The position numbers and the translations under genes were made by a program. The notes under the pieces are model-generated. The model did not search any database, was not told the origin of the DNA, and saw only the letters and a list, made by a program, of their open reading frames with translations. A stretch of 64,000 nt of DNA from Desulfogranum japonicum DSM 18378 (lineage in GTDB: Bacteria; Desulfobacterota; Desulfobulbia; Desulfobulbales; Desulfobulbaceae), in NCBI RefSeq assembly GCF_000429945.1, contig NZ_AUCV01000027.1:1-64000 (forward strand), written 5' to 3'. Below, piece after piece: positions 1-64,000 of the stretch. Numbering within the stretch: position 1 is the first letter of the stretch; each line of letters opens with the position of its first letter.

Positions 1-294
1 CAAGAGTGTCGCTATTATATTTCCAGCCTTGCAGAGGTGAATGCCTGCAACTTTATGAATGTCGTTCGCCAACATTGGGGCATTGAAAACAAACTGCATT
101 GGGTACTTGATGTTGCTTTTCGTGAGGATGAATCCAGGGTCCGAAATGGCCATAGTGCTGAAAACCTAGCGCTACTAAGACATATAGCACTGAATTTACT
201 CAAGCAGGAAAAAACTGCCAAAGTCGGCACTCAAATCAAACGTCAGAAAGCTGGGTGGGACAATAATTATCTTGCTAAGGTATTGTTTGGCTGA
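1..294 (+). CDS. ISAs1-type transposase, C-terminal part only
   Basis: The frame is open from the first base of the window, so the gene begins upstream and only about 97 C-terminal residues are visible. The segment YYISSL, then VVRQHWGIENKLHWVLDVAF with a following DESR and RNGHSAENLALLRH, is the typical C-terminal signature of ISAs1-family (DDE) transposases. The conserved E of the DDE triad is expected in the IENKLHW segment. The stop (TGA at 292-294) lies only a few bases before a terminal inverted repeat, as usual for these elements. Whether the rest is intact cannot be seen. Confidence 0.85.
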   Translation, partial: QECRYYISSLAEVNACNFMNVVRQHWGIENKLHWVLDVAFREDESRVRNGHSAENLALLRHIALNLLKQEKTAKVGTQIKRQKAGWDNNYLAKVLFG

Positions 295-316
295 CATTAC
301 CCATGCGATTGCCCTG
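1..316 (+). mobile_element. right end of an ISAs1-family insertion sequence
   Basis: This spans the transposase C-terminus plus the putative right terminal repeat at 298-316, which reads CAGGGCAATCGCATGGGTA on the minus strand. CAGGG-type ends are familiar for this family. The left end and any target duplication lie outside the window or cannot be paired. Confidence 0.7.
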
Positions 317-361
317 GAATAAGAGCGGAACTGTACACGCTTATCCAAAGGAGTAATGAAG

Positions 362-895
362 ATGTATTTTAGTATTCAAATTAGTAATCCATCGTCATGT
401 AAAAATGTGCTTGACTTTGCTGACAATTTAGAAGATGCAATTGAGAGTTTATTCTACATTGACACTGAAGATGCAGTTATGAACTGGAATGGCGTTCGGC
501 TACCGCTTAGTTACAAGTACGATATTTCTGTTATTTGTGAAGATATTATAGGTATGCTTGAATCCATAGTTGACAATGAAAAGGGTGAGCTTTTTATCGA
601 ATGGCCTTCGAATACATTTAGAACCGATTGGTCTTTAAAATGGGAAGGAGATTCTCTTGATTGTAAATCTAGTTGGTTTGATGTTTCAGGAAATATTGAA
701 AATATTTTAAATTGTTCAGGTGTAATTACTTTGGATAAAACTGATTTTGTTTCAGAATGGGCTGGTTTGTTAAAAAAAATCATGGAGTGTTTATTTAAAG
801 CTGGATATACAGCCGATCTAATCAATTCTTTAGAAAGAATGTCAAAAATATTAAAAAAAATACCGAAAAATGGAAGACTATATCGCAATGGTTAA
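362..895 (+). CDS. hypothetical AT-rich protein next to the IS
   Basis: The protein is about 177 residues and I do not recognise it. GGAG at 350-353 sits too close to the ATG at 356 but at ideal spacing from the ATG at 362, so the second start is preferred. It is soluble and acidic, with no signal peptide or membrane segment, and has many aromatic residues in its centre (for example WPSNTFRTDW and WKWEGD-like stretches). Base composition is clearly richer in A+T than the core genes downstream, and the gene lies between an IS end and a MITE-like element, suggesting acquired DNA. Small orphan proteins in such settings are sometimes immunity proteins, but nothing in the sequence proves that. Confidence 0.5.
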   Translation: MYFSIQISNPSSCKNVLDFADNLEDAIESLFYIDTEDAVMNWNGVRLPLSYKYDISVICEDIIGMLESIVDNEKGELFIEWPSNTFRTDWSLKWEGDSLDCKSSWFDVSGNIENILNCSGVITLDKTDFVSEWAGLLKKIMECLFKAGYTADLINSLERMSKILKKIPKNGRLYRNG

Positions 896-937
896 ATCTC
901 AGGGCCAGCGCATAAAAACAGTAAGCTACATTCCATT

Positions 938-1151
938 GGGGTGCAGCCGGTCTTCCTAGAAAAATAGGGAAAAAAGAAAGTGTATAAAATTAGCACGATA
1001 CACGACATTGGTTTCCCTGGATTTATCAACAAATGTGTTTTGAGGCCAAAAATCGCCATTTTTAACAAATTGCTGAAAATGATTTTTTGCAAAATTTCGT
1101 AATTATAGCCAGATAGAAAAGTGGTTTTTTAATATAGACCGGCTGCACCCC
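938..1151. mobile_element. 214-bp MITE-like element with 16-bp perfect terminal inverted repeats
   Basis: The left end reads GGGGTGCAGCCGGTCT (938-953) and the right end is its exact reverse complement (1136-1151). The element is flanked by ATT on both sides (935-937 and 1152-1154), which could be a 3-bp target duplication. The interior is A+T rich and carries no plausible gene. A non-autonomous element mobilised by an IS5-like transposase (some groups duplicate 3 bp) would fit, but the family is an inference. Confidence 0.65.
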
Positions 1152-1531
1152 ATTCATTGTGGTGAACATGACCAAAACCTGATTTCCAACGCGACGTTAT
1201 AGAGGACAGGTGCCCTTTTTTTCTTTGGTGCCTGATGCAATCTTCAAAATACAATCATTGCTTAGAAAGCCTCTGCCCATTCGCGGCAAATCCAAGGTTT
1301 TACCATACTAGACAATAAAGCTTGCCATCCTCGATAGAGACGTTGAAAAGGGCCATTCATATAGCGTACTACTGCATGAAGCCTCATGTACCGACGCTTA
1401 AAATAAAGAATTACAAGCTGTGTATTCTAGTGATGTCGGACAAGCTATTCAAGAGCGTCATCACTGAAAAGCGGATTAATGACTAACGTCGAACAGGTGA
1501 AGCGTTGCTAGATGCACATGCTATTCTACTC
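1152..1531. other. gene-free stretch
   Basis: No open frame with a ribosome site was found. On the minus strand around 1275-1420 a 46-residue open stretch rich in W, R and Y ends at a stop and could be a remnant of a decayed gene. It matches nothing I recognise. Confidence 0.4.
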
Positions 1532-1898
1532 GGTGGAGGAATCCACCAATGGTGGAATTGTTTTAATGAATGCAATTAGACGGGTCCAATTTTGGACCCG
1601 TCCACCAGCGGTGGAAGACTAAATAAGGATTAAGCCCTCCGTGTCACACTCCAGGGCATACCTGTTCATGATGTATTATATTATGCCCTCGTTCGTCCAT
1701 CCTCAGTCTGAGGATGGACAGGGTACATAAATGAGCGCAAATTTGTGCTCAACTCCTACACAGAGCAAAATTTTATAGAGGTTATCCTTGCCCCAATGTT
1801 GGCCGTACCAAAACTACGCCTCAATTCCCTCAGTCTGAGTAAAAAAAACTTGTCCACCGTTGGTGTAAGAGGCAACACCCCCAATTTTGGGGTGGTGT
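1532..1898. repeat. cluster of short palindromes with three recurring cores
   Basis: Dyad A (TCCACC-NNN-GGTG) occurs at 1542-1556, 1601-1615 and 1853-1865. Dyad B has core CCAA-TT-TTGG, with an 11-bp-arm hairpin at 1579-1602 and a shorter one at 1879-1892. Dyad C has core CTCAGTCTGAG, with an 11-bp-arm hairpin at 1695-1719 and its core again at 1829-1839. The order A-B-A-C then C-A-B is roughly mirrored about 1770. No gene was found here. Confidence 0.7.
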
Positions 1899-2077
1899 GT
1901 AACATTTTATCCGGCATCATGTTTTTGATGACGAGGTGAGTAAAACTCAAATCATCGTTGTGTGAATTGCACGTCCTGCGTGGCTACACATGTGCCGGAA
2001 GGCTGTTACAGTGTAACGAAACAAAAAAAATTTGCTCAGGTAAAAAGTTGTACAGGAGTTGCACAAATAGCCCTAAA

Positions 2078-2115
2078 CGAAAAAAGCGCTTACCAGTTAA
2101 AACTGATAAGCGCTT
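2078..2115 (-). terminator. terminator of tRNA-Phe
   Basis: On the minus strand a 9-bp outer stem (AAGCGCTTA with TAAGCGCTT, 2084-2092 and 2107-2115) with further inner pairing is followed by six T. It starts 20 bases past the tRNA 3' end. The design closely resembles the terminator behind tRNA-Arg at 55360-55398. Confidence 0.85.
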
Positions 2116-2134
2116 GATATCTCTAAAAAACGTT

Positions 2135-2210
<76 letters not shown>

Positions 2211-2268
2211 GCCATTCGTTGAGGCCATGTATATACAGAAATCAGCTGATCATGTCAATAACTTTTTT

Positions 2269-3000
2269 CTATTTTGTTTCTTTTTCTTCAAATAACTCTC
2301 CTAAGTCGATATCGAAGTTATCTAAAGCTGTACCTGTCTTGACACTGGGGGCATTTCGCCTGCCAATGAGAGGTTTAATGGATTTGGTGAGTTCGATTTC
2401 ATCAAGTACCAGATCTTCAAGATTGCCAAGGTCATCCAATTGGGCCTCGCTTGGCTCAGCCTTTGGTGGTGCAGAGACAGCAGCGACCTCCGGTTCCGGC
2501 TCAAGCTTAAAGGCGACCTCTTTTTTCTCTTCAAAGGACTCATCCATGGGCGGGGAGAGATCAGAGATGTCGATATCTCCAAAATCTATGGTTCCGGATA
2601 TTTCTTCCTCTTCGGCAGACTCATCCTCTCCTAGATCAATGGTAATCTCCTCTTCCTCTCCTGTTGCTTCAAGATCGTCGAGGCTCAGAGCTATTTCTTC
2701 ATCCTCATCTTCAAGGGAAATGACCTCTTCATCCTCGCCCATGTCAATACTGATCTCGTCCAGATCTTCCACGGTGTCTTCGGCGTAGACTTCATGGAGT
2801 TCCTCTGGCACTTCTTCAACAAGAGAGACACCGGTCACATCACCTTCATCCTCACCTAATTGAACACGCAAAAAAACAGGTGATGACACACTGTAGGTAG
2901 TCCCCTGAATTTCTTCCAGGATTTCTCCTATTGGCTTTTTACATTTCTTACATCTTTCCTGATTATCAAACGATATATACCCACATTTCGGACAGCGCAT
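2269..3000 (-). CDS. acidic protein with N-terminal zinc ribbon
   Basis: The protein is 243 residues. It opens with a rubredoxin-like zinc ribbon (CPKCGY at 3-8 and CKKCKK at about 17-22), followed by about 200 very acidic, low-complexity residues (runs of E, D, S and G), and ends in a slightly more ordered tail. There is no membrane segment. Short zinc-ribbon plus acidic-tail proteins of this kind are common in deltaproteobacteria and uncharacterised. The function is unknown; nucleic-acid or protein binding is possible from the ribbon alone. It is monocistronic and lies just downstream of the divergent response regulator region. Confidence 0.75.
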   Translation of the reverse strand: MRCPKCGYISFDNQERCKKCKKPIGEILEEIQGTTYSVSSPVFLRVQLGEDEGDVTGVSLVEEVPEELHEVYAEDTVEDLDEISIDMGEDEEVISLEDEDEEIALSLDDLEATGEEEEITIDLGEDESAEEEEISGTIDFGDIDISDLSPPMDESFEEKKEVAFKLEPEPEVAAVSAPPKAEPSEAQLDDLGNLEDLVLDEIELTKSIKPLIGRRNAPSVKTGTALDNFDIDLGELFEEKETK

Positions 3001-3317
3001 ATTGTTGCCTTTGGTGTTTCAAGTTACATGTGTCCTGTTGTTTGCAGAACAGTTTTACCTATTTGGAGCATTATCGCATAGATAATCAAATAAAATCAAG
3101 CCGAGTTACTACTTTCTCAAATTTTTTCTGTTTTTTCCATCCAGGTTAGAAAGTTAACACCTTGCAACAGGAATCTGGTGTTCTATAATGACGGTATTCT
3201 CAATACAGTCATATTCAGGCTGAGACTGGCCAATGCAGCCAATACAGCGGACATATTTGCCATACCCGTGAGAAATCCGGGGTAACCTTTGCTTTTTACA
3301 AAAACAAACCGGTTCAC

Positions 3318-4277
3318 ATGAAAAAAAAACAGGTGATTATGAACGGTTCTGCCCTCCATTGCAGACAAAGGGCGGTTACCATCCTCGCTGTCGATGATAG
3401 CGCCCCAACTCTGCAAATGCTCTCCAGCCAACTGGAGGAAGAGGGTTATTCTGTAATTCCTGCCACCAATGGCATGGAGGCCATGGAAATCATCACATCC
3501 AGCCCTGAATCCATTGATACCATTCTTCTTGATAGAATGATGCCTGGCATGGATGGCATGGAAGTTACCAGACGCATATTGCAGGATCAGCGGTTGAAAT
3601 ATATCCCCATTATCATGCAGACTGCTGCAGATAAGCCCGAAGAAATAAGTGAAGGCATAAAAGCCGGAGTCTTTTATTACCTGACGAAACCGGTTGAACG
3701 TAGGATGCTTCTTTCCGTTGTGTCGTCGGCAATCAAGGAAATTGAACAACGCCGGGCGCTTGAAGCAGAGATGAAACGGCACCACATGAGTTTTGGCCTG
3801 ATCAGTGAACTCAAGAGCCGGTATAAAAGCCTGGAAGAAGCTGAAAGTCTGGCTTCTTTCCTGGCTAATTGTTTTCCAGATGCTCAAAGGGCGTTAACCG
3901 GCATATCCGAACTGCTCATCAATGCAGTGGAACATGGGAACCTGGGAATCAGTTACGATACAAAGACAACATTACTTGAAAGCAACCAATGGCAGGGGGA
4001 GATAACAAAACGGTTACAGGAACCTATCTATGCAGATAAACAAGTAGAGGTGATTTTTGAAAAACAATATGACACCTACTTTTTGCAGATTACAGATCAG
4101 GGAAATGGCTTTGACTGGAAAAAATACCTGCAACTGGACCCGTCAAGAGCCTCGCACAATCATGGCCGGGGAATCGCAATGGCCAACATGTTAGCCTTTG
4201 ACAGTCTGATTTATAATCAAAAAGGCAACCAGGTAACTGCCATCATGGAAGCCAAAAAGACCGTGGCCGAACCCTGA
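3318..4277 (+). CDS. response regulator with GHKL ATPase output domain
   Basis: The protein is 319 residues. The receiver domain spans about 20-140 with acidic pair D26 D27, phospho-acceptor D72 in ILLDRMMPGMDG, and the conserved lysine in YLTKPV. A C-terminal GHKL-type ATPase domain (about 170-315) shows the N-box SELLINAVEHGN, a G1-like DQGNGFDW and the lid HGRGIAMA. The ATPase resembles the RsbW/anti-sigma type rather than a phosphorelay kinase, since no HisKA helix is seen. Such REC-HATPase proteins usually feed a partner-switching or anti-sigma output, but no partner is adjacent. The start is uncertain: neither the ATG at 3318 nor that at 3339 has a strong ribosome site. Confidence 0.8.
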   Translation: MKKKQVIMNGSALHCRQRAVTILAVDDSAPTLQMLSSQLEEEGYSVIPATNGMEAMEIITSSPESIDTILLDRMMPGMDGMEVTRRILQDQRLKYIPIIMQTAADKPEEISEGIKAGVFYYLTKPVERRMLLSVVSSAIKEIEQRRALEAEMKRHHMSFGLISELKSRYKSLEEAESLASFLANCFPDAQRALTGISELLINAVEHGNLGISYDTKTTLLESNQWQGEITKRLQEPIYADKQVEVIFEKQYDTYFLQITDQGNGFDWKKYLQLDPSRASHNHGRGIAMANMLAFDSLIYNQKGNQVTAIMEAKKTVAEP

Positions 4278-4295
4278 GCGGCTACATTACTTCCA

Positions 4296-4451
4296 GAGTC
4301 ACGGAAAATAATAAATACCCAATCTTGTTGACCTTTCAACGCATTTTCCAGCCGCTTTCAATGGAGCAAGCCTGTATGGAATCACTGAAACAGTCTGGAG
4401 AATGAACCGATAGCCTGCTCAAATTTTGGGGAGTTATTATTTTTCGCGCCC
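4296..4451. mobile_element. MITE-like element, family 1, diverged copy
   Basis: This is a 156-bp element. The left end (GAGTCACGGAAAATAATAAA) and the inverted right end (TTATTATTTTTCGCGCCC) match, with substitutions, the terminal repeats of the copies at 19986-20146 and 54999-55148. It lies in the opposite orientation to those copies. The interior shows no gene. Confidence 0.6.
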
Positions 4452-4896
4452 TTAAAATTATTAGCTTTCTACAGAAAACCGCTCGTATTTCACTTGGTAA
4501 GTTACTTTATCTTCGCCAACAGCAGGAAATTGTAGTATTTTCCGGGACCATAATCAAACCTGAAAATACATATTACTTCCTGGATGAGTACCCATCCTGA
4601 ATTAAGCTTTTTCTTTAGGATTACACCATGTGATACACACTAGCCTGCATTTCTCATGACTTTTTTGAACAGATATTAACTATTTGACCTGATAAAGTTT
4701 GCCAGAAACGCCTGAAAAACAGCATATTTCTCAGAGGAATTCAAAAAAGTCCCCTCACAGGGCGAGCAGATTTTACAGTACCTGCTTTATTACCGAGCAT
4801 TTGCAGGTAAGCGTGACTCCGGGTTAGCGCAAAAATTGGGCGAACACCTCATCTCAGGAAAGATTTCAACAGATAGCAGCAGAATTACCGTTTTCC
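4452..4896. other. gene-free stretch with a dispersed motif
   Basis: No gene was found. It holds one copy of the CTCATGAC-type dispersed motif (4646-4671). A second motif, GCAGGTAAGCG followed by GACTCCGG, lies near 4804-4822 and recurs near 5977-5996. Confidence 0.5.
4646..4671 (+). repeat. dispersed CTCATGAC motif, copy 1
   Basis: The core GCATTTCTCATGACTTTTTT is followed by GAACA. Related copies lie at 20264-20284 (minus strand) and 39431-39457 (plus strand), all between genes. Confidence 0.5.
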
Positions 4897-5868
4897 ATGA
4901 TCCAACAAAAACGACACTCAAACACATTTTCCCTCTTTATCCTGAGCTTGACCAGCTGCCTTATCCTGGCCCAGATCGGCATAATTCTTTATGCAGGTAA
5001 TCCGCTCTGCCTGAACCAGGGTTGCGAAATCGTAGAACAGCTCACCCTGGTACCACCCCTATATATAAATGCTGCAGGCATCATATACCTGCAAATGCTT
5101 TTCTGGGTTTTGCGCTCAAGCAGGAGAGTTGCCGATCCAGCCCATCGATTGTATCAACTCCTGCTCCTTGCAGGCATAGCAGCAGAAGGGGTTCTCATAA
5201 GCTTTCAGTATCTCATTGCCAATACCTTTTGCTCCTACTGTCTGGTGATATTCAGTTGCATCGTCCTGCTGAACCTGTTCACAGGAATTCAACAATTCTT
5301 TAAAGCAGCTGTACTGTTCTGTACCATACTCATTACCTTTTCCAGCCTCCAGTTCAAACAACCGGCTGCAGCCGGCTCGTTGACAGAAGGCATTTTTGCC
5401 AGCAGAGAAGGATCACAAACATCGCCACAATTACAGCTGTTTTTTTCAGCACATTGTGAGCACTGTGAAAACATTATTGATCAGTTAGCCGACCTGCCTT
5501 CTCTTTCTGTCACCTTTCACCCCATTGATACCATAAGCAATTTTAGACTGAGTCAGTCTCAAATATTCTCAAAATATTCAACGGCTGCAAACAGACAGAT
5601 TCTCACTACATTGGGTATAAAAGAAGTTCCTGTTCTCTTTATTCAGGAGGAAGGAAGTCTCCAGGTACTTCACGGTGAACAAAAAATCCGTGAAAAATTG
5701 CTGCAACTGAGTGATACCGGTGGAGACGATGAAGCAGAACCAAAGGACACGATGGAACAACCCGAAGAGACAACAGGCACGTCCTCGGTTAATGATGGCT
5801 GTTCCGTTGATGAACCTTGTGAGGATGAATATCAGATACCCGGCCTGGAAACATCATCGGCATATTGA
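4897..5868 (+). CDS. VKOR-family quinone-dependent disulfide oxidoreductase with thioredoxin-like domain
   Basis: The protein is 323 residues. Several membrane segments fill about 10-155. The loop pair C38/C43 (CLNQGC) and the active-site pair C112/C115 (FCSYC) are the two cysteine pairs expected in bacterial VKOR. A thioredoxin-like domain follows from about 178, with C187/C190 (HCEHC). Bacterial VKORs reoxidise a thiol-disulfide oxidase and pass electrons to quinone, so this protein probably combines both steps in the envelope. A 50-residue acidic tail with two extra cysteines follows the thioredoxin domain and is unusual. No clear ribosome site precedes the ATG. It is monocistronic. Confidence 0.8.
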   Translation: MIQQKRHSNTFSLFILSLTSCLILAQIGIILYAGNPLCLNQGCEIVEQLTLVPPLYINAAGIIYLQMLFWVLRSSRRVADPAHRLYQLLLLAGIAAEGVLISFQYLIANTFCSYCLVIFSCIVLLNLFTGIQQFFKAAVLFCTILITFSSLQFKQPAAAGSLTEGIFASREGSQTSPQLQLFFSAHCEHCENIIDQLADLPSLSVTFHPIDTISNFRLSQSQIFSKYSTAANRQILTTLGIKEVPVLFIQEEGSLQVLHGEQKIREKLLQLSDTGGDDEAEPKDTMEQPEETTGTSSVNDGCSVDEPCEDEYQIPGLETSSAY

Positions 5869-5878
5869 TGCCCGCTTC

Positions 5879-5925
5879 GTAACTGATCACGGGGTTAACA
5901 CCCCTGACATTCCAATTAGTTATGA
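5879..5925 (+). repeat. dispersed GTAACTGATCAC repeat, copy A
   Basis: It reads GTAACTGATCACGGGG, then TTAACA, CTGACATT and CAATTAGTTATGAG. It aligns with the inside of the MITE at 55044-55113 and with the palindromic copy at 35382-35426 (opposite strand). Confidence 0.55.
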
Positions 5926-6053
5926 GTCGTAACTCATTCACAGGTGTTTCAGATTTGTGCAAGCGCGTTTTTTCGCAGGTAAGCGAAGACTCCGGTAGGC
6001 TACCTATACGGAAAACCGCGATCGTGCAAAGATGGAGTACCTGTAATCAGTTA

Positions 6054-6085
6054 CCCCGCTTCTGCAAGCAGTTGCAGAAGCGGGG
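6054..6085. repeat. perfect 14-bp-arm hairpin
   Basis: CCCCGCTTCTGCAA, a four-base loop and the exact complement. No T run follows on either strand, so it is not a standard terminator. It lies between the convergent VKOR and sulfhydrylase genes and may still end transcription in both directions. Confidence 0.6.
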
Positions 6086-6244
6086 GAGTCTGGACGAAAA
6101 AACCAGCATCCGTAGCCATACCAGGCAATGCCACTCACCAACTGCATACCCTCAGCTGAAAAATACCTTTTGCAACTGAGGGCGTGGTAATGGCATGGGA
6201 ACGCCTCTTCCTGTGCTCTTTCCCATCATCTCCGGATTGTCAAA

Positions 6245-7528
6245 TCAGGCTGCCTGGAGAGCCTGATCAAGGTCCCAGCAAATATCCTCAATATCCTCAA
6301 GCCCCACACTTAACCGTATGAGATCAGGAGTTACGCCGGCAAGCCGCATTTCCTCTTCTGTCAGTTGACTGTGAGTGGTACTGGCCGGATGAATTGCCAG
6401 GCTTTTGGCATCTCCCACATTGGCAACATGGCTGAAGAGCTGCAGATGGTCAATAAAACGCTGCCCAGCTTCAACGCCGCCATCAATACCAAAAGTGAGA
6501 ATAGCTCCTGCGCCTTTCGCGAGATATTTCCTTGCCCGCTCATAACTTGTATGGTTTTCCAGGCCAGGATAGGAAACCCAGGCTACTTTTGCATGTTCCT
6601 GTAAAAATCTGGCTGTGGCTTCCGCATTGGCAACATGCCGCTCCATACGCAGACTTAAAGTCTCCACACCCTGGATAGTGAGCCAACTGTTAAACGGAGA
6701 CTGCGCAACGCCAAGGTCTCGCTGCATCTGTACCCGGGCTTTCAAAATAAAGGCAGGTGCGCCCAAGTCTGCATAGACCAAGCCATGATAGGATGGATCC
6801 GGCTCAGTAAAATTGGCGAACCGACCACTTCGCCAGTCAAAACGCCCTCCATCCACCAACATGCCACCTATGCTGGTACCGTGTCCATTGAGAAATTTGG
6901 TAGTGCTATGTGTAACTATATCTGCACCCCATTCCAGAGGCCGGCAAAGGTACGGTGTAGCAAGCGTATTATCTATAACCAATGGAAGGTTGGCATCTGA
7001 AGCTATGGCTGCGACCTCCTCAAAAGGAAAAACCACGCCACCGGGATTACCGATGGTCTCCCCGTATATAAGCTTGGTATGAGGCCGAATGGCTTGGGCA
7101 AATGACTGCGGATTCTCGGGATCTGCGAAATCCACCTCTATACCGAGCCTGGGCAGGGTATACCGTAACTGGTTGATGGTTCCGCCGTAAAGACTGCTGC
7201 TGCTGACGATGTGATCGCCCTGCTGGCAAAGAGTCAGAAAAGTCAACGTTTGAGCGCCGTGTCCGCTTGCAGTAACAAGCCCTCCGACACCACCTTCCAG
7301 ATCGCAGACTCTCTGCTCCAGTACATCGGAGGTGGGATTCATGATTCTTGTATAAATATTCCCAAAATCCTTCAATGCAAAAAGATCAGCAGCATGGGCT
7401 GTGTTTCTGAAGCCGTACGATGACGTCTGATACAGAGGAACTGCGCGGCTCCCGGTGGTTGGATCCACGATCTGTCCTGCGTGTAGCTGCCGGGTATTAA
7501 AACCAAACTGCCGTTTTTTTTCTGCCAT
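6245..7528 (-). CDS. metY: O-acetylhomoserine sulfhydrylase
   Basis: This 427-residue protein belongs to the Cys/Met-metabolism PLP-enzyme family and has the length typical of MetY. Seen are YTRIMNPT, the phosphate-binding SGHGAQ region, DNTLATPY and the PLP lysine in HSTTKFLNGHG. The enzyme makes homocysteine directly from O-acetylhomoserine and sulfide, an apt route in a sulfide-rich cell. Related gamma-lyases and cystathionine gamma-synthases are about 30-40 residues shorter. AAGGAG precedes the ATG. It is monocistronic, with no S-box-like leader recognised. Confidence 0.9.
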   Translation of the reverse strand: MAEKKRQFGFNTRQLHAGQIVDPTTGSRAVPLYQTSSYGFRNTAHAADLFALKDFGNIYTRIMNPTSDVLEQRVCDLEGGVGGLVTASGHGAQTLTFLTLCQQGDHIVSSSSLYGGTINQLRYTLPRLGIEVDFADPENPQSFAQAIRPHTKLIYGETIGNPGGVVFPFEEVAAIASDANLPLVIDNTLATPYLCRPLEWGADIVTHSTTKFLNGHGTSIGGMLVDGGRFDWRSGRFANFTEPDPSYHGLVYADLGAPAFILKARVQMQRDLGVAQSPFNSWLTIQGVETLSLRMERHVANAEATARFLQEHAKVAWVSYPGLENHTSYERARKYLAKGAGAILTFGIDGGVEAGQRFIDHLQLFSHVANVGDAKSLAIHPASTTHSQLTEEEMRLAGVTPDLIRLSVGLEDIEDICWDLDQALQAA

Positions 7529-7881
7529 AACTTACTCCTTGGCATCTGGTATTGTATGGAAAAATTTACCCTGCATTTTGCAAGTTCATCGCCTTAATAC
7601 GTACCTGCAATCGTATTATATCAAAAAAAATACATCAACCTGCCACGTCTAACAGCAATCATATACAAAAAGAGGTAAAATGTTCCATCATACATTAGAC
7701 TAGGTTAAAGGGTTGTCAAGCGTTGGGATGAATCACACATTGTGGAACATTTCTGCTCCGCGCTCTTTTCAAACAATATTATTACCGCAGGGAAAGGAAA
7801 AATCAGAGTCTGGGTCATTACGGATTCAGGTTACAATCCTACTTATTCAGCGGAACAGGATAGCCAACATATCGACATACC
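7529..7881. other. divergent promoter region, metY and histidine kinase
   Basis: No gene was found. A TATAAT-like box on the minus strand at 7615-7620 probably serves metY, though no good -35 was found. Confidence 0.4.
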
Positions 7882-10125
7882 ATGCAGCAGGGACTTCACA
7901 ATATCTCCATCGGCCAAAGCATTCCGTTCAAAATCAGCTTTGTCACCCTGCTCCTGGAATGCGCATTTTTTATTATGTATGGCTGGTACAATGTTCACAC
8001 ATTCAATCAACAACTCAACCAGGATGTGGAACGTGCCCTGAGTATTCCAGGATTACTCATGTCTCAAGGGGTTCTCGATTTCACTTTTGCGTCTAATATT
8101 TCAACTCTGGGTCAACTGCTTCAGCTTGATATCCAGAGTGTTTTCATTATCAAGCCAGATGGGACAATTCAGTACTCGAGTTCGCCTCAAAGCCTGAAAA
8201 AATCCTATCGCACCCAACTGCAGCAAAAAGAAAAAAAGCTGCCTTTTCAGACATTCAAGGGTGTTTCCTATGCACAGTACACAGATGCCAACGGCAACCA
8301 TTTTTACAGCAGCCTCGCCCCGCTGACCAGGGGCGATATTTTTTACGGCAATATCTTTATCCGTACAAAAGTCGAAGAGCTTCAGCGTAAAAAAAATCTT
8401 CATCTCACTCGCTATATCTTTGCAGCCTTCATGACCATGTTTTTCACGGTAATTGTACTGGGGATATTTATATATGAGCTGATGATTCCACGGATGGAAC
8501 AAGCCGTAGAGACCCTTTCCAAAATCAGCAAGCACCGTTTTAACGTACGCCCCATCACTCCGGGAGTAAGGGATCAACTGGGTGTATTCCTGGATCAGAT
8601 CAATACGATTCTCTCTGCTGTTGCAGAGCATAATCACGACCTGCGCAACCTGAACATAGCCGGTGAACAGCTGGCAGATGCAGAAAACAAACAACAGCTC
8701 TACACCACAGCCACCAATATTATTTGCCGTTTTTTTAATGTCCAGCAGAGTGAAACCGACCAGCGTATCGAAAGCCAGGCCCTGAATCTCTTCTCCGATG
8801 GCGACGACATGATTGCCTTGACGGCCAGCGATGACAAGACCCGCCTCTTTCTATCCATGCCTATCCCAGAAGAACCGAATGAATTTCTGTGGATTAAATT
8901 CTCAAGAGAAGATGGTAAGCCCATTGCCAAAGCATCCAACAAACTCTACATAGAACACCTCTCCCGTATTTTGAAAAGTGCGATCCATCGTATTAATTCT
9001 TTTGATGACATTGCCCGGGCAGAGGAACGATACAGGGAACTGTTCAGCTCTGCAGCTGAAGGCATTTTCCGCACTACGACCGAAGGCCGTTTTGAAGCGG
9101 TTAATCCTGCGCTGGCTTCCATGACCGGATACGACTCGCCAGAGGAGATGATCACCAGCATCAAAGATATAAGCACCCAATATTATGCAGACAGCAAAGA
9201 TCGCTCCAGGATTTTCAACGAAATATTACAGTACGGAAAAATTGTAGACAGGGAAACATTTCTGCGTCGTAAGGATGGCACCATTTTCCCTGCCGCACTC
9301 TCAAGCCATTATGTTACCAATGAACAGGGAGGCATCATTGCCCTTGAGGGCAGAGTTATTAACATCGAAGAGCGAAAACTCCGCGAACGTGAAGAACAAA
9401 ACCGAAAGGCTGCGGAAGCTGTCAGCCGGGTGCAGCTTGAACTGGTATCGAAACTGGAAGACAATGAACGGATATTGCAGCGTTCTTTGAAAGAAAAGGA
9501 AATTCTTTTACGGGAAATATACCATCGCACGAAAAACAACATGCTGGTTATTATATCCATGCTCAAGCTGCAGATGCGCAAAGTTTCCGACCCTCACATG
9601 CATACTATCTTTCAAGAAACGGAAAACCGAATCCGTGCAATGTCTCTTGTTCATGAAAAGCTGTATCAGTCAGACAGTCTTGTGGAAATCGACCTGGCAA
9701 ATTATCTGGTGGAGATGGTCACAGCCCTGGTTGCCACTATGGTTGTGGATGATCGTATAACAGTGGAAACGGAAACTGTTCCTGTTCCCATATCCATTGA
9801 TCATGCTGTTCCTCTTGGCCTTGCGGTTAATGAAATCGTCACGAATTCGCTTAAACATGCTTTTCCCAATGACAGGCAAGGGGTGATCAGTCTCTACCTT
9901 TGCGTAACAGAGGACAATATGATAGAGTTGCATATCAAAGATTCGGGGGTAGGAGTTCCTGCTCATTTTATTCTTGAAAAAAGCACCTCTTTTGGACTGC
10001 AGATGGCGCAAAACCTGATAATCAAACAGTTGGGCGGCTCGATGAGTGTGCAAACCAACCAAGGCACAGAAATTACCATCTGCTTTGTTGAACCTGAGAG
10101 GCGCCAGCGCATCAACCTGCAATGA
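7882..10125 (+). CDS. membrane sensor histidine kinase (HisKA_2 type) with PAS domain
   Basis: The protein is 747 residues. Membrane segments at about 17-35 and 178-201 enclose a periplasmic sensor domain of about 140 residues. A linker region (about 205-370) is followed by a PAS domain (about 370-490, with FRTTTEGRFEAVNPALASMT) and a coiled stretch. The HisKA_2 box LREIYHRTKNNMLVI has the likely phospho-histidine H548. A GHKL ATPase domain follows, with NEIVTNSLKHAF, DSGVGVP and SFGLQMA. HisKA_2 kinases often pair with stand-alone receivers, as here, where the stop overlaps the next start. The signal sensed is unknown. Confidence 0.88.
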   Translation: MQQGLHNISIGQSIPFKISFVTLLLECAFFIMYGWYNVHTFNQQLNQDVERALSIPGLLMSQGVLDFTFASNISTLGQLLQLDIQSVFIIKPDGTIQYSSSPQSLKKSYRTQLQQKEKKLPFQTFKGVSYAQYTDANGNHFYSSLAPLTRGDIFYGNIFIRTKVEELQRKKNLHLTRYIFAAFMTMFFTVIVLGIFIYELMIPRMEQAVETLSKISKHRFNVRPITPGVRDQLGVFLDQINTILSAVAEHNHDLRNLNIAGEQLADAENKQQLYTTATNIICRFFNVQQSETDQRIESQALNLFSDGDDMIALTASDDKTRLFLSMPIPEEPNEFLWIKFSREDGKPIAKASNKLYIEHLSRILKSAIHRINSFDDIARAEERYRELFSSAAEGIFRTTTEGRFEAVNPALASMTGYDSPEEMITSIKDISTQYYADSKDRSRIFNEILQYGKIVDRETFLRRKDGTIFPAALSSHYVTNEQGGIIALEGRVINIEERKLREREEQNRKAAEAVSRVQLELVSKLEDNERILQRSLKEKEILLREIYHRTKNNMLVIISMLKLQMRKVSDPHMHTIFQETENRIRAMSLVHEKLYQSDSLVEIDLANYLVEMVTALVATMVVDDRITVETETVPVPISIDHAVPLGLAVNEIVTNSLKHAFPNDRQGVISLYLCVTEDNMIELHIKDSGVGVPAHFILEKSTSFGLQMAQNLIIKQLGGSMSVQTNQGTEITICFVEPERRQRINLQ

Positions 10126-10493
10126 AGAAAAAAATTCTTATCGTCGAAGATGAAATCCTCATTGGCATGATGCTGGCCGAAAATATCCGTGATTTCGGCT
10201 ATGAACCCTATGACGTAGCCACTACGGCCAATGAAGCACTGCACGCCTTTCACCAGCATCTTCCCGATGCAATCCTCATGGATATAAGCCTTTCAGGACA
10301 ACTCGACGGTATCGATGCAGCCCGGCTCATCAGGGAGCATAGCGATGTTCCCATTGTCTTTTTCACAGGATATCGAGACCCACAGCTGCTGCAGAAGGCC
10401 CGCACAACGAATCCGGTTGCCATTCTCGATAAGCTGGGGCCGGTTGAAGCCATCCAAAAAATTCTGCATTCTATTTTTTCAGAGAATCAATAG
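10122..10493 (+). CDS. single-domain response regulator
   Basis: The protein is 123 residues, a receiver domain only. Its start overlaps the kinase stop (ATGA), so the two are translationally coupled and it is the probable phosphate acceptor of that kinase. Acidic pair E9 D10 and phospho-acceptor D54 in ILMDISLSG are present. The usual K-P pair is altered: the segment reads ILDKLGPVE, so the cis-proline does not follow the lysine. With no output domain it must act by protein contact or in a phosphorelay. Confidence 0.88.
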   Translation: MKKKILIVEDEILIGMMLAENIRDFGYEPYDVATTANEALHAFHQHLPDAILMDISLSGQLDGIDAARLIREHSDVPIVFFTGYRDPQLLQKARTTNPVAILDKLGPVEAIQKILHSIFSENQ

Positions 10494-10520
10494 GTGTCTT
10501 GCTTATGCAAAAATTGGTTT

Positions 10521-10970
10521 TTACAGAGGAATTTCCGTCTTCTTAACCACTGCCCTCAAGGCAAACGAAGTCTGCACCCGATGCACCCCAGGCAGATTGG
10601 TAAGGACATCATGGATGCGGATATAATCGTCGTTATCCCTGCAGATGATGCGCAACAGGTAATCAGCCTCCCCAGACATCATGTAACATTCCATGACCTC
10701 CGGCACTTCATGAATCGCTTCCTCAAACTGGCTGAGCACTGAACGCTGTTGGCCATCCAGAGTAACACGGACAAAAGCATTGTTACCCAGACCTACCGCA
10801 CGCTGATTCACCAGCATGACGTACCGCTCTATAATCCCGCTTTCTTCCAGCAGTTTGACCCGCCGCAGGCATGCTGATTCGGACAAGGCTACCTTTTCAG
10901 CCAACTGCACATTGGAAAATTTGCCATTTTTCTGCAACACCTTGAGAATTTTTCTGTCTAATTCATCCAT
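10521..10970 (-). CDS. Lrp/AsnC-family transcriptional regulator
   Basis: The protein is 149 residues. An N-terminal winged HTH (MDELDRKILKVLQKNGKFSN, then the recognition helix around LSESACLRRVKLLEESGII) is followed by the RAM ligand-binding domain (about 65-149, with CYMMSGEADYLLRI). It is transcribed away from alanine dehydrogenase across a 237-bp spacer. In many bacteria such a regulator controls the adjacent ald in response to alanine or other amino acids, so a similar role is inferred here. Confidence 0.9.
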   Translation of the reverse strand: MDELDRKILKVLQKNGKFSNVQLAEKVALSESACLRRVKLLEESGIIERYVMLVNQRAVGLGNNAFVRVTLDGQQRSVLSQFEEAIHEVPEVMECYMMSGEADYLLRIICRDNDDYIRIHDVLTNLPGVHRVQTSFALRAVVKKTEIPL

Positions 10971-11069
10971 TCTCCGGCCATCCTGTTATTTTTTTATAAA
11001 TTCTTTGCATTCACCTGCTGGTACCTGATCATGGGCTACACAACACTTTACGTGCATTTTCTTTTACAC

Positions 11070-11098
11070 TTTGCAGGTTTCTTCGCATAATCTGCAAA
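11070..11098. promoter_or_regulatory. candidate Lrp-type operator in the ald/regulator spacer
   Basis: The inverted pair TTTGCAG (11070-11076) and CTGCAAA (11092-11098) has half-site centres 22 bases apart. It lies between the divergent regulator and ald, upstream of a TATAAT box at 11151-11156 that probably serves ald. The assignment rests on symmetry and position only. Confidence 0.4.
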
Positions 11099-11207
11099 AA
11101 GGCAAACACAATACCCTTTAAATAGCAATTAAATTTCCCATCCCTTTTGCTATAATAAATATATATAGAGTTCTTCTTTCTCATGGCAACAACAAGGAGA
11201 CCCAACG

Positions 11208-12323
11208 GTGATAATAGGAATTCTCAAAGAAATTAAGACTGAAGAAAATCGTGTCTGCATGACTCCGGCCGGTGTTGATACACTGGTACAGGAAGGTCAC
11301 CAGGTTCTGGTGGAGAAAAAATCCGGACTTGGCAGCAATTTCTCTGACGATCAGTACCGGGACGCTGGCGCTGAGCTGGTGACAACGGCCGCAGAGGTGT
11401 ACCAACATGCTGAAATGGTTATGCATGTCAAGGAGCCACAGCCAAGTGAATATGAAATGATTCGCGAAGGCCAGATAGTATTCACCTATTTTCATTTTGC
11501 CGCTGCCGAAGAACTGACCAAAGCTATGATCCAGCGTAAAGCGGTATGTATTGCCTATGAAACCATCACAGACAGGGATGGCCGCCTGCCCCTGTTGACT
11601 CCAATGAGTGAAGTGGCAGGAAGAATGGCTGCCCAGGAAGCAGCCAAATACCTTGAACGAAGCCAGGGCGGTCGAGGCCTGCTTGTCGGCGGAGTTCCAG
11701 GTGTTGCCCCGGCTAAAGTGATTGTCCTTGGTGGCGGAGTTGTCGGTACCCAGGCCGCTCTGCTCGCCTGCGGTCTTGGCGCCCAGGTATACCTGCTGGA
11801 TACCTCGCTTCCACGCCTGCGATACCTCTCTGAAATCATGCCGAAGAACTGCACCCCCCTCATGTCTTCTCCGGCAGTTATCCGTGAACTGCTTCCGCAG
11901 GCAGATGCCGTCATCGGTGCAGTGCTTATCCACGGTGGCAAGGCCCCGCACCTGATTACCCGAGACATGCTGAAGACCATGCAAAAAGGTTCTGTACTCG
12001 TGGATGTGGCCATTGACCAGGGCGGATGTTTTGAGACATCCAAGCCAACTACTCACACAGAACCCACCTATGAGGTTGATGGTATCATACACTACTGCGT
12101 TGCCAATATGCCGGGAGCTGTGCCCCTAACCTCAACCCTTGCCCTGACCAATGCCACCCTGCCCTACGCAAGGGCTCTGGCAAAATATGGCTGGAAACAA
12201 GCTGCCCTGCGCGACCCTGGAATCGCAGAAGGTCTCAATATCATAGCAGGCCAGGTAACATACCAGGGTGTGGCTGAAGCATTTAACCTGAACTACACAC
12301 CAGTATCAGAACTCCTCCACTGA
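11208..12323 (+). CDS. ald: alanine dehydrogenase
   Basis: The protein is 371 residues, the usual family length. It opens with IGILKEIKTEENRVCMTP and has the NAD-binding glycine loop VIVLGGGVVGTQAA at about 170-183, plus VDVAIDQGGCFETS and NMPGAVP segments typical of Ald. It interconverts L-alanine and pyruvate plus ammonia with NAD. The start is GTG, placed by AAGGAG at 11197-11202; no ATG fits. It is controlled probably by the divergent Lrp-type gene, and a terminator follows. Confidence 0.95.
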   Translation: MIIGILKEIKTEENRVCMTPAGVDTLVQEGHQVLVEKKSGLGSNFSDDQYRDAGAELVTTAAEVYQHAEMVMHVKEPQPSEYEMIREGQIVFTYFHFAAAEELTKAMIQRKAVCIAYETITDRDGRLPLLTPMSEVAGRMAAQEAAKYLERSQGGRGLLVGGVPGVAPAKVIVLGGGVVGTQAALLACGLGAQVYLLDTSLPRLRYLSEIMPKNCTPLMSSPAVIRELLPQADAVIGAVLIHGGKAPHLITRDMLKTMQKGSVLVDVAIDQGGCFETSKPTTHTEPTYEVDGIIHYCVANMPGAVPLTSTLALTNATLPYARALAKYGWKQAALRDPGIAEGLNIIAGQVTYQGVAEAFNLNYTPVSELLH

Positions 12324-12401
12324 CCCACCTCTCAGCCGGTGAGCCCTCCTGACCCTTACAGGCTCACTCGCTGAATGTTTTTGTCATCTCCCTCCAACCT
12401 T

Positions 12402-12447
12402 CATCTGCCTGCCATCAACCTCTCCGAGGCAGGCAGATGCCTTTTTA
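12402..12447 (+). terminator. terminator downstream of ald
   Basis: A 12-bp stem (CATCTGCCTGCC with GGCAGGCAGATG, 12402-12413 and 12428-12439) is followed by CCTTTTTATTT on the plus strand. It also lies just past the 3' end of the convergent PTS gene, but has no T run in that direction. Confidence 0.85.
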
Positions 12448-12465
12448 TTTCATACCCTACTCTGT

Positions 12466-14250
12466 TTATGCTGCAATCTGCCCGCTCATTTCCGCTGCAT
12501 ACTGATCTGCATTCAAACCAGTCATGAGGTGTATCAGGGAATCATCAATACGTATTACGGCCTGAATACCTTTTTCGTTGAGTTCCGCCTCATGCACACT
12601 ACTCATATCTTTCACTTTGATGCGTAAACGAGTCTGTGCGCAGGATTCGACAAGCAAAATGTTTTGTTTGCCTCCCAAAGCCGGCAGCCAACTGGCAACC
12701 TTTTCCGGTGCTTTCTGATCCCTGAGTCGTGGTTGTATCTCGCGTTCTTTATACAAAACACTTGAAGGAAGATCCTGCTCACTCAGTTCAGCCTCATCCC
12801 CGGCTGTCTCCAGATAAATTTTCATATCTGTCATCAGATTTTCAGAGCGGGGACCGAATATCGCTTGAAGCCCAGTACCCACAGTAACGACGCCTGCAGC
12901 CCCCAGGGCTTTGAGCCTGTCAATACTTGCCTTGTCCATATCCTTGACTTCGACCCTGAGTCGAGTGATACACGCATCCAGACTCTCAATATTGGATTTA
13001 CCACCAAAAGCCAGAACCAATTGCTGCGCCATGGTATCTGCTGCCACATCACGTGCTTCTCCGGCATCACCTTCAACCTCTTCTCTACCAGGAGTGTAAA
13101 GGTTGAAGACCTTTATAGCTATACGAAACACAGTATAATAGACAGTTGCAAAAATTGGCCCGATAATAAACATCATCCAGGGTTTGATATCTATGGCATA
13201 GAACAATAAAAAATCGATCATACCATGTGAGAAGCTATAGCCCATTCGAATGCCAAGCAAATAGGTCACCAAAAAGGCTACGGACGCGAGGCATGCATGA
13301 AACAGGTACAGCATGGGGGCAAGAAACATGAAGGAAAACTCAAGGGGTTCTGTTATTCCTGTGAGCAGAGATGTCAAGGCAGCCGACATCATGATACTCG
13401 CTGTTTTCACTTTGTTTTCAGGCTTGGCCATGTGATATATGGCAAGTGCTGCAGCAGGCAGACCGAACATTTTAAAAACAAAACCACCTGCCAGAATTCC
13501 CGCTTCGCGATCACCTGCAAAAAAGCGGTTCAAAACACCCCTCACCACTTCTCCGTCAGGACTCGTATAACTCCCCAATTCAAAAAAGAACGGTACATTC
13601 CAGATATGATGCAGCCCAAAGGGCAAGAGCAGTCGTTCCACAAAACCATAAATAGCAACAGCAAGGGCTGTATTTCCAGTGGATGCAAAATGGGAGAACA
13701 TATCTATCAGGTGCTGAATGGGTGGCCAGATAAAACTGAGCACAATCCCCAGGCCAATGGCGCCAAACGAAGTTGCAATGGGAACAAATCGTTTTCCTGC
13801 AAAAAAACCAAGATAGGGTGGCAGGCTGATACGGTAATACTTGTTAAATAAAAAAGCCGCCAACCCTCCGACAAGGATACCTCCAAACACTCCGGTATCG
13901 ATGGATTCCATCCCCATTACAGGTCGAGTTTCAAGATCGAACAAACTGGCCGCCACCCCCATGGTAGCGACCATCACGGCGTAGCCGACAGCAGCAGAAA
14001 GCGCTGAGACGCCATCATTTTTTGTAAGCCCGAGGCCAACACCAATGGCGAATATCAGTGCCAGGTTGCCAAAAATCGCTCCACCCGATGCTTTCATCAA
14101 TGCATTTATGACATCAGGAATAATAGCAAAGCCGGCACTGCCAAGACCTAAAAGAATACCTGCAGCCGGCAATATTGCCACAGGCAACATCAAAGCTTTT
14201 CCTATCTTCTGTAAAAAGGCAAAAGAACCACTCCACAGTTGCTTAATCAT
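12466..14250 (-). CDS. nagE: PTS permease, N-acetylglucosamine/glucose type, domains IIC-IIB-IIB
   Basis: The protein is 594 residues. It starts [20 protein letters not shown], and the membrane IIC domain runs to about residue 390 ([10 protein letters not shown] is typical of the glucose/GlcNAc group). A IIB domain follows, with the phospho-cysteine in DACITRLR. A second IIB-like domain at the C-terminus contains [10 protein letters not shown], where the cysteine is shifted by one residue. The ATG overlaps the upstream gene by eight bases. Classical NagE is IICBA; here IIA is on the neighbour and a second IIB takes its place. GlcNAc specificity is inferred from family resemblance, and glucose is not excluded. 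Confidence 0.85.
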
Positions 14251-16786
14251 TGTTCCACCTCTCTTGCTCCAACAATTCACGGACGTCATTGGCTGTCGAA
14301 CACTGCAGAGCCTTTTCCGCAATATCTTTACAGTGGCTTACGGACCACCTTCGCACTTCAGCTTTAATGGCAGGTAACGCGGGAACAGACACGGATAATT
14401 CATCCACTCCAAGCCCAAGCAAAACAGGAACAGCCTCCGGAGCAGAGGCAAGGCCGCCACAAACGCCCACCCATTTACCATGACTGTGCGCACCTGCTAC
14501 GGAATGGACTATCATGGATAAAACGGCAGGGTGAAGAGCATCTATTTTGGAAGCTAATTTGGGATGACCACGATCCATGGCAAGGGTATACTGCGTCAGG
14601 TCATTGGTCCCTATGGAGAAAAAATCGACTTCTGCAGCAAAAATTCCTGCCATAATGGCAGTGGAAGGAACCTCAATCATAATGCCGATCTCTATGGCAG
14701 GAACATCCAGTTTAACCCTTTCTTCCTCAAGCATGGCTTTGGCATCACGAAGCTCTTCAATGGTTGCCACCATGGGAAACATGATACGAACAGGACCATG
14801 GGCTCCGGCTCTCAGCACAGCCCTTGCCTGCACCCGAAACAGCTCTGGTCTCTCTAAACCTATACGAATACCTCGCTGACCCAAGAAAGGGTTTTCCTCC
14901 ACAGGCATGGGCAGGTAAGGTAGCGGCTTATCGCCCCCAACATCAAGTGTCCTCACAATCATTGGCCGGCCTTCAAGTGCCAGAAGCGCGTCACGATACA
15001 CCTGGTACTGCTCGTCTTCACCGGGTGGTGTCATTCTATCCAGAAACAGGAACTCTGAACGAAGCAATCCTACTCCTTCTCCCCCCAGCTTGACAGCCTC
15101 ACGCGCCTCATCCACCCCACCAATATTGGCTACAACTTCAAGACGATGACCATCCACGGTCACGGCAGGTTCACTTGCTGCAGCCAGATCTTTCTCTTTC
15201 TGTTCTCTCAGTGCTGCCTGCCTGGTTATCGTCTCATTTATGAGTTCTTCTGAAGGATTAATCCTTAAGGTTCCCTTGCTACCATCCAAAATAACCGTAA
15301 CACCACCCTCAATTTCGAGTGCTGCAGCCTCAATGCCTGCCACAGCGGCAATATCAAGGGATCTTGCCAGGATTGCAACGTGGGAGGTTGCCCCACCAGC
15401 AATGGTACAAAAACCTCTTATCCTTGTAGTATCCATGGTGGCGGTAAATGACGGTGTCAGTTCCTCGGCAATGAGAATCGCCTGATCCGGTATTTCCAAC
15501 TCACGGGGTTCGTTATTCGTCAAAACTCGCAAGACCCGCATTCCCACGTCCCGAAGATCATTGGCGCGACCTGCAAGGATCTCATTATTCAGGGAAGCCA
15601 GCTGATCTGCATAGGTCGTAAACGCGTTTTTCCAGGAATATTCAGCACTTTTACCTTTAGCAACAAGACTCCTGGTGATATCAACCAGATCCGGATCATC
15701 AAGAATCTCTCTATGCGCAGCAAATATTGCAGCCTTTGTTGGTTCTGTCTGAGAATGTAAATTCATCTGCAGTGCTTCCAGCTGATTCTTCGCTTCTTCC
15801 CAGGCAACATCAAGGCGGACATTTTCTGCATGCGGATCCTGCCCCTCTTCAGCATAGTCAAAACGTTCTTCCCGAATCTGGACAACCTGACCAACCACAA
15901 TACCAGGTGAAGCAGCCACTCCCCGTATCAGGTCGGGATCTTCACGTTGAGGGACCTTTGCCGGTAACCTGTCTTCAGAAAACTCTACCGAAGCTGGTGC
16001 AACAACCGGTGCTGTTCCTTGATCACCCAATCCCGAAGCAAGATGTGGCAGAATTTCAGCAATTGCCTTATCGCAATCATCTCCCCTGCTTCTGAGTTGG
16101 ACCTTATCAAGATATGCCACATTGAGTTTCATTATGCTGACAACGCTCTTGGCGTTTGCAGTCTGCTCTCCCTTGATCAATTCAACCTGCGAGGAAAACT
16201 TTTTCGCTAATCCCGCAAGAACTGCTGCAGGTCTTGCATGCAACCCAGTTGTATTTGGAATAATAATGGCGTCCGATACAACCTCACGCTGTACGTCCTT
16301 ATCCTCCTGCGTTCCCTGTTCTGCAAGAGTTACCATCAAGAGTTCCGTTTCTCCAGCGCTCACACAATCTGCCTGACCATATTTTTCGATTTCGGCAATC
16401 ATCTCTCCATTGGTCAGAACCACCTGGGTCAAGAGGCTTTTTGCATGTGTGGCAATATAATCAATTTCAAACTTGATCAATGCCTCGCCTGCCTTTACCT
16501 CTTGTCCTTCGGCTACCTGAACGTTGAATCCCTGCGACTTCAGCGCAACGGTATCAATACCAATATGCATCATTACCTCCAGGCCCGTACCATGGGTCAG
16601 AGTAATGGCATGACCGGCGCTGTGGAGCTGCGTAACCTTACCTGCAAAAGGTGCGATCAATACGTCACTGGTTGGATCTATGGAGATCCCGTCTCCAACC
16701 ATTTTTTGTGAAAATACAGGATCCGGAACCTGTTCAATGGGATAAGCAATACCGGATAAGGGTGCTAGAATGATGACCTGTTCCAT
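14243..16786 (-). CDS. nagF: multiphosphoryl transfer protein EIIA-HPr-EI
   Basis: The protein is 847 residues with three PTS domains in one chain. EIIA-Glc type spans 1-150, with H59 and the active-site H74 in MMHIGIDTV. HPr spans about 170-255, with the phospho-histidine in [11 protein letters not shown]. Enzyme I spans about 280-845, with active-site [14 protein letters not shown], the PEP-binding [12 protein letters not shown] area and [14 protein letters not shown]. The order matches NagF/FruB-like fused proteins. With the overlapping permease it makes a self-sufficient phosphate chain from PEP to sugar. No regulator or sugar-catabolic gene is adjacent. Confidence 0.92.
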
Positions 16787-17545
16787 TGGTTTATTCCTTG
16801 TTTAGATATCAACACTGAACTTCAGAATACAACATACAGACCAGACAACAGCATATGAACACATTCATTTTATCGCACAAAAACAGCGAAAAGAAGGCAT
16901 AAAAAGGGAATGTTATACAGAGGATGGAGTTGATTTGAAAATCTATGCCTACCTCTGAGGAAGCAAGTTTGAGTATAACGCCACTATCAAACGAAAAGAC
17001 AAGATATGGAAAGCCTGAGAGCTCTGTTCAGAAGACTGTCCGAGAATGCCCTCTTTCCCAGCCCGTTGTTATTTCACAAAATACTACGAGCAAAATGAAA
17101 AAGAGCGGGTGCAGGAATCTTGGACTCACCTATTGATGAATCCAGAAATCCATTGTAAACTTTACAACTCAGAACCGGACCGAAACAGCCCAGACCTCCC
17201 AAAGAAACAGGGTATCTCACAACCCTATCTCTTCTAAAATATCAAATAGTTACTCAATATCCAACAAAAAAAGAATAGTTCCCTAAACTTCGTATCAATT
17301 TTTTTGATGAATAAGTCTTGTAAAACTGTTAAGAACACTATACACTGACTAGCGGTTATATGTGGAGATCTACAAGATGGGAAAGCGTAAGCGGAAACAA
17401 AGAACTTCCATACAACAACTTACAGACTGCAGATACATCGACACCTTTGCTGGCAATACATGTTCCAGGCACACCAAAGTTCTACGAGCTTCGGTCCGAA
17501 CATGTTCCGGTGTCTCCTCTCAATTGCCACAGGAAAGACACGTCT
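16787..17545. other. gene-free stretch
   Basis: It lies between the divergently read PTS operon and the next plus-strand gene. Open frames here have no ribosome site and no recognisable content. An upstream in-frame extension of the following gene reaches 17360, but its residues look non-coding. Confidence 0.4.
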
Positions 17546-18604
17546 ATGCAACACATTGACTTCTTAACGCAATTTATTGCTATTCAGAATCCCTGGAAGA
17601 TACTTGAAACGACCACCAGTCAGGCAGGCAAGCGACTTGACATTTTAGTCTGGTTTGCCCCTTCCATACAGAAAAATCTTTTTGGCGTTTCCGATATACA
17701 GGAAGAATCTGAAGCATGCTCCCCAGCCTCCTGCCCTCACTGCGGCACCATGCTTCCCGAATACGCCCCGAACAAGACAATCTGCCTGAGACATCTCCCT
17801 CTCCTGGGATTTGCGACCTACATGCACGTGCCTGCTCCCAATATCATCCACTCACCTGATCCGAACTGTGTCTGCATGAAGCAATGGCATGCACCGCATT
17901 CCAAATATACCAAAGAGATGGCAGCTCACATTACAGATACCCTGCAAGCCATAAAAGACTACGCCTCTACAGCAAAATTGCTGGACATCGCGGAACAGGA
18001 ATTACGGGAAACATTCCAGGAAACTCTCGACACACGGAAAGCCAGTTCTCAAAAAGATGATATGTCCCAGATCCATGTTAAAAGCCGTTTTCGCATTCCA
18101 GATGTAGGACATCCCGGATGGCAGCGTCTCATAAATGGAGATTTGACCATAGCTACCAGTTCCGTTGCATTGCAGATGCTCCTTCAGCGTGTGCGAAACA
18201 AGCATGAAATTTCACCGGGCATTGAAAGTGGTATATCCGGGGCGAAAGCGCTCCATGATTTTTTTTACAAAAACAAAAAACTTCTAGATCATGAACTTGA
18301 ACAACTCACAGCCGGCCAAACCTGGACAGAGGTGCGAGTTGCAGTATCGAGGAAACCTGCTCAGGATAAAGATCTGCCACAGGAATCCGAACCCGTCTGG
18401 CAGGCTCTGGTTTCTGGAAATATGCAGTTGCAAACCCATATGGTTGGACTGCAGATGATTATGCAACAGGCGTATAAGTCTGTGCAAATGGATGTGAGCG
18501 ATCAGAATAAACAAAAAACCATCCAAACCCTTCGACATTTTTTCATAAAACACAAAAAACGTCTTAAGAAAGAAATAACGCAATTACAGCATTATTCAGC
18601 ATAA
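17546..18604 (+). CDS. protein resembling an ISL3-type transposase N-terminus, with duplicated C-terminal module
   Basis: The protein is about 352 residues. AGGAAAG at 17531-17537 supports the ATG at 17546. Residues about 45-150 resemble the zinc-binding and HTH start of ISL3 transposases: CPHCG, a RHLPLLGFATYMHV strand, a second cysteine pair CVC, then a helical region ending AKLLDIAEQELRE. No DDE catalytic core follows. The C-terminus instead has two related units of about 75 residues (W..L..G, V-LQM, then FF-K-KK-L-E-QL), near 180-255 and 280-350. It reads as an adapted DNA-binding protein rather than a transposase. The function is unknown. Confidence 0.55.
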   Translation: MQHIDFLTQFIAIQNPWKILETTTSQAGKRLDILVWFAPSIQKNLFGVSDIQEESEACSPASCPHCGTMLPEYAPNKTICLRHLPLLGFATYMHVPAPNIIHSPDPNCVCMKQWHAPHSKYTKEMAAHITDTLQAIKDYASTAKLLDIAEQELRETFQETLDTRKASSQKDDMSQIHVKSRFRIPDVGHPGWQRLINGDLTIATSSVALQMLLQRVRNKHEISPGIESGISGAKALHDFFYKNKKLLDHELEQLTAGQTWTEVRVAVSRKPAQDKDLPQESEPVWQALVSGNMQLQTHMVGLQMIMQQAYKSVQMDVSDQNKQKTIQTLRHFFIKHKKRLKKEITQLQHYSA

Positions 18605-18929
18605 GCAGGTTACCTTTTACTGCCGACCATGCCACAAGAACAACAATTTGATATACGATAAGAGTCATGCCTGCCCTTGGTTCCCCGATTTCAACAGGGA
18701 AGCGTATCTATAGCAGAGAAAAGCCCACACACCAACGGATCTTTCTCCAATGCTTGCTTAAGAACAACAGCTCAGTAACAGGGTATCAATTCATAACTCA
18801 CAAATCTTCTGTGTATAACCGGCCAGGTTGCCCCAGATTACCCCTCTATAGATAAACCATAAGAGCCTGGGCTATGGCACACGAATTTTTACGGCCAAAG
18901 ACCATGCTTATTAGTAAGGAGCATACATA
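18605..18929. other. gene-free stretch
   Basis: No supported gene or strong hairpin was seen. AAGGAG at 18917-18922 belongs to the next gene. Confidence 0.4.
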
Positions 18930-19931
18930 ATGTCAGATATTCTTTCACCTCAACTCTACTCTGTTGAAGAAACCATCGCAGCGATTGAAAAAGGAAAAAT
19001 TCTCTTCCTCAGCGGAGATGAACATGTTCTGAAGCAACTGCCCAAAGGAAGATGGATTGGGGGGACCAGTCCCTACTTTATGACACCGGAAGGTGGAAAG
19101 ACATCCAGAGACATGATCTTCATACATGAGCTTGACCAATCCCATGTGGAAAAAGTCCAGATCAAATTATATAATACGTCAACGATACATCACATTACCC
19201 GCGACGCACCTGAAAATGGTTTTACCCTGCTCCTGATCCCTGCACTTACAGATATTCTGCTTCAGTATGCCCAGAGAGCACCCGAATATGAAGATATGTT
19301 TATCAAACCTGTTATTGGCTGGGTGGCAGGTATTCATCCTGACGATATTCACCAGACAGTTCCAAAGATTTTCAATGGAGGAACAGGAGAAAATTTCAGC
19401 GACCAGGCAGTTGTCATGCATGTTACCCTGAATGAGAACACCGCTGCCACCATTGGTATCATCAATATTCAGGAACAGGGTGAAGGCGACACTTTTACAT
19501 TCAGAGAAACTGGATTCTCCTGCAAAACAGTTCTGGTGAATGGCATAGAGCAGAATTTTGCAAACTACCTCGCGGAAAAACAAATAAATATTCAGCAGCC
19601 TCTGGTTGCCGATTATTCCGGAGCAAGCATCAATGTCTCTTTTCAGGGGATTGATACACAATCACAGACAGTCTCTTTCTACGCTCCGGTCTTCAGTGGT
19701 GTTGAATACAAACTGGCAAAACCAGTGGATGACTATATCAGTGCTTTTTCCCGCGCCCTGCCAGAAATGGAGAACACGGTGATATTCAGCTGCAATTGTC
19801 TTCTGAACTACCTGTACTCGGATCTGGAGGGAAAACAGATAGCTCCCATGTTCGGGCCCATAACATTCGGAGAAATCGCCTACCAGTTATTAAATCAGAC
19901 CTTGGTTTATCTGGCCATAGAAGAATTTTGA
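18930..19931 (+). CDS. uncharacterised conserved-looking protein
   Basis: The protein is 333 residues, and a good ribosome site (AAGGAG) precedes the ATG. There is no signal peptide or membrane segment. Segments such as KGRWIGGTSPYFMTPEGGK, FIHELDQS, and CNCLLNYLYSDLEGK near the C-terminus suggest a ligand-binding fold. The closing CNCLLNYLY followed by GPITFGEIAYQLLNQT recalls FIST-type sensory proteins and a deltaproteobacterial DUF related to them, but I cannot confirm membership. It stands alone, with a MITE copy just downstream. Confidence 0.6.
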   Translation: MSDILSPQLYSVEETIAAIEKGKILFLSGDEHVLKQLPKGRWIGGTSPYFMTPEGGKTSRDMIFIHELDQSHVEKVQIKLYNTSTIHHITRDAPENGFTLLLIPALTDILLQYAQRAPEYEDMFIKPVIGWVAGIHPDDIHQTVPKIFNGGTGENFSDQAVVMHVTLNENTAATIGIINIQEQGEGDTFTFRETGFSCKTVLVNGIEQNFANYLAEKQINIQQPLVADYSGASINVSFQGIDTQSQTVSFYAPVFSGVEYKLAKPVDDYISAFSRALPEMENTVIFSCNCLLNYLYSDLEGKQIAPMFGPITFGEIAYQLLNQTLVYLAIEEF

Positions 19932-19985
19932 GCTTTTCTCTCCTGCCTGTGCCTGTCCATACATGAGGATTTTTGCTCAAGTTTA

Positions 19986-20146
19986 GGGTCGCGGGAAATA
20001 ATAAATATCCAAAAATTGCATAAAATATCGGTTTGGTAACGTTGGCGCGTTAAAGGTTCCATACTGCCCGTATTAAGCCATTGGCGCGACGACACTACCG
20101 AGTTGAGAGACAAGCAAGATTGGATAATGTATTTTTTCCGTGACCC
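19986..20146. mobile_element. MITE-like element, family 1
   Basis: This is a 161-bp element. The left end is GGGTCGCGGGAAATAATAAA and the right end, read inverted, is GGGTCACGGAAAAAATACAT, both continuing to ATCCAA. The copy at 54999-55148 shares both ends and the adjoining AAAAATTGC and CAAGCAAGATTGG segments. No open frame. Confidence 0.7.
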
Positions 20147-20263
20147 ATAAAAAAGCATAGTCTCCGAAAAGAGTATTTATGCAAAGGCACTGGCTAACCC
20201 GTCACATCCCACTGACGGTGAAGGGTTTCCCGTGCACACCATTTCCCCCCGGCCTGAACCTAT

Positions 20264-20284
20264 CGAAAAAGTCATGAGAAATGC
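20264..20284 (-). repeat. dispersed CTCATGAC motif, copy 2
   Basis: On the minus strand this reads CGCATTTCTCATGACTTTTT. See 4646-4671 and 39431-39457. Confidence 0.45.
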
Positions 20285-20380
20285 GGGGTTGCCTCATTCT
20301 GCCCTGGAAAGTATATTCCTAATACATCCAGGCTGAACAACTGCTTTACAAACTAACAATCGCATTTCGAGTTTACATAC

Positions 20381-22864
20381 ATGTCCCTTTCCCCAGCTGA
20401 AAACCACGAACTTTACATGGTCGAGCAGTTCGCTCAATTCACAGACCAGCATATTTTCCTTACCGGACGGGCTGGAACGGGTAAAACTACGTTTCTACAT
20501 AACCTGAAAAAGCAAACCGACAAACGGTTGATTATTACTGCACCAACAGGCGTAGCTGCCATCAACGCAGGCGGTGTAACCCTGCATTCTTTTTTTCAAT
20601 TACCCTTTGGCCCCTGCATTCCGGACAGCAACACACAGACATACCAGCACCGTTTCAGCAAAGAAAAGAGAAACATCATCAAAAATCTCGATCTACTTGT
20701 TATAGATGAAATCAGTATGGTGCGAGCGGATGTTCTGGATGGCGTAGACAGGGTACTGAGAAGGTATCGCCGAAATGAAACGCCCTTTGGTGGAGTACAA
20801 TTACTCATGATCGGAGATTTGCACCAGCTTTCTCCGGTGGTGAAGGATTCTGAAAAAGGAATTCTTGAACAGTATTACCAAACACCATTTTTTTTCAGCA
20901 GCCTTGCCCTGCAAAAAACACATGTCATCCCCATAGAACTCCTGCGCATCTACCGCCAGTCGGATAACCATTTCATCGATCTCCTGAATCGCATTCGGGA
21001 CAATAACCTGGACGCAGCATCCCTGGAGGCACTGAACACTCGTTATGATGCGCATTTCACAGCCGAAGAAAATGCTGGATATATCTATCTCTGCACCCAC
21101 AACAACAGTGCACGTTCAATCAATACCGACCGGTTAAAGGAGCTCCCGGGCAAATCCTATTATTTTGATGCCGAGGTGGACGGCCAGTTCCCTGAACACA
21201 CCTACCCGACGCCAGGATCTCTGGAACTCAAACTCGGGGCACAAGTGATGTTCATCCGCAACGACAACTCCCCTGAAAAACGATATTTTAATGGTAAAAT
21301 TGGCAAAGTTACCGGTATAAACAGCAAAACCATTGAGGTGACATGCAAGGATCACCCATATCCCATAGAGGTAGAAAGCTCCCAATGGGATAATATCGAT
21401 TACAAAATGGATGAAGAACAGGGCGAGATACAACAAAAAGTGATAGGAACCTTTAAACAGTACCCGTTAAAGCTTGCCTGGGCCATTACCGTTCACAAGA
21501 GTCAGGGGCTCACCTTTGACAAAGCGATCATTGACCTGCAGTCAGCATTTGCCCACGGTCAGGTCTATGTAGCCCTCAGCCGTTGTCGATCTCTTGAGGG
21601 GATCGTTCTTTCAAGCCCGTTGACTGCATCTGGGTTACACAGTGATCGCACCATACAACGTTTTCTTTCAGAAAATCAGAAAAAAAAGCCCGATCTGGCA
21701 GCACTGCAGAGGGCAAAAATAGAATACCAGCAGCGTTTGCTCCTCTCCTGCTTTACATTTCTTAGCCTTCAATCCCGCCTGGGCAGCCTGATGACGCTGA
21801 TATTACGCAATGCCGCTGTGGTCAGTTTTCAGGGGGCTGAAGAAATTCAGCCACTTTTCAGCTCTGTTCAAAAAGATATCTGCACTGTTGGTGAAAATTT
21901 TAAACGACAGCTGAATGGATTGTTCCAACAGGATATGCTCCCAGGGGATGATCCTGTTATTCAGGAGCGATTAACCAAGGCTTCCGCCTATTTTAGTGAA
22001 CGCTTTCAAACAGGCCTACTGCCATTTCTCTCTGCTTTTCAATTTGACACGGACAGTAAGGAAATACGTAAAAATCTAAAAAATGCAGTAGAGACCCTTG
22101 AAGAAGAAACCGCCATCAAACTTGCAGCTGTACGCTCCTGCAAAAACGGTTTCATTCCCAGCAAGTACCTTCGCGCTATCTCCACTGCCTGCCCGGAAAA
22201 AAAGAAAACTCCTGTGACATCAGACAGTGATTTTCATGAAGAGGATGTGAAGCATACCGACCTGCTGCAGCAACTTAAAAAATGGCGTACGCAAAAGGCC
22301 CAGGAAAAGAATGTACCTCCGTATCAGATATTGCATCTCAAAGTTCTTGTACAGGTTGCCATATTTCTGCCCGGAAACGAGCAGGAGCTTAAAAGGATAA
22401 AAGGTATCGGCAAACGTCTCTGTGAACGATATGGTCAGGAGCTGTTATCCATGGTAGCAGAATATCGTAAAAGCCATGACATTCAGGACGAAGAATCGAC
22501 GCCTTCCGATAGTGCACAGCCAGGCGAGCCTTCTCCTGCTCAGCAGAAACAAGGGAACACCCGAGACATTACCCTGGAGCTTTTTAGACAAGGTCTGACC
22601 ATGGAACAGATAGCAGAAAAACGAGGTTTGGTGCCCAATACCATTGCAGGACACCTGGCTTTTGAGGTGGAAAAGGGAGAAGTCAGCATAAACGATCTTA
22701 TACCTGACTCCAAACGAGATTACCTGGAGCAATTTTTGGAGAATCTTCAGGAAAAAGAGCTGGGGGAAATTAAAGAACTGGCTGGTGAGGACTATTCTTA
22801 CGGTGAGATCAAATTAATGCTTGCCCACCTCAAATTTCAAAAAATCAAGGGAAATACAGCTTAA
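20381..22864 (+). CDS. PIF1-like helicase with HRDC and HTH domains
   Basis: The protein is 827 residues. A superfamily-1 helicase core spans about 1-440: Walker A GRAGTGKTTF, then ITAPTGVAAINAGG, Walker B LLVIDEISM, MIGDLHQLSPV, and the C-terminal VHKSQGLTFDKA and YVALSRCR motifs. The centre (about 450-620) is unassigned. An HRDC domain (about 645-690, with LKRIKGIGKRLCERYG) and a C-terminal HTH of the type found behind RecQ helicases (LFRQGLTMEQIAEKRGLVPNTIAGHL) complete it. It probably remodels DNA structures such as quadruplexes or R-loops. It stands alone. Confidence 0.88.
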   Translation: MSLSPAENHELYMVEQFAQFTDQHIFLTGRAGTGKTTFLHNLKKQTDKRLIITAPTGVAAINAGGVTLHSFFQLPFGPCIPDSNTQTYQHRFSKEKRNIIKNLDLLVIDEISMVRADVLDGVDRVLRRYRRNETPFGGVQLLMIGDLHQLSPVVKDSEKGILEQYYQTPFFFSSLALQKTHVIPIELLRIYRQSDNHFIDLLNRIRDNNLDAASLEALNTRYDAHFTAEENAGYIYLCTHNNSARSINTDRLKELPGKSYYFDAEVDGQFPEHTYPTPGSLELKLGAQVMFIRNDNSPEKRYFNGKIGKVTGINSKTIEVTCKDHPYPIEVESSQWDNIDYKMDEEQGEIQQKVIGTFKQYPLKLAWAITVHKSQGLTFDKAIIDLQSAFAHGQVYVALSRCRSLEGIVLSSPLTASGLHSDRTIQRFLSENQKKKPDLAALQRAKIEYQQRLLLSCFTFLSLQSRLGSLMTLILRNAAVVSFQGAEEIQPLFSSVQKDICTVGENFKRQLNGLFQQDMLPGDDPVIQERLTKASAYFSERFQTGLLPFLSAFQFDTDSKEIRKNLKNAVETLEEETAIKLAAVRSCKNGFIPSKYLRAISTACPEKKKTPVTSDSDFHEEDVKHTDLLQQLKKWRTQKAQEKNVPPYQILHLKVLVQVAIFLPGNEQELKRIKGIGKRLCERYGQELLSMVAEYRKSHDIQDEESTPSDSAQPGEPSPAQQKQGNTRDITLELFRQGLTMEQIAEKRGLVPNTIAGHLAFEVEKGEVSINDLIPDSKRDYLEQFLENLQEKELGEIKELAGEDYSYGEIKLMLAHLKFQKIKGNTA

Positions 22865-22884
22865 CGCCATTCTTCCACAAACAA

Positions 22885-22901
22885 TTGGCCCATTTGATGC
22901 T
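22885..22901 (+). promoter_or_regulatory. weak sigma-54-like site upstream of the kinase operon
   Basis: TTGGCCCATTTGATGCT has GG and GC ten bases apart, with about 8 of 11 consensus positions matched. It lies 118 bp before the kinase ATG. TTGCAACAC at 22979-22987, downstream of it, resembles the arm of the palindrome at 27893-27931. Low confidence, because four fixed positions occur by chance. Confidence 0.3.
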
Positions 22902-23017
22902 ACACTAGCAGGCAAAGACCACATTTCTGTGTCACGCACCACATAAACGTTGGAAAAAGTGTAGCACGCAACAGTGTCTTGCAACACTTGTGCTGCATTT
23001 CACTATCAAGGGCCGCT

Positions 23018-25075
23018 ATGATCACATCGGAATCAGAACATACAGATCGTATTGCCTTGCTTGAACATCGCTGCCACCTGCTCAGGCGCATGAACGAGTT
23101 CAAGGTACACTACCGTTTCAACCAGGATGAGCTCTATATCCTGCAGCAATGTTGCAAAATTTTAATTCAGGATCTGGAGTTCTGCCTGTTATGGATCGGC
23201 AAACGGGCACTGGAAGATGAAAACACCTTAGTACCCCTGGTGGCAGTCTGTAACAGTGACGACGATGACACCTGCCTTCGTGAAATCACCCAGGTTCTTG
23301 AGGAAAAAGAATATCGCCCGCCTGCTGTACGGGTTATGACCACAGGATCTCCACAACTCTTTGGTCCCCGCGATCTCGAACAGTTTCCAAGCCCCACACT
23401 GCAACGGCTTGCCAAGGCGAACAACACTGCTTCCATCGGTGCCTGGCCCCTGGTCTCCAACGGACGGGAGTATGGGGTTCTCACCATTTATTCAACCAAT
23501 CCCCATGCTTTTCAAGGTGCCGAGTTAGATTTTGTCTCCAACATACTGGCAGACATCTCGCTGACCATGTATCTGGACGAGACAGCCAAACGACTCAACC
23601 AACAACGTGATTTCAATGCTGAAATCATCGACACTGTACAGGCCCTGCTTGTTTCTTTAATGCCCTGCGGCAATATCCTGTCGTTCAATCAGAAGGCCCA
23701 GGAAATAACAGGCTATACCGAAGATGAGGTGAAAGGAAAATATTGGGTCGATGTCCTCATAGCACCTGAAAAACGCAAGCAAAGCCAGGTTCAGTTTTCC
23801 GATCTCTTAAAAGCTGCCAGCTCCGACATGAACTTTCAGACAGAGATTCTGACCAAGCATGGCGAAAAACGGATCATAAGCTGGCATGGTTCAATCCAGT
23901 CAAATCTGGGCAAAGGGCAGGTCGGCCTGGTTTTGTTCGGGCAGGACATTACCAGCACTGTAAGCGCAGAACGGGATAGAGAAAACGCGCTGGCAAAGTG
24001 GAACAACATCTTTAATTCCATGATGGACCCGGCCCTTGTAGTTTCGGAACACGGCATCATCCTCGACGTTAATACATCCACCTGCGTTGCCGCCAAAAAA
24101 CCAAGAGAACAGATTCTTTACCAGAGTGTCTGCGACATTCTCCACGGCGGACGCTCCCCCGGTGCGGTCTGTCCCCTGGAAACACTGCTCAAGGATAGCA
24201 GAAATAGAACATTTGAGACCGAACTCAAAGGATTGCAGGGAAATTATATGATGACAGTCTCCCCACTCGCATCCTACGCTGGGCAATCCGGCGCCTCTCT
24301 TCTGCTGGCCAGGGATTTGACCGAAGAACAGCTCATGAAGGCAGAAGCACTTCGCGCCGCGCAACTGGCATCTGTCGGCGAACTTGCAGCTGGTGTGGCT
24401 CACGAAATCAATAATCCCATTAACGGGATCATCAATTATGCCCAGATTCTCATCGATAACCAGCCAGATAAAGGCGACAGGCATTTTCTCAGGTGCATAA
24501 TCAAGGAAGGAAAACGAATAGCTGGAATCACCCGCAAGCTTCTCGATTTCTCGCGAAAGGTGGAAGACGCACCGGAGCCGATTACCATCCAGCCACTTGT
24601 CAGTAATTGCATAGACCTGATACAGCATCAGCTTTCCATGGATGGTATTGAACTGGCACTGAACTTTGATCCCGACCTGCCGCTTATACACTGTAATCCC
24701 CACCAGTTACAGCAGGTACTGCTCAACATATTCAGTAATGCCAGGCACGCGGTAAATGAAAAGTTTGCAGGCAATATAACAGAAACCAAAAACGTCATAC
24801 TGGAGGCCAAGCCAAAACAGATAGATAACCGGCAATACGTTCGCTTGACCATCACCGATAACGGCACAGGAATTAAACATGAGATTATCGACCGGGTAAT
24901 GGATCCTTTTTTCTCTACCAAACCCCACGGCCAAGGAACAGGTCTGGGCCTGAGTATCAGTCAGAGTCTTGTTCAAGAAAATGGAGGATTCCTGCGAATA
25001 CACAGTGAACTGGGTGCATATACCTCGGTACAGATTGACCTCCCGGTTTCAGGACATGAAGGAGAATTGGCATGA
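23018..25075 (+). CDS. soluble sensor histidine kinase, GAF-PAS-PAS
   Basis: The protein is about 685 residues from the ATG at 23018; a TTG 39 bases upstream would add 13 residues but lies inside a repeat-like motif. The order is a GAF-like sensor (about 30-190), PAS (about 200-320), a second PAS (about 325-450), HisKA with H in GELAAGVAHEINNPINGI, and HATPase with NIFSNARHAV, DNGTGIK and GTGLGLSI. There are no membrane segments, so it senses a cytoplasmic signal. It is the first gene of an operon with overlapping stops and starts ending in a sigma-54 response regulator, its probable target. Confidence 0.9.
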   Translation: MITSESEHTDRIALLEHRCHLLRRMNEFKVHYRFNQDELYILQQCCKILIQDLEFCLLWIGKRALEDENTLVPLVAVCNSDDDDTCLREITQVLEEKEYRPPAVRVMTTGSPQLFGPRDLEQFPSPTLQRLAKANNTASIGAWPLVSNGREYGVLTIYSTNPHAFQGAELDFVSNILADISLTMYLDETAKRLNQQRDFNAEIIDTVQALLVSLMPCGNILSFNQKAQEITGYTEDEVKGKYWVDVLIAPEKRKQSQVQFSDLLKAASSDMNFQTEILTKHGEKRIISWHGSIQSNLGKGQVGLVLFGQDITSTVSAERDRENALAKWNNIFNSMMDPALVVSEHGIILDVNTSTCVAAKKPREQILYQSVCDILHGGRSPGAVCPLETLLKDSRNRTFETELKGLQGNYMMTVSPLASYAGQSGASLLLARDLTEEQLMKAEALRAAQLASVGELAAGVAHEINNPINGIINYAQILIDNQPDKGDRHFLRCIIKEGKRIAGITRKLLDFSRKVEDAPEPITIQPLVSNCIDLIQHQLSMDGIELALNFDPDLPLIHCNPHQLQQVLLNIFSNARHAVNEKFAGNITETKNVILEAKPKQIDNRQYVRLTITDNGTGIKHEIIDRVMDPFFSTKPHGQGTGLGLSISQSLVQENGGFLRIHSELGAYTSVQIDLPVSGHEGELA

Positions 25076-25857
25076 CCCTGCAGTCAAAAATTGTTACCCA
25101 AACCGGCCTGGCTTTCGGCCTGACCATTATCATGATTTTTTATCTGATCCACCACCAGGGCAGTCACCATGCAGCAAGTTCTCTCTCCTATCCCCTTCTC
25201 GGAATAACCTTGCTGGCAATCCTGTTTGCGGTGGTAGTAATTCTCATGCAATCTGTTTTCCGCATGGCAGAACAGGAAGCAGCAAGGGCTGAAAAGGATC
25301 TTGAGGCGTTAACCAGATCACTTAAAGAAACCACAACTGACCTGGAAAACCATGTGGAGCGGCGTACGTTTGAAATCTCTGTCGCCAATGCATCACTGAA
25401 CCGGGAAATTGCAGAACGCATTCAGGCCGAAGCTGAGATGAAAAAGGTACAAAGGCAAATGGAGCTCATTCTTGAATCTGCCGGGGACGGAATTTTTGGT
25501 CTGGACGCGGACGGAAATGTCACGTTTATGAACAGGGCTGCCTCCAACATGCTGGGCTGGAGCGCAGAAGAGCTAATAGGAAAATCCCATCATGATCTTG
25601 TGCATCACAGTTATACTGATGGTTCCCGCTATCCGGTTGATTCATGCCCCATAAGTCAGGCCTATCTAGACGGTAAGGTGCATGTCGGTGCAGACGAAAT
25701 ATTCTGGACCAGAGATGGGAAAGGATTTCCCGTTGAATATATCAGCACTCCCATTATAGAACAGAAAAAATTCACAGGCGCTGTTGTTGTTTTTCGGGAA
25801 GTACATAATGGACGTGATCACAAAGCAGCAAACAGGACAGGAGTAATCCATGAATGA
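25072..25857 (+). CDS. membrane-anchored PAS protein
   Basis: The protein is 261 residues. Two membrane segments (about 12-28 and 42-62) are followed by a long coiled coil (about 65-130) and one PAS domain (about 135-250, with ILESAGDGIFGLDADGNVTF). No kinase or other output domain follows. The start overlaps the kinase stop (ATGA) and the end overlaps the regulator start. It may present a second signal to the kinase, or be a kinase that lost its catalytic half. Confidence 0.8.
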   Translation: MTLQSKIVTQTGLAFGLTIIMIFYLIHHQGSHHAASSLSYPLLGITLLAILFAVVVILMQSVFRMAEQEAARAEKDLEALTRSLKETTTDLENHVERRTFEISVANASLNREIAERIQAEAEMKKVQRQMELILESAGDGIFGLDADGNVTFMNRAASNMLGWSAEELIGKSHHDLVHHSYTDGSRYPVDSCPISQAYLDGKVHVGADEIFWTRDGKGFPVEYISTPIIEQKKFTGAVVVFREVHNGRDHKAANRTGVIHE

Positions 25858-27670
25858 CGACAGCACCTCCAGCCAACATAGTATTCTAGTAGTAGATGAC
25901 GAAGAAAGCCTCAGGAATACGTTTCAGTTTTTTCTGAAAAAACAGGGCTATTCCCCGGTTATCACGGCATCGACCTTTATCGAGGCAATGGAAGCCATCT
26001 CTCACCATTGCTTTGATCTCATAATCAGCGATATAGTACTTGGCGGACAATCGGGAATTGATTTTCTCCGTTCCATTCGTGACCAGGGGGTCAGCTGCCC
26101 GGTTGTCATGATAACCGGGTATCCGAATGTCGATACTGCATCAGAAGCTGTTCGTCTCGGAGCCTTTGACTATATTCCAAAACCTGTTGAAAAGGAGACG
26201 CTGCTCAAAACAGCCAGACTGGCTCTCCAGCAATGGGAGCTGCAGAACGAGCGGATACGAGTTGAAGAAGAAAAAGAACGTTATCGCGTTTTCCTTGAAA
26301 CGGTCTTTAAAAGTGTCACTGATGGAATTGTAACCCTTGACTCCAATCTGCAGGCCATGGACATGAATCCGGCAGCACGCCTGCTTTTCAGCCAACTTTA
26401 CAAAGATACTGTTGATCATCACATTATACTGCACCTCTGTGGTCTGGCTGATTTTCAGCCCTTAAAAAACGATCTTCTCAGAGTATTGAAAACCGGTGTG
26501 GAAGTGTCGGAACATCGGCTGGAATGTCAGACCATCGGGCAGCAGAAAAAAATTCTGAGCATCTGCACATCACCATTAAAAGGTGATGCAGCATCCTCCG
26601 ACGGACTGGTTCTGGTCATTCGAGATATGACCAACCCCACAGATACCCCCTCATCTCCTCGCACAAGATTCCATAGCTATATCGGAAAAAGCGATGCAAT
26701 GCAGGCAGTGTATACCATGATTGAAAATGTCGGCAGGGTGGATCTGACAGTATTGATTACCGGGGAATCAGGGACCGGCAAGGAACTGGCAGCAGAAGCC
26801 CTGCATAACGAAAGCAGACGCAAAAACAAGCAATTGATAAAGGTTGACTGTACAGCCATCCCGGAAAACCTCCTGGAAAGCGAACTCTTCGGGCATCGTA
26901 AAGGTTCGTTTACCGGGGCTGACAGAGATCGGATGGGAAGAATTCTCCAGGCCGATGGAGGCACGCTGTTTCTCGATGAAATCGGAGATATCTCTCCTAT
27001 GATGCAACTCAGACTCCTGCGATTTCTTCAGGAGAGCACCTTTTATCCTGTGGGTCAGGACACCCCCATAAAGGTGGATGTACGTGTGATTGGCGCCACC
27101 AATGTAGACCTCAAGGAAAAAGTCAGTAAGGGTGAATTTAGAGAAGACCTGTACTTTCGACTCAGGGTAATAGATGTCATGCTCCCGCCTTTGCGAGAAC
27201 GTGACGGCGATATCGACCTGCTTGCATCTCATTTCATTGAACGTACAGCCAACAGTATAGGCAAAAGCATCAATGGCCTTTCAGCACAGGCGCAGAAAAC
27301 CCTTCGCCAATATCCCTGGCCAGGTAATGTCAGAGAACTGCAGCATGCCATGGAGCGAGCCTGCGTTCTTTGCAATGGACCAACTATTTCAACGGATGAA
27401 CTCCCACCGGAAATTCTCAACTATAATCCTGTCAAAACAGAAATTTCCATGCAAAAAGAAGAACAGCCTGTAGCCAGCCCTTCTGTTCCTCTCACAAATA
27501 CGCAACCTCCCGTGGAACAACATGTTCCCATGGAGGTGCGTATCATTGAAACCTTGAAAAAAACCGGAGGCAATAAAGCCAAGGCTGCGCGGCTCTTGAA
27601 CATTGACCGTACGACTTTATATCGGAAAATAAAGGAATTTAATCTGGATTTATCTTCCCTCGACCTTTAG
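25850..27670 (+). CDS. sigma-54-dependent response regulator with PAS domain
   Basis: The protein is 606 residues. The receiver spans about 10-125, with the acidic pair in VVDDEES, phospho-acceptor in LIISDIVLGG and K in IPKPVEK. A PAS-like domain spans about 150-260. The AAA+ sigma-54 activator domain spans about 285-510: Walker A GESGTGKE, sigma-54 contact loop KGSFTGAD (a GAFTGA variant with S) and Walker B GGTLFLDEIGD. A Fis-type HTH closes it (KAKAARLLNIDRTTLYRKIKEF). It activates sigma-54 RNA polymerase when phosphorylated. Candidate targets lie immediately downstream, at 28131 and 34557. Confidence 0.93.
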   Translation: MNDDSTSSQHSILVVDDEESLRNTFQFFLKKQGYSPVITASTFIEAMEAISHHCFDLIISDIVLGGQSGIDFLRSIRDQGVSCPVVMITGYPNVDTASEAVRLGAFDYIPKPVEKETLLKTARLALQQWELQNERIRVEEEKERYRVFLETVFKSVTDGIVTLDSNLQAMDMNPAARLLFSQLYKDTVDHHIILHLCGLADFQPLKNDLLRVLKTGVEVSEHRLECQTIGQQKKILSICTSPLKGDAASSDGLVLVIRDMTNPTDTPSSPRTRFHSYIGKSDAMQAVYTMIENVGRVDLTVLITGESGTGKELAAEALHNESRRKNKQLIKVDCTAIPENLLESELFGHRKGSFTGADRDRMGRILQADGGTLFLDEIGDISPMMQLRLLRFLQESTFYPVGQDTPIKVDVRVIGATNVDLKEKVSKGEFREDLYFRLRVIDVMLPPLRERDGDIDLLASHFIERTANSIGKSINGLSAQAQKTLRQYPWPGNVRELQHAMERACVLCNGPTISTDELPPEILNYNPVKTEISMQKEEQPVASPSVPLTNTQPPVEQHVPMEVRIIETLKKTGGNKAKAARLLNIDRTTLYRKIKEFNLDLSSLDL

Positions 27671-28130
27671 CCCGAAAGAAGCAATCACGTAAGGTCAGTG
27701 GGAAAAATACGTTATCCGATCTTGTAGGTATCTCAACACCTTCTCCTTGCTGCTTCAATGGTTCCATACCGGTCGTTTGCTCCATTGATACAGCAGGGAG
27801 AATCAGCCGATATCCTGTGAATCCTTTGGTGAGGTATTGCTTTCCGCGCTCCTGGCGGTTTACATCATTCCAACTGAGACGCCACACTATCGTTGCAACA
27901 CACCTGTGGTAAAACCACAGGTGTGTTGCAATATTCTGCAATCCTCCGTCTCTTCTCCTAGATCCCTCCACGAAGAACCAATTGTATATATTTTCCATCT
28001 TTTTCAACTGGTTAGCCGATCGCGATGAAACATTCGCTTATTTCCGGCATACAGACCCGGCAATAACAACACTCTAAAAAACACCTTAATTCAGAAAGAT
28101 ACCCAAACACCCAGTCAATGTTACTGATGT
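27671..28130. other. intergenic region ahead of the ftsH operon
   Basis: No gene was found with a ribosome site. The one notable structure is the long palindrome at 27893-27931. Confidence 0.45.
27893..27931. promoter_or_regulatory. 18-bp-arm perfect palindrome, candidate enhancer site
   Basis: TTGCAACACACCTGTGGT, a three-base AAA spacer and the exact complement. No T run follows, so a standard terminator is unlikely. It lies about 200 bp upstream of the -24/-12-like site at 28131 and just behind the sigma-54 regulator gene, the usual distance for an activator site. TTGCAACAC also occurs at 22979-22987 and TGCAACAC at 34390-34397. Confidence 0.5.
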
Positions 28131-28147
28131 GTGGCATTGCCTGTGCA
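28131..28147 (+). promoter_or_regulatory. candidate sigma-54 promoter for the ftsH-cytochrome operon
   Basis: TGGCATTGCCTGTGCA matches 9 of 11 positions of TGGCAC-N5-TTGCA, with the invariant GG (28133-28134) and GC (28145-28146) ten bases apart. It sits about 90 bp before the ftsH start. Confidence 0.5.
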
Positions 28148-28234
28148 ATTCAAAAGGAAACGAATGAATACGTATTCATTCTTCTCCCTTAGGTTAATAC
28201 ATGGAGCATATGCTGCATCAGCAGCAAGAGCACA

Positions 28235-30043
28235 ATGAAAAATAGTATTCAATTTGGCCTGTTTATCCTGACATTTTCTGTATTGCTCTTGATTGGTTAC
28301 AATATCTATCTCCGCGAAATAACGCCTCCAGAACAAAAGTATACTGATTTATTGCACGAACTGGAAAACAAACGAATTCTCAGTGTTCATTTTAAAGGAG
28401 GATGGGCTACCACCAAGGACGAATATGGAAGGACTTACCGAACCTATGTTCCTGATCTGCAAACACTCATTCCCCAACTGATAAGCAAAAACATTACACT
28501 CTCTGCTGAGCCTGATCAGGAAGCCGGAACAGCGGCATTCATGAAATACGTATTGCTGGCCATGCTTGTCTTTGGCGGCTGGCTCCTGTTCAGCAACAGA
28601 TCTGGAAAAAAATTACCCTTTGCCGAGAACACCAGGAGCAAACGTTTTTCACCTGTTACCACCGACACAGTGACGTTTGAAGATGTGGAGGGAATTGCAG
28701 AGGCAAAGCTTGAATTACAGGAAATCGTCCAGTTTCTGAAAAATCCTGAAAAATATCGGGAAATAGGCGCCAGAATTCCCAGGGGGGTTCTCCTGCAGGG
28801 GTCACCAGGAACAGGAAAAACCCTCCTTGCCAAGGCAATTGCCGGTGAAGCTGATGTTGCTTTTTTTTCCCTTGGCGGCTCGGATTTTGTTGAAATGTTT
28901 GTCGGTGTGGGGGCTTCAAGGGTGCGAGAGCTTTTCGATGAAGCCAAACACAGTGCACCCTGTATCATATTCATCGACGAAATAGATGCTATTGGGGGCA
29001 GACGCAGTGGCGGTACCTCCAGTGGAGCCAGCGATGAACGGGAACAAACCCTCAATGCCCTGCTTGTTGCAATGGACGGATTCTCATCAGGGGAGACAAT
29101 CATTGTCGTAGCAGCCACCAACAGACCTGAAATTCTTGATCCAGCCCTGCTGAGACCCGGCCGATTTGACAGACAGATAACCATTCCGGTACCGGACGTT
29201 AAAGGGCGCATCAAAATTCTTGCAGTACATACGCAAAAAATTCGCATGGCACCGGATGTAGACTTGCCTTCCCTTGCCCGCTCTATCCCTGGTTTCAGTG
29301 GAGCTGAAATCGCAAATCTTGTCAATGAAGCTGCCCTCATGGCAGCACGCCATGACAAAAATCTGGTGGAAATGGCTGATTTTGAAGAAGCAAAAGACAA
29401 AATCATCATGGGGCTGGAGCGCAAGAGCGTTGTCGTCAGTGAACAGGACCGGCGGGTCACGGCCTACCATGAGGCTGGCCATGCCATAGTCGGCATGATA
29501 CTCCCAGACACCGACCCCATTCACAAAATCACGATCATTCCCCGGGGAAGGGCCATGGGGATGACCCAGCAACTTCCCCTGGATGATCGCAATACCTATT
29601 CCCTGGAATACCTCCTCGCCCGAATCAAAACCCTCATGGGAGGACGTGTCGCCGAGGCCCTGGTGTTCCATCGTCTGACCACAGGAGCCAGCAACGATAT
29701 TTTGGTGGCAACACAAATCGCCCAGAAAATAGTCTGCGAATGGGGCATGAGTGAAACCATGGGTCCCATAGCATACGGTCCCCAGGAAAACAGGCAGGCG
29801 CCCCTCTCCGAACTTAGCGAACAGACCAGTCAGGCAATTGACCGGGAAATACAGCATATCATCACAGAATGTTACGAAGAAACAACAGCCATACTGACAA
29901 AGCACAATAAATTTCTCCATAAATTCGCAGAGGCTCTTCTTCTCAACGAAACCCTGGACGCGGAAGAGGCCGACATTGTGTACCGACATTATGTTCGAGA
30001 GCGCGAGATGGAACGAAAACTCTCTGGTGTAAGGAGTGAGTAA
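28235..30043 (+). CDS. ftsH: FtsH-type ATP-dependent zinc metalloprotease
   Basis: The protein is 602 residues, a standard FtsH length. Membrane segments at about 5-23 and 102-118 enclose a short periplasmic domain. The AAA+ domain has Walker A GSPGTGKT, Walker [12 protein letters not shown] and the second region of homology [19 protein letters not shown]. The M41 protease domain has zinc site HEAGH and distal acid segment TTGASNDI. It degrades membrane and soluble proteins. Unusually it heads a redox operon: only 52 bp separate it from the cytochrome gene, suggesting it maintains or regulates that complex. It may be a second copy in the genome. Confidence 0.92.
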
Positions 30044-30095
30044 CCGTCACGCTCTATTTATATTCTTTTATGGATTTTCAGCAGGAGGATTAACA

Positions 30096-30620
30096 ATGCA
30101 CCTACTTACCAAAGGAGCATGGGCTGCACTTTTTGTGCTGTTCATTGCATCCTATGCACCGACTAACAGCTGCGCAATGGAAGCCGGGGATGCCCCGGAA
30201 AGCGTGGAAATCGATTCGTTATCAGAACTCTACGAACCCGTGCAGTTCGATCACGCAATGCACCTGGACATAGCAGAATGCCAGGATTGTCATCATCACA
30301 CCACCGGCCAGAAACCGAATGATGATAATTGCCTGCGTTGCCACGAAAACAGCGGAGAAGCCGACTCGATCTCCTGTGCCGATTGTCACGCTGCGGATCG
30401 ATTTTCTCCCCAGGACCTTGCTGCACGCGAGGGAGGGCGCATCTATCACATTGATAAACCCGGTCTCAAGGGAGCATATCACCTCAATTGTATCAGCTGC
30501 CATGAGGAAAATGGCGCGCCCACCGGTTGCCAGGACTGTCATGCCATGACCGATAAAGGAAAAGAGGTATTTCAGACCAGCATTGTTCCACCTGCAGACG
30601 GGCATCATGAACATGAGTAA
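30096..30620 (+). CDS. secreted five-haem cytochrome c
   Basis: The protein is 174 residues. AGGAGG eight bases before the ATG at 30096 fixes the start. The signal peptide spans about 1-27. Five CxxCH haem sites are visible: CQDCH, CLRCH, CADCH, CISCH and CQDCH. The spacing and extra histidines suit the class III cytochrome c3/c7 group. It is presumably periplasmic and exchanges electrons with the following FeS and NrfD subunits or with a soluble cytochrome pool. Confidence 0.88.
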   Translation: MHLLTKGAWAALFVLFIASYAPTNSCAMEAGDAPESVEIDSLSELYEPVQFDHAMHLDIAECQDCHHHTTGQKPNDDNCLRCHENSGEADSISCADCHAADRFSPQDLAAREGGRIYHIDKPGLKGAYHLNCISCHEENGAPTGCQDCHAMTDKGKEVFQTSIVPPADGHHEHE

Positions 30621-30656
30621 GAACATCAAAAAGACTCTCTACAGTGGTGATAGATT

Positions 30657-31583
30657 ATGAAAAAAGCAGTAAGCCGTAGAAAATTTCTTAAAGGCGGACT
30701 GGCGGGATCAGCCGCACTGTCGCTGACAACAGCGAAACGAAGTGAAGCAAAATCTTTTGAAGGATATCCGGATGCCATGGGTGTATTGGTAGACCTGTCT
30801 CGCTGTGTTGGCTGCCGAAGCTGTGAAGCAGCCTGTAACAAAGAGCAAGGGTTGCCGGCACCGGAAAAGCCATTCAACGACTATTCGGTTTTTGACGAAA
30901 TACACCATGGCCAGAAACGACGTACCGATGAAACCCGATACACAGTGGTTAACAAGTACGAAGTGCCGGGCATGGACCACCCTCTTTTTCGGAAAATTCA
31001 ATGTAACCATTGCCAGGAACCTGCCTGTCTCACCTCGTGTTTTGTCAATGCCTACACAAAGACGCCGGAAGGTGCGGTGATTTATAACCCAAAAGTTTGT
31101 GTTGGATGCCGGACCTGTATGATAGCCTGCCCCTTTTATATACCGACTTTCAGGTATTCCAGCGCCTTCAACCCCCGTATCATGAAATGCATATTCTGTT
31201 ACGATACCAGACTTCAATACGGTAAACCTCCTGCATGTGTTGAAGCCTGCCCCCAGGAAGCACTGACGTTTGGAAAGCGCGAAGACCTCATCAATATCGG
31301 CAGACAGCGTATACGCGAAAACAAGGGACAGTATGTCAGCCATATTTACGGCGAACACGAAGCAGGGGGAACATCATGGATGTATCTCTCACCGGTTGAC
31401 TTTGACGAAGTTGGTTTTGATACCAAAGTGCCTAAGGAACCTATCCTGAATTTCGTCAAGGATTTTCTCTCCATCGTGCCCATGGTGCTCACCATCTGGC
31501 CTGCCCTTTTTGCAGGAATCCACCTGCTGGCCACACGCAAAGATGCCATAAAAACAAAGGAAGAAACCAAGGGGGATAAGTAA
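30657..31583 (+). CDS. Tat-exported four-cluster ferredoxin subunit (HybA/NrfC type)
   Basis: The protein is 308 residues. The twin-arginine signal SRRKFLKGGLAGSAALSL is at about 5-22. Four cysteine groups follow: CVGCRSCEAAC, CNHCQEPACLTSC, CVGCRTCMIAC and CIFCYDTRL with CVEAC, giving four [4Fe-4S] clusters. A C-terminal hydrophobic helix (about 275-295) could anchor it. It would link the cytochrome to the NrfD membrane subunit, as in Hyb, Nrf and Hmc-like complexes. It is followed by nrfD after two bases. Confidence 0.9.
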   Translation: MKKAVSRRKFLKGGLAGSAALSLTTAKRSEAKSFEGYPDAMGVLVDLSRCVGCRSCEAACNKEQGLPAPEKPFNDYSVFDEIHHGQKRRTDETRYTVVNKYEVPGMDHPLFRKIQCNHCQEPACLTSCFVNAYTKTPEGAVIYNPKVCVGCRTCMIACPFYIPTFRYSSAFNPRIMKCIFCYDTRLQYGKPPACVEACPQEALTFGKREDLINIGRQRIRENKGQYVSHIYGEHEAGGTSWMYLSPVDFDEVGFDTKVPKEPILNFVKDFLSIVPMVLTIWPALFAGIHLLATRKDAIKTKEETKGDK

Positions 31584-31585
31584 CA

Positions 31586-32839
31586 ATGAAAACAATTGCC
31601 CAGGAATCCCAGGAGATTCCAATTAATGACCACGTTCAAACCGACGGTACGCGCTGGAAAATAAAAGAAAAACTTTTCCTCGGCCTCAGCAAGGAGGAAT
31701 ACAAGGCTCAGGCCATGCGTAATCCGGTCAACTGGGTTCTGTTTATCATCTTTCTCGTAGGCCTGCCTCTACTCGCAACCCGCTATCTCGGCGGTCTGGA
31801 TACGGTTACCCATTCTTCCAATGATTACCCCTGGGGTCTGTTTCTTGGTTTCGGACTTTTTGGCATGGTCCCGCTTTCCGCTTCAGGATTCCTGCTTGGT
31901 ACCACCGTTGAGATCTTTGGACGCAAAGATTTTGTACCCATTGAACGCCTTGCGCTGCTGAATGGCTTACTTGGCTACTTCTTTGCAGTGATTTATCTGG
32001 AAGTTGACCTGGGTATGCCATGGCGTCTCCCCTACCCCATGTTTGTGTCCCTTGGACCAGCAGCAGTCCTTTTTCTGGTGGCCTGGCATGTGGCCACGTA
32101 CCTTTCTGTGCAGATAGCCGAGGTTGCGCCCTCACTGTTTGAATGGATGGGCTGGTTAAAAGCAAAACGTTTCATCAAGTCAATTACCATCGGCCTGACA
32201 ATTGCCGGTATTATTCTCTCTACCCTACACCAGGGTGCGTTGGGAGCCCTGTTTTGCTATGCACCGACCAAAGTGCATCCACTCTGGCTTTCTACCAATT
32301 TTATGTGGATTCACTTTTTCTGCTCTGCAATCTTCGCAGGTCTTTCCATGGTTATCGTGGTTTCCACGCTGTGTAAATATTTCATGCGCTGGCGCTGTGA
32401 TGAACGGTTTCTCAATGCTGTAGACCCACTGACCGTTGCCCTGGGCAAAGGATGTGCCTATGCTCTCATCACTTACCTGGTTATCAAGATTGTCGGTATC
32501 GCCCATGACAACGAGTGGGAATACCTGCTGACCGACTGGGGATTTTACTACACACTCGAACTTGGTCTTGGTGCGCTACTGCCACTGATTCTGTTTACAG
32601 TTGGCGTGAAGTATGGTTGGCCCAATGTGGTAAGAACTGCAGCTGTTATCACAGTGATAGGCGTAGTCATGAACAGACTCAATACATCTCTCATCAGCTT
32701 TAACTGGAATCTATACCAGGAGATACCGCGCTGGCAGGAAATATGGATCACTGTTACCATTTTTGCGGTGTACTTTATTACCTACCGCTTCATTCTGTAC
32801 CGCCTTCCAATTCTCTATGAATGGAAAGGAGAAAAATAA
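31586..32839 (+). CDS. NrfD/HybB-family quinone-interacting membrane subunit
   Basis: The protein is 417 residues with about ten membrane helices; the N-terminal 40 residues are cytoplasmic. The pattern of charged residues within helices (for example IYLEVDLGMPWR and HSSNDYPWGLFLGFGLF) is typical of NrfD/HybB proteins. They oxidise or reduce menaquinone and pass electrons to a periplasmic FeS partner, so the operon encodes a three-subunit quinone:cytochrome c oxidoreductase without a catalytic molybdenum or hydrogenase subunit. The direction of flow cannot be told. A terminator follows. Confidence 0.9.
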   Translation: MKTIAQESQEIPINDHVQTDGTRWKIKEKLFLGLSKEEYKAQAMRNPVNWVLFIIFLVGLPLLATRYLGGLDTVTHSSNDYPWGLFLGFGLFGMVPLSASGFLLGTTVEIFGRKDFVPIERLALLNGLLGYFFAVIYLEVDLGMPWRLPYPMFVSLGPAAVLFLVAWHVATYLSVQIAEVAPSLFEWMGWLKAKRFIKSITIGLTIAGIILSTLHQGALGALFCYAPTKVHPLWLSTNFMWIHFFCSAIFAGLSMVIVVSTLCKYFMRWRCDERFLNAVDPLTVALGKGCAYALITYLVIKIVGIAHDNEWEYLLTDWGFYYTLELGLGALLPLILFTVGVKYGWPNVVRTAAVITVIGVVMNRLNTSLISFNWNLYQEIPRWQEIWITVTIFAVYFITYRFILYRLPILYEWKGEK

Positions 32840-32853
32840 ACCCTTATCCTCAG

Positions 32854-32891
32854 CCTGGCCGGATATCTACCGGCCGGGCATTTTCTTTTTT
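32854..32891 (+). terminator. terminator behind nrfD
   Basis: A 9-bp stem (CTGGCCGG region with CCGGCCGG, 32855-32877) is followed by a T-rich tract (ATTTTCTTTTTTT). It sits only 15 bases before the next start, so it may attenuate rather than end transcription. Confidence 0.75.
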
Positions 32892-32905
32892 TGCAGGAGT
32901 AAATC

Positions 32906-34378
32906 GTGCAGGATCCAATACAACGCTCATGGTTGCAGAAATGGTTTCTGACCCGCCCCATTCACAGTATTTTTACCTATGCCAACCTGACCATTCTTCT
33001 TCTCCTTATCGGAACTTCATTCCTCGGAGTTCGACAGTACTTACACTACCAACGCTGTTCTTCCATGGTTTCGGAAAGCGACAGCCTCAACTTTCAATTC
33101 AATACACTTCAGCAATACCTCTCAACTGCACTCATAGAAGGCAAGAAGTTTGACCTGGATAGAATAACCAAAGAATCGCAGCAGCTGACTCGACAAGCCG
33201 GCATGTTGCAACAAAACGTTCTGGTTCCTGATTCTTTCAAGGCGTATCTCATTTCAGAACAAAAAATGACCCAACTTCTTGTGCGGCTTCATGAGATACA
33301 GGACAGTAAAAAATGGAGCCCCCAACAGATTGCCGGGGTCATCAGCCAGTTGAACGGCATGGCAGCGGACTTACAGCAATTCCGCCTGCAACTCAATGAA
33401 TATACACAAAATATCATATCTGGATTACACAAGGTCATAATTGGATTTCTGGGACTATTCGTAGGCCTGAGCTGTATGCTGCTCTTCAGTTTGAATCAAA
33501 GCATTGCTCACCCACTCCTGTCCCTGGCATACAGGGTACACACTCAAGTTCAGGTCAATCCTCCAGAACAAAAGGAAAAGCCATCACTCACCATGCAGAC
33601 CCTGTTAGATGAAACAGAACAGCTGCTGGAGCATTCAGTGCATACAGAAATTGCTTCTTCACGGCTTATTCCCAATCAGAACCAATATCTTGCCATAGCT
33701 CGGGGATCAATTTTTCTTCATGCGGAACACGCACTGACCAATCTCACCAATGGTATTCTCAACTATACCCAGCAACTGATTGATCTGGAACCAGACATGG
33801 ACGCAGATATGCAGCATACGATTCTCAAATCCCTTCGCAAAGAAGAAGAGAGGTTAGCCACATTGGTTCGCTGTCTGAGAAAGTGTACTGGAACCAACAA
33901 GGGAAAGCTTCTGCCCGTTGCCTTTACAGACTTCATTGAAAACCTGAGACTCACTGTAACCAAAACCATGGCCGCTCAGGGCGTTCAACTGTATATTCAA
34001 GCAGATCCGTTGCTCATATCCGAGTTTCCCCCCTTAAATGGTATCAGCCTGCTCATATGCATGACACTCCTCGAAGGTGGTCGATTATGTGTACAGGATG
34101 ATGCAGATCCTGAAAACAGATGGATTCGCCTCACTGTGGAAAGATCTGATCAAGGTGAGGCAATCCTGCGTTTCAGCAATGGTGCTGATGACTGGCATGC
34201 CTGCAATAATCTCGATGCAACACTGTGGCCAGACCGCACACTCTGTAAAGCATGGATACAGGAGCAGGGGGGAACACTTTCACTGCCCACCCCTTCTGAC
34301 ACCAACGGGAATATAACCTTGCGATTATCCGCACTTTATCCCAATAAGCCTACACACCAAGACCTGCGTGCAACATAA
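32906..34378 (+). CDS. membrane kinase-like protein with degenerate ATP-binding domain
   Basis: The protein is 490 residues. The start is GTG, fixed by AGGAG at 32896-32900. Membrane segments (about 25-45 and 172-192) flank a mainly helical periplasmic domain of about 125 residues. The cytoplasmic part has a HisKA-like helix (LHAEHALTNLTNGILNYTQQL) and a region in the place of the ATPase. There the N-box reads LLICMTLLEGG, with no asparagine, and the G1 box reads FSNGADDW, so ATP binding is doubtful. It may be a non-catalytic sensor partner for the kinase at 23018. It follows the NrfD operon across a terminator-like hairpin. Confidence 0.7.
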   Translation: MQDPIQRSWLQKWFLTRPIHSIFTYANLTILLLLIGTSFLGVRQYLHYQRCSSMVSESDSLNFQFNTLQQYLSTALIEGKKFDLDRITKESQQLTRQAGMLQQNVLVPDSFKAYLISEQKMTQLLVRLHEIQDSKKWSPQQIAGVISQLNGMAADLQQFRLQLNEYTQNIISGLHKVIIGFLGLFVGLSCMLLFSLNQSIAHPLLSLAYRVHTQVQVNPPEQKEKPSLTMQTLLDETEQLLEHSVHTEIASSRLIPNQNQYLAIARGSIFLHAEHALTNLTNGILNYTQQLIDLEPDMDADMQHTILKSLRKEEERLATLVRCLRKCTGTNKGKLLPVAFTDFIENLRLTVTKTMAAQGVQLYIQADPLLISEFPPLNGISLLICMTLLEGGRLCVQDDADPENRWIRLTVERSDQGEAILRFSNGADDWHACNNLDATLWPDRTLCKAWIQEQGGTLSLPTPSDTNGNITLRLSALYPNKPTHQDLRAT

Positions 34379-34556
34379 CCGCAGCATCGTGCAACACCTC
34401 TTTGCAATAATCCCACACAACTGCAGATCAACCTGTTGCACACATCACTTCTGTAGCGCAATCATTTGTCCGCAACATTTGGAGTTTCACCATATTTACC
34501 TTGAAAAAACAACACATTACAGACAAAGCAGCAGCTATCCTTTTTTGACAACAAGC

Positions 34557-34572
34557 TGGCACCATTGATGCA
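34557..34572 (+). promoter_or_regulatory. candidate sigma-54 promoter for the two small membrane proteins
   Basis: TGGCACCATTGATGCA matches 10 of 11 positions of TGGCAC-N5-TTGCA, with GG (34558-34559) and GC (34570-34571) ten bases apart. It is 47 bp before the start of the 64-residue gene. TGCAACAC at 34390-34397 and TTGCACAC at 34436-34443 lie about 120-170 bp upstream, an enhancer-like distance. Confidence 0.6.
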
Positions 34573-34618
34573 ATTATTACTGCAAAGATAATAAATGCAT
34601 CAATTCAAGGAGGACACC

Positions 34619-34813
34619 ATGACTATTCAAGTTCTGAAAAAACAAGATGCAAAGGTAGATATTGGACATGAGACTTCAAAATTTTCCCTGACAATTGTCA
34701 TGGCAATGGCTGCTTTAGTCAGCATATGGGCAGTTGCCTGTCTATTTGGAGGTCTTATGAGCGGAGGTGTTGGTACAATAATAAAAGGATATATCACTGC
34801 AGTTTTCGGATAA
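34619..34813 (+). CDS. 64-residue single-span membrane protein
   Basis: AAGGAGG at 34607-34613 places the start at this ATG, not at the in-frame ATG 24 bases upstream. The N-terminal 25 residues are charged and cytoplasmic-like. One hydrophobic helix follows (about 28-50) with the pattern A-LVSIWAVACLFGGL, then a short tail. The next gene has a helix of very similar pattern (SLVLFWVSAAFFGAL), so the two may be distant paralogues or subunits of one complex. The near-consensus -24/-12 site upstream suggests strong, regulated expression. I do not recognise the family. Confidence 0.75.
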   Translation: MTIQVLKKQDAKVDIGHETSKFSLTIVMAMAALVSIWAVACLFGGLMSGGVGTIIKGYITAVFG

Positions 34814-34868
34814 ACATCAACCCATTCATGGGACAATTATACACTATTGTAGCAAGGAGGAATACACC

Positions 34869-35171
34869 ATGGCTAAAGTAACATCGGGAAAAACATCCAG
34901 TGGCATCATACTTGTTATCGCATCACTGGTTCTCTTTTGGGTATCTGCGGCATTCTTTGGTGCACTGCATCATTTGGATTGGCAGGTCGGAGAACTGCTG
35001 CGACAGTATATGGTTGCTACAGGTATGATCAAACCGATGCACACCCTTGTTGACTTTTATACCCATATTAAAGGCATAGAATACCTCATCTGTGTAGCAT
35101 TTTTTGTAGCCTTCCCAGTATTCGTGAAATATATCAACCACGAAAAGAGACCAGCAAAAGTAACTGCCTAA
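34869..35171 (+). CDS. 100-residue two-span membrane protein
   Basis: AAGGAGG ends eight bases before the ATG. Helices lie at about 12-33 and 73-92, with a loop rich in H, W and Y between (GALHHLDWQVGELLRQYM). Histidines at the end of the first helix could bind haem or metal, but nothing proves it. It is cotranscribed with the 64-residue gene 55 bp upstream and followed by a strong terminator. Its neighbourhood (NrfD complex, sigma-54 promoter) suggests a membrane redox or stress role. Confidence 0.75.
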   Translation: MAKVTSGKTSSGIILVIASLVLFWVSAAFFGALHHLDWQVGELLRQYMVATGMIKPMHTLVDFYTHIKGIEYLICVAFFVAFPVFVKYINHEKRPAKVTA

Positions 35172-35184
35172 TCTCTCTCCCCAA

Positions 35185-35222
35185 CCCCGTTAACGAGCAT
35201 GTGAGTTAACGGGGTATTTTTT
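35185..35222 (+). terminator. terminator of the small membrane protein operon
   Basis: A perfect 10-bp stem (CCCCGTTAAC with GTTAACGGGG, 35185-35194 and 35205-35214), a ten-base loop, then TATTTTTT. Confidence 0.92.
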
Positions 35223-35964
35223 CATCACACCAAAAACACCGGCACAACCCGATACCTGCAATCATTTCCCCGTGTCCGCTCAAGCAAAGCCCTTTGCTGT
35301 ATAGTTGCTGCCTGTCGACAAATGTACTTTTGGAGTCTCGCTCCGCCCTTACCTCACCACTTTTTGCGTCATACTCAAATTTTTGTAACTGATACCAGTA
35401 TTGTTACCCCTGTGATCAGTTACAAATCTTTTTCTTGAAAGTAAAGGTGAGCAAAAATCCACATTTACGGCCAGACACTCGTTGACGATTTGATAAGACA
35501 ACCAGACAGGACACTGGCGAACAGTATCTTGTATATCTACTCAGCAGCCACCTTCAGGTTGCTCATATCATTCTACATGTTCCGCACAACGGATTACCAA
35601 AATAGTGTTGCGCTTGCGCCTGAAGACTTGTCACTGTGAAAAGGATACGATACCATAGCAACATGATTTCGTAGTTTGAACCCTTGAATCCGTGGCAGCT
35701 CATCCTTGCTCCCAAGGCGTTACATCCTATGATCAGATACAGAGCACTGTCGGTAATAAACAAAACAAACAGCCATATTTCCGCAATCAAGAATATATTT
35801 ATTCAGTTTTCTGAAATATTCTTTGCAGAGCATTAGTGCCCCATGCACCATAAACAGATGGCAACCCACTGATGACACAACACTTTAACAACAACACCCC
35901 TAAAGGAACGTTTCTTGCAAAGCAATAGTTTCAGAAATATTTCTTAACAACAATAAGGATTAGC
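35223..35964. other. 742-bp gene-free stretch
   Basis: No supported gene was found on either strand. It contains the palindromic copy of the GTAACTGATCAC repeat at 35382-35426. Confidence 0.45.
35382..35426. repeat. dispersed GTAACTGATCAC repeat, copy C (palindromic)
   Basis: The ends TTTGTAACTGAT and ATCAGTTACAAA are exact complements. On the minus strand the inside reads GATCACAGGGGTAACAATAC, matching copy A (5879-5925) and the MITE interior at 55044. Confidence 0.55.
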
Positions 35965-36243
35965 ATGTCATCTCCAAAAGATAATAAACCACCTGAAATA
36001 GGGCCCTATGTATTCCCTGTAATACTTGCCACATTTGGACTCTGGTGCATGTATGACGGCTGGTTTACCGCAGCCCCAGAAATGCAGGAGCATATCCTGT
36101 TCAACCGCATTGCTGCCGGCTGCCTCATCCCCTGGGCAATAATTGATTTTTATCGTACCAGAAAACGCCTTGCAAAAGAGAAGGCAATCAACACCTCGGA
36201 AAGCACATCTAACCCAACAGCAGGGGATCAAACCCAACAATGA
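35965..36243 (+). CDS. small two-span membrane protein
   Basis: The protein is 92 residues, with an AAGGA ribosome site. Helices lie at about 12-30 and 45-62, followed by a basic stretch (FYRTRKRLAKEK) and a polar tail. The positive-inside rule puts both termini in the cytoplasm. Its stop overlaps the start of the CPBP protease gene, so the two are coupled and may act together. The family is not recognised. Confidence 0.7.
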   Translation: MSSPKDNKPPEIGPYVFPVILATFGLWCMYDGWFTAAPEMQEHILFNRIAAGCLIPWAIIDFYRTRKRLAKEKAINTSESTSNPTAGDQTQQ

Positions 36244-36926
36244 TAGAAAATTGCAGGCTCCTGCTACCCTACGTTGCCCCGTATTTTTCATATGTTTGCG
36301 TAGCTTCTCTCCTGCATGACGCACTCCCCGTTGAGCTGAATTATGTCTTGCGGATAATTCTGGCCTCAGGATTCTTATACTGGGCCTGGGATTGGTATAT
36401 CCCCCTCCACGAAACAGGAAAGAAAACCACATCAGTACTGTTTGGCCTGGCATATGGCACAGTAGGCTGTGCATTGTGGATTCTGCTACTTTCACCTTTT
36501 GTAAGCCCTGAAAATACCCCCCCCTGGAGCAACATCAGCATCATCATACGAATAGCAGCAGCAGGATTTTTGGTACCGGTGTTCGAAGAACTCATGGTAC
36601 GGGGTTATGCCTTCCGCCTTGCGCTGCAGTGGGATACATGCAGAAAAGAAAAAGTTACAGATCCACTGTACACGACTCTCCACGAACGAAGCATTAACGA
36701 TGTCGCGCCTGAAGCATGGTCCTGGCCAGCAGTATGCATTTCAACCGCTGTTTTTACGATCGGCCACGCTATTCCCGAATGGCCGGCAGCCGTTGCTTAT
36801 GGGTTACTCATGTGCCACCTGATGATACAACGCAAAAACCTGCTTTCCTGCATTATTGCTCACGCCACCACCAATATTCTTCTGGCAGGATACGTATATC
36901 TGACCGGTTCATACCACCTCTGGTGA
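36240..36926 (+). CDS. CPBP-family intramembrane metalloprotease
   Basis: The protein is 228 residues with about seven helices. The family's motifs are present: paired glutamates in VFEELMVRGYAFR (EE followed by R), then a helix with GHAIPEWPAA and a C-terminal HATTNILLAG histidine motif. Members include CAAX proteases, bacteriocin-immunity proteins and a subgroup tied to exopolysaccharide and exosortase systems. The last is possible given the EPS locus nearby, but no exosortase is seen. It is coupled to the 92-residue gene. Confidence 0.82.
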   Translation: MIENCRLLLPYVAPYFSYVCVASLLHDALPVELNYVLRIILASGFLYWAWDWYIPLHETGKKTTSVLFGLAYGTVGCALWILLLSPFVSPENTPPWSNISIIIRIAAAGFLVPVFEELMVRGYAFRLALQWDTCRKEKVTDPLYTTLHERSINDVAPEAWSWPAVCISTAVFTIGHAIPEWPAAVAYGLLMCHLMIQRKNLLSCIIAHATTNILLAGYVYLTGSYHLW

Positions 36927-37214
36927 GATACAGACACCATCTGCATTATAACACACAGAGCTCCCGTCAATACCGCTATGCCTGACATTACGCCTGTTTT
37001 TTAGCAATTGCATGGCGCGAACACTCCCTGCAAACAGCAGGCTTTAACCTATACAAAAGCCACTAATCATCAAACATTTCTATTGGACTTATAGTGTGCC
37101 TATATAGTATATGCACCATCAATGTGAGGTTTTTACCGTCAGGAACCCACTCATTTTATCAAATCATGAGAAGGGCAGGCTGAGATCGGCTATCTTTACA
37201 AAAGGAATATACAA

Positions 37215-38492
37215 ATGGCAGAAGACTACAGAGACATGTGGACAAAACTAGGCCTTAACCTTGAAGCGCACGATGCCCTTCTCCAGATTCTGGGCCAAGC
37301 ATATGCTGATATCTATGTTTCTCAAAAAGAGAGACCCGAAGGCATGGCCTACTTCGATTTTGTTATGAGCGAGGTCCACGGACTACGCATCAAGGAGCTA
37401 CTTGAAGAAAAGGCCTCGGGAAGAAAAATCATAGGGTCCTACTGTGTTTTTGTCCCCGAAGAAATTGCACTTGCCGCCAATGCCACACTTGTAGGTTTAT
37501 GCTCCGGGGCTGACTTTGCCCTGGAAGAAGTTGAAAGACTCCTGCCAAGGAATACCTGCGCACTCATCAAATCATCTTTTGGTTTTAAACTCGGCAAAGT
37601 TTGCCCCTTTTTAGAAGCGGCTGACATGATTGTCGGCGAAAACACCTGTGACGGCAAAAAGAAAGCCTACGAGACCCTTGGACATCTGGTTAACAACCTG
37701 TATGTCATGGATCTACCTCAAATGAAAAGCCAGCTGGGCCGCAATTTGCTCAAGGCCGAATTCATCCGTTTCAAAGAGGCTGCGGAACAGCTTACAGGCA
37801 CACCAGTGACAGCCGAATCCCTACGACAGGCCATTGATACTGTTAATGCCAAACGGGCTGCCCTTCATCGGTTATCTTCACTTCGCCATGCAGATCCTTC
37901 TCCGATCTCAGGCCTGGACGCCCTGCTCATCAATCAGGTCTCTTTTTACGACAATCCGGCTCGCTTTACAGAATCTGTCAATACAATGTGTGATGAACTC
38001 CAGCAACGAATTTCCGATCAGCATGGAGCGTTCCCCGCACAGGCGCCTCGAATTTTAATTTCCGGCTGCCCCCAGGCTGTCCCCAATTGGAAACTTCCTG
38101 CACTAGTAGAAAAATCCGGAGCAGTGATAGTGGGAGAAGAATCCTGTGTAGGCGAAAGAGGGACGAGAAACCTGGTAGACAACAGCAACACAACTGTTGA
38201 CGAAATGATCGAGGCCCTTGTTGACCGCTACTTCCAGGTGGATTGCGCCATATTCACCCCAAACAGGGAACGCATTGACCATATCCTGGAAATGCAGAAA
38301 GCATACAAAGCTGACGGGGTCATTCATTACGGCCTGCAATTCTGCCAACCCTATCTCATGGAGTCCATTCCTGTAGAAAAGGCCCTGGAAGAACAAGGCA
38401 TCCCATGCCTCCGCCTGGAAACCGACTATTCCATGGAAGATGCCGGGCAGCTTGAGACCAGAATCCAGGCATTTATTGAACAATTACAATAA
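37215..38492 (+). CDS. double-cubane cluster protein (2-hydroxyacyl-CoA dehydratase D-like)
   Basis: The protein is 425 residues, with AAGGA before the ATG. Cysteines at 77, 96, 115, 130 and 145 in the N-terminal half (GSYCVFVPEE, LCSG, NTCALIKS, KVCPF, ENTCDGKKK) and further ones in SGCPQAV, GEESCVGERG and LQFCQPY fit the double-cubane [Fe8S9] cluster protein family. Those proteins reduce small molecules such as acetylene, azide or hydrazine in vitro when driven by a partner ATPase; their natural substrate is unknown. The partner is normally encoded beside it, but here only its first codons remain downstream. It is not a dehydratase subunit by length and cysteine pattern alone, so some doubt remains. 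Confidence 0.82.
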   Translation: MAEDYRDMWTKLGLNLEAHDALLQILGQAYADIYVSQKERPEGMAYFDFVMSEVHGLRIKELLEEKASGRKIIGSYCVFVPEEIALAANATLVGLCSGADFALEEVERLLPRNTCALIKSSFGFKLGKVCPFLEAADMIVGENTCDGKKKAYETLGHLVNNLYVMDLPQMKSQLGRNLLKAEFIRFKEAAEQLTGTPVTAESLRQAIDTVNAKRAALHRLSSLRHADPSPISGLDALLINQVSFYDNPARFTESVNTMCDELQQRISDQHGAFPAQAPRILISGCPQAVPNWKLPALVEKSGAVIVGEESCVGERGTRNLVDNSNTTVDEMIEALVDRYFQVDCAIFTPNRERIDHILEMQKAYKADGVIHYGLQFCQPYLMESIPVEKALEEQGIPCLRLETDYSMEDAGQLETRIQAFIEQLQ

Positions 38493-38502
38493 AATAAAAC
38501 AG

Positions 38503-38577
38503 AAAAATATACGACATGCAGGTATAGACCTGGGATCACGAAGCATTAAACTGGTTATAATCGATTCCAGGGAATAA
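38503..38577 (+). pseudogene. remnant of the partner ATPase (BadF/HgdC-type activator)
   Basis: In one frame the sequence reads about 24 codons: HAGIDLGSRSIKLVIIDSRE, then TAA (38575-38577). GIDLGSRSIKLV is the first phosphate-binding loop that opens activators of the ASKHA fold (BadF/BadG/HgdC family). There is no ATG in frame, and no other frame downstream continues the protein. The piece begins right behind the cluster-protein stop, exactly where the activator gene would be expected. Confidence 0.75.
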
Positions 38578-38580
38578 AGG

Positions 38581-38605
38581 CCCATGCACATGTTGCATGG
38601 GTCTT
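38581..38605 (+). terminator. hairpin ending the cluster-protein transcript
   Basis: An 8-bp perfect stem (CCCATGCA with TGCATGGG), five-base loop, then TCTTATT. It directly follows the activator remnant. The T run is poor. Confidence 0.55.
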
Positions 38606-38792
38606 ATTCCTCCATGCACAGTCAATTCCTGATATTTTCAGCCTTGAGCTTTGCCGAAGAAAGCGAACAGGCAAGCAACTCTTACGGCCCGCACAGGGCG
38701 CGTATTTTGCATAAGCCCATACAGATAACCGATACCCTGACGTCCCTGATAGACAGTCAGCGTTTCTCTTAAAATGATCTGTTCAGGCCATC

Positions 38793-39428
38793 ATGCAAAA
38801 AAATTTACTCACCAAAATATATCGCAAGGCTGTATATAAAAAAATACAACTTCCAGTCCTCATCTACGACCAGACCAGTAAACAAAGAAAATACAGACCT
38901 TCTCAAAAATATATTATCAAACAGCTTGATAAAAAAGACCTGGAACGGCTGGATCCCCATCTCGAAAAATACAAGAAGCCATATCAGGATTTTATAGATA
39001 GAGGTTGCGTATCTTTTGGCGCCATAAACCCGAAGGACAACCAGGTGATAGCCCTCATGTGCTCGGCTGGTGAGGATTTTTATGACAACTATTACCTGCA
39101 ATATACATTCAGGCTCCAACCCCATCAAATATATATATTTGCAGGTGAAATCGCCCCTGCTTTTCGCCACACTGCTATTGCTATACTGACACTGAAAGCA
39201 ACCTGGAATTACTGGCTTGAACAGGGAAAAACAGAAATGCTGGTCTCCATTGAAATCAACAACGCAGCTTCACTGCGTTTCCATTTTCACGTGGGATTCA
39301 GGGAAGTTGGAAAAATAATCAAACGACACAGGTTATTTGGCATTTCATGGAATAGCGTGAGTCACTATTCAGGAGAGTTACTCTCAAAATATCATAGACC
39401 TGCAACGCAGATGCAGTCTGTATCCTGA
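38793..39428 (+). CDS. GNAT-family acetyltransferase
   Basis: The protein is 211 residues. The segment IFAGEIAPAFRHTAIAILTL in the middle and VSIEINNAASLRFHFHVGFREVG near the end are the acetyl-CoA and C-terminal motifs of GNAT folds. The N-terminal 50 residues are very basic. It lies between the cluster protein and the exopolysaccharide locus, in the opposite direction to the latter, and may belong to it functionally. The substrate is unknown. No strong ribosome site is visible. Confidence 0.65.
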   Translation: MQKNLLTKIYRKAVYKKIQLPVLIYDQTSKQRKYRPSQKYIIKQLDKKDLERLDPHLEKYKKPYQDFIDRGCVSFGAINPKDNQVIALMCSAGEDFYDNYYLQYTFRLQPHQIYIFAGEIAPAFRHTAIAILTLKATWNYWLEQGKTEMLVSIEINNAASLRFHFHVGFREVGKIIKRHRLFGISWNSVSHYSGELLSKYHRPATQMQSVS

Positions 39429-39430
39429 TC

Positions 39431-39457
39431 TGCATTGCTCATGACCTTGTTTGAACA
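39431..39457 (+). repeat. dispersed CTCATGAC motif, copy 3
   Basis: It reads TGCATTGCTCATGACCTTGT, then TTGAACA. See 4646-4671 and 20264-20284. Confidence 0.4.
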
Positions 39458-39553
39458 AGTGTATAACGACATGAAAGGATGGCGTTTACCAGCCCCGGGA
39501 AAAAATCACCACGTGGCCAGTACCCCTCATAATAGTCAAGGCTATCGCCTCAG

Positions 39554-41485
39554 CTACATTGGGGCTCGGCTCACACTCAATGCAAAGATTGTTTTTGCTT
39601 CCAGTGGCAGAGTATACAATGATCCATCTGGAACCACGGCCCGGGTATGCGTACCGTTTTCATTGACCATGAACAACGTTGCATCCTTATACAGAGAAGG
39701 CAAGTCAATGACCAGTGTATGCCCTCTGTCCGCCTTGTTTACGCCAAGAACCTGCAACCTGTCTTTTTGTGGCGACAAGGTGGCGAGCAAGTCGAGATCA
39801 GGGTGATTATGTTGAAGTTCCAATACCCACCTTCCCAGATGCTCATTCACAAAGGCCATGGCACGGGCCACTGGCTTCTCAATACATTGGTTTCCATCCA
39901 GAACGGCCAGCCCCTTGGGGTAGCCGGCATCATCGACCACCTTGAACCATATAAGCTGATCCAACTCTCCCGGCAGGCTGCTTTCAATTACAACACTTGT
40001 CCACCATAGTGCAGCAAAAAACGTATCATTTTCATAGCTGCTCAAGGAGCTGCCACTGGAAATATTTGTTTGCCCGATGATCAAAGCCGGCTCATCACGA
40101 AAATGCTCCCTGTTTCGACGAACCAACTCGCTGGCTTGCCTCACAGCTGCGGCATAGCGGGGAGTATCGATAAGGTCTCTAACCATCCATTCATGCCAGG
40201 ATATAGCATCAACATATTCCCCATATTGCTGAACCAACCTTTCTGCCCAGTCAATGCCTTTCCTGTATACAGAACCTTCACGCATTGGCCCGTTAAGAAA
40301 ACGAGAACTTTGCGGAACAGCCAGGCGGGTGTTGCGAATTTTTACACTGGAGTGAGACTTTATCCTGGAAGCTATATATTCAAAATCTTCAACATAGGCA
40401 TCATAGCCAGGATAATTCAGATTCGGCTCATCTCCAATTGCGTAAAACGTCTGCTCCCTATTGGGATCTTCATTACGTGAAAGATATGTAATTGCTCCTT
40501 CCAGAGCCTTTTCCACAGAAGGAAAAACAGTTTCCCTGCCTGTTATCCCAAAAATTGCGTTATTGGCGGAGAGAGCAAATGTCTGCTGATACAAGCCCTG
40601 GTAATCCACAAAAGGTTTTGTTGAATCAGTGTAGTAATCAGTAAAAATATAGTGGTTGCCGGCCTGCATGTTCCACGAACTGACGACATCCACCACATAC
40701 CTGGGGGGCGCAACAAACGGAAAAGCTGCACCAACAGCAGGTGTTGTACCGATAACATTTGCAAAAATCCGAGCACTGGATTCTGATGCCTGCAATCGCA
40801 AAGGAAAAAAATCTGCAACCCGTTGTGCAAAGAGGTTAGGTATGTCATCCAGCCAGAAAGATGCTTTCCCCTGCCCCAGCCAACCAAGTCGCCAAGTTTC
40901 GTCAACAGGCGATGCTGCTATCTTTTGCTTGTCGAATTGGCTGTAATGCACGTGTTCAGAGCAGTGAAGCATATGCTCATCACCTGCCGGAAGCGATGAA
41001 AAAGTAAAGTCACTGACAGCACCGTAAGATTTCGCAGCAAAAGAAAAAGATTTCCCCTGGGGTACTTGAAAAAACAACTCCCCCTGTGCTTGCAGCTGAG
41101 TGCTCTTGTGCACTTTTACTGGTTCATACATGCTCTGTACACCATCAGGAAGAGAGACGGTGATATTTCTAAAGTTGGCTCCGGTTACTTCTAATCTATA
41201 AATACCGGGAGCAGGGAGATCTATTGTCGTCTGCCCAGGGGTATTGCCGGCATTAAGCACTAATCGTTTGTTAAGGGTACCGTCAGGGTTCTGGAGATAC
41301 ACATGATCAACCTGAGCTTCTGAAATCCACACATCTTGCCAGCTCACAACAATTGATTCGTCTTCATCCAGGACGTTGAGATATATCACTCCATCACGAA
41401 TGTCTTTCCAGACAACAGCGTATGCGGCTGTCAGGGGAATAAAAATTCCACAAAGAACAATTCCTGCATATCGAAACACCTTCAT
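39554..41485 (-). CDS. secreted glycoside-hydrolase-like protein of the exopolysaccharide locus
   Basis: The protein is 643 residues. The start at 41485 is supported by AAAGGA and gives a clean signal peptide (MKVFRYAGIVLCGIFIPLTA). An N-terminal beta-sandwich-like half is followed by a TIM-barrel-like half containing FYAIGDEPNLNYPGYDAY and YVDAISWHEWM. In glycosidases of the clan GH-A type an acid in a N-E-P-like turn and another at a later strand do catalysis; here the turn reads GDEPN. A beta domain closes the chain. It probably trims or modifies the exported polymer. Family assignment is tentative. It is the last gene of the locus. Confidence 0.65.
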   Translation of the reverse strand: MKVFRYAGIVLCGIFIPLTAAYAVVWKDIRDGVIYLNVLDEDESIVVSWQDVWISEAQVDHVYLQNPDGTLNKRLVLNAGNTPGQTTIDLPAPGIYRLEVTGANFRNITVSLPDGVQSMYEPVKVHKSTQLQAQGELFFQVPQGKSFSFAAKSYGAVSDFTFSSLPAGDEHMLHCSEHVHYSQFDKQKIAASPVDETWRLGWLGQGKASFWLDDIPNLFAQRVADFFPLRLQASESSARIFANVIGTTPAVGAAFPFVAPPRYVVDVVSSWNMQAGNHYIFTDYYTDSTKPFVDYQGLYQQTFALSANNAIFGITGRETVFPSVEKALEGAITYLSRNEDPNREQTFYAIGDEPNLNYPGYDAYVEDFEYIASRIKSHSSVKIRNTRLAVPQSSRFLNGPMREGSVYRKGIDWAERLVQQYGEYVDAISWHEWMVRDLIDTPRYAAAVRQASELVRRNREHFRDEPALIIGQTNISSGSSLSSYENDTFFAALWWTSVVIESSLPGELDQLIWFKVVDDAGYPKGLAVLDGNQCIEKPVARAMAFVNEHLGRWVLELQHNHPDLDLLATLSPQKDRLQVLGVNKADRGHTLVIDLPSLYKDATLFMVNENGTHTRAVVPDGSLYTLPLEAKTIFALSVSRAPM

Positions 41486-41531
41486 AGTTTTTCCTTTATA
41501 GGACTGATACCGCGTATCAGACGAAATGCAA

Positions 41532-42854
41532 CTACATTTTTTCATTTTTATTTAAAATAACCGCTACAATCAACTGCAGGTCTTCTTTTCTCAGAAAAAA
41601 TAAATCATAATAATGCAATTCTGTTGAACGCAAATACAGTACAGCCAAAACAACTGTACCAATGATGTAGGAAAGTGAAGACGCCATTGCAACCCCTACT
41701 ATTCCCCAATAGGGAATAAGGACAACATTACAAAATATATTCAGGAGAACACACCCGCCGGAAACAAGAGAAACCGTACCAGGCCGATTATTTCCCAGCA
41801 GGGTAAAGCGAATCGGATTAACAAAGCTAAAAAACACCATCCCAGGCAACAGCCAGATAAAAGGATGGTAGGCTGGAGCAAATTCTTTACCAAATACAAA
41901 CAGGATAAAATACTTGCCGCAAAACCCATATAGTATTGCCAACAGCATCATACCCGCAAACAGTATGCGTAACACTGTGGCAACAGAAGCGTCCTTGCTT
42001 TTTCCTCCACTTTTCCAAAGAAAAGAGAACAAAGGAACAGATAACGAGTTAGGCACAATCATCAGCAACTCGGCTGCAGCGGTTGCCATGGCATAATAGC
42101 CCAGCGCTTCAGAACTAATAAGGGCACTGACAAAGATATAATCAATTCTCAGCAACAACTTCATGAACAGGGTATCGAAGTAGCCTCTGCCTCCGTAGCC
42201 AAGCAGCTGCTTCTGTAAATCAAGCTGGAACGAAACCCTGAACCCATGACCGATTCGGACGGTGGTCAGCACTGTTATCAACACAACTGTAACCAGCCAT
42301 GAGTACACAGCAGCAAGAAGAGCATCGAGGCGAAAGCCCCACCACAACATCACAAAAAGCACCAGAGGCACGGAAGATTCAAGCAAGGCAAACACATTGA
42401 CGCTTCGAACCCGATTGAGTGCACTGAGTATTGACAGGTTGACATTTTTTGCAAGAAAAAGCGTGGTCGCAAAGGCGATATGCCACTTATACGCCAGAAT
42501 CCTGTCAACATTATCTTTGACCAGCCAGTCCTGATGAACCCAGGCCAGACTGATGAAAAACAGAATTCCGCCAAGAAGCAGGAGTGCGAAATTAATATTG
42601 GCAAAAAGCTTGGGATTTTCCTGTTCCTGATTGGCAACTTTATAGGCAGACGCATTGGCCAGGCCACAGTTGCCGGCGGTCATGATGATCTCGGGCAAAC
42701 TGCAGATCAATGAGAAAAAACCTCTGTCGGCAGGCCCGAGAATCCTTGCCAGCAACGCGTTACGCGCAACACGGACAAGTGTCATCAGAATTCGTATAAG
42801 CAAAGTCTGACCAAACTGCCTGGTAATTACACGGACAGGTGCATTGAATTTCAT
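41532..42854 (-). CDS. polysaccharide flippase (Wzx-like)
   Basis: The protein is 440 residues with 12-14 hydrophobic helices across its length. It begins with the basic VITRQFGQTLLIRI and helix ARNALLARILGPADRGFFSL that typify MOP-superfamily polysaccharide flippases. It moves lipid-linked repeat units across the inner membrane for the polymerase at 47262. The start overlaps the deacetylase stop by four bases. Confidence 0.88.
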   Translation of the reverse strand: MKFNAPVRVITRQFGQTLLIRILMTLVRVARNALLARILGPADRGFFSLICSLPEIIMTAGNCGLANASAYKVANQEQENPKLFANINFALLLLGGILFFISLAWVHQDWLVKDNVDRILAYKWHIAFATTLFLAKNVNLSILSALNRVRSVNVFALLESSVPLVLFVMLWWGFRLDALLAAVYSWLVTVVLITVLTTVRIGHGFRVSFQLDLQKQLLGYGGRGYFDTLFMKLLLRIDYIFVSALISSEALGYYAMATAAAELLMIVPNSLSVPLFSFLWKSGGKSKDASVATVLRILFAGMMLLAILYGFCGKYFILFVFGKEFAPAYHPFIWLLPGMVFFSFVNPIRFTLLGNNRPGTVSLVSGGCVLLNIFCNVVLIPYWGIVGVAMASSLSYIIGTVVLAVLYLRSTELHYYDLFFLRKEDLQLIVAVILNKNEKM

Positions 42855-43867
42855 AATGGAATATAACGCTTAAAAGTTGCCTTCAACAACCTGTAACGAA
42901 GCAACGACTGATTTTCTGCCACATCCTCTGAAATATTAATACGCGGCAATGCCATCGCCTCCCACCTACCGCACTCTACAGCTCCTGACAACGTCGTTAG
43001 ACCAAGTTGATAATACCTTGCTGCTCTGTTCATTACCCGACGGTTGAAGTCGCCGAAAGGATAACAGACGGCATTGACGTACGGCACACGGTTTTCCAGC
43101 AATATGTTTCTTGATTGAGTGAGCTCCTTTTCCAATGTGTGATCATCAAGACAGGTTAATCTTGGATGAGAAAGGGTATGGGAACCAAAAGTAACACCTC
43201 TGCTGCCCATTGCCCTGCACTGTTCCCAGGTCAGCGCCTGTGACCTGACAGTATCCCCCTGGGCCAATTCAAGTATCTTTTCAGTGATAGCCAAGGCTTT
43301 ATACGAATACATGGTTTTGAGAAGCTCTATGGATGCATCGACATTTGCAAAAACATCCATGTCGTTCCCCCCGTTTGCAAGAATCTTGCTCATATACTCG
43401 GAAATTTTCCTACGACAGACAGAAGAAAGCGTCTTGTCGGAGAGCACTTCACCCAAACTTTGCCACCAGAACCCAAAATCGTTGTCAATGTAGTCCGTAG
43501 TAAGAAAAATAGTTGCCGGAACCTGCTCCTGGCCGATAATTGGAAATCCAAGCTCATAATTATCCCGCCAGCCATCATCAAAGGTGATGACGGCGAGGGG
43601 CATATCATCTGGGTCTTCTTTTTTCTTTGTATGAAGCAGAGAGGAAAGCGGAACAACGTTGAAATCTTTCTTGAGATTTTTCAGAAAAAGACGAAATCCT
43701 CCACTTGTTACCTGGATAGATTTCTGAAAAGAACATTGATCATAGGAACGCTGATCAACAACCCGGTGAGCAGCAAAAATAATGCATCTGTTGCGCAGGC
43801 GCCTCCTAAGAACTCCACGTCCGGCCCATAAACCGAGCAATATTTTCAGCGATCTAGGGCAACTCAT
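42851..43867 (-). CDS. polysaccharide deacetylase
   Basis: The protein is 338 residues. NodB-homology signs are present: VITFDDGWRDNYE with the metal-binding acids, SHTLSHPRL supplying the histidine pair (H-x3-H), and the later VCYPFGDFN. It removes acetyl groups from N-acetyl sugars, or acts as a pectate-like esterase. There is no signal peptide, so it may act on the lipid-linked precursor in the cytoplasm. It overlaps its neighbours on both sides. Confidence 0.88.
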   Translation of the reverse strand: MSCPRSLKILLGLWAGRGVLRRRLRNRCIIFAAHRVVDQRSYDQCSFQKSIQVTSGGFRLFLKNLKKDFNVVPLSSLLHTKKKEDPDDMPLAVITFDDGWRDNYELGFPIIGQEQVPATIFLTTDYIDNDFGFWWQSLGEVLSDKTLSSVCRRKISEYMSKILANGGNDMDVFANVDASIELLKTMYSYKALAITEKILELAQGDTVRSQALTWEQCRAMGSRGVTFGSHTLSHPRLTCLDDHTLEKELTQSRNILLENRVPYVNAVCYPFGDFNRRVMNRAARYYQLGLTTLSGAVECGRWEAMALPRINISEDVAENQSLLRYRLLKATFKRYIPL

Positions 43868-45009
43868 CTATTTTGCTCTGGCGACCAGTACGTGTATCGT
43901 TTTCCGAGCAGAAATTGAAGAATGCCTATTAGCACCCCATAGCTGCTGAGCAACACATAGCCAATAACTTTAATGGGTTTAGGCATACTCTTCAGAGGCA
44001 GCGCCAGGCCTGTACATGCCAGAGCATAAAACAGACATTGCGCCACAAGAAAAAAGCGATACATTATGCCGGCATCATACAGAGCCACACTTACAGGCAA
44101 CAGCAGCAGGGCAAAACAGGGCACACATCGACGTATCAGTTTATGACTGATAAGAAACAGCGCGTACAGTCCATATTCAACAGGGTTAAACAGCTCTCTC
44201 CTCTTCCAGAGGCTCGTCATGCCACGTACTGTAATGCGCACCCGTTTCTTCAACTGACTTGTCGCCTTTTCGACACCACAGTCAAAAGCAACAGCATCTT
44301 CCTCAAATACTATGTCTTTTGAATGACACACTGCACTGGTACTGATATAAAAGTCATCGGTTACATCCTGTGGAAGTTCCTGCCAAAGTTCACGACGCAG
44401 GGCCACAAGCCCACCATCAGCAGACACAGCGCTGTACAAGGTTGTCTCCCACCGCCTGATTGCAGATTCATAGTGTCTGTATATTTTATCGCCAAAACCA
44501 AGATATTCTGTATGCTTCCAGGGAACGAGATTACCGGCAACGGCACCGGTCTCAGCCGAGGAAAAGGGTCGCACAATAGACTGTAACGTGGAGGACTGCC
44601 AGATGGTATCAGCATCACTGAAAATGAGTATATCTCCCCTGGAAAAAGAGACCCCTGTATTAAGAGCTGTCGCTTTTCCCCCACGGACCAACGATACAAC
44701 ATGCAACCGTGCATCCTTGAAACTTTCTGCAATCTCAAAGGTACGGTCGGTCGAGCCATCATCCAGCAGCCATATATCATACAAACCAAGAGGATAATTC
44801 TGACAGAGGAGTGACTCAATTTTCTGGCGAATGCGATCTTCTTCGTTATGCGCCGCTACAAGAATACTTACCAGCGGCCATGTGTTATCCTCATATCCAC
44901 AGGAATGCCTCGAATGCCCCCAGAACCTGGAGAGCAGAAACAACAGGCAGGGATACCCCACATATCCATACACACACCCCCCTATGAGTAGCCAGAATGC
45001 GATCACCAT
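43864..45009 (-). CDS. membrane glycosyltransferase family 2
   Basis: The protein is 381 residues. An N-terminal hydrophobic helix is followed by a GT-A domain with VSILVAAHNEEDRI, WLLDDGSTDRTFE, FSDADTIWQ and a C-terminal QLKKRVRITVRGM segment; the end carries three or four membrane helices. The architecture resembles processive beta-glycan synthases of the NodC/IcaA type, though the Q-R-R-W-like motif is only partly matched (KKRVRITVRG). It adds sugars to the growing exopolysaccharide. Confidence 0.87.
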   Translation of the reverse strand: MVIAFWLLIGGCVYGYVGYPCLLFLLSRFWGHSRHSCGYEDNTWPLVSILVAAHNEEDRIRQKIESLLCQNYPLGLYDIWLLDDGSTDRTFEIAESFKDARLHVVSLVRGGKATALNTGVSFSRGDILIFSDADTIWQSSTLQSIVRPFSSAETGAVAGNLVPWKHTEYLGFGDKIYRHYESAIRRWETTLYSAVSADGGLVALRRELWQELPQDVTDDFYISTSAVCHSKDIVFEEDAVAFDCGVEKATSQLKKRVRITVRGMTSLWKRRELFNPVEYGLYALFLISHKLIRRCVPCFALLLLPVSVALYDAGIMYRFFLVAQCLFYALACTGLALPLKSMPKPIKVIGYVLLSSYGVLIGILQFLLGKRYTYWSPEQNR

Positions 45010-45011
45010 AT

Positions 45012-45968
45012 TTATCTCAACCGCTCCCTGCAGATAGTAAAAAATTCATACATCAAAGCCATAGCCGCAATATGATACCGCAAGAAATACAACAGCCAGA
45101 ACTGTCCAAAACTGCGAACAGATCTCCTGGTAGCAGGGAAGAAAAGCGTCTGCAACACACTGGGAGTTATCCAAAAAATCATGCAGAGCAGCCCCAAAGC
45201 GGGATAGCTCAACAGCAATGCCACAGAGGCGCACATCAACACCACGTGGTACATTGCCAGCGCAGGGAATCGCAATAAACGACAAGACAGGCCCTGGCTT
45301 TGCAAAAGCGTCAAGTGCGACCGTTGACGCCAGAATTCTTTCTGGCACCACTGCTTCCAGGTACGTTCAAACCCCAGGTGGGTTAAAACAAGCTGGGGGT
45401 CTGATACCACTTTGGCCCCCGCCTTTCTCAGTCTCACGACAAAGTCCTTGTCTTCAGACGTGAGAAGAGAAGCATCAAAGCCATTGACACGGTCAAAATA
45501 CGCCCTTGAAACAAAAATGTTCCGCCCCGGAAGCCAATCCACTTCTGTATATTCTCCTCTGCGAGTAAGAATTCGACGGCTCCAGGTGTAAGCGAACCAC
45601 GGCGCATTCTCCGGCGCCAGATCCAAAAAACCAAGTACATCCGACCGGGCCTCGGCTACAAAACGGTCAAGGACAGTAAATATCTGTGGAGGTACAGTTA
45701 TATCAGCATCAAGAAAATAGATATATTTCCCGACAGTTGCCCTGGCCCCCAAGTTTCTCGACGCAGATATGTTGGAGTGTGACTGAAGTATCCGGGCTCC
45801 GAATTGTTGGGCAAGCCTTACACTATTATCAGTTGAGTAATTATCGACAAGAATGACTTCTATATCATCTCGGAGACCAATAGCTATTTTCAGCGCCTCG
45901 AGAGTAACAGACAGGCATGCTTCTTCGTTAAACGTTGGTATAACGACACTATACTTTATAAAGCTCAT
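45012..45968 (-). CDS. glycosyltransferase family 2
   Basis: The protein is 318 residues. GT-A signature SVVIPTFNEEACLSVTLEAL, VDNYSTDNSV and the metal-binding FLDADITVP are present. A C-terminal part (about 225-300) has two hydrophobic helices. It is two bases from the following transferase and part of the same transcription unit. Donor and acceptor are unknown. Confidence 0.88.
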   Translation of the reverse strand: MSFIKYSVVIPTFNEEACLSVTLEALKIAIGLRDDIEVILVDNYSTDNSVRLAQQFGARILQSHSNISASRNLGARATVGKYIYFLDADITVPPQIFTVLDRFVAEARSDVLGFLDLAPENAPWFAYTWSRRILTRRGEYTEVDWLPGRNIFVSRAYFDRVNGFDASLLTSEDKDFVVRLRKAGAKVVSDPQLVLTHLGFERTWKQWCQKEFWRQRSHLTLLQSQGLSCRLLRFPALAMYHVVLMCASVALLLSYPALGLLCMIFWITPSVLQTLFFPATRRSVRSFGQFWLLYFLRYHIAAMALMYEFFTICRERLR

Positions 45969-46101
45969 AGCCCCCTAAAAAACAAAGCATAAGAAAAGAA
46001 AAAAACACGAAAAAGCTTATATAAAAAATTTGACAACATATATTTACATAAACTAATCTTCTATTTCTATCCAATCATAAACATATAGTATAAAACTATC
46101 A

Positions 46102-47235
46102 ATGTACATAAAGAAGACAGGAAACGATATCAACAACATGGCCACAGAAAAAGAGTATTTCACTCTTTTACATGCCTCTACAGATGCCACCATCTTTAAC
46201 GAATGGTCATGGGTAGCAACACAACAACAACACAACAAAGAAGATTCACATCTGTTTATAACCTATCGAAGAAAAAATTCCGGAGAACTTATAGCATTTT
46301 TTGCATTCAGTTTATGCAAAGAAATACTATATACAATTCCGGTTACTGTTTGCCGCTTTTTGCAATATCCATACGGAGATCGCATTGGCATGCTTATCCA
46401 CCCTGACCATCTTCATATAATGGAAACATGTCTGGCAGACATTACCACAGAGCTTTCATCCCATTTTGATATCATCATGTGGGATCAATGGACAGATACG
46501 ATAGGCCTTCTGTCAAGGGCACGCCAGTGGGCCTTACGGAACAATCAAAAAATTCACATAAAAAATACATGCAACTGCCCGGTTGTCCGGACAAAAGACA
46601 TCACCAAAAAAGAACTCGACAAAGTTATCAGCAGTAAAAGCGCTTCCAGAATTCGTCGTCTTCGAAAAAAATTGAACAATCTTTCTCACAGGGTTGTGCT
46701 TGGTTCACCAGATCCCGATAAGCTCGACGGGATACTGCACCAAATCATGACAACAGAATCAGCAAGCTGGAAAGGAGAGCAAGGTGTTGGTTTGTTCAGT
46801 TCTTCAACTGGCGCAGAGTTTTTCCGGGAAATATCCCACAACCTGATGCGCAATAACCAATTGTTTATCTGCCTGCTCTATATGGACAAAACGCTCGTAG
46901 CCTATCGTTACGGATTTCTTTTTCGCAACACCTTTTTCGATTATAGCCTTGCCTATCTCCCACAATACGGACATCTGAGCCCAGGCATTATTCTGCTGGA
47001 TGCACTCTTTGATGAGGCAATACAGCAACGCTTTGAAGCAGTAGATGCGTCTCGCGTGGGAAAAGTCTCACAAAACCCTATCAAAAAATGGGCCACATTT
47101 TACATAGACCATTACAGATTTTATTGGTTTGGTCATGGTCTTCGCGCAACTCTCCTCTTTTATGTTATTTCAAACCTGAAACCCTGGATTAAAAATCTTC
47201 AGAGATTCACTAATGATCTATGCGGTAAATCTTAG
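46102..47235 (+). CDS. FemAB/GNAT-type acyl or peptidyl transferase in the EPS locus
   Basis: The protein is about 377 residues; the ATG at 46138 (preceded by CAGGAA) is an alternative start and gives 365. The C-terminal half (ASWKGEQGVGLFSSS, LLYMDKTLVAYRYGF, DYSLAYLPQYGHLSPG) matches the BioF2/FemAB-like acyltransferases common in exopolysaccharide loci. It probably adds an acyl or aminoacyl group to the polymer. It is the only plus-strand gene inside the otherwise minus-strand locus, and its A+T-rich start suggests a separate insertion. Confidence 0.75.
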   Translation: MYIKKTGNDINNMATEKEYFTLLHASTDATIFNEWSWVATQQQHNKEDSHLFITYRRKNSGELIAFFAFSLCKEILYTIPVTVCRFLQYPYGDRIGMLIHPDHLHIMETCLADITTELSSHFDIIMWDQWTDTIGLLSRARQWALRNNQKIHIKNTCNCPVVRTKDITKKELDKVISSKSASRIRRLRKKLNNLSHRVVLGSPDPDKLDGILHQIMTTESASWKGEQGVGLFSSSTGAEFFREISHNLMRNNQLFICLLYMDKTLVAYRYGFLFRNTFFDYSLAYLPQYGHLSPGIILLDALFDEAIQQRFEAVDASRVGKVSQNPIKKWATFYIDHYRFYWFGHGLRATLLFYVISNLKPWIKNLQRFTNDLCGKS

Positions 47236-47261
47236 GGACGGAATGGAAGGCCAGACACTGG

Positions 47262-48638
47262 TTATCTCAGTCCCTTTCTGCTCTCAGTTGTCACCCAAGG
47301 GAGACTGCCACCAATTGCCAGATAAATCCAAAAATATTTATTGGTTAACACACTGAGAAATAGGAAGAACAAAACTACACTCGCAAAAGCGAGACCATAG
47401 TGGGTGATAAGATCTGCCTGCTGGCGATTTCCTCTTTCAAGTGCATAACGCCTGGCTTTTCGGTACTGATTAAGGCCTACTAAAATAACGATTAGCAGGG
47501 ATAATAACCCGGTGAGCCCGTTTTCTGTCAGGAGTTCCAGATAGGTATTATGGGCACGCCTGAAAATATCCGGGTGACTTTCAGAAAGGACATATGATGT
47601 GGAATAACCTGATTCTGCGTATTTCAGGGTAAACGTTCCTGGTCCGGTTCCAAAAACAGGGTTCTTCTTGAAATTCTCAAGACCAACAATAATATACGAA
47701 GAACGGCGGCTGAGCGACCGGTCCTCAACGCTGTGCACCCCCTCAGTAATTGAAGAGAGAGAAAGTATACGTTCTCGATATTCATCCGGCAGCAACACCA
47801 CTGTAATAACTGTCGTAAGCAGAATACCCATCACCCCCAAACAAAGTTGAGACAGGCTGAGTCGCTTTAAAAGATACGCATAGTTGCAGGCCAGGAAAAA
47901 CAGTATGGCCATAAGTACAAGCGAGCCTGATCGCGACATGGTTTTCTGAAATGCTGACAGTAAAACAATCAACAACAAAATCCAGCCAATTCGGTACCAT
48001 CGTGGCCTGTCATGAATAATCAGGTATATTGCAAGGGGAATTGCACAGAGCAAAAGCAAGGCAAAATAATTTGGATCCGTAAGAAATCCCACTGCACGGC
48101 CATCTGCAATGGTCGTAGTCATGGAAAGGGCAATGGCAGCAGTTATGGAAATACTGACGACAATGGATCGAGAAAGATGGAGGAGATTAATTCTATTACC
48201 AATACCCAGGGTGATAAAGCAGACAGCCAGAGCAGTCAACAATTGGCGGATATATGCAGGTATCTGACCGGGATAGTCGGAAAATATGCAGCTGAGCACA
48301 CTAAAAAAAACAAAAACAAACAACGGATAAACAAGTGGGCTTCTCAACTGTTGCAGTGAAATTTGCCGGGTAAACACCCTGAGAAGAACAATGCACAGCA
48401 GCAGCCCTCCTAGAATTTTAGCACCGGTGAAAATGCTGTGCCCGGCGAACAACCCTTCAAAGGGTATGACAAACACAAAAAGCAGAAAGGAGATCTCTGG
48501 CCATTTCCAAAAGACAAGAAGTGCTCCCAGAGCCAGCGGGAAAAACGGCGCAGCATAATAAAATTTGCTCATCAGCAACAATGACTGAATAGCCAGGCAG
48601 GTGATAACAAAAATGTAGCTAAACAGATTACTCACCAT
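47262..48638 (-). CDS. O-antigen ligase/polymerase (Wzy-like)
   Basis: The protein is 458 residues with about 12 membrane helices. A large periplasmic loop contains PVFGTGPGTFTLKYA and RRAHNTYLELLTENGL, the Wzy_C/O-antigen ligase hallmark. It polymerises the flipped repeat units, or ligates them; the setting with Wzx, Wza and Wzz-like proteins favours the polymerase. Stop and start of neighbours are only a few bases apart. Confidence 0.88.
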   Translation of the reverse strand: MVSNLFSYIFVITCLAIQSLLLMSKFYYAAPFFPLALGALLVFWKWPEISFLLFVFVIPFEGLFAGHSIFTGAKILGGLLLCIVLLRVFTRQISLQQLRSPLVYPLFVFVFFSVLSCIFSDYPGQIPAYIRQLLTALAVCFITLGIGNRINLLHLSRSIVVSISITAAIALSMTTTIADGRAVGFLTDPNYFALLLLCAIPLAIYLIIHDRPRWYRIGWILLLIVLLSAFQKTMSRSGSLVLMAILFFLACNYAYLLKRLSLSQLCLGVMGILLTTVITVVLLPDEYRERILSLSSITEGVHSVEDRSLSRRSSYIIVGLENFKKNPVFGTGPGTFTLKYAESGYSTSYVLSESHPDIFRRAHNTYLELLTENGLTGLLSLLIVILVGLNQYRKARRYALERGNRQQADLITHYGLAFASVVLFFLFLSVLTNKYFWIYLAIGGSLPWVTTESRKGLR

Positions 48639-48641
48639 GGA

Positions 48642-49778
48642 TCACTGTACTCCATAGAGCTGCCTGTAAAAATCATACTGCCTCAAAAGATTATACTTCC
48701 GGTCGATCGTTATTCGAGCAGCCTGTCGAATAGCGTGTTGCCGAGCGGTGTTTTCAAGCGCCTCCAGGCAACATCCGGCATAATCCTCCGGACGCCGCGA
48801 ATAGACGAGATAACCATTTTCCCGATGTTCCACGATGGTTGGTATTTCTCCCACTGCAGCCGCGACTACAACAGTACCAAGTGCCATGGCTTCAAGAAGC
48901 ACCATGGGCGTCCCTTCAGTTTGGGAAGGCAGGACAAGCAGGTCTGCTGCTAGAAGCAAAGACTCCATCTCCTCAACAAAGCCAAGGAAATGCACAGCAT
49001 GTTCCATCTGTAATTCCCTGACTTCTGCTTGCAGTTCGCCACGCATCTCACCATTTCCGGCAATAAGCCCCAAAGCCCCGGGCTTTTTTTGTAGCAAGAA
49101 GGCAAACGCCTGTAAAAATAATGAAGGATCTTTTTCTGCACTGAGCCTGCCCGCATAGAGTACAACCGGCGATTCGCGGTCAGCCTCTCCCCCGACTCTC
49201 CGGGTCAGGGATGCCCTGGCCGCTTTTCTTGCTGCCGGAGCAGGTTCACGTTGAAGCAAAATTCCATTGGGAAGATAGCAGAGACGTTTTTCTGCCACAC
49301 CAAATCGTTTATAGATGGAGCAGATATCTTTGGAAACAGAAATAACGGTATCAACCGGCATGAAACGACAGCAAAATTTGCTGATGAAATTATACAACCT
49401 GAATTTTATTTTTCTTTGCGTAAATCCATGCTGGGTAACAACGACCCGACACGAATGCAACAGTTGGAAAAGACAGGCAACATACGTCTCCTTATATCCG
49501 TGAGCATGGATAATCAGGGTACCTTTTGCTTGATGCAAATTTTTCAAAGTCCTGTAGATGGCTGCAATGGATTTTTCAGTACAGATAAAATCAACATTAC
49601 TGTTGCCATCCACGGCCTGCTGAAAAGGAATAACTGCATCGATCCGAGACGTTGCGCAAAGAATCGACAGAGGCATATCAGTCAACAGGCCACACACATT
49701 GGCCACAACCCTTTCCCCACCATAAAATCCTGAAGATACAATAAGGTGAACAACCGAAGGCTTTACTGTAACAGCCAT
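48642..49778 (-). CDS. glycosyltransferase family 4
   Basis: The protein is 378 residues. An N-terminal acceptor domain (SSGFYGGERVVANVCG) is followed by the GT-B donor domain with VLYAGRLSAEKDPSLFLQAF and the nucleotide-sugar site LVLPSQTEGTPMVLLEAMALG. It is a retaining glycosyltransferase of the exopolysaccharide pathway. It overlaps the chain-length gene upstream by 16 bases. No ribosome site is obvious, so translation is probably coupled. Confidence 0.9.
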   Translation of the reverse strand: MAVTVKPSVVHLIVSSGFYGGERVVANVCGLLTDMPLSILCATSRIDAVIPFQQAVDGNSNVDFICTEKSIAAIYRTLKNLHQAKGTLIIHAHGYKETYVACLFQLLHSCRVVVTQHGFTQRKIKFRLYNFISKFCCRFMPVDTVISVSKDICSIYKRFGVAEKRLCYLPNGILLQREPAPAARKAARASLTRRVGGEADRESPVVLYAGRLSAEKDPSLFLQAFAFLLQKKPGALGLIAGNGEMRGELQAEVRELQMEHAVHFLGFVEEMESLLLAADLLVLPSQTEGTPMVLLEAMALGTVVVAAAVGEIPTIVEHRENGYLVYSRRPEDYAGCCLEALENTARQHAIRQAARITIDRKYNLLRQYDFYRQLYGVQ

Positions 49779-51337
49779 TTAAAAAACCTGGCAGGATGCG
49801 CACTGAAAGGAATTTTCTCCTTATCAGGCGATCTGTCATCAATGATGGCAATGACAGGTAATCCAAAAGTGCTGTTGACTCTGACAGGATCATACATCCG
49901 CTTATCAAATATATCGCAGATAAAACCAATGGAAATCGCAAAAAGGGCACTGGAGATCATGCCAACCAACAGGACGATTTTTTTCTTGGGAGAACTGGGC
50001 TCAAGCGGCACAGGTGCATAGCTTAACACTTTAACGTTTTTTAAGGTATCGCGATGAAGCAGTTCATCCAGGTGTTTTTCTTCATACTGTTGGCTATACT
50101 TGTAATAGGCTTCGTTTACGACGGCTAACTCCGTATCGATGCCGGTCTCCTGTACAGCTACTTCCGTTAACAGCGATGCCCGTTGGCGCAAATCCGCAAG
50201 CCGTTTCTCTTTTTGGTCTGAAACAGACTGCAACACCTGCATTTTCTGTAATTGATCCCTGTTACTTCCTTCCAGCAAGCCAACGAGACGCTTCTTAGAC
50301 AAGGCAATTTTTTCCTTGGCCTGCACCACAGGTAAACTGTCTTGATTAAAAGATAGCACAGCTTCATCATACTCTGCCTGTAGTGTTCTTATGCGCTCAA
50401 GCTGTAACTGAATCTCTTTATAACCAGGTATCTGATCTTCATAATTACCGACACCGACTTCCAAACCACTGAGAATAGTAAAATCAGAAGAGTTGGCACT
50501 ATTCATTTCAGCAATATTCTGCTCCAGATACTGCTGCCATTTTTTAAGTTCCAACAACCTGTCAGCAAGCTGGTTATACTCATTGGTTTCTTTATTAATA
50601 GTCTGCAGAACAAGACTCAGCTCTTCTTTGGGTGTATGGATTTCATGCTGATCGAACAATTCTATTTTCTCATTGGAAAGTTGTTCGAACCGTTCTTTAT
50701 AGAGATCTTTTTTTTGTGAAAACAGCCTTTGCGTGGGCCCGGTTATCAACCTGTCACGCATAGCAAGGTATTCGTCCATTAAACGGTTAACGATGAGTTG
50801 TCCTTGGTTAATATCATCTGTTTCATAATGTATGCCGATGACATTGGATCCTGGAACAGGTACGATCTCCAGACTATCGAGGACCACCTTGGTCAATGCG
50901 GCTGTTTCATCTTCATTGCTCGCAGCCTGGCCGAACAGCGAACGTACGGGCCCTACGACATAATTTTTAAAGGGCTGTTTCACCCATTTATCCATCCACG
51001 AATATTCAATATTCAGGGAACCTTCGGAATGAAGCGCGCCCAGGGCTTTCTGGATAAGCGGCACAGAGCGAAGAATGGTAGCTTCAGTTTCTATATCCTT
51101 CAAGGTTACAGGAAGGTATTGCGTTATAGAACCTTTTGCCAGCGAAGGGCCTTCACCCTGATGAATCTCTGTTGCAAGGATAATCACATTGCCGGTCACG
51201 GTGTATACCTTTGGTAGAAACAACGCAATTCCAGTGGTCAACACCACCATGACAATAAAGACTCTCCTGATCAGGGAGATCCTTGCAAACATGCTGATCA
51301 AAAGATCCCGAACACTGTAAACTCGTGATTCATTCAT
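49763..51337 (-). CDS. polysaccharide chain-length/co-polymerase protein (Wzz type with GNVR)
   Basis: The protein is about 524 residues from the ATG at 51337 (a GTG 54 bases upstream is less likely). Membrane helices near both ends (about 20-42 and 452-472) enclose a long periplasmic coiled coil with Q/E/K-rich helices. The second half contains the GNVR-like stretch before the last helix, which carries the usual proline-rich end PVPLEPSSPKKK. It lacks a kinase domain, matching the separate BY-kinase-like gene. It sets the length of the polymer. Confidence 0.85.
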   Translation of the reverse strand: MNESRVYSVRDLLISMFARISLIRRVFIVMVVLTTGIALFLPKVYTVTGNVIILATEIHQGEGPSLAKGSITQYLPVTLKDIETEATILRSVPLIQKALGALHSEGSLNIEYSWMDKWVKQPFKNYVVGPVRSLFGQAASNEDETAALTKVVLDSLEIVPVPGSNVIGIHYETDDINQGQLIVNRLMDEYLAMRDRLITGPTQRLFSQKKDLYKERFEQLSNEKIELFDQHEIHTPKEELSLVLQTINKETNEYNQLADRLLELKKWQQYLEQNIAEMNSANSSDFTILSGLEVGVGNYEDQIPGYKEIQLQLERIRTLQAEYDEAVLSFNQDSLPVVQAKEKIALSKKRLVGLLEGSNRDQLQKMQVLQSVSDQKEKRLADLRQRASLLTEVAVQETGIDTELAVVNEAYYKYSQQYEEKHLDELLHRDTLKNVKVLSYAPVPLEPSSPKKKIVLLVGMISSALFAISIGFICDIFDKRMYDPVRVNSTFGLPVIAIIDDRSPDKEKIPFSAHPARFFKWLLQ

Positions 51338-51521
51338 AAAACAATCTAAACCTATATTTGTACACTTTACCGGGCGCTCTGCACGAAGCACTCGCTCAAC
51401 AATGTATCAGTCTCCAGGCACACGAAAAATGGTAATCTGACATATCATTGTCGTGTAAGCTTTTATAAGCTGCAAGGAGGGATGTTCAATGCATAAGTTG
51501 AGCCATATCCAAAAGGATACA

Positions 51522-52562
51522 CTATTCGTCCATCCTGTATGTGTAGCTTATATCCACACCACGGAAGAGCAGAATGTCTGAAACATATTTCATCGTTTGC
51601 GCTGCTGAACTCAAACGAGTTCTCGGCACGTATACGATGTCATCAGGTTGCAGTAAAGACGCCTGTCCCTGTCCCTGCAGCAACTCATTAAAATTGCAAA
51701 TTCTGGCCACCATTTCGTCACCCTCCTTATTAAGCGTGAGGACAGTGTCCAGGTTACCGTCAACATTTGCCCCGCCGGCCAATGCGATGGCAGTAAATAA
51801 AGAGACAGGTTTGGAGATCTGATGCCTGCCAGGTTTTTTCACTTCTCCAAAAACATAGATTTCCCGCGGCGCAGTCTCCTGCAGGAGTATATCAACCTGC
51901 ATGCCAGGAACGACATCACCATATTTCTGATTTGCCTCAACGGTCAGTTGTTCAAGGCTTTTACCAGCCACACTGATTTCTCCTATCATGGGCATGGTGA
52001 CAAAATAGTCATCACGAACTACCACTTGGCGTGCAAGTCCCAGGTTAGGGTGATCCAGGGATTGCCGCACCTCTTTCAAATATACCTGGTATTCCGCAAG
52101 GGCAACGAAAAACTCAGGTTTATTAAGTATATTCGTATATGACCGTATCAACTTCCGCTTGAGTTGCTCAACCGTCATTCCCTTCACTTTCAGATCGCCT
52201 ATCAGGGGTAAGGAAGTATATCCGTCTGGCCGTACGAGATAAATATCGTCGTACACAGGTGCTGACAGAAACTTTATGGTGAGTTTGTCATGGGGAAAAA
52301 TACGATACGTTTCGTCCTGTATCGTGTTGAAGTTGAAGACTATATTTAGCGTATCCCGTGGGATAAAAGTATACTGGGGACCTACCGGCTTTTCTGGCTC
52401 ATCACCTGTTCCAAAATGGTCCAGGGGAACACTGTAGGTATCCTGAGAAGGAAGCGTGCTGCAGCCATTGATTGAGAGAACGACTAACAACAGAAAAATA
52501 ATGGAAACCATAGAGGTTCCGGTTAGTTTCATACAGATGAATTTTGGCTGTTTGTGCGACAT
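51522..52562 (-). CDS. polysaccharide export lipoprotein (Wza-like)
   Basis: The protein is 346 residues. A signal with lipobox (VVLSINGC, lipidated Cys at about 34) is followed by the poly_export domain (YRIFPHDKLTIKFLSAPVYDD, then VRPDGYTSLPLIGDLKVKG) and two SLBB-like units, the second with VYVFGEVKKPGR-like sequence at about 235-247. It forms the outer-membrane channel. An in-frame ATG ten codons in is an alternative start. Confidence 0.9.
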   Translation of the reverse strand: MSHKQPKFICMKLTGTSMVSIIFLLLVVLSINGCSTLPSQDTYSVPLDHFGTGDEPEKPVGPQYTFIPRDTLNIVFNFNTIQDETYRIFPHDKLTIKFLSAPVYDDIYLVRPDGYTSLPLIGDLKVKGMTVEQLKRKLIRSYTNILNKPEFFVALAEYQVYLKEVRQSLDHPNLGLARQVVVRDDYFVTMPMIGEISVAGKSLEQLTVEANQKYGDVVPGMQVDILLQETAPREIYVFGEVKKPGRHQISKPVSLFTAIALAGGANVDGNLDTVLTLNKEGDEMVARICNFNELLQGQGQASLLQPDDIVYVPRTRLSSAAQTMKYVSDILLFRGVDISYTYRMDE

Positions 52563-52681
52563 ACTTCCTCAATACTTTAAATTGTCCTATACCGTATAGA
52601 TGAAATCACTTACAGTTATACTGTAGAAAGCAAGGAGTTACATACCCTTTGACCGGTTGCATATACACTTTACGCAAGGGA

Positions 52682-53308
52682 TTAGATGAGGCGATAAAGC
52701 CAGGAAGGTACATAATATCGCCTTCTGTTGAACATGGTACCTACCACATTGACGTTGATCTGGTGAAACAAATCCTGCACGCTGAACACAACATCTTTTC
52801 TGGTATCGTTATTGTTTATGACCAGAATTGCCCCTCCAAAACCAGCGGCAAGGGTGGGATGGCTGCACTCTGCATACACCGAAGGTGCATCATACAAGAT
52901 AAAGTCATACTCTTGCACCAGTTGCCCGAGACATTCCGTTGTGGTGCCTGGTAATACTCCGCTGCAAAATTTAGGTTTATCAAGTATTCCTGCCGGCACA
53001 AAGTGAAAAGTTTCTCCGTCCAGATAAGGAAAAGCCAATGTTTTAATATCAAGCCTGTTGGAGGTCAGGCAATCAAAAAAACCCGGCTGATCCTGTAACC
53101 CTAGCTTATGCGTTAGAGATGTTGGTTCTGTACTGCCGTCGATAAGTACCACTTTTTGAGAATATGTCTCGCTCAGAGTCTTGGCCAGAGCCAGGGAACA
53201 GGTTGTTGTTCCGGCTCCGCTATTGGCAGCGGTTAAATACAGGGATTTGACTTCCAAATCCAGCAGATTTGCTGACAGATTGGTACGGCTTGGTTTCAGT
53301 ACATCCAT
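52682..53308 (-). CDS. BY-kinase-like (CpsD) protein with defective Walker A
   Basis: The protein is 208 residues. The fold is that of CpsD/Wzc-C kinases: the strand ending ANSGAGTTTCSLALAKTL, Walker A'-like VVLIDGSTEPTSLTHKLGL, GFFDCL, and Walker B-like YDFILYDAPS. The conserved lysine of the P-loop (GxGKT/S) is replaced by T, so ATP hydrolysis or autokinase activity is doubtful. The short tail has several tyrosines (RRRYYVPSWLYRLI), as in genuine BY-kinases. It would regulate the Wzz-like protein. Confidence 0.75.
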   Translation of the reverse strand: MDVLKPSRTNLSANLLDLEVKSLYLTAANSGAGTTTCSLALAKTLSETYSQKVVLIDGSTEPTSLTHKLGLQDQPGFFDCLTSNRLDIKTLAFPYLDGETFHFVPAGILDKPKFCSGVLPGTTTECLGQLVQEYDFILYDAPSVYAECSHPTLAAGFGGAILVINNNDTRKDVVFSVQDLFHQINVNVVGTMFNRRRYYVPSWLYRLI

Positions 53309-53411
53309 ATGTCTTCATGTTTTCCGACCGACCTAGACACCGACCGGCAAAAAATAATCTTTTCTGGGGAAGATCCCCCTGTTTTTCTTTACCATTTTGC
53401 AATGGTCCGTG

Positions 53412-54170
53412 CTAATAGGCACCATCACCCTTTATAACAGCGAGAGGGGTATGCAGCAATATTTTCATGTCGAGCAGGAACCGGTATTCTGATATATATG
53501 CACGATCAATCTCCACTCGTTCGTCAAACGAAGTGTTGCTTCGCCCCGAAATTTGCCACATTCCGGTTAAACCGGGAAAAACAAGGAGCCTTGCCAATTG
53601 TTCGGTCTTATATTCGTCGGCAGAAAAAGACGTCGGACGAGGTCCCACAAGCCTCATATTACCCAAAATAACATTGAACAGTTGCGGAATTTCATCCAGA
53701 CTGAATTTACGGAGAAAGAGTCCTAAGGTTGTGACTCGTGGGTCATTTTTGATTTTGAAATCAGGAGAATGCTCTGCATGGACATTGAGATGCACCAAAT
53801 GTTCCTTCAGGGATTCAGCATCCTGAACCATTGTCCTAAACTTGTACATCTTAAAACGACGTCCCATGAACCCGGTACGGGACTGAACAAAAAATACAGG
53901 TCCCCTGCTCTCAAGTTTGATAAGCAAAGCAATCAGCAAAATCAGCGGAGATAAAACCACAAGCAACAACATCGCAACACAAGCATCAACCATCCGTTTT
54001 CTGTGCCTGTTTAATTTCCTGAGTTCTTGAAAGGCAAGTTCTTCATCCATGGAATCGCCGCCCAAAAATCTGCCTATCTCAACGTGAATCTTTTCACGAA
54101 GGAGCAAATTTTTCCTCATTTCAACCGCTATTTCTTCGCTTTTAGTACATGTACAAAAGTCAATACTCAT
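53412..54170 (-). CDS. sugar-phosphate transferase initiating the polysaccharide (WcaJ/PssY-like)
   Basis: The protein is 252 residues. One membrane helix (about 62-84) is followed by the bacterial sugar-transferase domain: FVQSRTGFMGRRFKMYKFRTM, then FSLDEIPQLFNVILGNMRLVGPRPT and PGLTGMWQISGRS. It transfers a sugar-1-phosphate onto undecaprenyl phosphate, the first step of assembly. It heads the minus-strand locus, about 100 bases ahead of the kinase-like gene. Its N-terminal 60 residues are polar and not obviously conserved. Confidence 0.9.
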   Translation of the reverse strand: MSIDFCTCTKSEEIAVEMRKNLLLREKIHVEIGRFLGGDSMDEELAFQELRKLNRHRKRMVDACVAMLLLVVLSPLILLIALLIKLESRGPVFFVQSRTGFMGRRFKMYKFRTMVQDAESLKEHLVHLNVHAEHSPDFKIKNDPRVTTLGLFLRKFSLDEIPQLFNVILGNMRLVGPRPTSFSADEYKTEQLARLLVFPGLTGMWQISGRSNTSFDERVEIDRAYISEYRFLLDMKILLHTPLAVIKGDGAY

Positions 54171-54998
54171 TGAAGAACAGTCTTATGTAGTGTTAGCCAT
54201 TAAGTGTGTGGAACGCACACACCACCAATGAAGCTGGCAACTCTGAGACAGAAGAAAAACAAGAAAAAGGGAAGTATTCAAACTGCAGCCCCCTCAATTT
54301 TGCTTCCAATCAATTACATCTCGACAATCACCAGTCTTGAAACAGATCAAGATAGATATCTATACTGAAACTTTTTTCAGTACTCAGATGCGGATAAATG
54401 GATCTCATTAAAAACGATATCCATTCATTCCACCCCGAGAACGCTATTGCAAACTGCAGGCCACAAATCAGTGACAAGCAGAATCTGTATATCTTTTTCT
54501 GTAAATGTTCACCAGCTGATGTCTTAATACGGGTGTGAGTCCCGGAGTGCAGACCAACACTCCTCGGAGTTTCCGACCAGTCGCTCAGCTCTGTGGAAAA
54601 ACTCAATTGTCCGCCACAATTTATCCATGTGCGGAACCAAGATGGCCCTGAAAAGAGAAGCCTGTGCCCGTACAGTCATGTTGCGTAAACGTATCTCAGC
54701 TACAAATAACGGACAGGAGAGACGCATAAGCTTAAAAGTCTCCCTTAGATGTAACAGGTTACAGAGTGCCTTATGTTTTCGCATACAGACTGGTGCATCA
54801 TATTGAGTTATACATTAACCAGTCTGATCATGGAAAGATCAGGTACACTGTGAGCAGTTACTAAAAAACATTGATTACTACAGCGTATGTAGTCTACAGA
54901 AGATCAACTGCCATTACAAATTCAATCTGTGAAAAATTTGTTTTTTCAGCCAAAACCACTGTTATCTCCCATGCACTATATACCACGCAGTCTTTTTA
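54171..54998. other. upstream region of the EPS locus
   Basis: No gene with a ribosome site was found. An 86-residue open frame on the minus strand (54524-54784) has protein-like content but no start signal, and may be a remnant. Contains the candidate promoter at 54448-54463. Confidence 0.45.
54448..54463 (-). promoter_or_regulatory. candidate sigma-54 promoter of the EPS locus
   Basis: On the minus strand TGGCCTGCAGTTTGCA matches 9 of 11 consensus positions, with an intact TTTGCA and GG-N10-GC spacing. It lies about 280 bp before the sugar transferase ATG. EPS loci of related bacteria are often sigma-54 controlled, but chance cannot be ruled out. Confidence 0.4.
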
Positions 54999-55148
54999 GG
55001 GTCGCGGAAAATAATAAATATCCAAAAATTGCGCAGGATATCGGTAACTGGTCACGGGAGGGGGGGGGGGGGGGGGGGGTAACAACACTGATATTTCAAT
55101 TAGTTCTGAGAGCCAAGCAAGATTGGATAATGTATTTTTCCATGATCC
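54999..55148. mobile_element. MITE-like element, family 1, with G20 tract
   Basis: This is a 150-bp element. The left end GGGTCGCGGAAAATAATAAA is identical to the copy at 19986 but for one base, and the right end is ATTGGATAATGTATTTTTCC followed by ATGATCC. Its interior carries the GTAACTGGTCAC repeat and a run of 20 G. TTA flanks it on both sides, perhaps a duplicated target. Confidence 0.72.
55060..55079 (+). repeat. homopolymer of 20 G
   Basis: Twenty uninterrupted G lie inside the MITE at the point where the related copies have GGGG. It could form a quadruplex, be slippage-prone, or be partly an assembly artefact. Confidence 0.9.
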
Positions 55149-55359
55149 TTAGGCCACTGGGATTTATCATGATTTTTTTAATGAAAATTGCGACCACCTG
55201 AGGAGGCTCAGGAAAAACATATGCCGGTGAGCAATCCGGAGACACTTCTTTTATTGAGGGGTGGAACAGGTCTGTTTATATCTGGATATTCCAGTTACTG
55301 GAATAGAAAAGAGAGCATTGCAGGCATGGTACCGTAAAATCGAGAGCGCGTACCCCTCC

Positions 55360-55398
55360 AAAAAAAAAAGCACTTATCCTTAAACAGGCTAAGTGCTT
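55360..55398 (-). terminator. terminator of tRNA-Arg
   Basis: On the minus strand a 9-bp stem (AAGCACTTA with TAAGTGCTT, 55368-55376 and 55390-55398) with an inner stem is followed by ten T. It begins nine bases past the tRNA. Confidence 0.9.
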
Positions 55399-55406
55399 AG
55401 TATTTC

Positions 55407-55483
55407 TGGCGCGCCAGGGAGGATTCGAACCCCCGGCCCACGGCTTAGAAGGCCGTTGCTCTATCCGACTGAGCTACTGGCGC
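55407..55483 (-). tRNA. tRNA-Arg (TCT)
   Basis: The 77 nt include an encoded CCA. Acceptor GCGCCAG pairs with CTGGCGC; the anticodon loop CTTCTAA lies in the stem ACGGC/GCCGT; T-arm GGTTCGAATCC is present. It sits just downstream of the CysK-CysS gene's 3' end, on the same strand. Confidence 0.97.
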
Positions 55484-55579
55484 AGTATTTGGTCGACCAA
55501 TTTTAACTTAGTATCCTATGAAAAGCAAGAATTTCCATACGACAAATGATAATTTCAGCACAACACGCTACAAGCAGCT

Positions 55580-57895
55580 TTATTCCACTGTTTTTTCCCA
55601 GATCGTTCCATTGACAGTGTCAGAGACAGTTACCCCTTGCCGCAACAACTCCTCACGCACAGAATCAGCAGCAGTCCAGTCTTTCAGTTGCCTGGCTCGC
55701 TCACGCTGCCGTATTAACTTATCAATTTCAGGAGTTAACGGACATTCCTGCAATTGAAGGATCCCCAGAGTCTGGTTGATGGTTCGCAAAATTTCCAGGG
55801 TGTCATTCTTCTGCTCACAGTCCAGTTGTTTACTCTGTAGAACTGGATTCATTTTCTTAATAAAATAAAAAAGCGCCCCCAATGCTCCGGAAATATTCAA
55901 ATCATCGTCCATGGCCTTCTCGAATTGCTGCTCTAGCTGCTCAAGATATATCGTCACCTCCGGATGAGGCATACCAACCTGTAAACAAAGCAGTTTTCTG
56001 GTAAAAGCGTCGAGTCTCTTAAGGGCAGTAGCGGCACTTTCCAGTCGCCTAAAAGAAAAATGGAAAGGTTTACGATAGTGAACGGTGAAAAACATAAACC
56101 GTAACACCCTTGCGGTGAACCCTTGTGCGAGAATTTCTTTAAGCGTAACAATGTTGTCAGCCTCCTGCGACATCTTTTTGCCGTCGCGCAGAACCAGCCC
56201 TGAATGAACCCAGTAGTTTGCCAGACTTTTACCGGTCAACGATTCTGCAATGGCTATCTCATTTTCATGATGGGGAAATATTAAATCCTGACTCGCCGTG
56301 TGCAAATCTATTGTTTCACCAAGATACCTGGTAGACATGGCTGAACACTCAATATGCCAGCCGGGTCGAACATTGCCCCAGTCTGTCTCAAAAAAGATAC
56401 CCTTTTTCAACTCCGCCAGGGTAGAACGCTTAAGTAGGGTAAAGTCTCTGGGATTGTCCTTTTCGTAATTATCCAGATCAACGGTCCGCCCTACCCTGAT
56501 TTTACTCAAATCTACTCGGCTGAGCCTGCCGTACTGTTTAAACTTGGAAATATCAAAATAAATGGAGCCGTGTTTCTCATAGGCATATCCGCGATGAATA
56601 AGATCATGGGCTATCTCAATCATATCACCGACATGCTCAGACGCCAAAGGATACCCCGAAGCCGGTAACACCGCCAACATTTCAGCAGCCTGATGAAATT
56701 CCTGAATGAATCGACCGGTGAAGTCTTTAAGGTCAAGACCAGCCTGCTCAGCTCCGGCAATGGTGTTATCATCCAGATCAGTAAAGTTCATAAAAGACTC
56801 TACGGTATACCCTCTGAAACGGAGGTAACGCACAATTAAATCAGAGACGACAAGTCGTCGCAAATGCGCAACGTTAGGTGATTCGTAAGCTGTTGGACCA
56901 CAGGAATAAAGGGTTACCCGCTTTTTGTTGACAGGCTCAAAAACTTCTTTTTTCCGACTCATGGTGTTGTAGAAACGAAGTTTGGAAGCCTCCTTGGCTG
57001 TTTTTTGCTCCTTAACAAAAAGTGGTGTACTCAAATAGCGCTCACCGCCATCAGGAAGAATCACCACCACAACACCTTGTTTAATCTGTTTCGCTCTTTC
57101 AATGGCTGCAAAGGCAGCCGCTCCGCCACTCATTCCTGCAAAAACCGCTTCCTCAGCAGCCAGTCTGCGAACGGTTTCAAAGGCATCGTCGTCTGCCACA
57201 TTGACTATTTCGTAAGGTAAGGTCTTATCAAAAATACCGGGACGATAAGACTCCTTCATATTCTTCAAACCCTGAATTTTATGACCCAGATATGGCTCAA
57301 TGGCTATAACCCTGACTTCTGGATGATGATCTCGATACCATTTTGACAACCCCATAGCAGTACCGGAAGTCCCCAGGGTAGCAATAATATCCGTCACCTT
57401 CCCATTGGTTTGCTCCCAAATCTCCGGAGCAGTTCCGTTGTAGTGGGCCATCCAGTTAGCCGGATTATTATATTGATCTGCAAGAAAGTAGAGATCTGGA
57501 AATTCCCGAGCCAGAGAATAAGCCTTTTCTATAGCTCCATCAGTTGCCCGACTGGCTGGCGTAAGGATAATCTCCGCACCATAGGCCTGCATGATAAGGC
57601 GGCGTTCAATAGAGGCGGATTCAGGCATTATCATTTGGCATCTGAACTGTTTCGCAGCACAAACCATGGCCATACCTATACCGGTGTTCCCGCTGGTCGC
57701 TTCCAGAAGGATCTTCTCCCTGGTCATTTCTCCGCTTCTTTCGGCAGCTTCCACCAACGACAGGGCAACCCGATCTTTAATCGATCCCCCTGGATTCTTT
57801 GACTCAAGCTTACCAAGAAGCGTAACACCGGGCTCAGGGTTTATGCGGTGCAACTCAACCAGAGGGGTATTGCCAATAAGTTCAGTAATCTTCAT
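55580..57895 (-). CDS. cysteine synthase fused to a diverged cysteinyl-tRNA synthetase
   Basis: The protein is 771 residues. Residues 1-300 are an O-acetylserine sulfhydrylase: PLP lysine in NPGGSIKDR, SGNTGIGM and GTSGTAMG. Residues about 320-771 match full-length CysS including the C-terminal domain. The zinc ligands that bind cysteine are kept (SCGPT, WHIECSAM, HHENE). The catalytic signatures are not: HIGH reads NVAH, KMSKS reads KMSQE, and HGGGSD reads HTASQD. The KIIK segment is also lost (DNTIAGAE). The CysS half may therefore bind cysteine without charging tRNA. No frameshift separates the halves. Confidence 0.92.
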   Translation of the reverse strand: MKITELIGNTPLVELHRINPEPGVTLLGKLESKNPGGSIKDRVALSLVEAAERSGEMTREKILLEATSGNTGIGMAMVCAAKQFRCQMIMPESASIERRLIMQAYGAEIILTPASRATDGAIEKAYSLAREFPDLYFLADQYNNPANWMAHYNGTAPEIWEQTNGKVTDIIATLGTSGTAMGLSKWYRDHHPEVRVIAIEPYLGHKIQGLKNMKESYRPGIFDKTLPYEIVNVADDDAFETVRRLAAEEAVFAGMSGGAAAFAAIERAKQIKQGVVVVILPDGGERYLSTPLFVKEQKTAKEASKLRFYNTMSRKKEVFEPVNKKRVTLYSCGPTAYESPNVAHLRRLVVSDLIVRYLRFRGYTVESFMNFTDLDDNTIAGAEQAGLDLKDFTGRFIQEFHQAAEMLAVLPASGYPLASEHVGDMIEIAHDLIHRGYAYEKHGSIYFDISKFKQYGRLSRVDLSKIRVGRTVDLDNYEKDNPRDFTLLKRSTLAELKKGIFFETDWGNVRPGWHIECSAMSTRYLGETIDLHTASQDLIFPHHENEIAIAESLTGKSLANYWVHSGLVLRDGKKMSQEADNIVTLKEILAQGFTARVLRFMFFTVHYRKPFHFSFRRLESAATALKRLDAFTRKLLCLQVGMPHPEVTIYLEQLEQQFEKAMDDDLNISGALGALFYFIKKMNPVLQSKQLDCEQKNDTLEILRTINQTLGILQLQECPLTPEIDKLIRQRERARQLKDWTAADSVREELLRQGVTVSDTVNGTIWEKTVE

Positions 57896-58086
57896 CTATA
57901 CTACCTTCTCAACCCGCCGACAGCGGGGCGAAAAAACTCGTTTGTTATTGCCCTTACAAGGGGGGAGGCATGCCGTATTACACTGTATTATTGTCTTTTG
58001 ATACAGCGCAGGCATGTTCTTTACCGATACATCTGTGGTATTTTCTCGTTGTCGTGACACCGGCAAGTATCTCCCGGAGACGCTCT

Positions 58087-58536
58087 TCATTTGCTGCTAT
58101 TCTGCCCGAGTTGCTCATGGGCTCTCCAGAGGTTATACAGAGCCTCCTGGCAATCTCCATCGCTTATACCCTGGATAAGTCCTTTTATCTCCACTTCAGC
58201 TTCCGCATCCACAGAACGTGGCAGCGGAGTTTTTTTCACCTTTTTTTCAGGTAAATCTGAAGGGTACAAAGCAAAATGGATATCTTCCACATTAGCATCA
58301 GGTAGCGTGCGATGAATACCCTGCAAAAGATCAGGTTTGATATACTGCAGATGCTGCATCCAAGAGGAATTTTCAACATATATCCAGAGTACCTGCTGAC
58401 GAAAAAACGCAGGCATGGTAACCTGAGAAAAATTCTTTCCTACAATGGCATCCCACTTCCGAAAAAGATGAAACAGAGTCCATTGACGCTGCCACTCATT
58501 TTTGCTGTAAACTTTTTCTAGGTCTTTATCAAACAT
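58087..58536 (-). CDS. DUF721/DciA-family protein
   Basis: The protein is 149 residues. The N-terminal half holds the family's core: WDAIVGKNFSQVTMPAFF, then VLWIYVENSSWMQHLQYIKPDLL and a C-terminal charged segment. DciA proteins load or stabilise replicative helicase DnaB in bacteria lacking DnaC. The gene lies upstream of the fusion on the same strand, 191 bp away. The C-terminal 50 residues are less typical. Confidence 0.75.
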   Translation of the reverse strand: MFDKDLEKVYSKNEWQRQWTLFHLFRKWDAIVGKNFSQVTMPAFFRQQVLWIYVENSSWMQHLQYIKPDLLQGIHRTLPDANVEDIHFALYPSDLPEKKVKKTPLPRSVDAEAEVEIKGLIQGISDGDCQEALYNLWRAHEQLGQNSSK

Positions 58537-58870
58537 ATTTCCAATCCTCCTGACCTACTCCCTTTAGCATTATAACCGTTCATCAGGGGTGCGCCCCATA
58601 ACTGTGAATAATTACCAGTTCTGCATATGTGCACACTGGCCTTGAGCTAAAGCCCGTCTCTGCACGGCAGCCATATCATGTGTAAAGACAGACAACCACG
58701 GTAACCTCCGTGGAGTGCTGGTGAACGATTACTTTGCTCTCTGTTAAGCATTAAATTGGAGACCAGGATCACAATGAGTGAGAAAAACGCATTGTAGCAC
58801 TCTTATCCTGAGTCAGAAAGGGTTTTCCACTTTAATCTCTTATCAAGTGGCAAAACCCTGGTAAAGGAAA
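58537..58870. other. intergenic region with an imperfect hairpin
   Basis: No gene was found. A near-perfect stem (AGGGTTTT-CACTT with AAGTG-CAAAACCCT, 58819-58859) may assist termination of glnA. Confidence 0.45.
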
Positions 58871-58899
58871 TAAAAAAGGCCGCCCCAGACAGGGCGGCC
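58871..58899 (-). terminator. terminator of glnA
   Basis: Stem GGCCGCCC with GGGCGGCC and loop of six, followed by T6 on the minus strand. It begins 30 bases past the glnA stop. Confidence 0.95.
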
Positions 58900-58928
58900 T
58901 TGAAGGTACTCAATATGCTGGGCAGGAA

Positions 58929-60257
58929 TTAGTAATTATCAAGATAATTCTGGAGTTCCCAGTCAGTTACAGCAATGCGATACGCATCCCATTCTTTTTC
59001 CTTACCCTCTACATATTTCTCAAAAATATGCTCCCCAAGGGCGGCTTTTGCAATTGGGCTAGCTTTGAACTCTTCGATAGCCTCGCACAGGTTTGCAGGC
59101 AAGCTGTCGATACCAACCGCCTCTTTCTCTGCTGGAGTCATTTCAAAAATGTCCTGATCCACAGATTTTGGAGCCTCGAGGTTATTCACAACACCGTCCA
59201 GACCCGAAGAGAGCATCATGGCAAAAGCAAGGTATGGGTTACATGATGGATCCGGGCAACGAACCTCGGTCCGTGTTCCCAAACCGCGGGACGCAGGAAT
59301 ACGTACCAGCGCAGAACGGTTGGAAGCAGACCATGCAACATATACTGGAGCCTCGTAACCGGCAACCAGACGCTTGTAGGAGTTAACCAGAGGATTGGTT
59401 ACAGCAACAAAGCCTTTTGCATTTTTGGTGATACCGGCAATATATTTATATGCTATTTCACTCAGCTGCAGAGGCCCTTTCTCGTCATAGAAGGCATTGG
59501 TGCCATCCAGATTGAACAGAGACTGGTTGGTGTGCATACCGGAACCGTTAATACCAAAAATAGGTTTTGGCATAAAGGTGGCATGGAGTCCAAATTCGGC
59601 AGCGATGGAGCGTACAACCCACTTGTAGGTAATGGTGTTGTCTGCAGCGGTCAAGGCATCAGCATATTTAAAGTTGATTTCATGCTGTCCTTCGGCCACT
59701 TCGTGATGGGAGGCTTCAATTTCAAAACCCATTTCTTCAAGGGTCAGAATGATTTTACGACGGCAGTTGATGCCGGCATCATCAGGGTCTGTATCAAAAT
59801 AGCCAGCTACATCGTGTGTATCGGTTGTGGAGAAACCTGCTTCGTCACGATCAAAGAGGAAAAACTCACACTCAGTACCAACGTTCATGGTATACCCCAG
59901 GTCCTTGGCTTCTGCCAGCACACGCTTCAGGTTGTTACGCGGGCAACCTGCAAAAGGAGTTCCATCAGATTTGTACACATCGCAGATGATACGCGCAGCG
60001 TTGCTGCCATCCTGCTCCCTCCAAGGAAGAACGGTGAAGGTGTCATAATCTGGCTTCAGGTACATATCAGACTCATTGATACGAACAAAACCGTCGATTG
60101 ATGAACCGTCAAACATCATTTGTCCATCAAGGGCTTTTTCAAGCTGGCTTTTAGGAATCGCAACATTTTTCATAAAACCAAAAATGTCTACGAACTGCAG
60201 CCTGAAAAAATGCACGTTCTTTTCTTCAACAATTTTGAGTATCTCATCCCTTGTCAT
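58929..60257 (-). CDS. glnA: glutamine synthetase, type I, short (alpha) form
   Basis: The protein is 442 residues. The GSI signature FDGSSIDGF at about 49-57, [31 protein letters not shown] and [12 protein letters not shown] are all present. The length and lack of the NLYDLP adenylylation site place it with the alpha forms, which are not controlled by adenylylation but by feedback or protein contacts. It makes glutamine from glutamate, ammonia and ATP. It is downstream of glnD but separated by a terminator, so transcribed on its own. GAGGAG precedes the ATG. Confidence 0.95.
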
Positions 60258-60320
60258 AGCTCATCTCCTCAAGTTTAGATGAATTAGTTTTCTATCCGGC
60301 ATCAGCCGAATTTTTTGCTC

Positions 60321-60338
60321 AAATAAAAGCTGCCTGCC

Positions 60339-60347
<9 letters not shown>
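60321..60347 (-). terminator. terminator overlapping the glnD stop
   Basis: On the minus strand the stem GCTGCCT with AGGCAGC and a loop of five is followed by TTTTATTT. It overlaps the last codons of glnD and ends the amt-glnB-glnD unit. Confidence 0.8.
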
Positions 60348-63286
<2,939 letters not shown>

Positions 63287-63454
63287 TCATTGACATGATC
63301 GCAGAACTGCCGCGCTTCTGTGGTCCTCTCGCTGCCTTGCAGAAATCCTGGCAATAACATATGTGACACCATCATCACCAACACTCCCTGTTATCAGGAT
63401 ATTCCAATCTGCTCAGCCACTCTTAACAAACTATGAAGAGAGTCCTGAGAGCTG

Positions 63455-64000
63455 TTAGTTATAGGCTGTTTCAGAATGCTCAGTAAAATCCAATCCCTGA
63501 TCTTCCGCCTCAGGAGAAACCCTTAAGCCCATAAAATGGTCTATCCCTTTAAGAATAATCAAACTTACCACAAAAGTATAACCACAGACTACAAGTATGC
63601 CAATCAACTGACTGCCGAGTTGAGATATATTTCCGGCAAGCAAACCATCCACCCCTCCGGGGTTCACTGCTTTGCTCGCAAAAACACCCAGTAACAGGGT
63701 ACCAGTGATTCCCCCCACACCATGAATACCGACAACATCGAGGGAGTCATCAAATTGCATTTTAGCTTTAAAGTTTACAGCCAGATAGCAGACCAGACCT
63801 GCTATCAAACCAATAATCACAGCGGAATTGGGGCCGACGAATCCAGCTGCCGGCGTTATTGTTGCCAACCCGGAAATAGCACCGGATGCAGCACCTAGAG
63901 TTGTCGGCTTACCTAGCTTAATCCACTCCAGGGCCGTCCACATTGCCATGCCTGCCATACCTGCCAGGTGTGTGGCGACAAAAGCAGTTGCAGCTATCCC
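63455..64000 (-). CDS. amt: ammonium transporter, C-terminal part
   Basis: The gene is cut by the window end; about 181 C-terminal residues are seen. GIAATAFVATHLAGMAGMA, GAISGLATITPAAGFVGP and DDSLDVVGIHGVGGITGTLL (with the second pore histidine) are Amt hallmarks. The cytoplasmic tail (EDQGLDFTEHSETAYN) ends as in Amt proteins that bind PII. It lies 189 bp upstream of the PII gene, the usual pairing in which PII plugs the channel. Confidence 0.93.
   Translation of the reverse strand, partial: GIAATAFVATHLAGMAGMAMWTALEWIKLGKPTTLGAASGAISGLATITPAAGFVGPNSAVIIGLIAGLVCYLAVNFKAKMQFDDSLDVVGIHGVGGITGTLLLGVFASKAVNPGGVDGLLAGNISQLGSQLIGILVVCGYTFVVSLIILKGIDHFMGLRVSPEAEDQGLDFTEHSETAYN

Follow-up and report, generated by a model that had tools for sequence, protein, structure and literature searches.

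What is the role of a protein in which a cysteine synthase is followed, in the same chain, by a module resembling cysteinyl-tRNA synthetase (CysRS)? Such a fusion is encoded in the window, the stretch of 64,000 nucleotides of Desulfogranum japonicum DSM 18378 that we analysed, at 55580..57895 on the minus strand, as one open reading frame of 771 aa with an ATG start; all positions given below for its parts are on the same strand. The PLP cysteine synthase half is CysM-like (aa 3-295, 57011..57889) and is joined by a linker (aa 296-305, 56981..57010) to the CysRS-like catalytic domain (aa 306-622, 56030..56980), followed by a DALR_2 domain (aa 657-714, 55754..55927) and an anticodon-binding CysS_C domain (aa 720-768, 55592..55738). 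In the fusion family, 8-16 residues lie between the positions of L292 and L306. Pfam matches were obtained for PALP (3-282), tRNA-synt_1e (319-621, 300 bits), DALR_2 (657-714) and CysS_C (720-760), and the second half therefore has the layout of a full-length CysRS, with catalytic, DALR_2 and CysS_C domains all present. The single frame of 771 codons and these domains bear out the first-pass annotation, made from the sequence of this locus, which had proposed an enzyme and a CysRS-like module in one chain.

The same single full-length frame occurs in relatives and across the phylum, so the fusion is neither a chance event nor an assembly join. We found it complete in 28 of the 37 nearest-relative genomes (its own included; the others at 60-82% identity), and four others have copies that are truncated, frameshifted or at a contig end. 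Among 395 sampled Desulfobacterota genomes, 156 carry it (143 of the 328 good ones), and the family extends over Desulfobulbaceae, Desulfobacteraceae/Desulfobacterales and Thermodesulfatator. The fusion is thus common in Desulfobacterota, which answers a question of frequency that had been left open. No full-length fusion was detected outside Desulfobacterota-type genomes in a contig scan that reaches close relatives only, and no plasmid record covered 80% of the protein. When 48 fusion CysRS halves and 30 canonical CysRS were placed on one tree, a single branch (SH-aLRT 100) separated them, and the fusion halves form one clade. Purifying selection acts on both parts of the protein: between copies that are 84-98% identical, dN/dS is 0.01-0.13 for the CysRS catalytic part and 0.03-0.15 for the PLP half, with noisier values for the small C-terminal parts. 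Because these ratios are low in both halves, the fusion is no relic in decay. A few copies deserve separate mention. One order-level relative (G029) has two full-length copies (C76, C204), each 63% identical to the window protein. In another genome (G012, locus L052), which consists of a single contig and has no CysE match, the gene carries a frameshift near residue 592, which is either genuine or an artefact of assembly. The apparent truncation in G100 was set aside because the contig ends there.

The PLP half has the residues expected of CysK and CysM, namely the Schiff-base lysine (K40), the SGNTG and GTxGT loops and the serine facing the pyridine nitrogen (S256); Lys40, SGNTG (68-72), GTSGT (175-179) and Ser256 are invariant in all 93 full-length fusions. 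A free amino acid is bound by these residues. With the joint CysK/CysM profile TIGR01136 (cut-off 344.15 bits), the protein scores 343.7 by hmmscan and 346.9 in the genome search. The label "CysK" given in the first-pass annotation holds for a cysteine synthase but not for the type, since the CysM profile TIGR01138 scores higher (338 bits) than the CysK profile TIGR01139 (304 bits). The likeness to the CysM proteins of Mycobacterium tuberculosis and Escherichia coli covers the PLP fold, the catalytic residues, a short loop of CysM type (GLKNMKE) and a basic residue within it: Lys211 (57263..57265) aligns with Arg220 of M. tuberculosis CysM (ALRNMDE), a position that we take to matter for O-phosphoserine. 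It is a lysine in 93/93 fusions, and CysK has a gap there. Unlike these proteins, the PLP half is joined to a CysRS-like half, and its 338 bits fall below the CysM equivalog cut-off of 394.

CysE is the usual feedback point, and where it is missing there is no CysE feedback by cysteine. Taking the lack of a TIGR01172 match as absence of CysE, we found none in 76 of the 156 fusion genomes, against 52 of the 239 that do not carry the fusion (Fisher p = 3e-8, for genomes that are related and not independent). In 40 fusion genomes that were checked, the fusion is the only CysK/M in 17 of the 18 without CysE (E <= 1e-25 as the limit for a match), and all 22 with CysE also carry a second CysK/M. D. 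japonicum itself has a cysK adjoining cysE (C17). Since CysE is present in 80/156 fusion genomes, together with another CysK in those checked, its absence is not the sole reason to keep the fusion. M. tuberculosis CysM is described as using O-phosphoserine by Agren et al. (2008), as cited in PMC9855970. O-phosphoserine is probably the substrate of the fusion as well, because genomes without CysE would lack the ordinary source of O-acetylserine and because Lys211 occupies the Arg220 position; a serine acetyltransferase missed by TIGR01172 could instead provide O-acetylserine. We also considered whether the PLP half might act on tRNA-bound phosphoserine, like SepCysS; this is disfavoured because the SGNTG loop, which holds a free carboxylate, is invariant.

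In the CysRS-like half we placed the motifs by alignment to E. coli CysRS (1li5), as the first-pass annotation had advised, and counted them over the 93 full-length fusions. Its readings of altered charging motifs were upheld. The HIGH position is N341-V-A-H344 (56864..56875), the HGGG position H532-T-A-S535 (56291..56302) and the KMSKS position K574-M-S-Q-E578 (56162..56176). In the family, a HIGH-like signature is found in 6/93, KMS[KR]S in 17/93, both together in 5/93, and HGG in none. Just after the HIGH region, Arg347 (56855..56857) is arginine in every fusion and replaces the serine of the eight canonical sequences compared. The earlier reader had also suggested looking for a second, canonical cysS, and had counted the lack of one, together with measured tRNA charging, against its own interpretation. 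The D. japonicum genome (G000, 5.8 Mb, 100% complete) contains such a gene at G000:C6:168139, with CHIGHA, HGGGKD and EKMSKS. By CysRS profile search, nearly every fusion genome has a second cysS; only one match was obtained in G041, G112, G248 and G384, three of which are 62-82% complete. Given the degraded ATP-site motifs throughout the family and the presence of a canonical cysS, the synthetase half has very probably lost the ability to charge tRNA, as judged from these motifs. Two other CysRS genes were noted in passing. In G075 (L140), a frameshift divides the canonical CysS into two pieces that lack the KMSKS segment between them, possibly through an assembly error, and G007 has a third, shorter CysRS-like match (C78:36505-37689, 29% identity, a frame of 428 aa), possibly a paralogue of the CysRS* type.

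The loss of the KIIK motif had been put forward as a further sign. In CysRS-type persulfide synthases (CPERS), the lysines of KIIK and KMSK define the motif (PMC10655014). The fusion reads N377-T-I-A380 and KMSQ at these positions, so that K574 is kept and three of the four lysines are gone. The loss is real, but we rejected it as a special sign because KIIA also stands in the canonical CysS of D. japonicum, and the absence of the second lysine is therefore not diagnostic.

It is highly unlikely, in our judgement, that the module has kept ligase activity, whether by charging tRNACys weakly in near-canonical members or by joining cysteine to another acceptor as MshC does. Four fusions (L061-L063, L066) do combine HLGN, KMSRS and CCHE, and could retain some charging according to these motifs, and the window protein scores 408 bits with the cysteine--tRNA ligase equivalog TIGR00435, above the cut-off of 340. 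Set against this are the absence of HGG and the presence of Arg347 in 93/93, the NVAH and KMSQE of the window protein itself, and the lack of a conserved biosynthetic neighbourhood that would supply an acceptor. MshC, the mycothiol cysteine ligase, is likewise a CysRS-derived paralogue outside translation, but it is an ATP-dependent ligase with chains of about 414 aa that stop before the anticodon domain; its profile TIGR03447 gives 204 bits against a cut-off of 485 and covers only aa 301-686 of the fusion. A 2022 review (PMC9437257) names MshC and CysRS* as the CysRS paralogues that have taken on other roles; neither is a cysteine synthase fusion. CysRS* belongs to the SelC*/SelB* system of Desulfobacterales and is thus a CysRS paralogue of the same phylum; unlike the fusion, it charges tRNA and has no anticodon domain (PMC9437257). 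Because the fusion scores above the TIGR00435 cut-off, automatic annotation may credit it with tRNA charging, which it probably does not perform.

The zinc site was rightly reported as retained in the window protein. All four ligands are present: Cys332 (56900..56902) and Cys517 (56345..56347), aligned with E. coli C28 and C209, His542 (56270..56272; E. coli H234) and Glu546 (56258..56260; E. coli E238). From this site the first-pass annotation had concluded that the module binds cysteine and is not a working synthetase. The second part agrees with the very probable loss of charging. The first would make the module a sensor in which zinc holds free cysteine so as to regulate the synthase by feedback, much as in HisZ, with the amino acid as ligand. 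The tetrad CCHE is indeed complete in the window protein and 65/93 fusions, and W513 (E. coli W205) is kept in 92/93. Against zinc-based cysteine binding as the general explanation, the tetrad is broken in 28/93, having changed at least five times on the tree (KMS at least seven times), while all 93 retain the fold and the residues that read the anticodon. His542 is kept in 93/93 and Glu546 in 66/93; one or both cysteines are missing in 16 members that retain the rest of the module (L092, L093, L097-L103, L114, L115, L118-L122), several of them lacking both. With the tetrad intact in only 65/93, the family does not have a zinc-held cysteine site as its common function, and we regard a cysteine sensor of this kind as quite unlikely.

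Of special interest is the anticodon domain, which the earlier reading had passed over and which is the strongest positive clue to function. In the 1u0b complex, E. coli CysRS contacts G34 of tRNACys by Arg423, Arg427, Trp432 and Asp436 (PMC12684709). By alignment, these correspond to R731, R735, W740 and D744 of the fusion. The set reads RR[WFY]D in 91/93 fusions and RK[WF]D in the other two: position 731 is arginine and 744 aspartate in all 93, 735 is arginine in 91 and lysine in two, and 740 is always aromatic. R747 and D759 (E. coli R439 and D451) are also kept in 93/93. The G34-reading residues stay even in fusions that have lost the zinc ligands and KMSKS. Read from these alignments, our main result is that the family has abandoned the charging motifs and can dispense with the zinc site, and that it keeps the residues that read the tRNA. 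This pattern of loss and retention shifts the explanation from a cysteine-binding module to a tRNA-linked one. The conserved arginines and aspartates of this small domain could be structural, and the whole module might be a synthetase-derived partner that binds no ligand and serves dimerisation or stability, which would suit the free variation of catalytic motifs between families. We give such a partner little credence, since the residues kept without exception include the anticodon readers and not core positions alone.

An AlphaFold2 model built with eight sequences (mean pLDDT 73, pTM 0.55) gives no firm arrangement of one half against the other. Searched against the PDB with Foldseek, it is closest to the CysRS-tRNACys complex, chain 1u0b_B (TM 0.81 on the target). 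On the CysRS side, VIA-align reaches Z 41.7 over residues 305-769, anticodon domain included, and about 31 for the PLP half against CysM and CysK. In the predicted structure, the CysRS fold is intact. The fusion thus shares with CysRS (TIGR00435; E. coli 1li5 and 1u0b) the full fold with DALR and anticodon domains, the zinc ligands in the case of the window protein, and the G34 readers; it differs in HIGH, HGGG and KMSKS, in its place behind a cysteine synthase, and in forming a clade apart from the canonical CysRS of the same genomes.

We tentatively favour, at somewhat less than even confidence, a CysM-type synthase fused to a non-activating, tRNACys-binding CysRS paralogue that would act as a control domain and tie cysteine synthesis to tRNACys. 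The PLP half would make cysteine, probably from O-phosphoserine and sulfide, and the CysRS paralogue would no longer activate cysteine; its anticodon domain would still bind tRNACys. The module could then sense tRNACys, the uncharged form signalling a demand for cysteine, and control the synthase, and in genomes without CysE the fused sensor might supply the missing feedback. We infer the O-phosphoserine substrate, the physical binding of tRNA and the allosteric control alike from the sequences. The more specific version, in which the dead synthetase half, on binding uncharged tRNACys, turns cysteine synthesis on, so that a sensor of translational demand at the level of the enzyme replaces CysE feedback, is plausible but rather doubtful. 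The conservation pattern suggests that many sulfate-reducing bacteria may tie cysteine production directly to tRNACys.

A tRNA-linked module need not be allosteric. The CysRS-like half could recruit tRNACys, and through it the canonical CysRS or EF-Tu, so that new cysteine is delivered at the site of charging, an arrangement that in principle resembles the tRNA-dependent cysteine system of archaea. Kept tRNA-reading residues, lost charging motifs and covalently fused halves would be expected here too. Such a hand-off should be unnecessary in sulfide-rich cells, with their pool of free cysteine; moreover, we saw no sign of contact with the canonical CysRS, and translation genes are not consistently among the neighbours. 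We therefore consider it unlikely, though less so than a zinc-based cysteine sensor.

The control of cysteine synthesis by a tRNACys-binding paralogue would follow a principle also seen in Gcn2, which has a HisRS-like domain. Closer is HisZ, a HisRS paralogue controlling HisG (PMC9437257, PMC9734150): in both cases a synthetase paralogue that does not charge, very probably so in the fusion, is physically attached to an enzyme that produces the amino acid in question. HisZ, however, is a separate class II subunit that senses histidine, and the fusion has a covalent class I module that keeps its anticodon domain. What is new here is therefore not a synthetase paralogue linked to the pathway for its own amino acid, a known principle, but its unusual form as a covalent fusion with retained anticodon-reading residues. 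The first-pass annotation knew of no characterised example, and we likewise found no published work on a cysteine synthase-CysRS fusion in the open literature, most subscription papers lying beyond the search. If our reading is correct, a large share of Desulfobacterota would control, or at least tether, a cysteine synthase via the tRNA that consumes cysteine. The fusion would stand beside HisZ-HisG as a covalently joined example from class I, and it would account for how cysteine synthesis could be controlled in genomes that lack CysE, the usual feedback point.

The gene surroundings were set aside as a functional clue: the neighbours are housekeeping genes that differ between orders, and thus offer no pathway partner. 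Upstream lies a DciA/DUF721 protein (58087..58536, minus strand), which occupies this position in several Desulfobulbales only and is probably outside the function of the fusion. In Thermodesulfatator-like genomes the neighbour is endonuclease III, and in Desulfobacterales we found thymidylate kinase, an HD-domain protein, an lptD-like gene and a protein without assignment. One protein of about 315-356 aa without Pfam match (cluster c1) adjoins the fusion in L014 and nine other loci, from several Desulfobacterales and others. We looked for a T-box or other leader RNA upstream of the fusion in ten relatives and obtained no Rfam match at gathering scores, and none was convincing in the window. 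Downstream is a tRNA-Arg(TCT) gene (55407..55483, minus strand), a neighbour only, and beyond both genes a run of 20 G on the plus strand (55060-55079) lies in an intergenic region. At the place where the window and L013 have this tRNA-Arg(TCT) intact, just downstream of the fusion, L012 has an Rfam match to a group I intron (8447-8656). Because ARAGORN found no tRNA in L012 and the intron stands at the tRNA-Arg place, the tRNA-Arg of this locus is probably interrupted by the intron.
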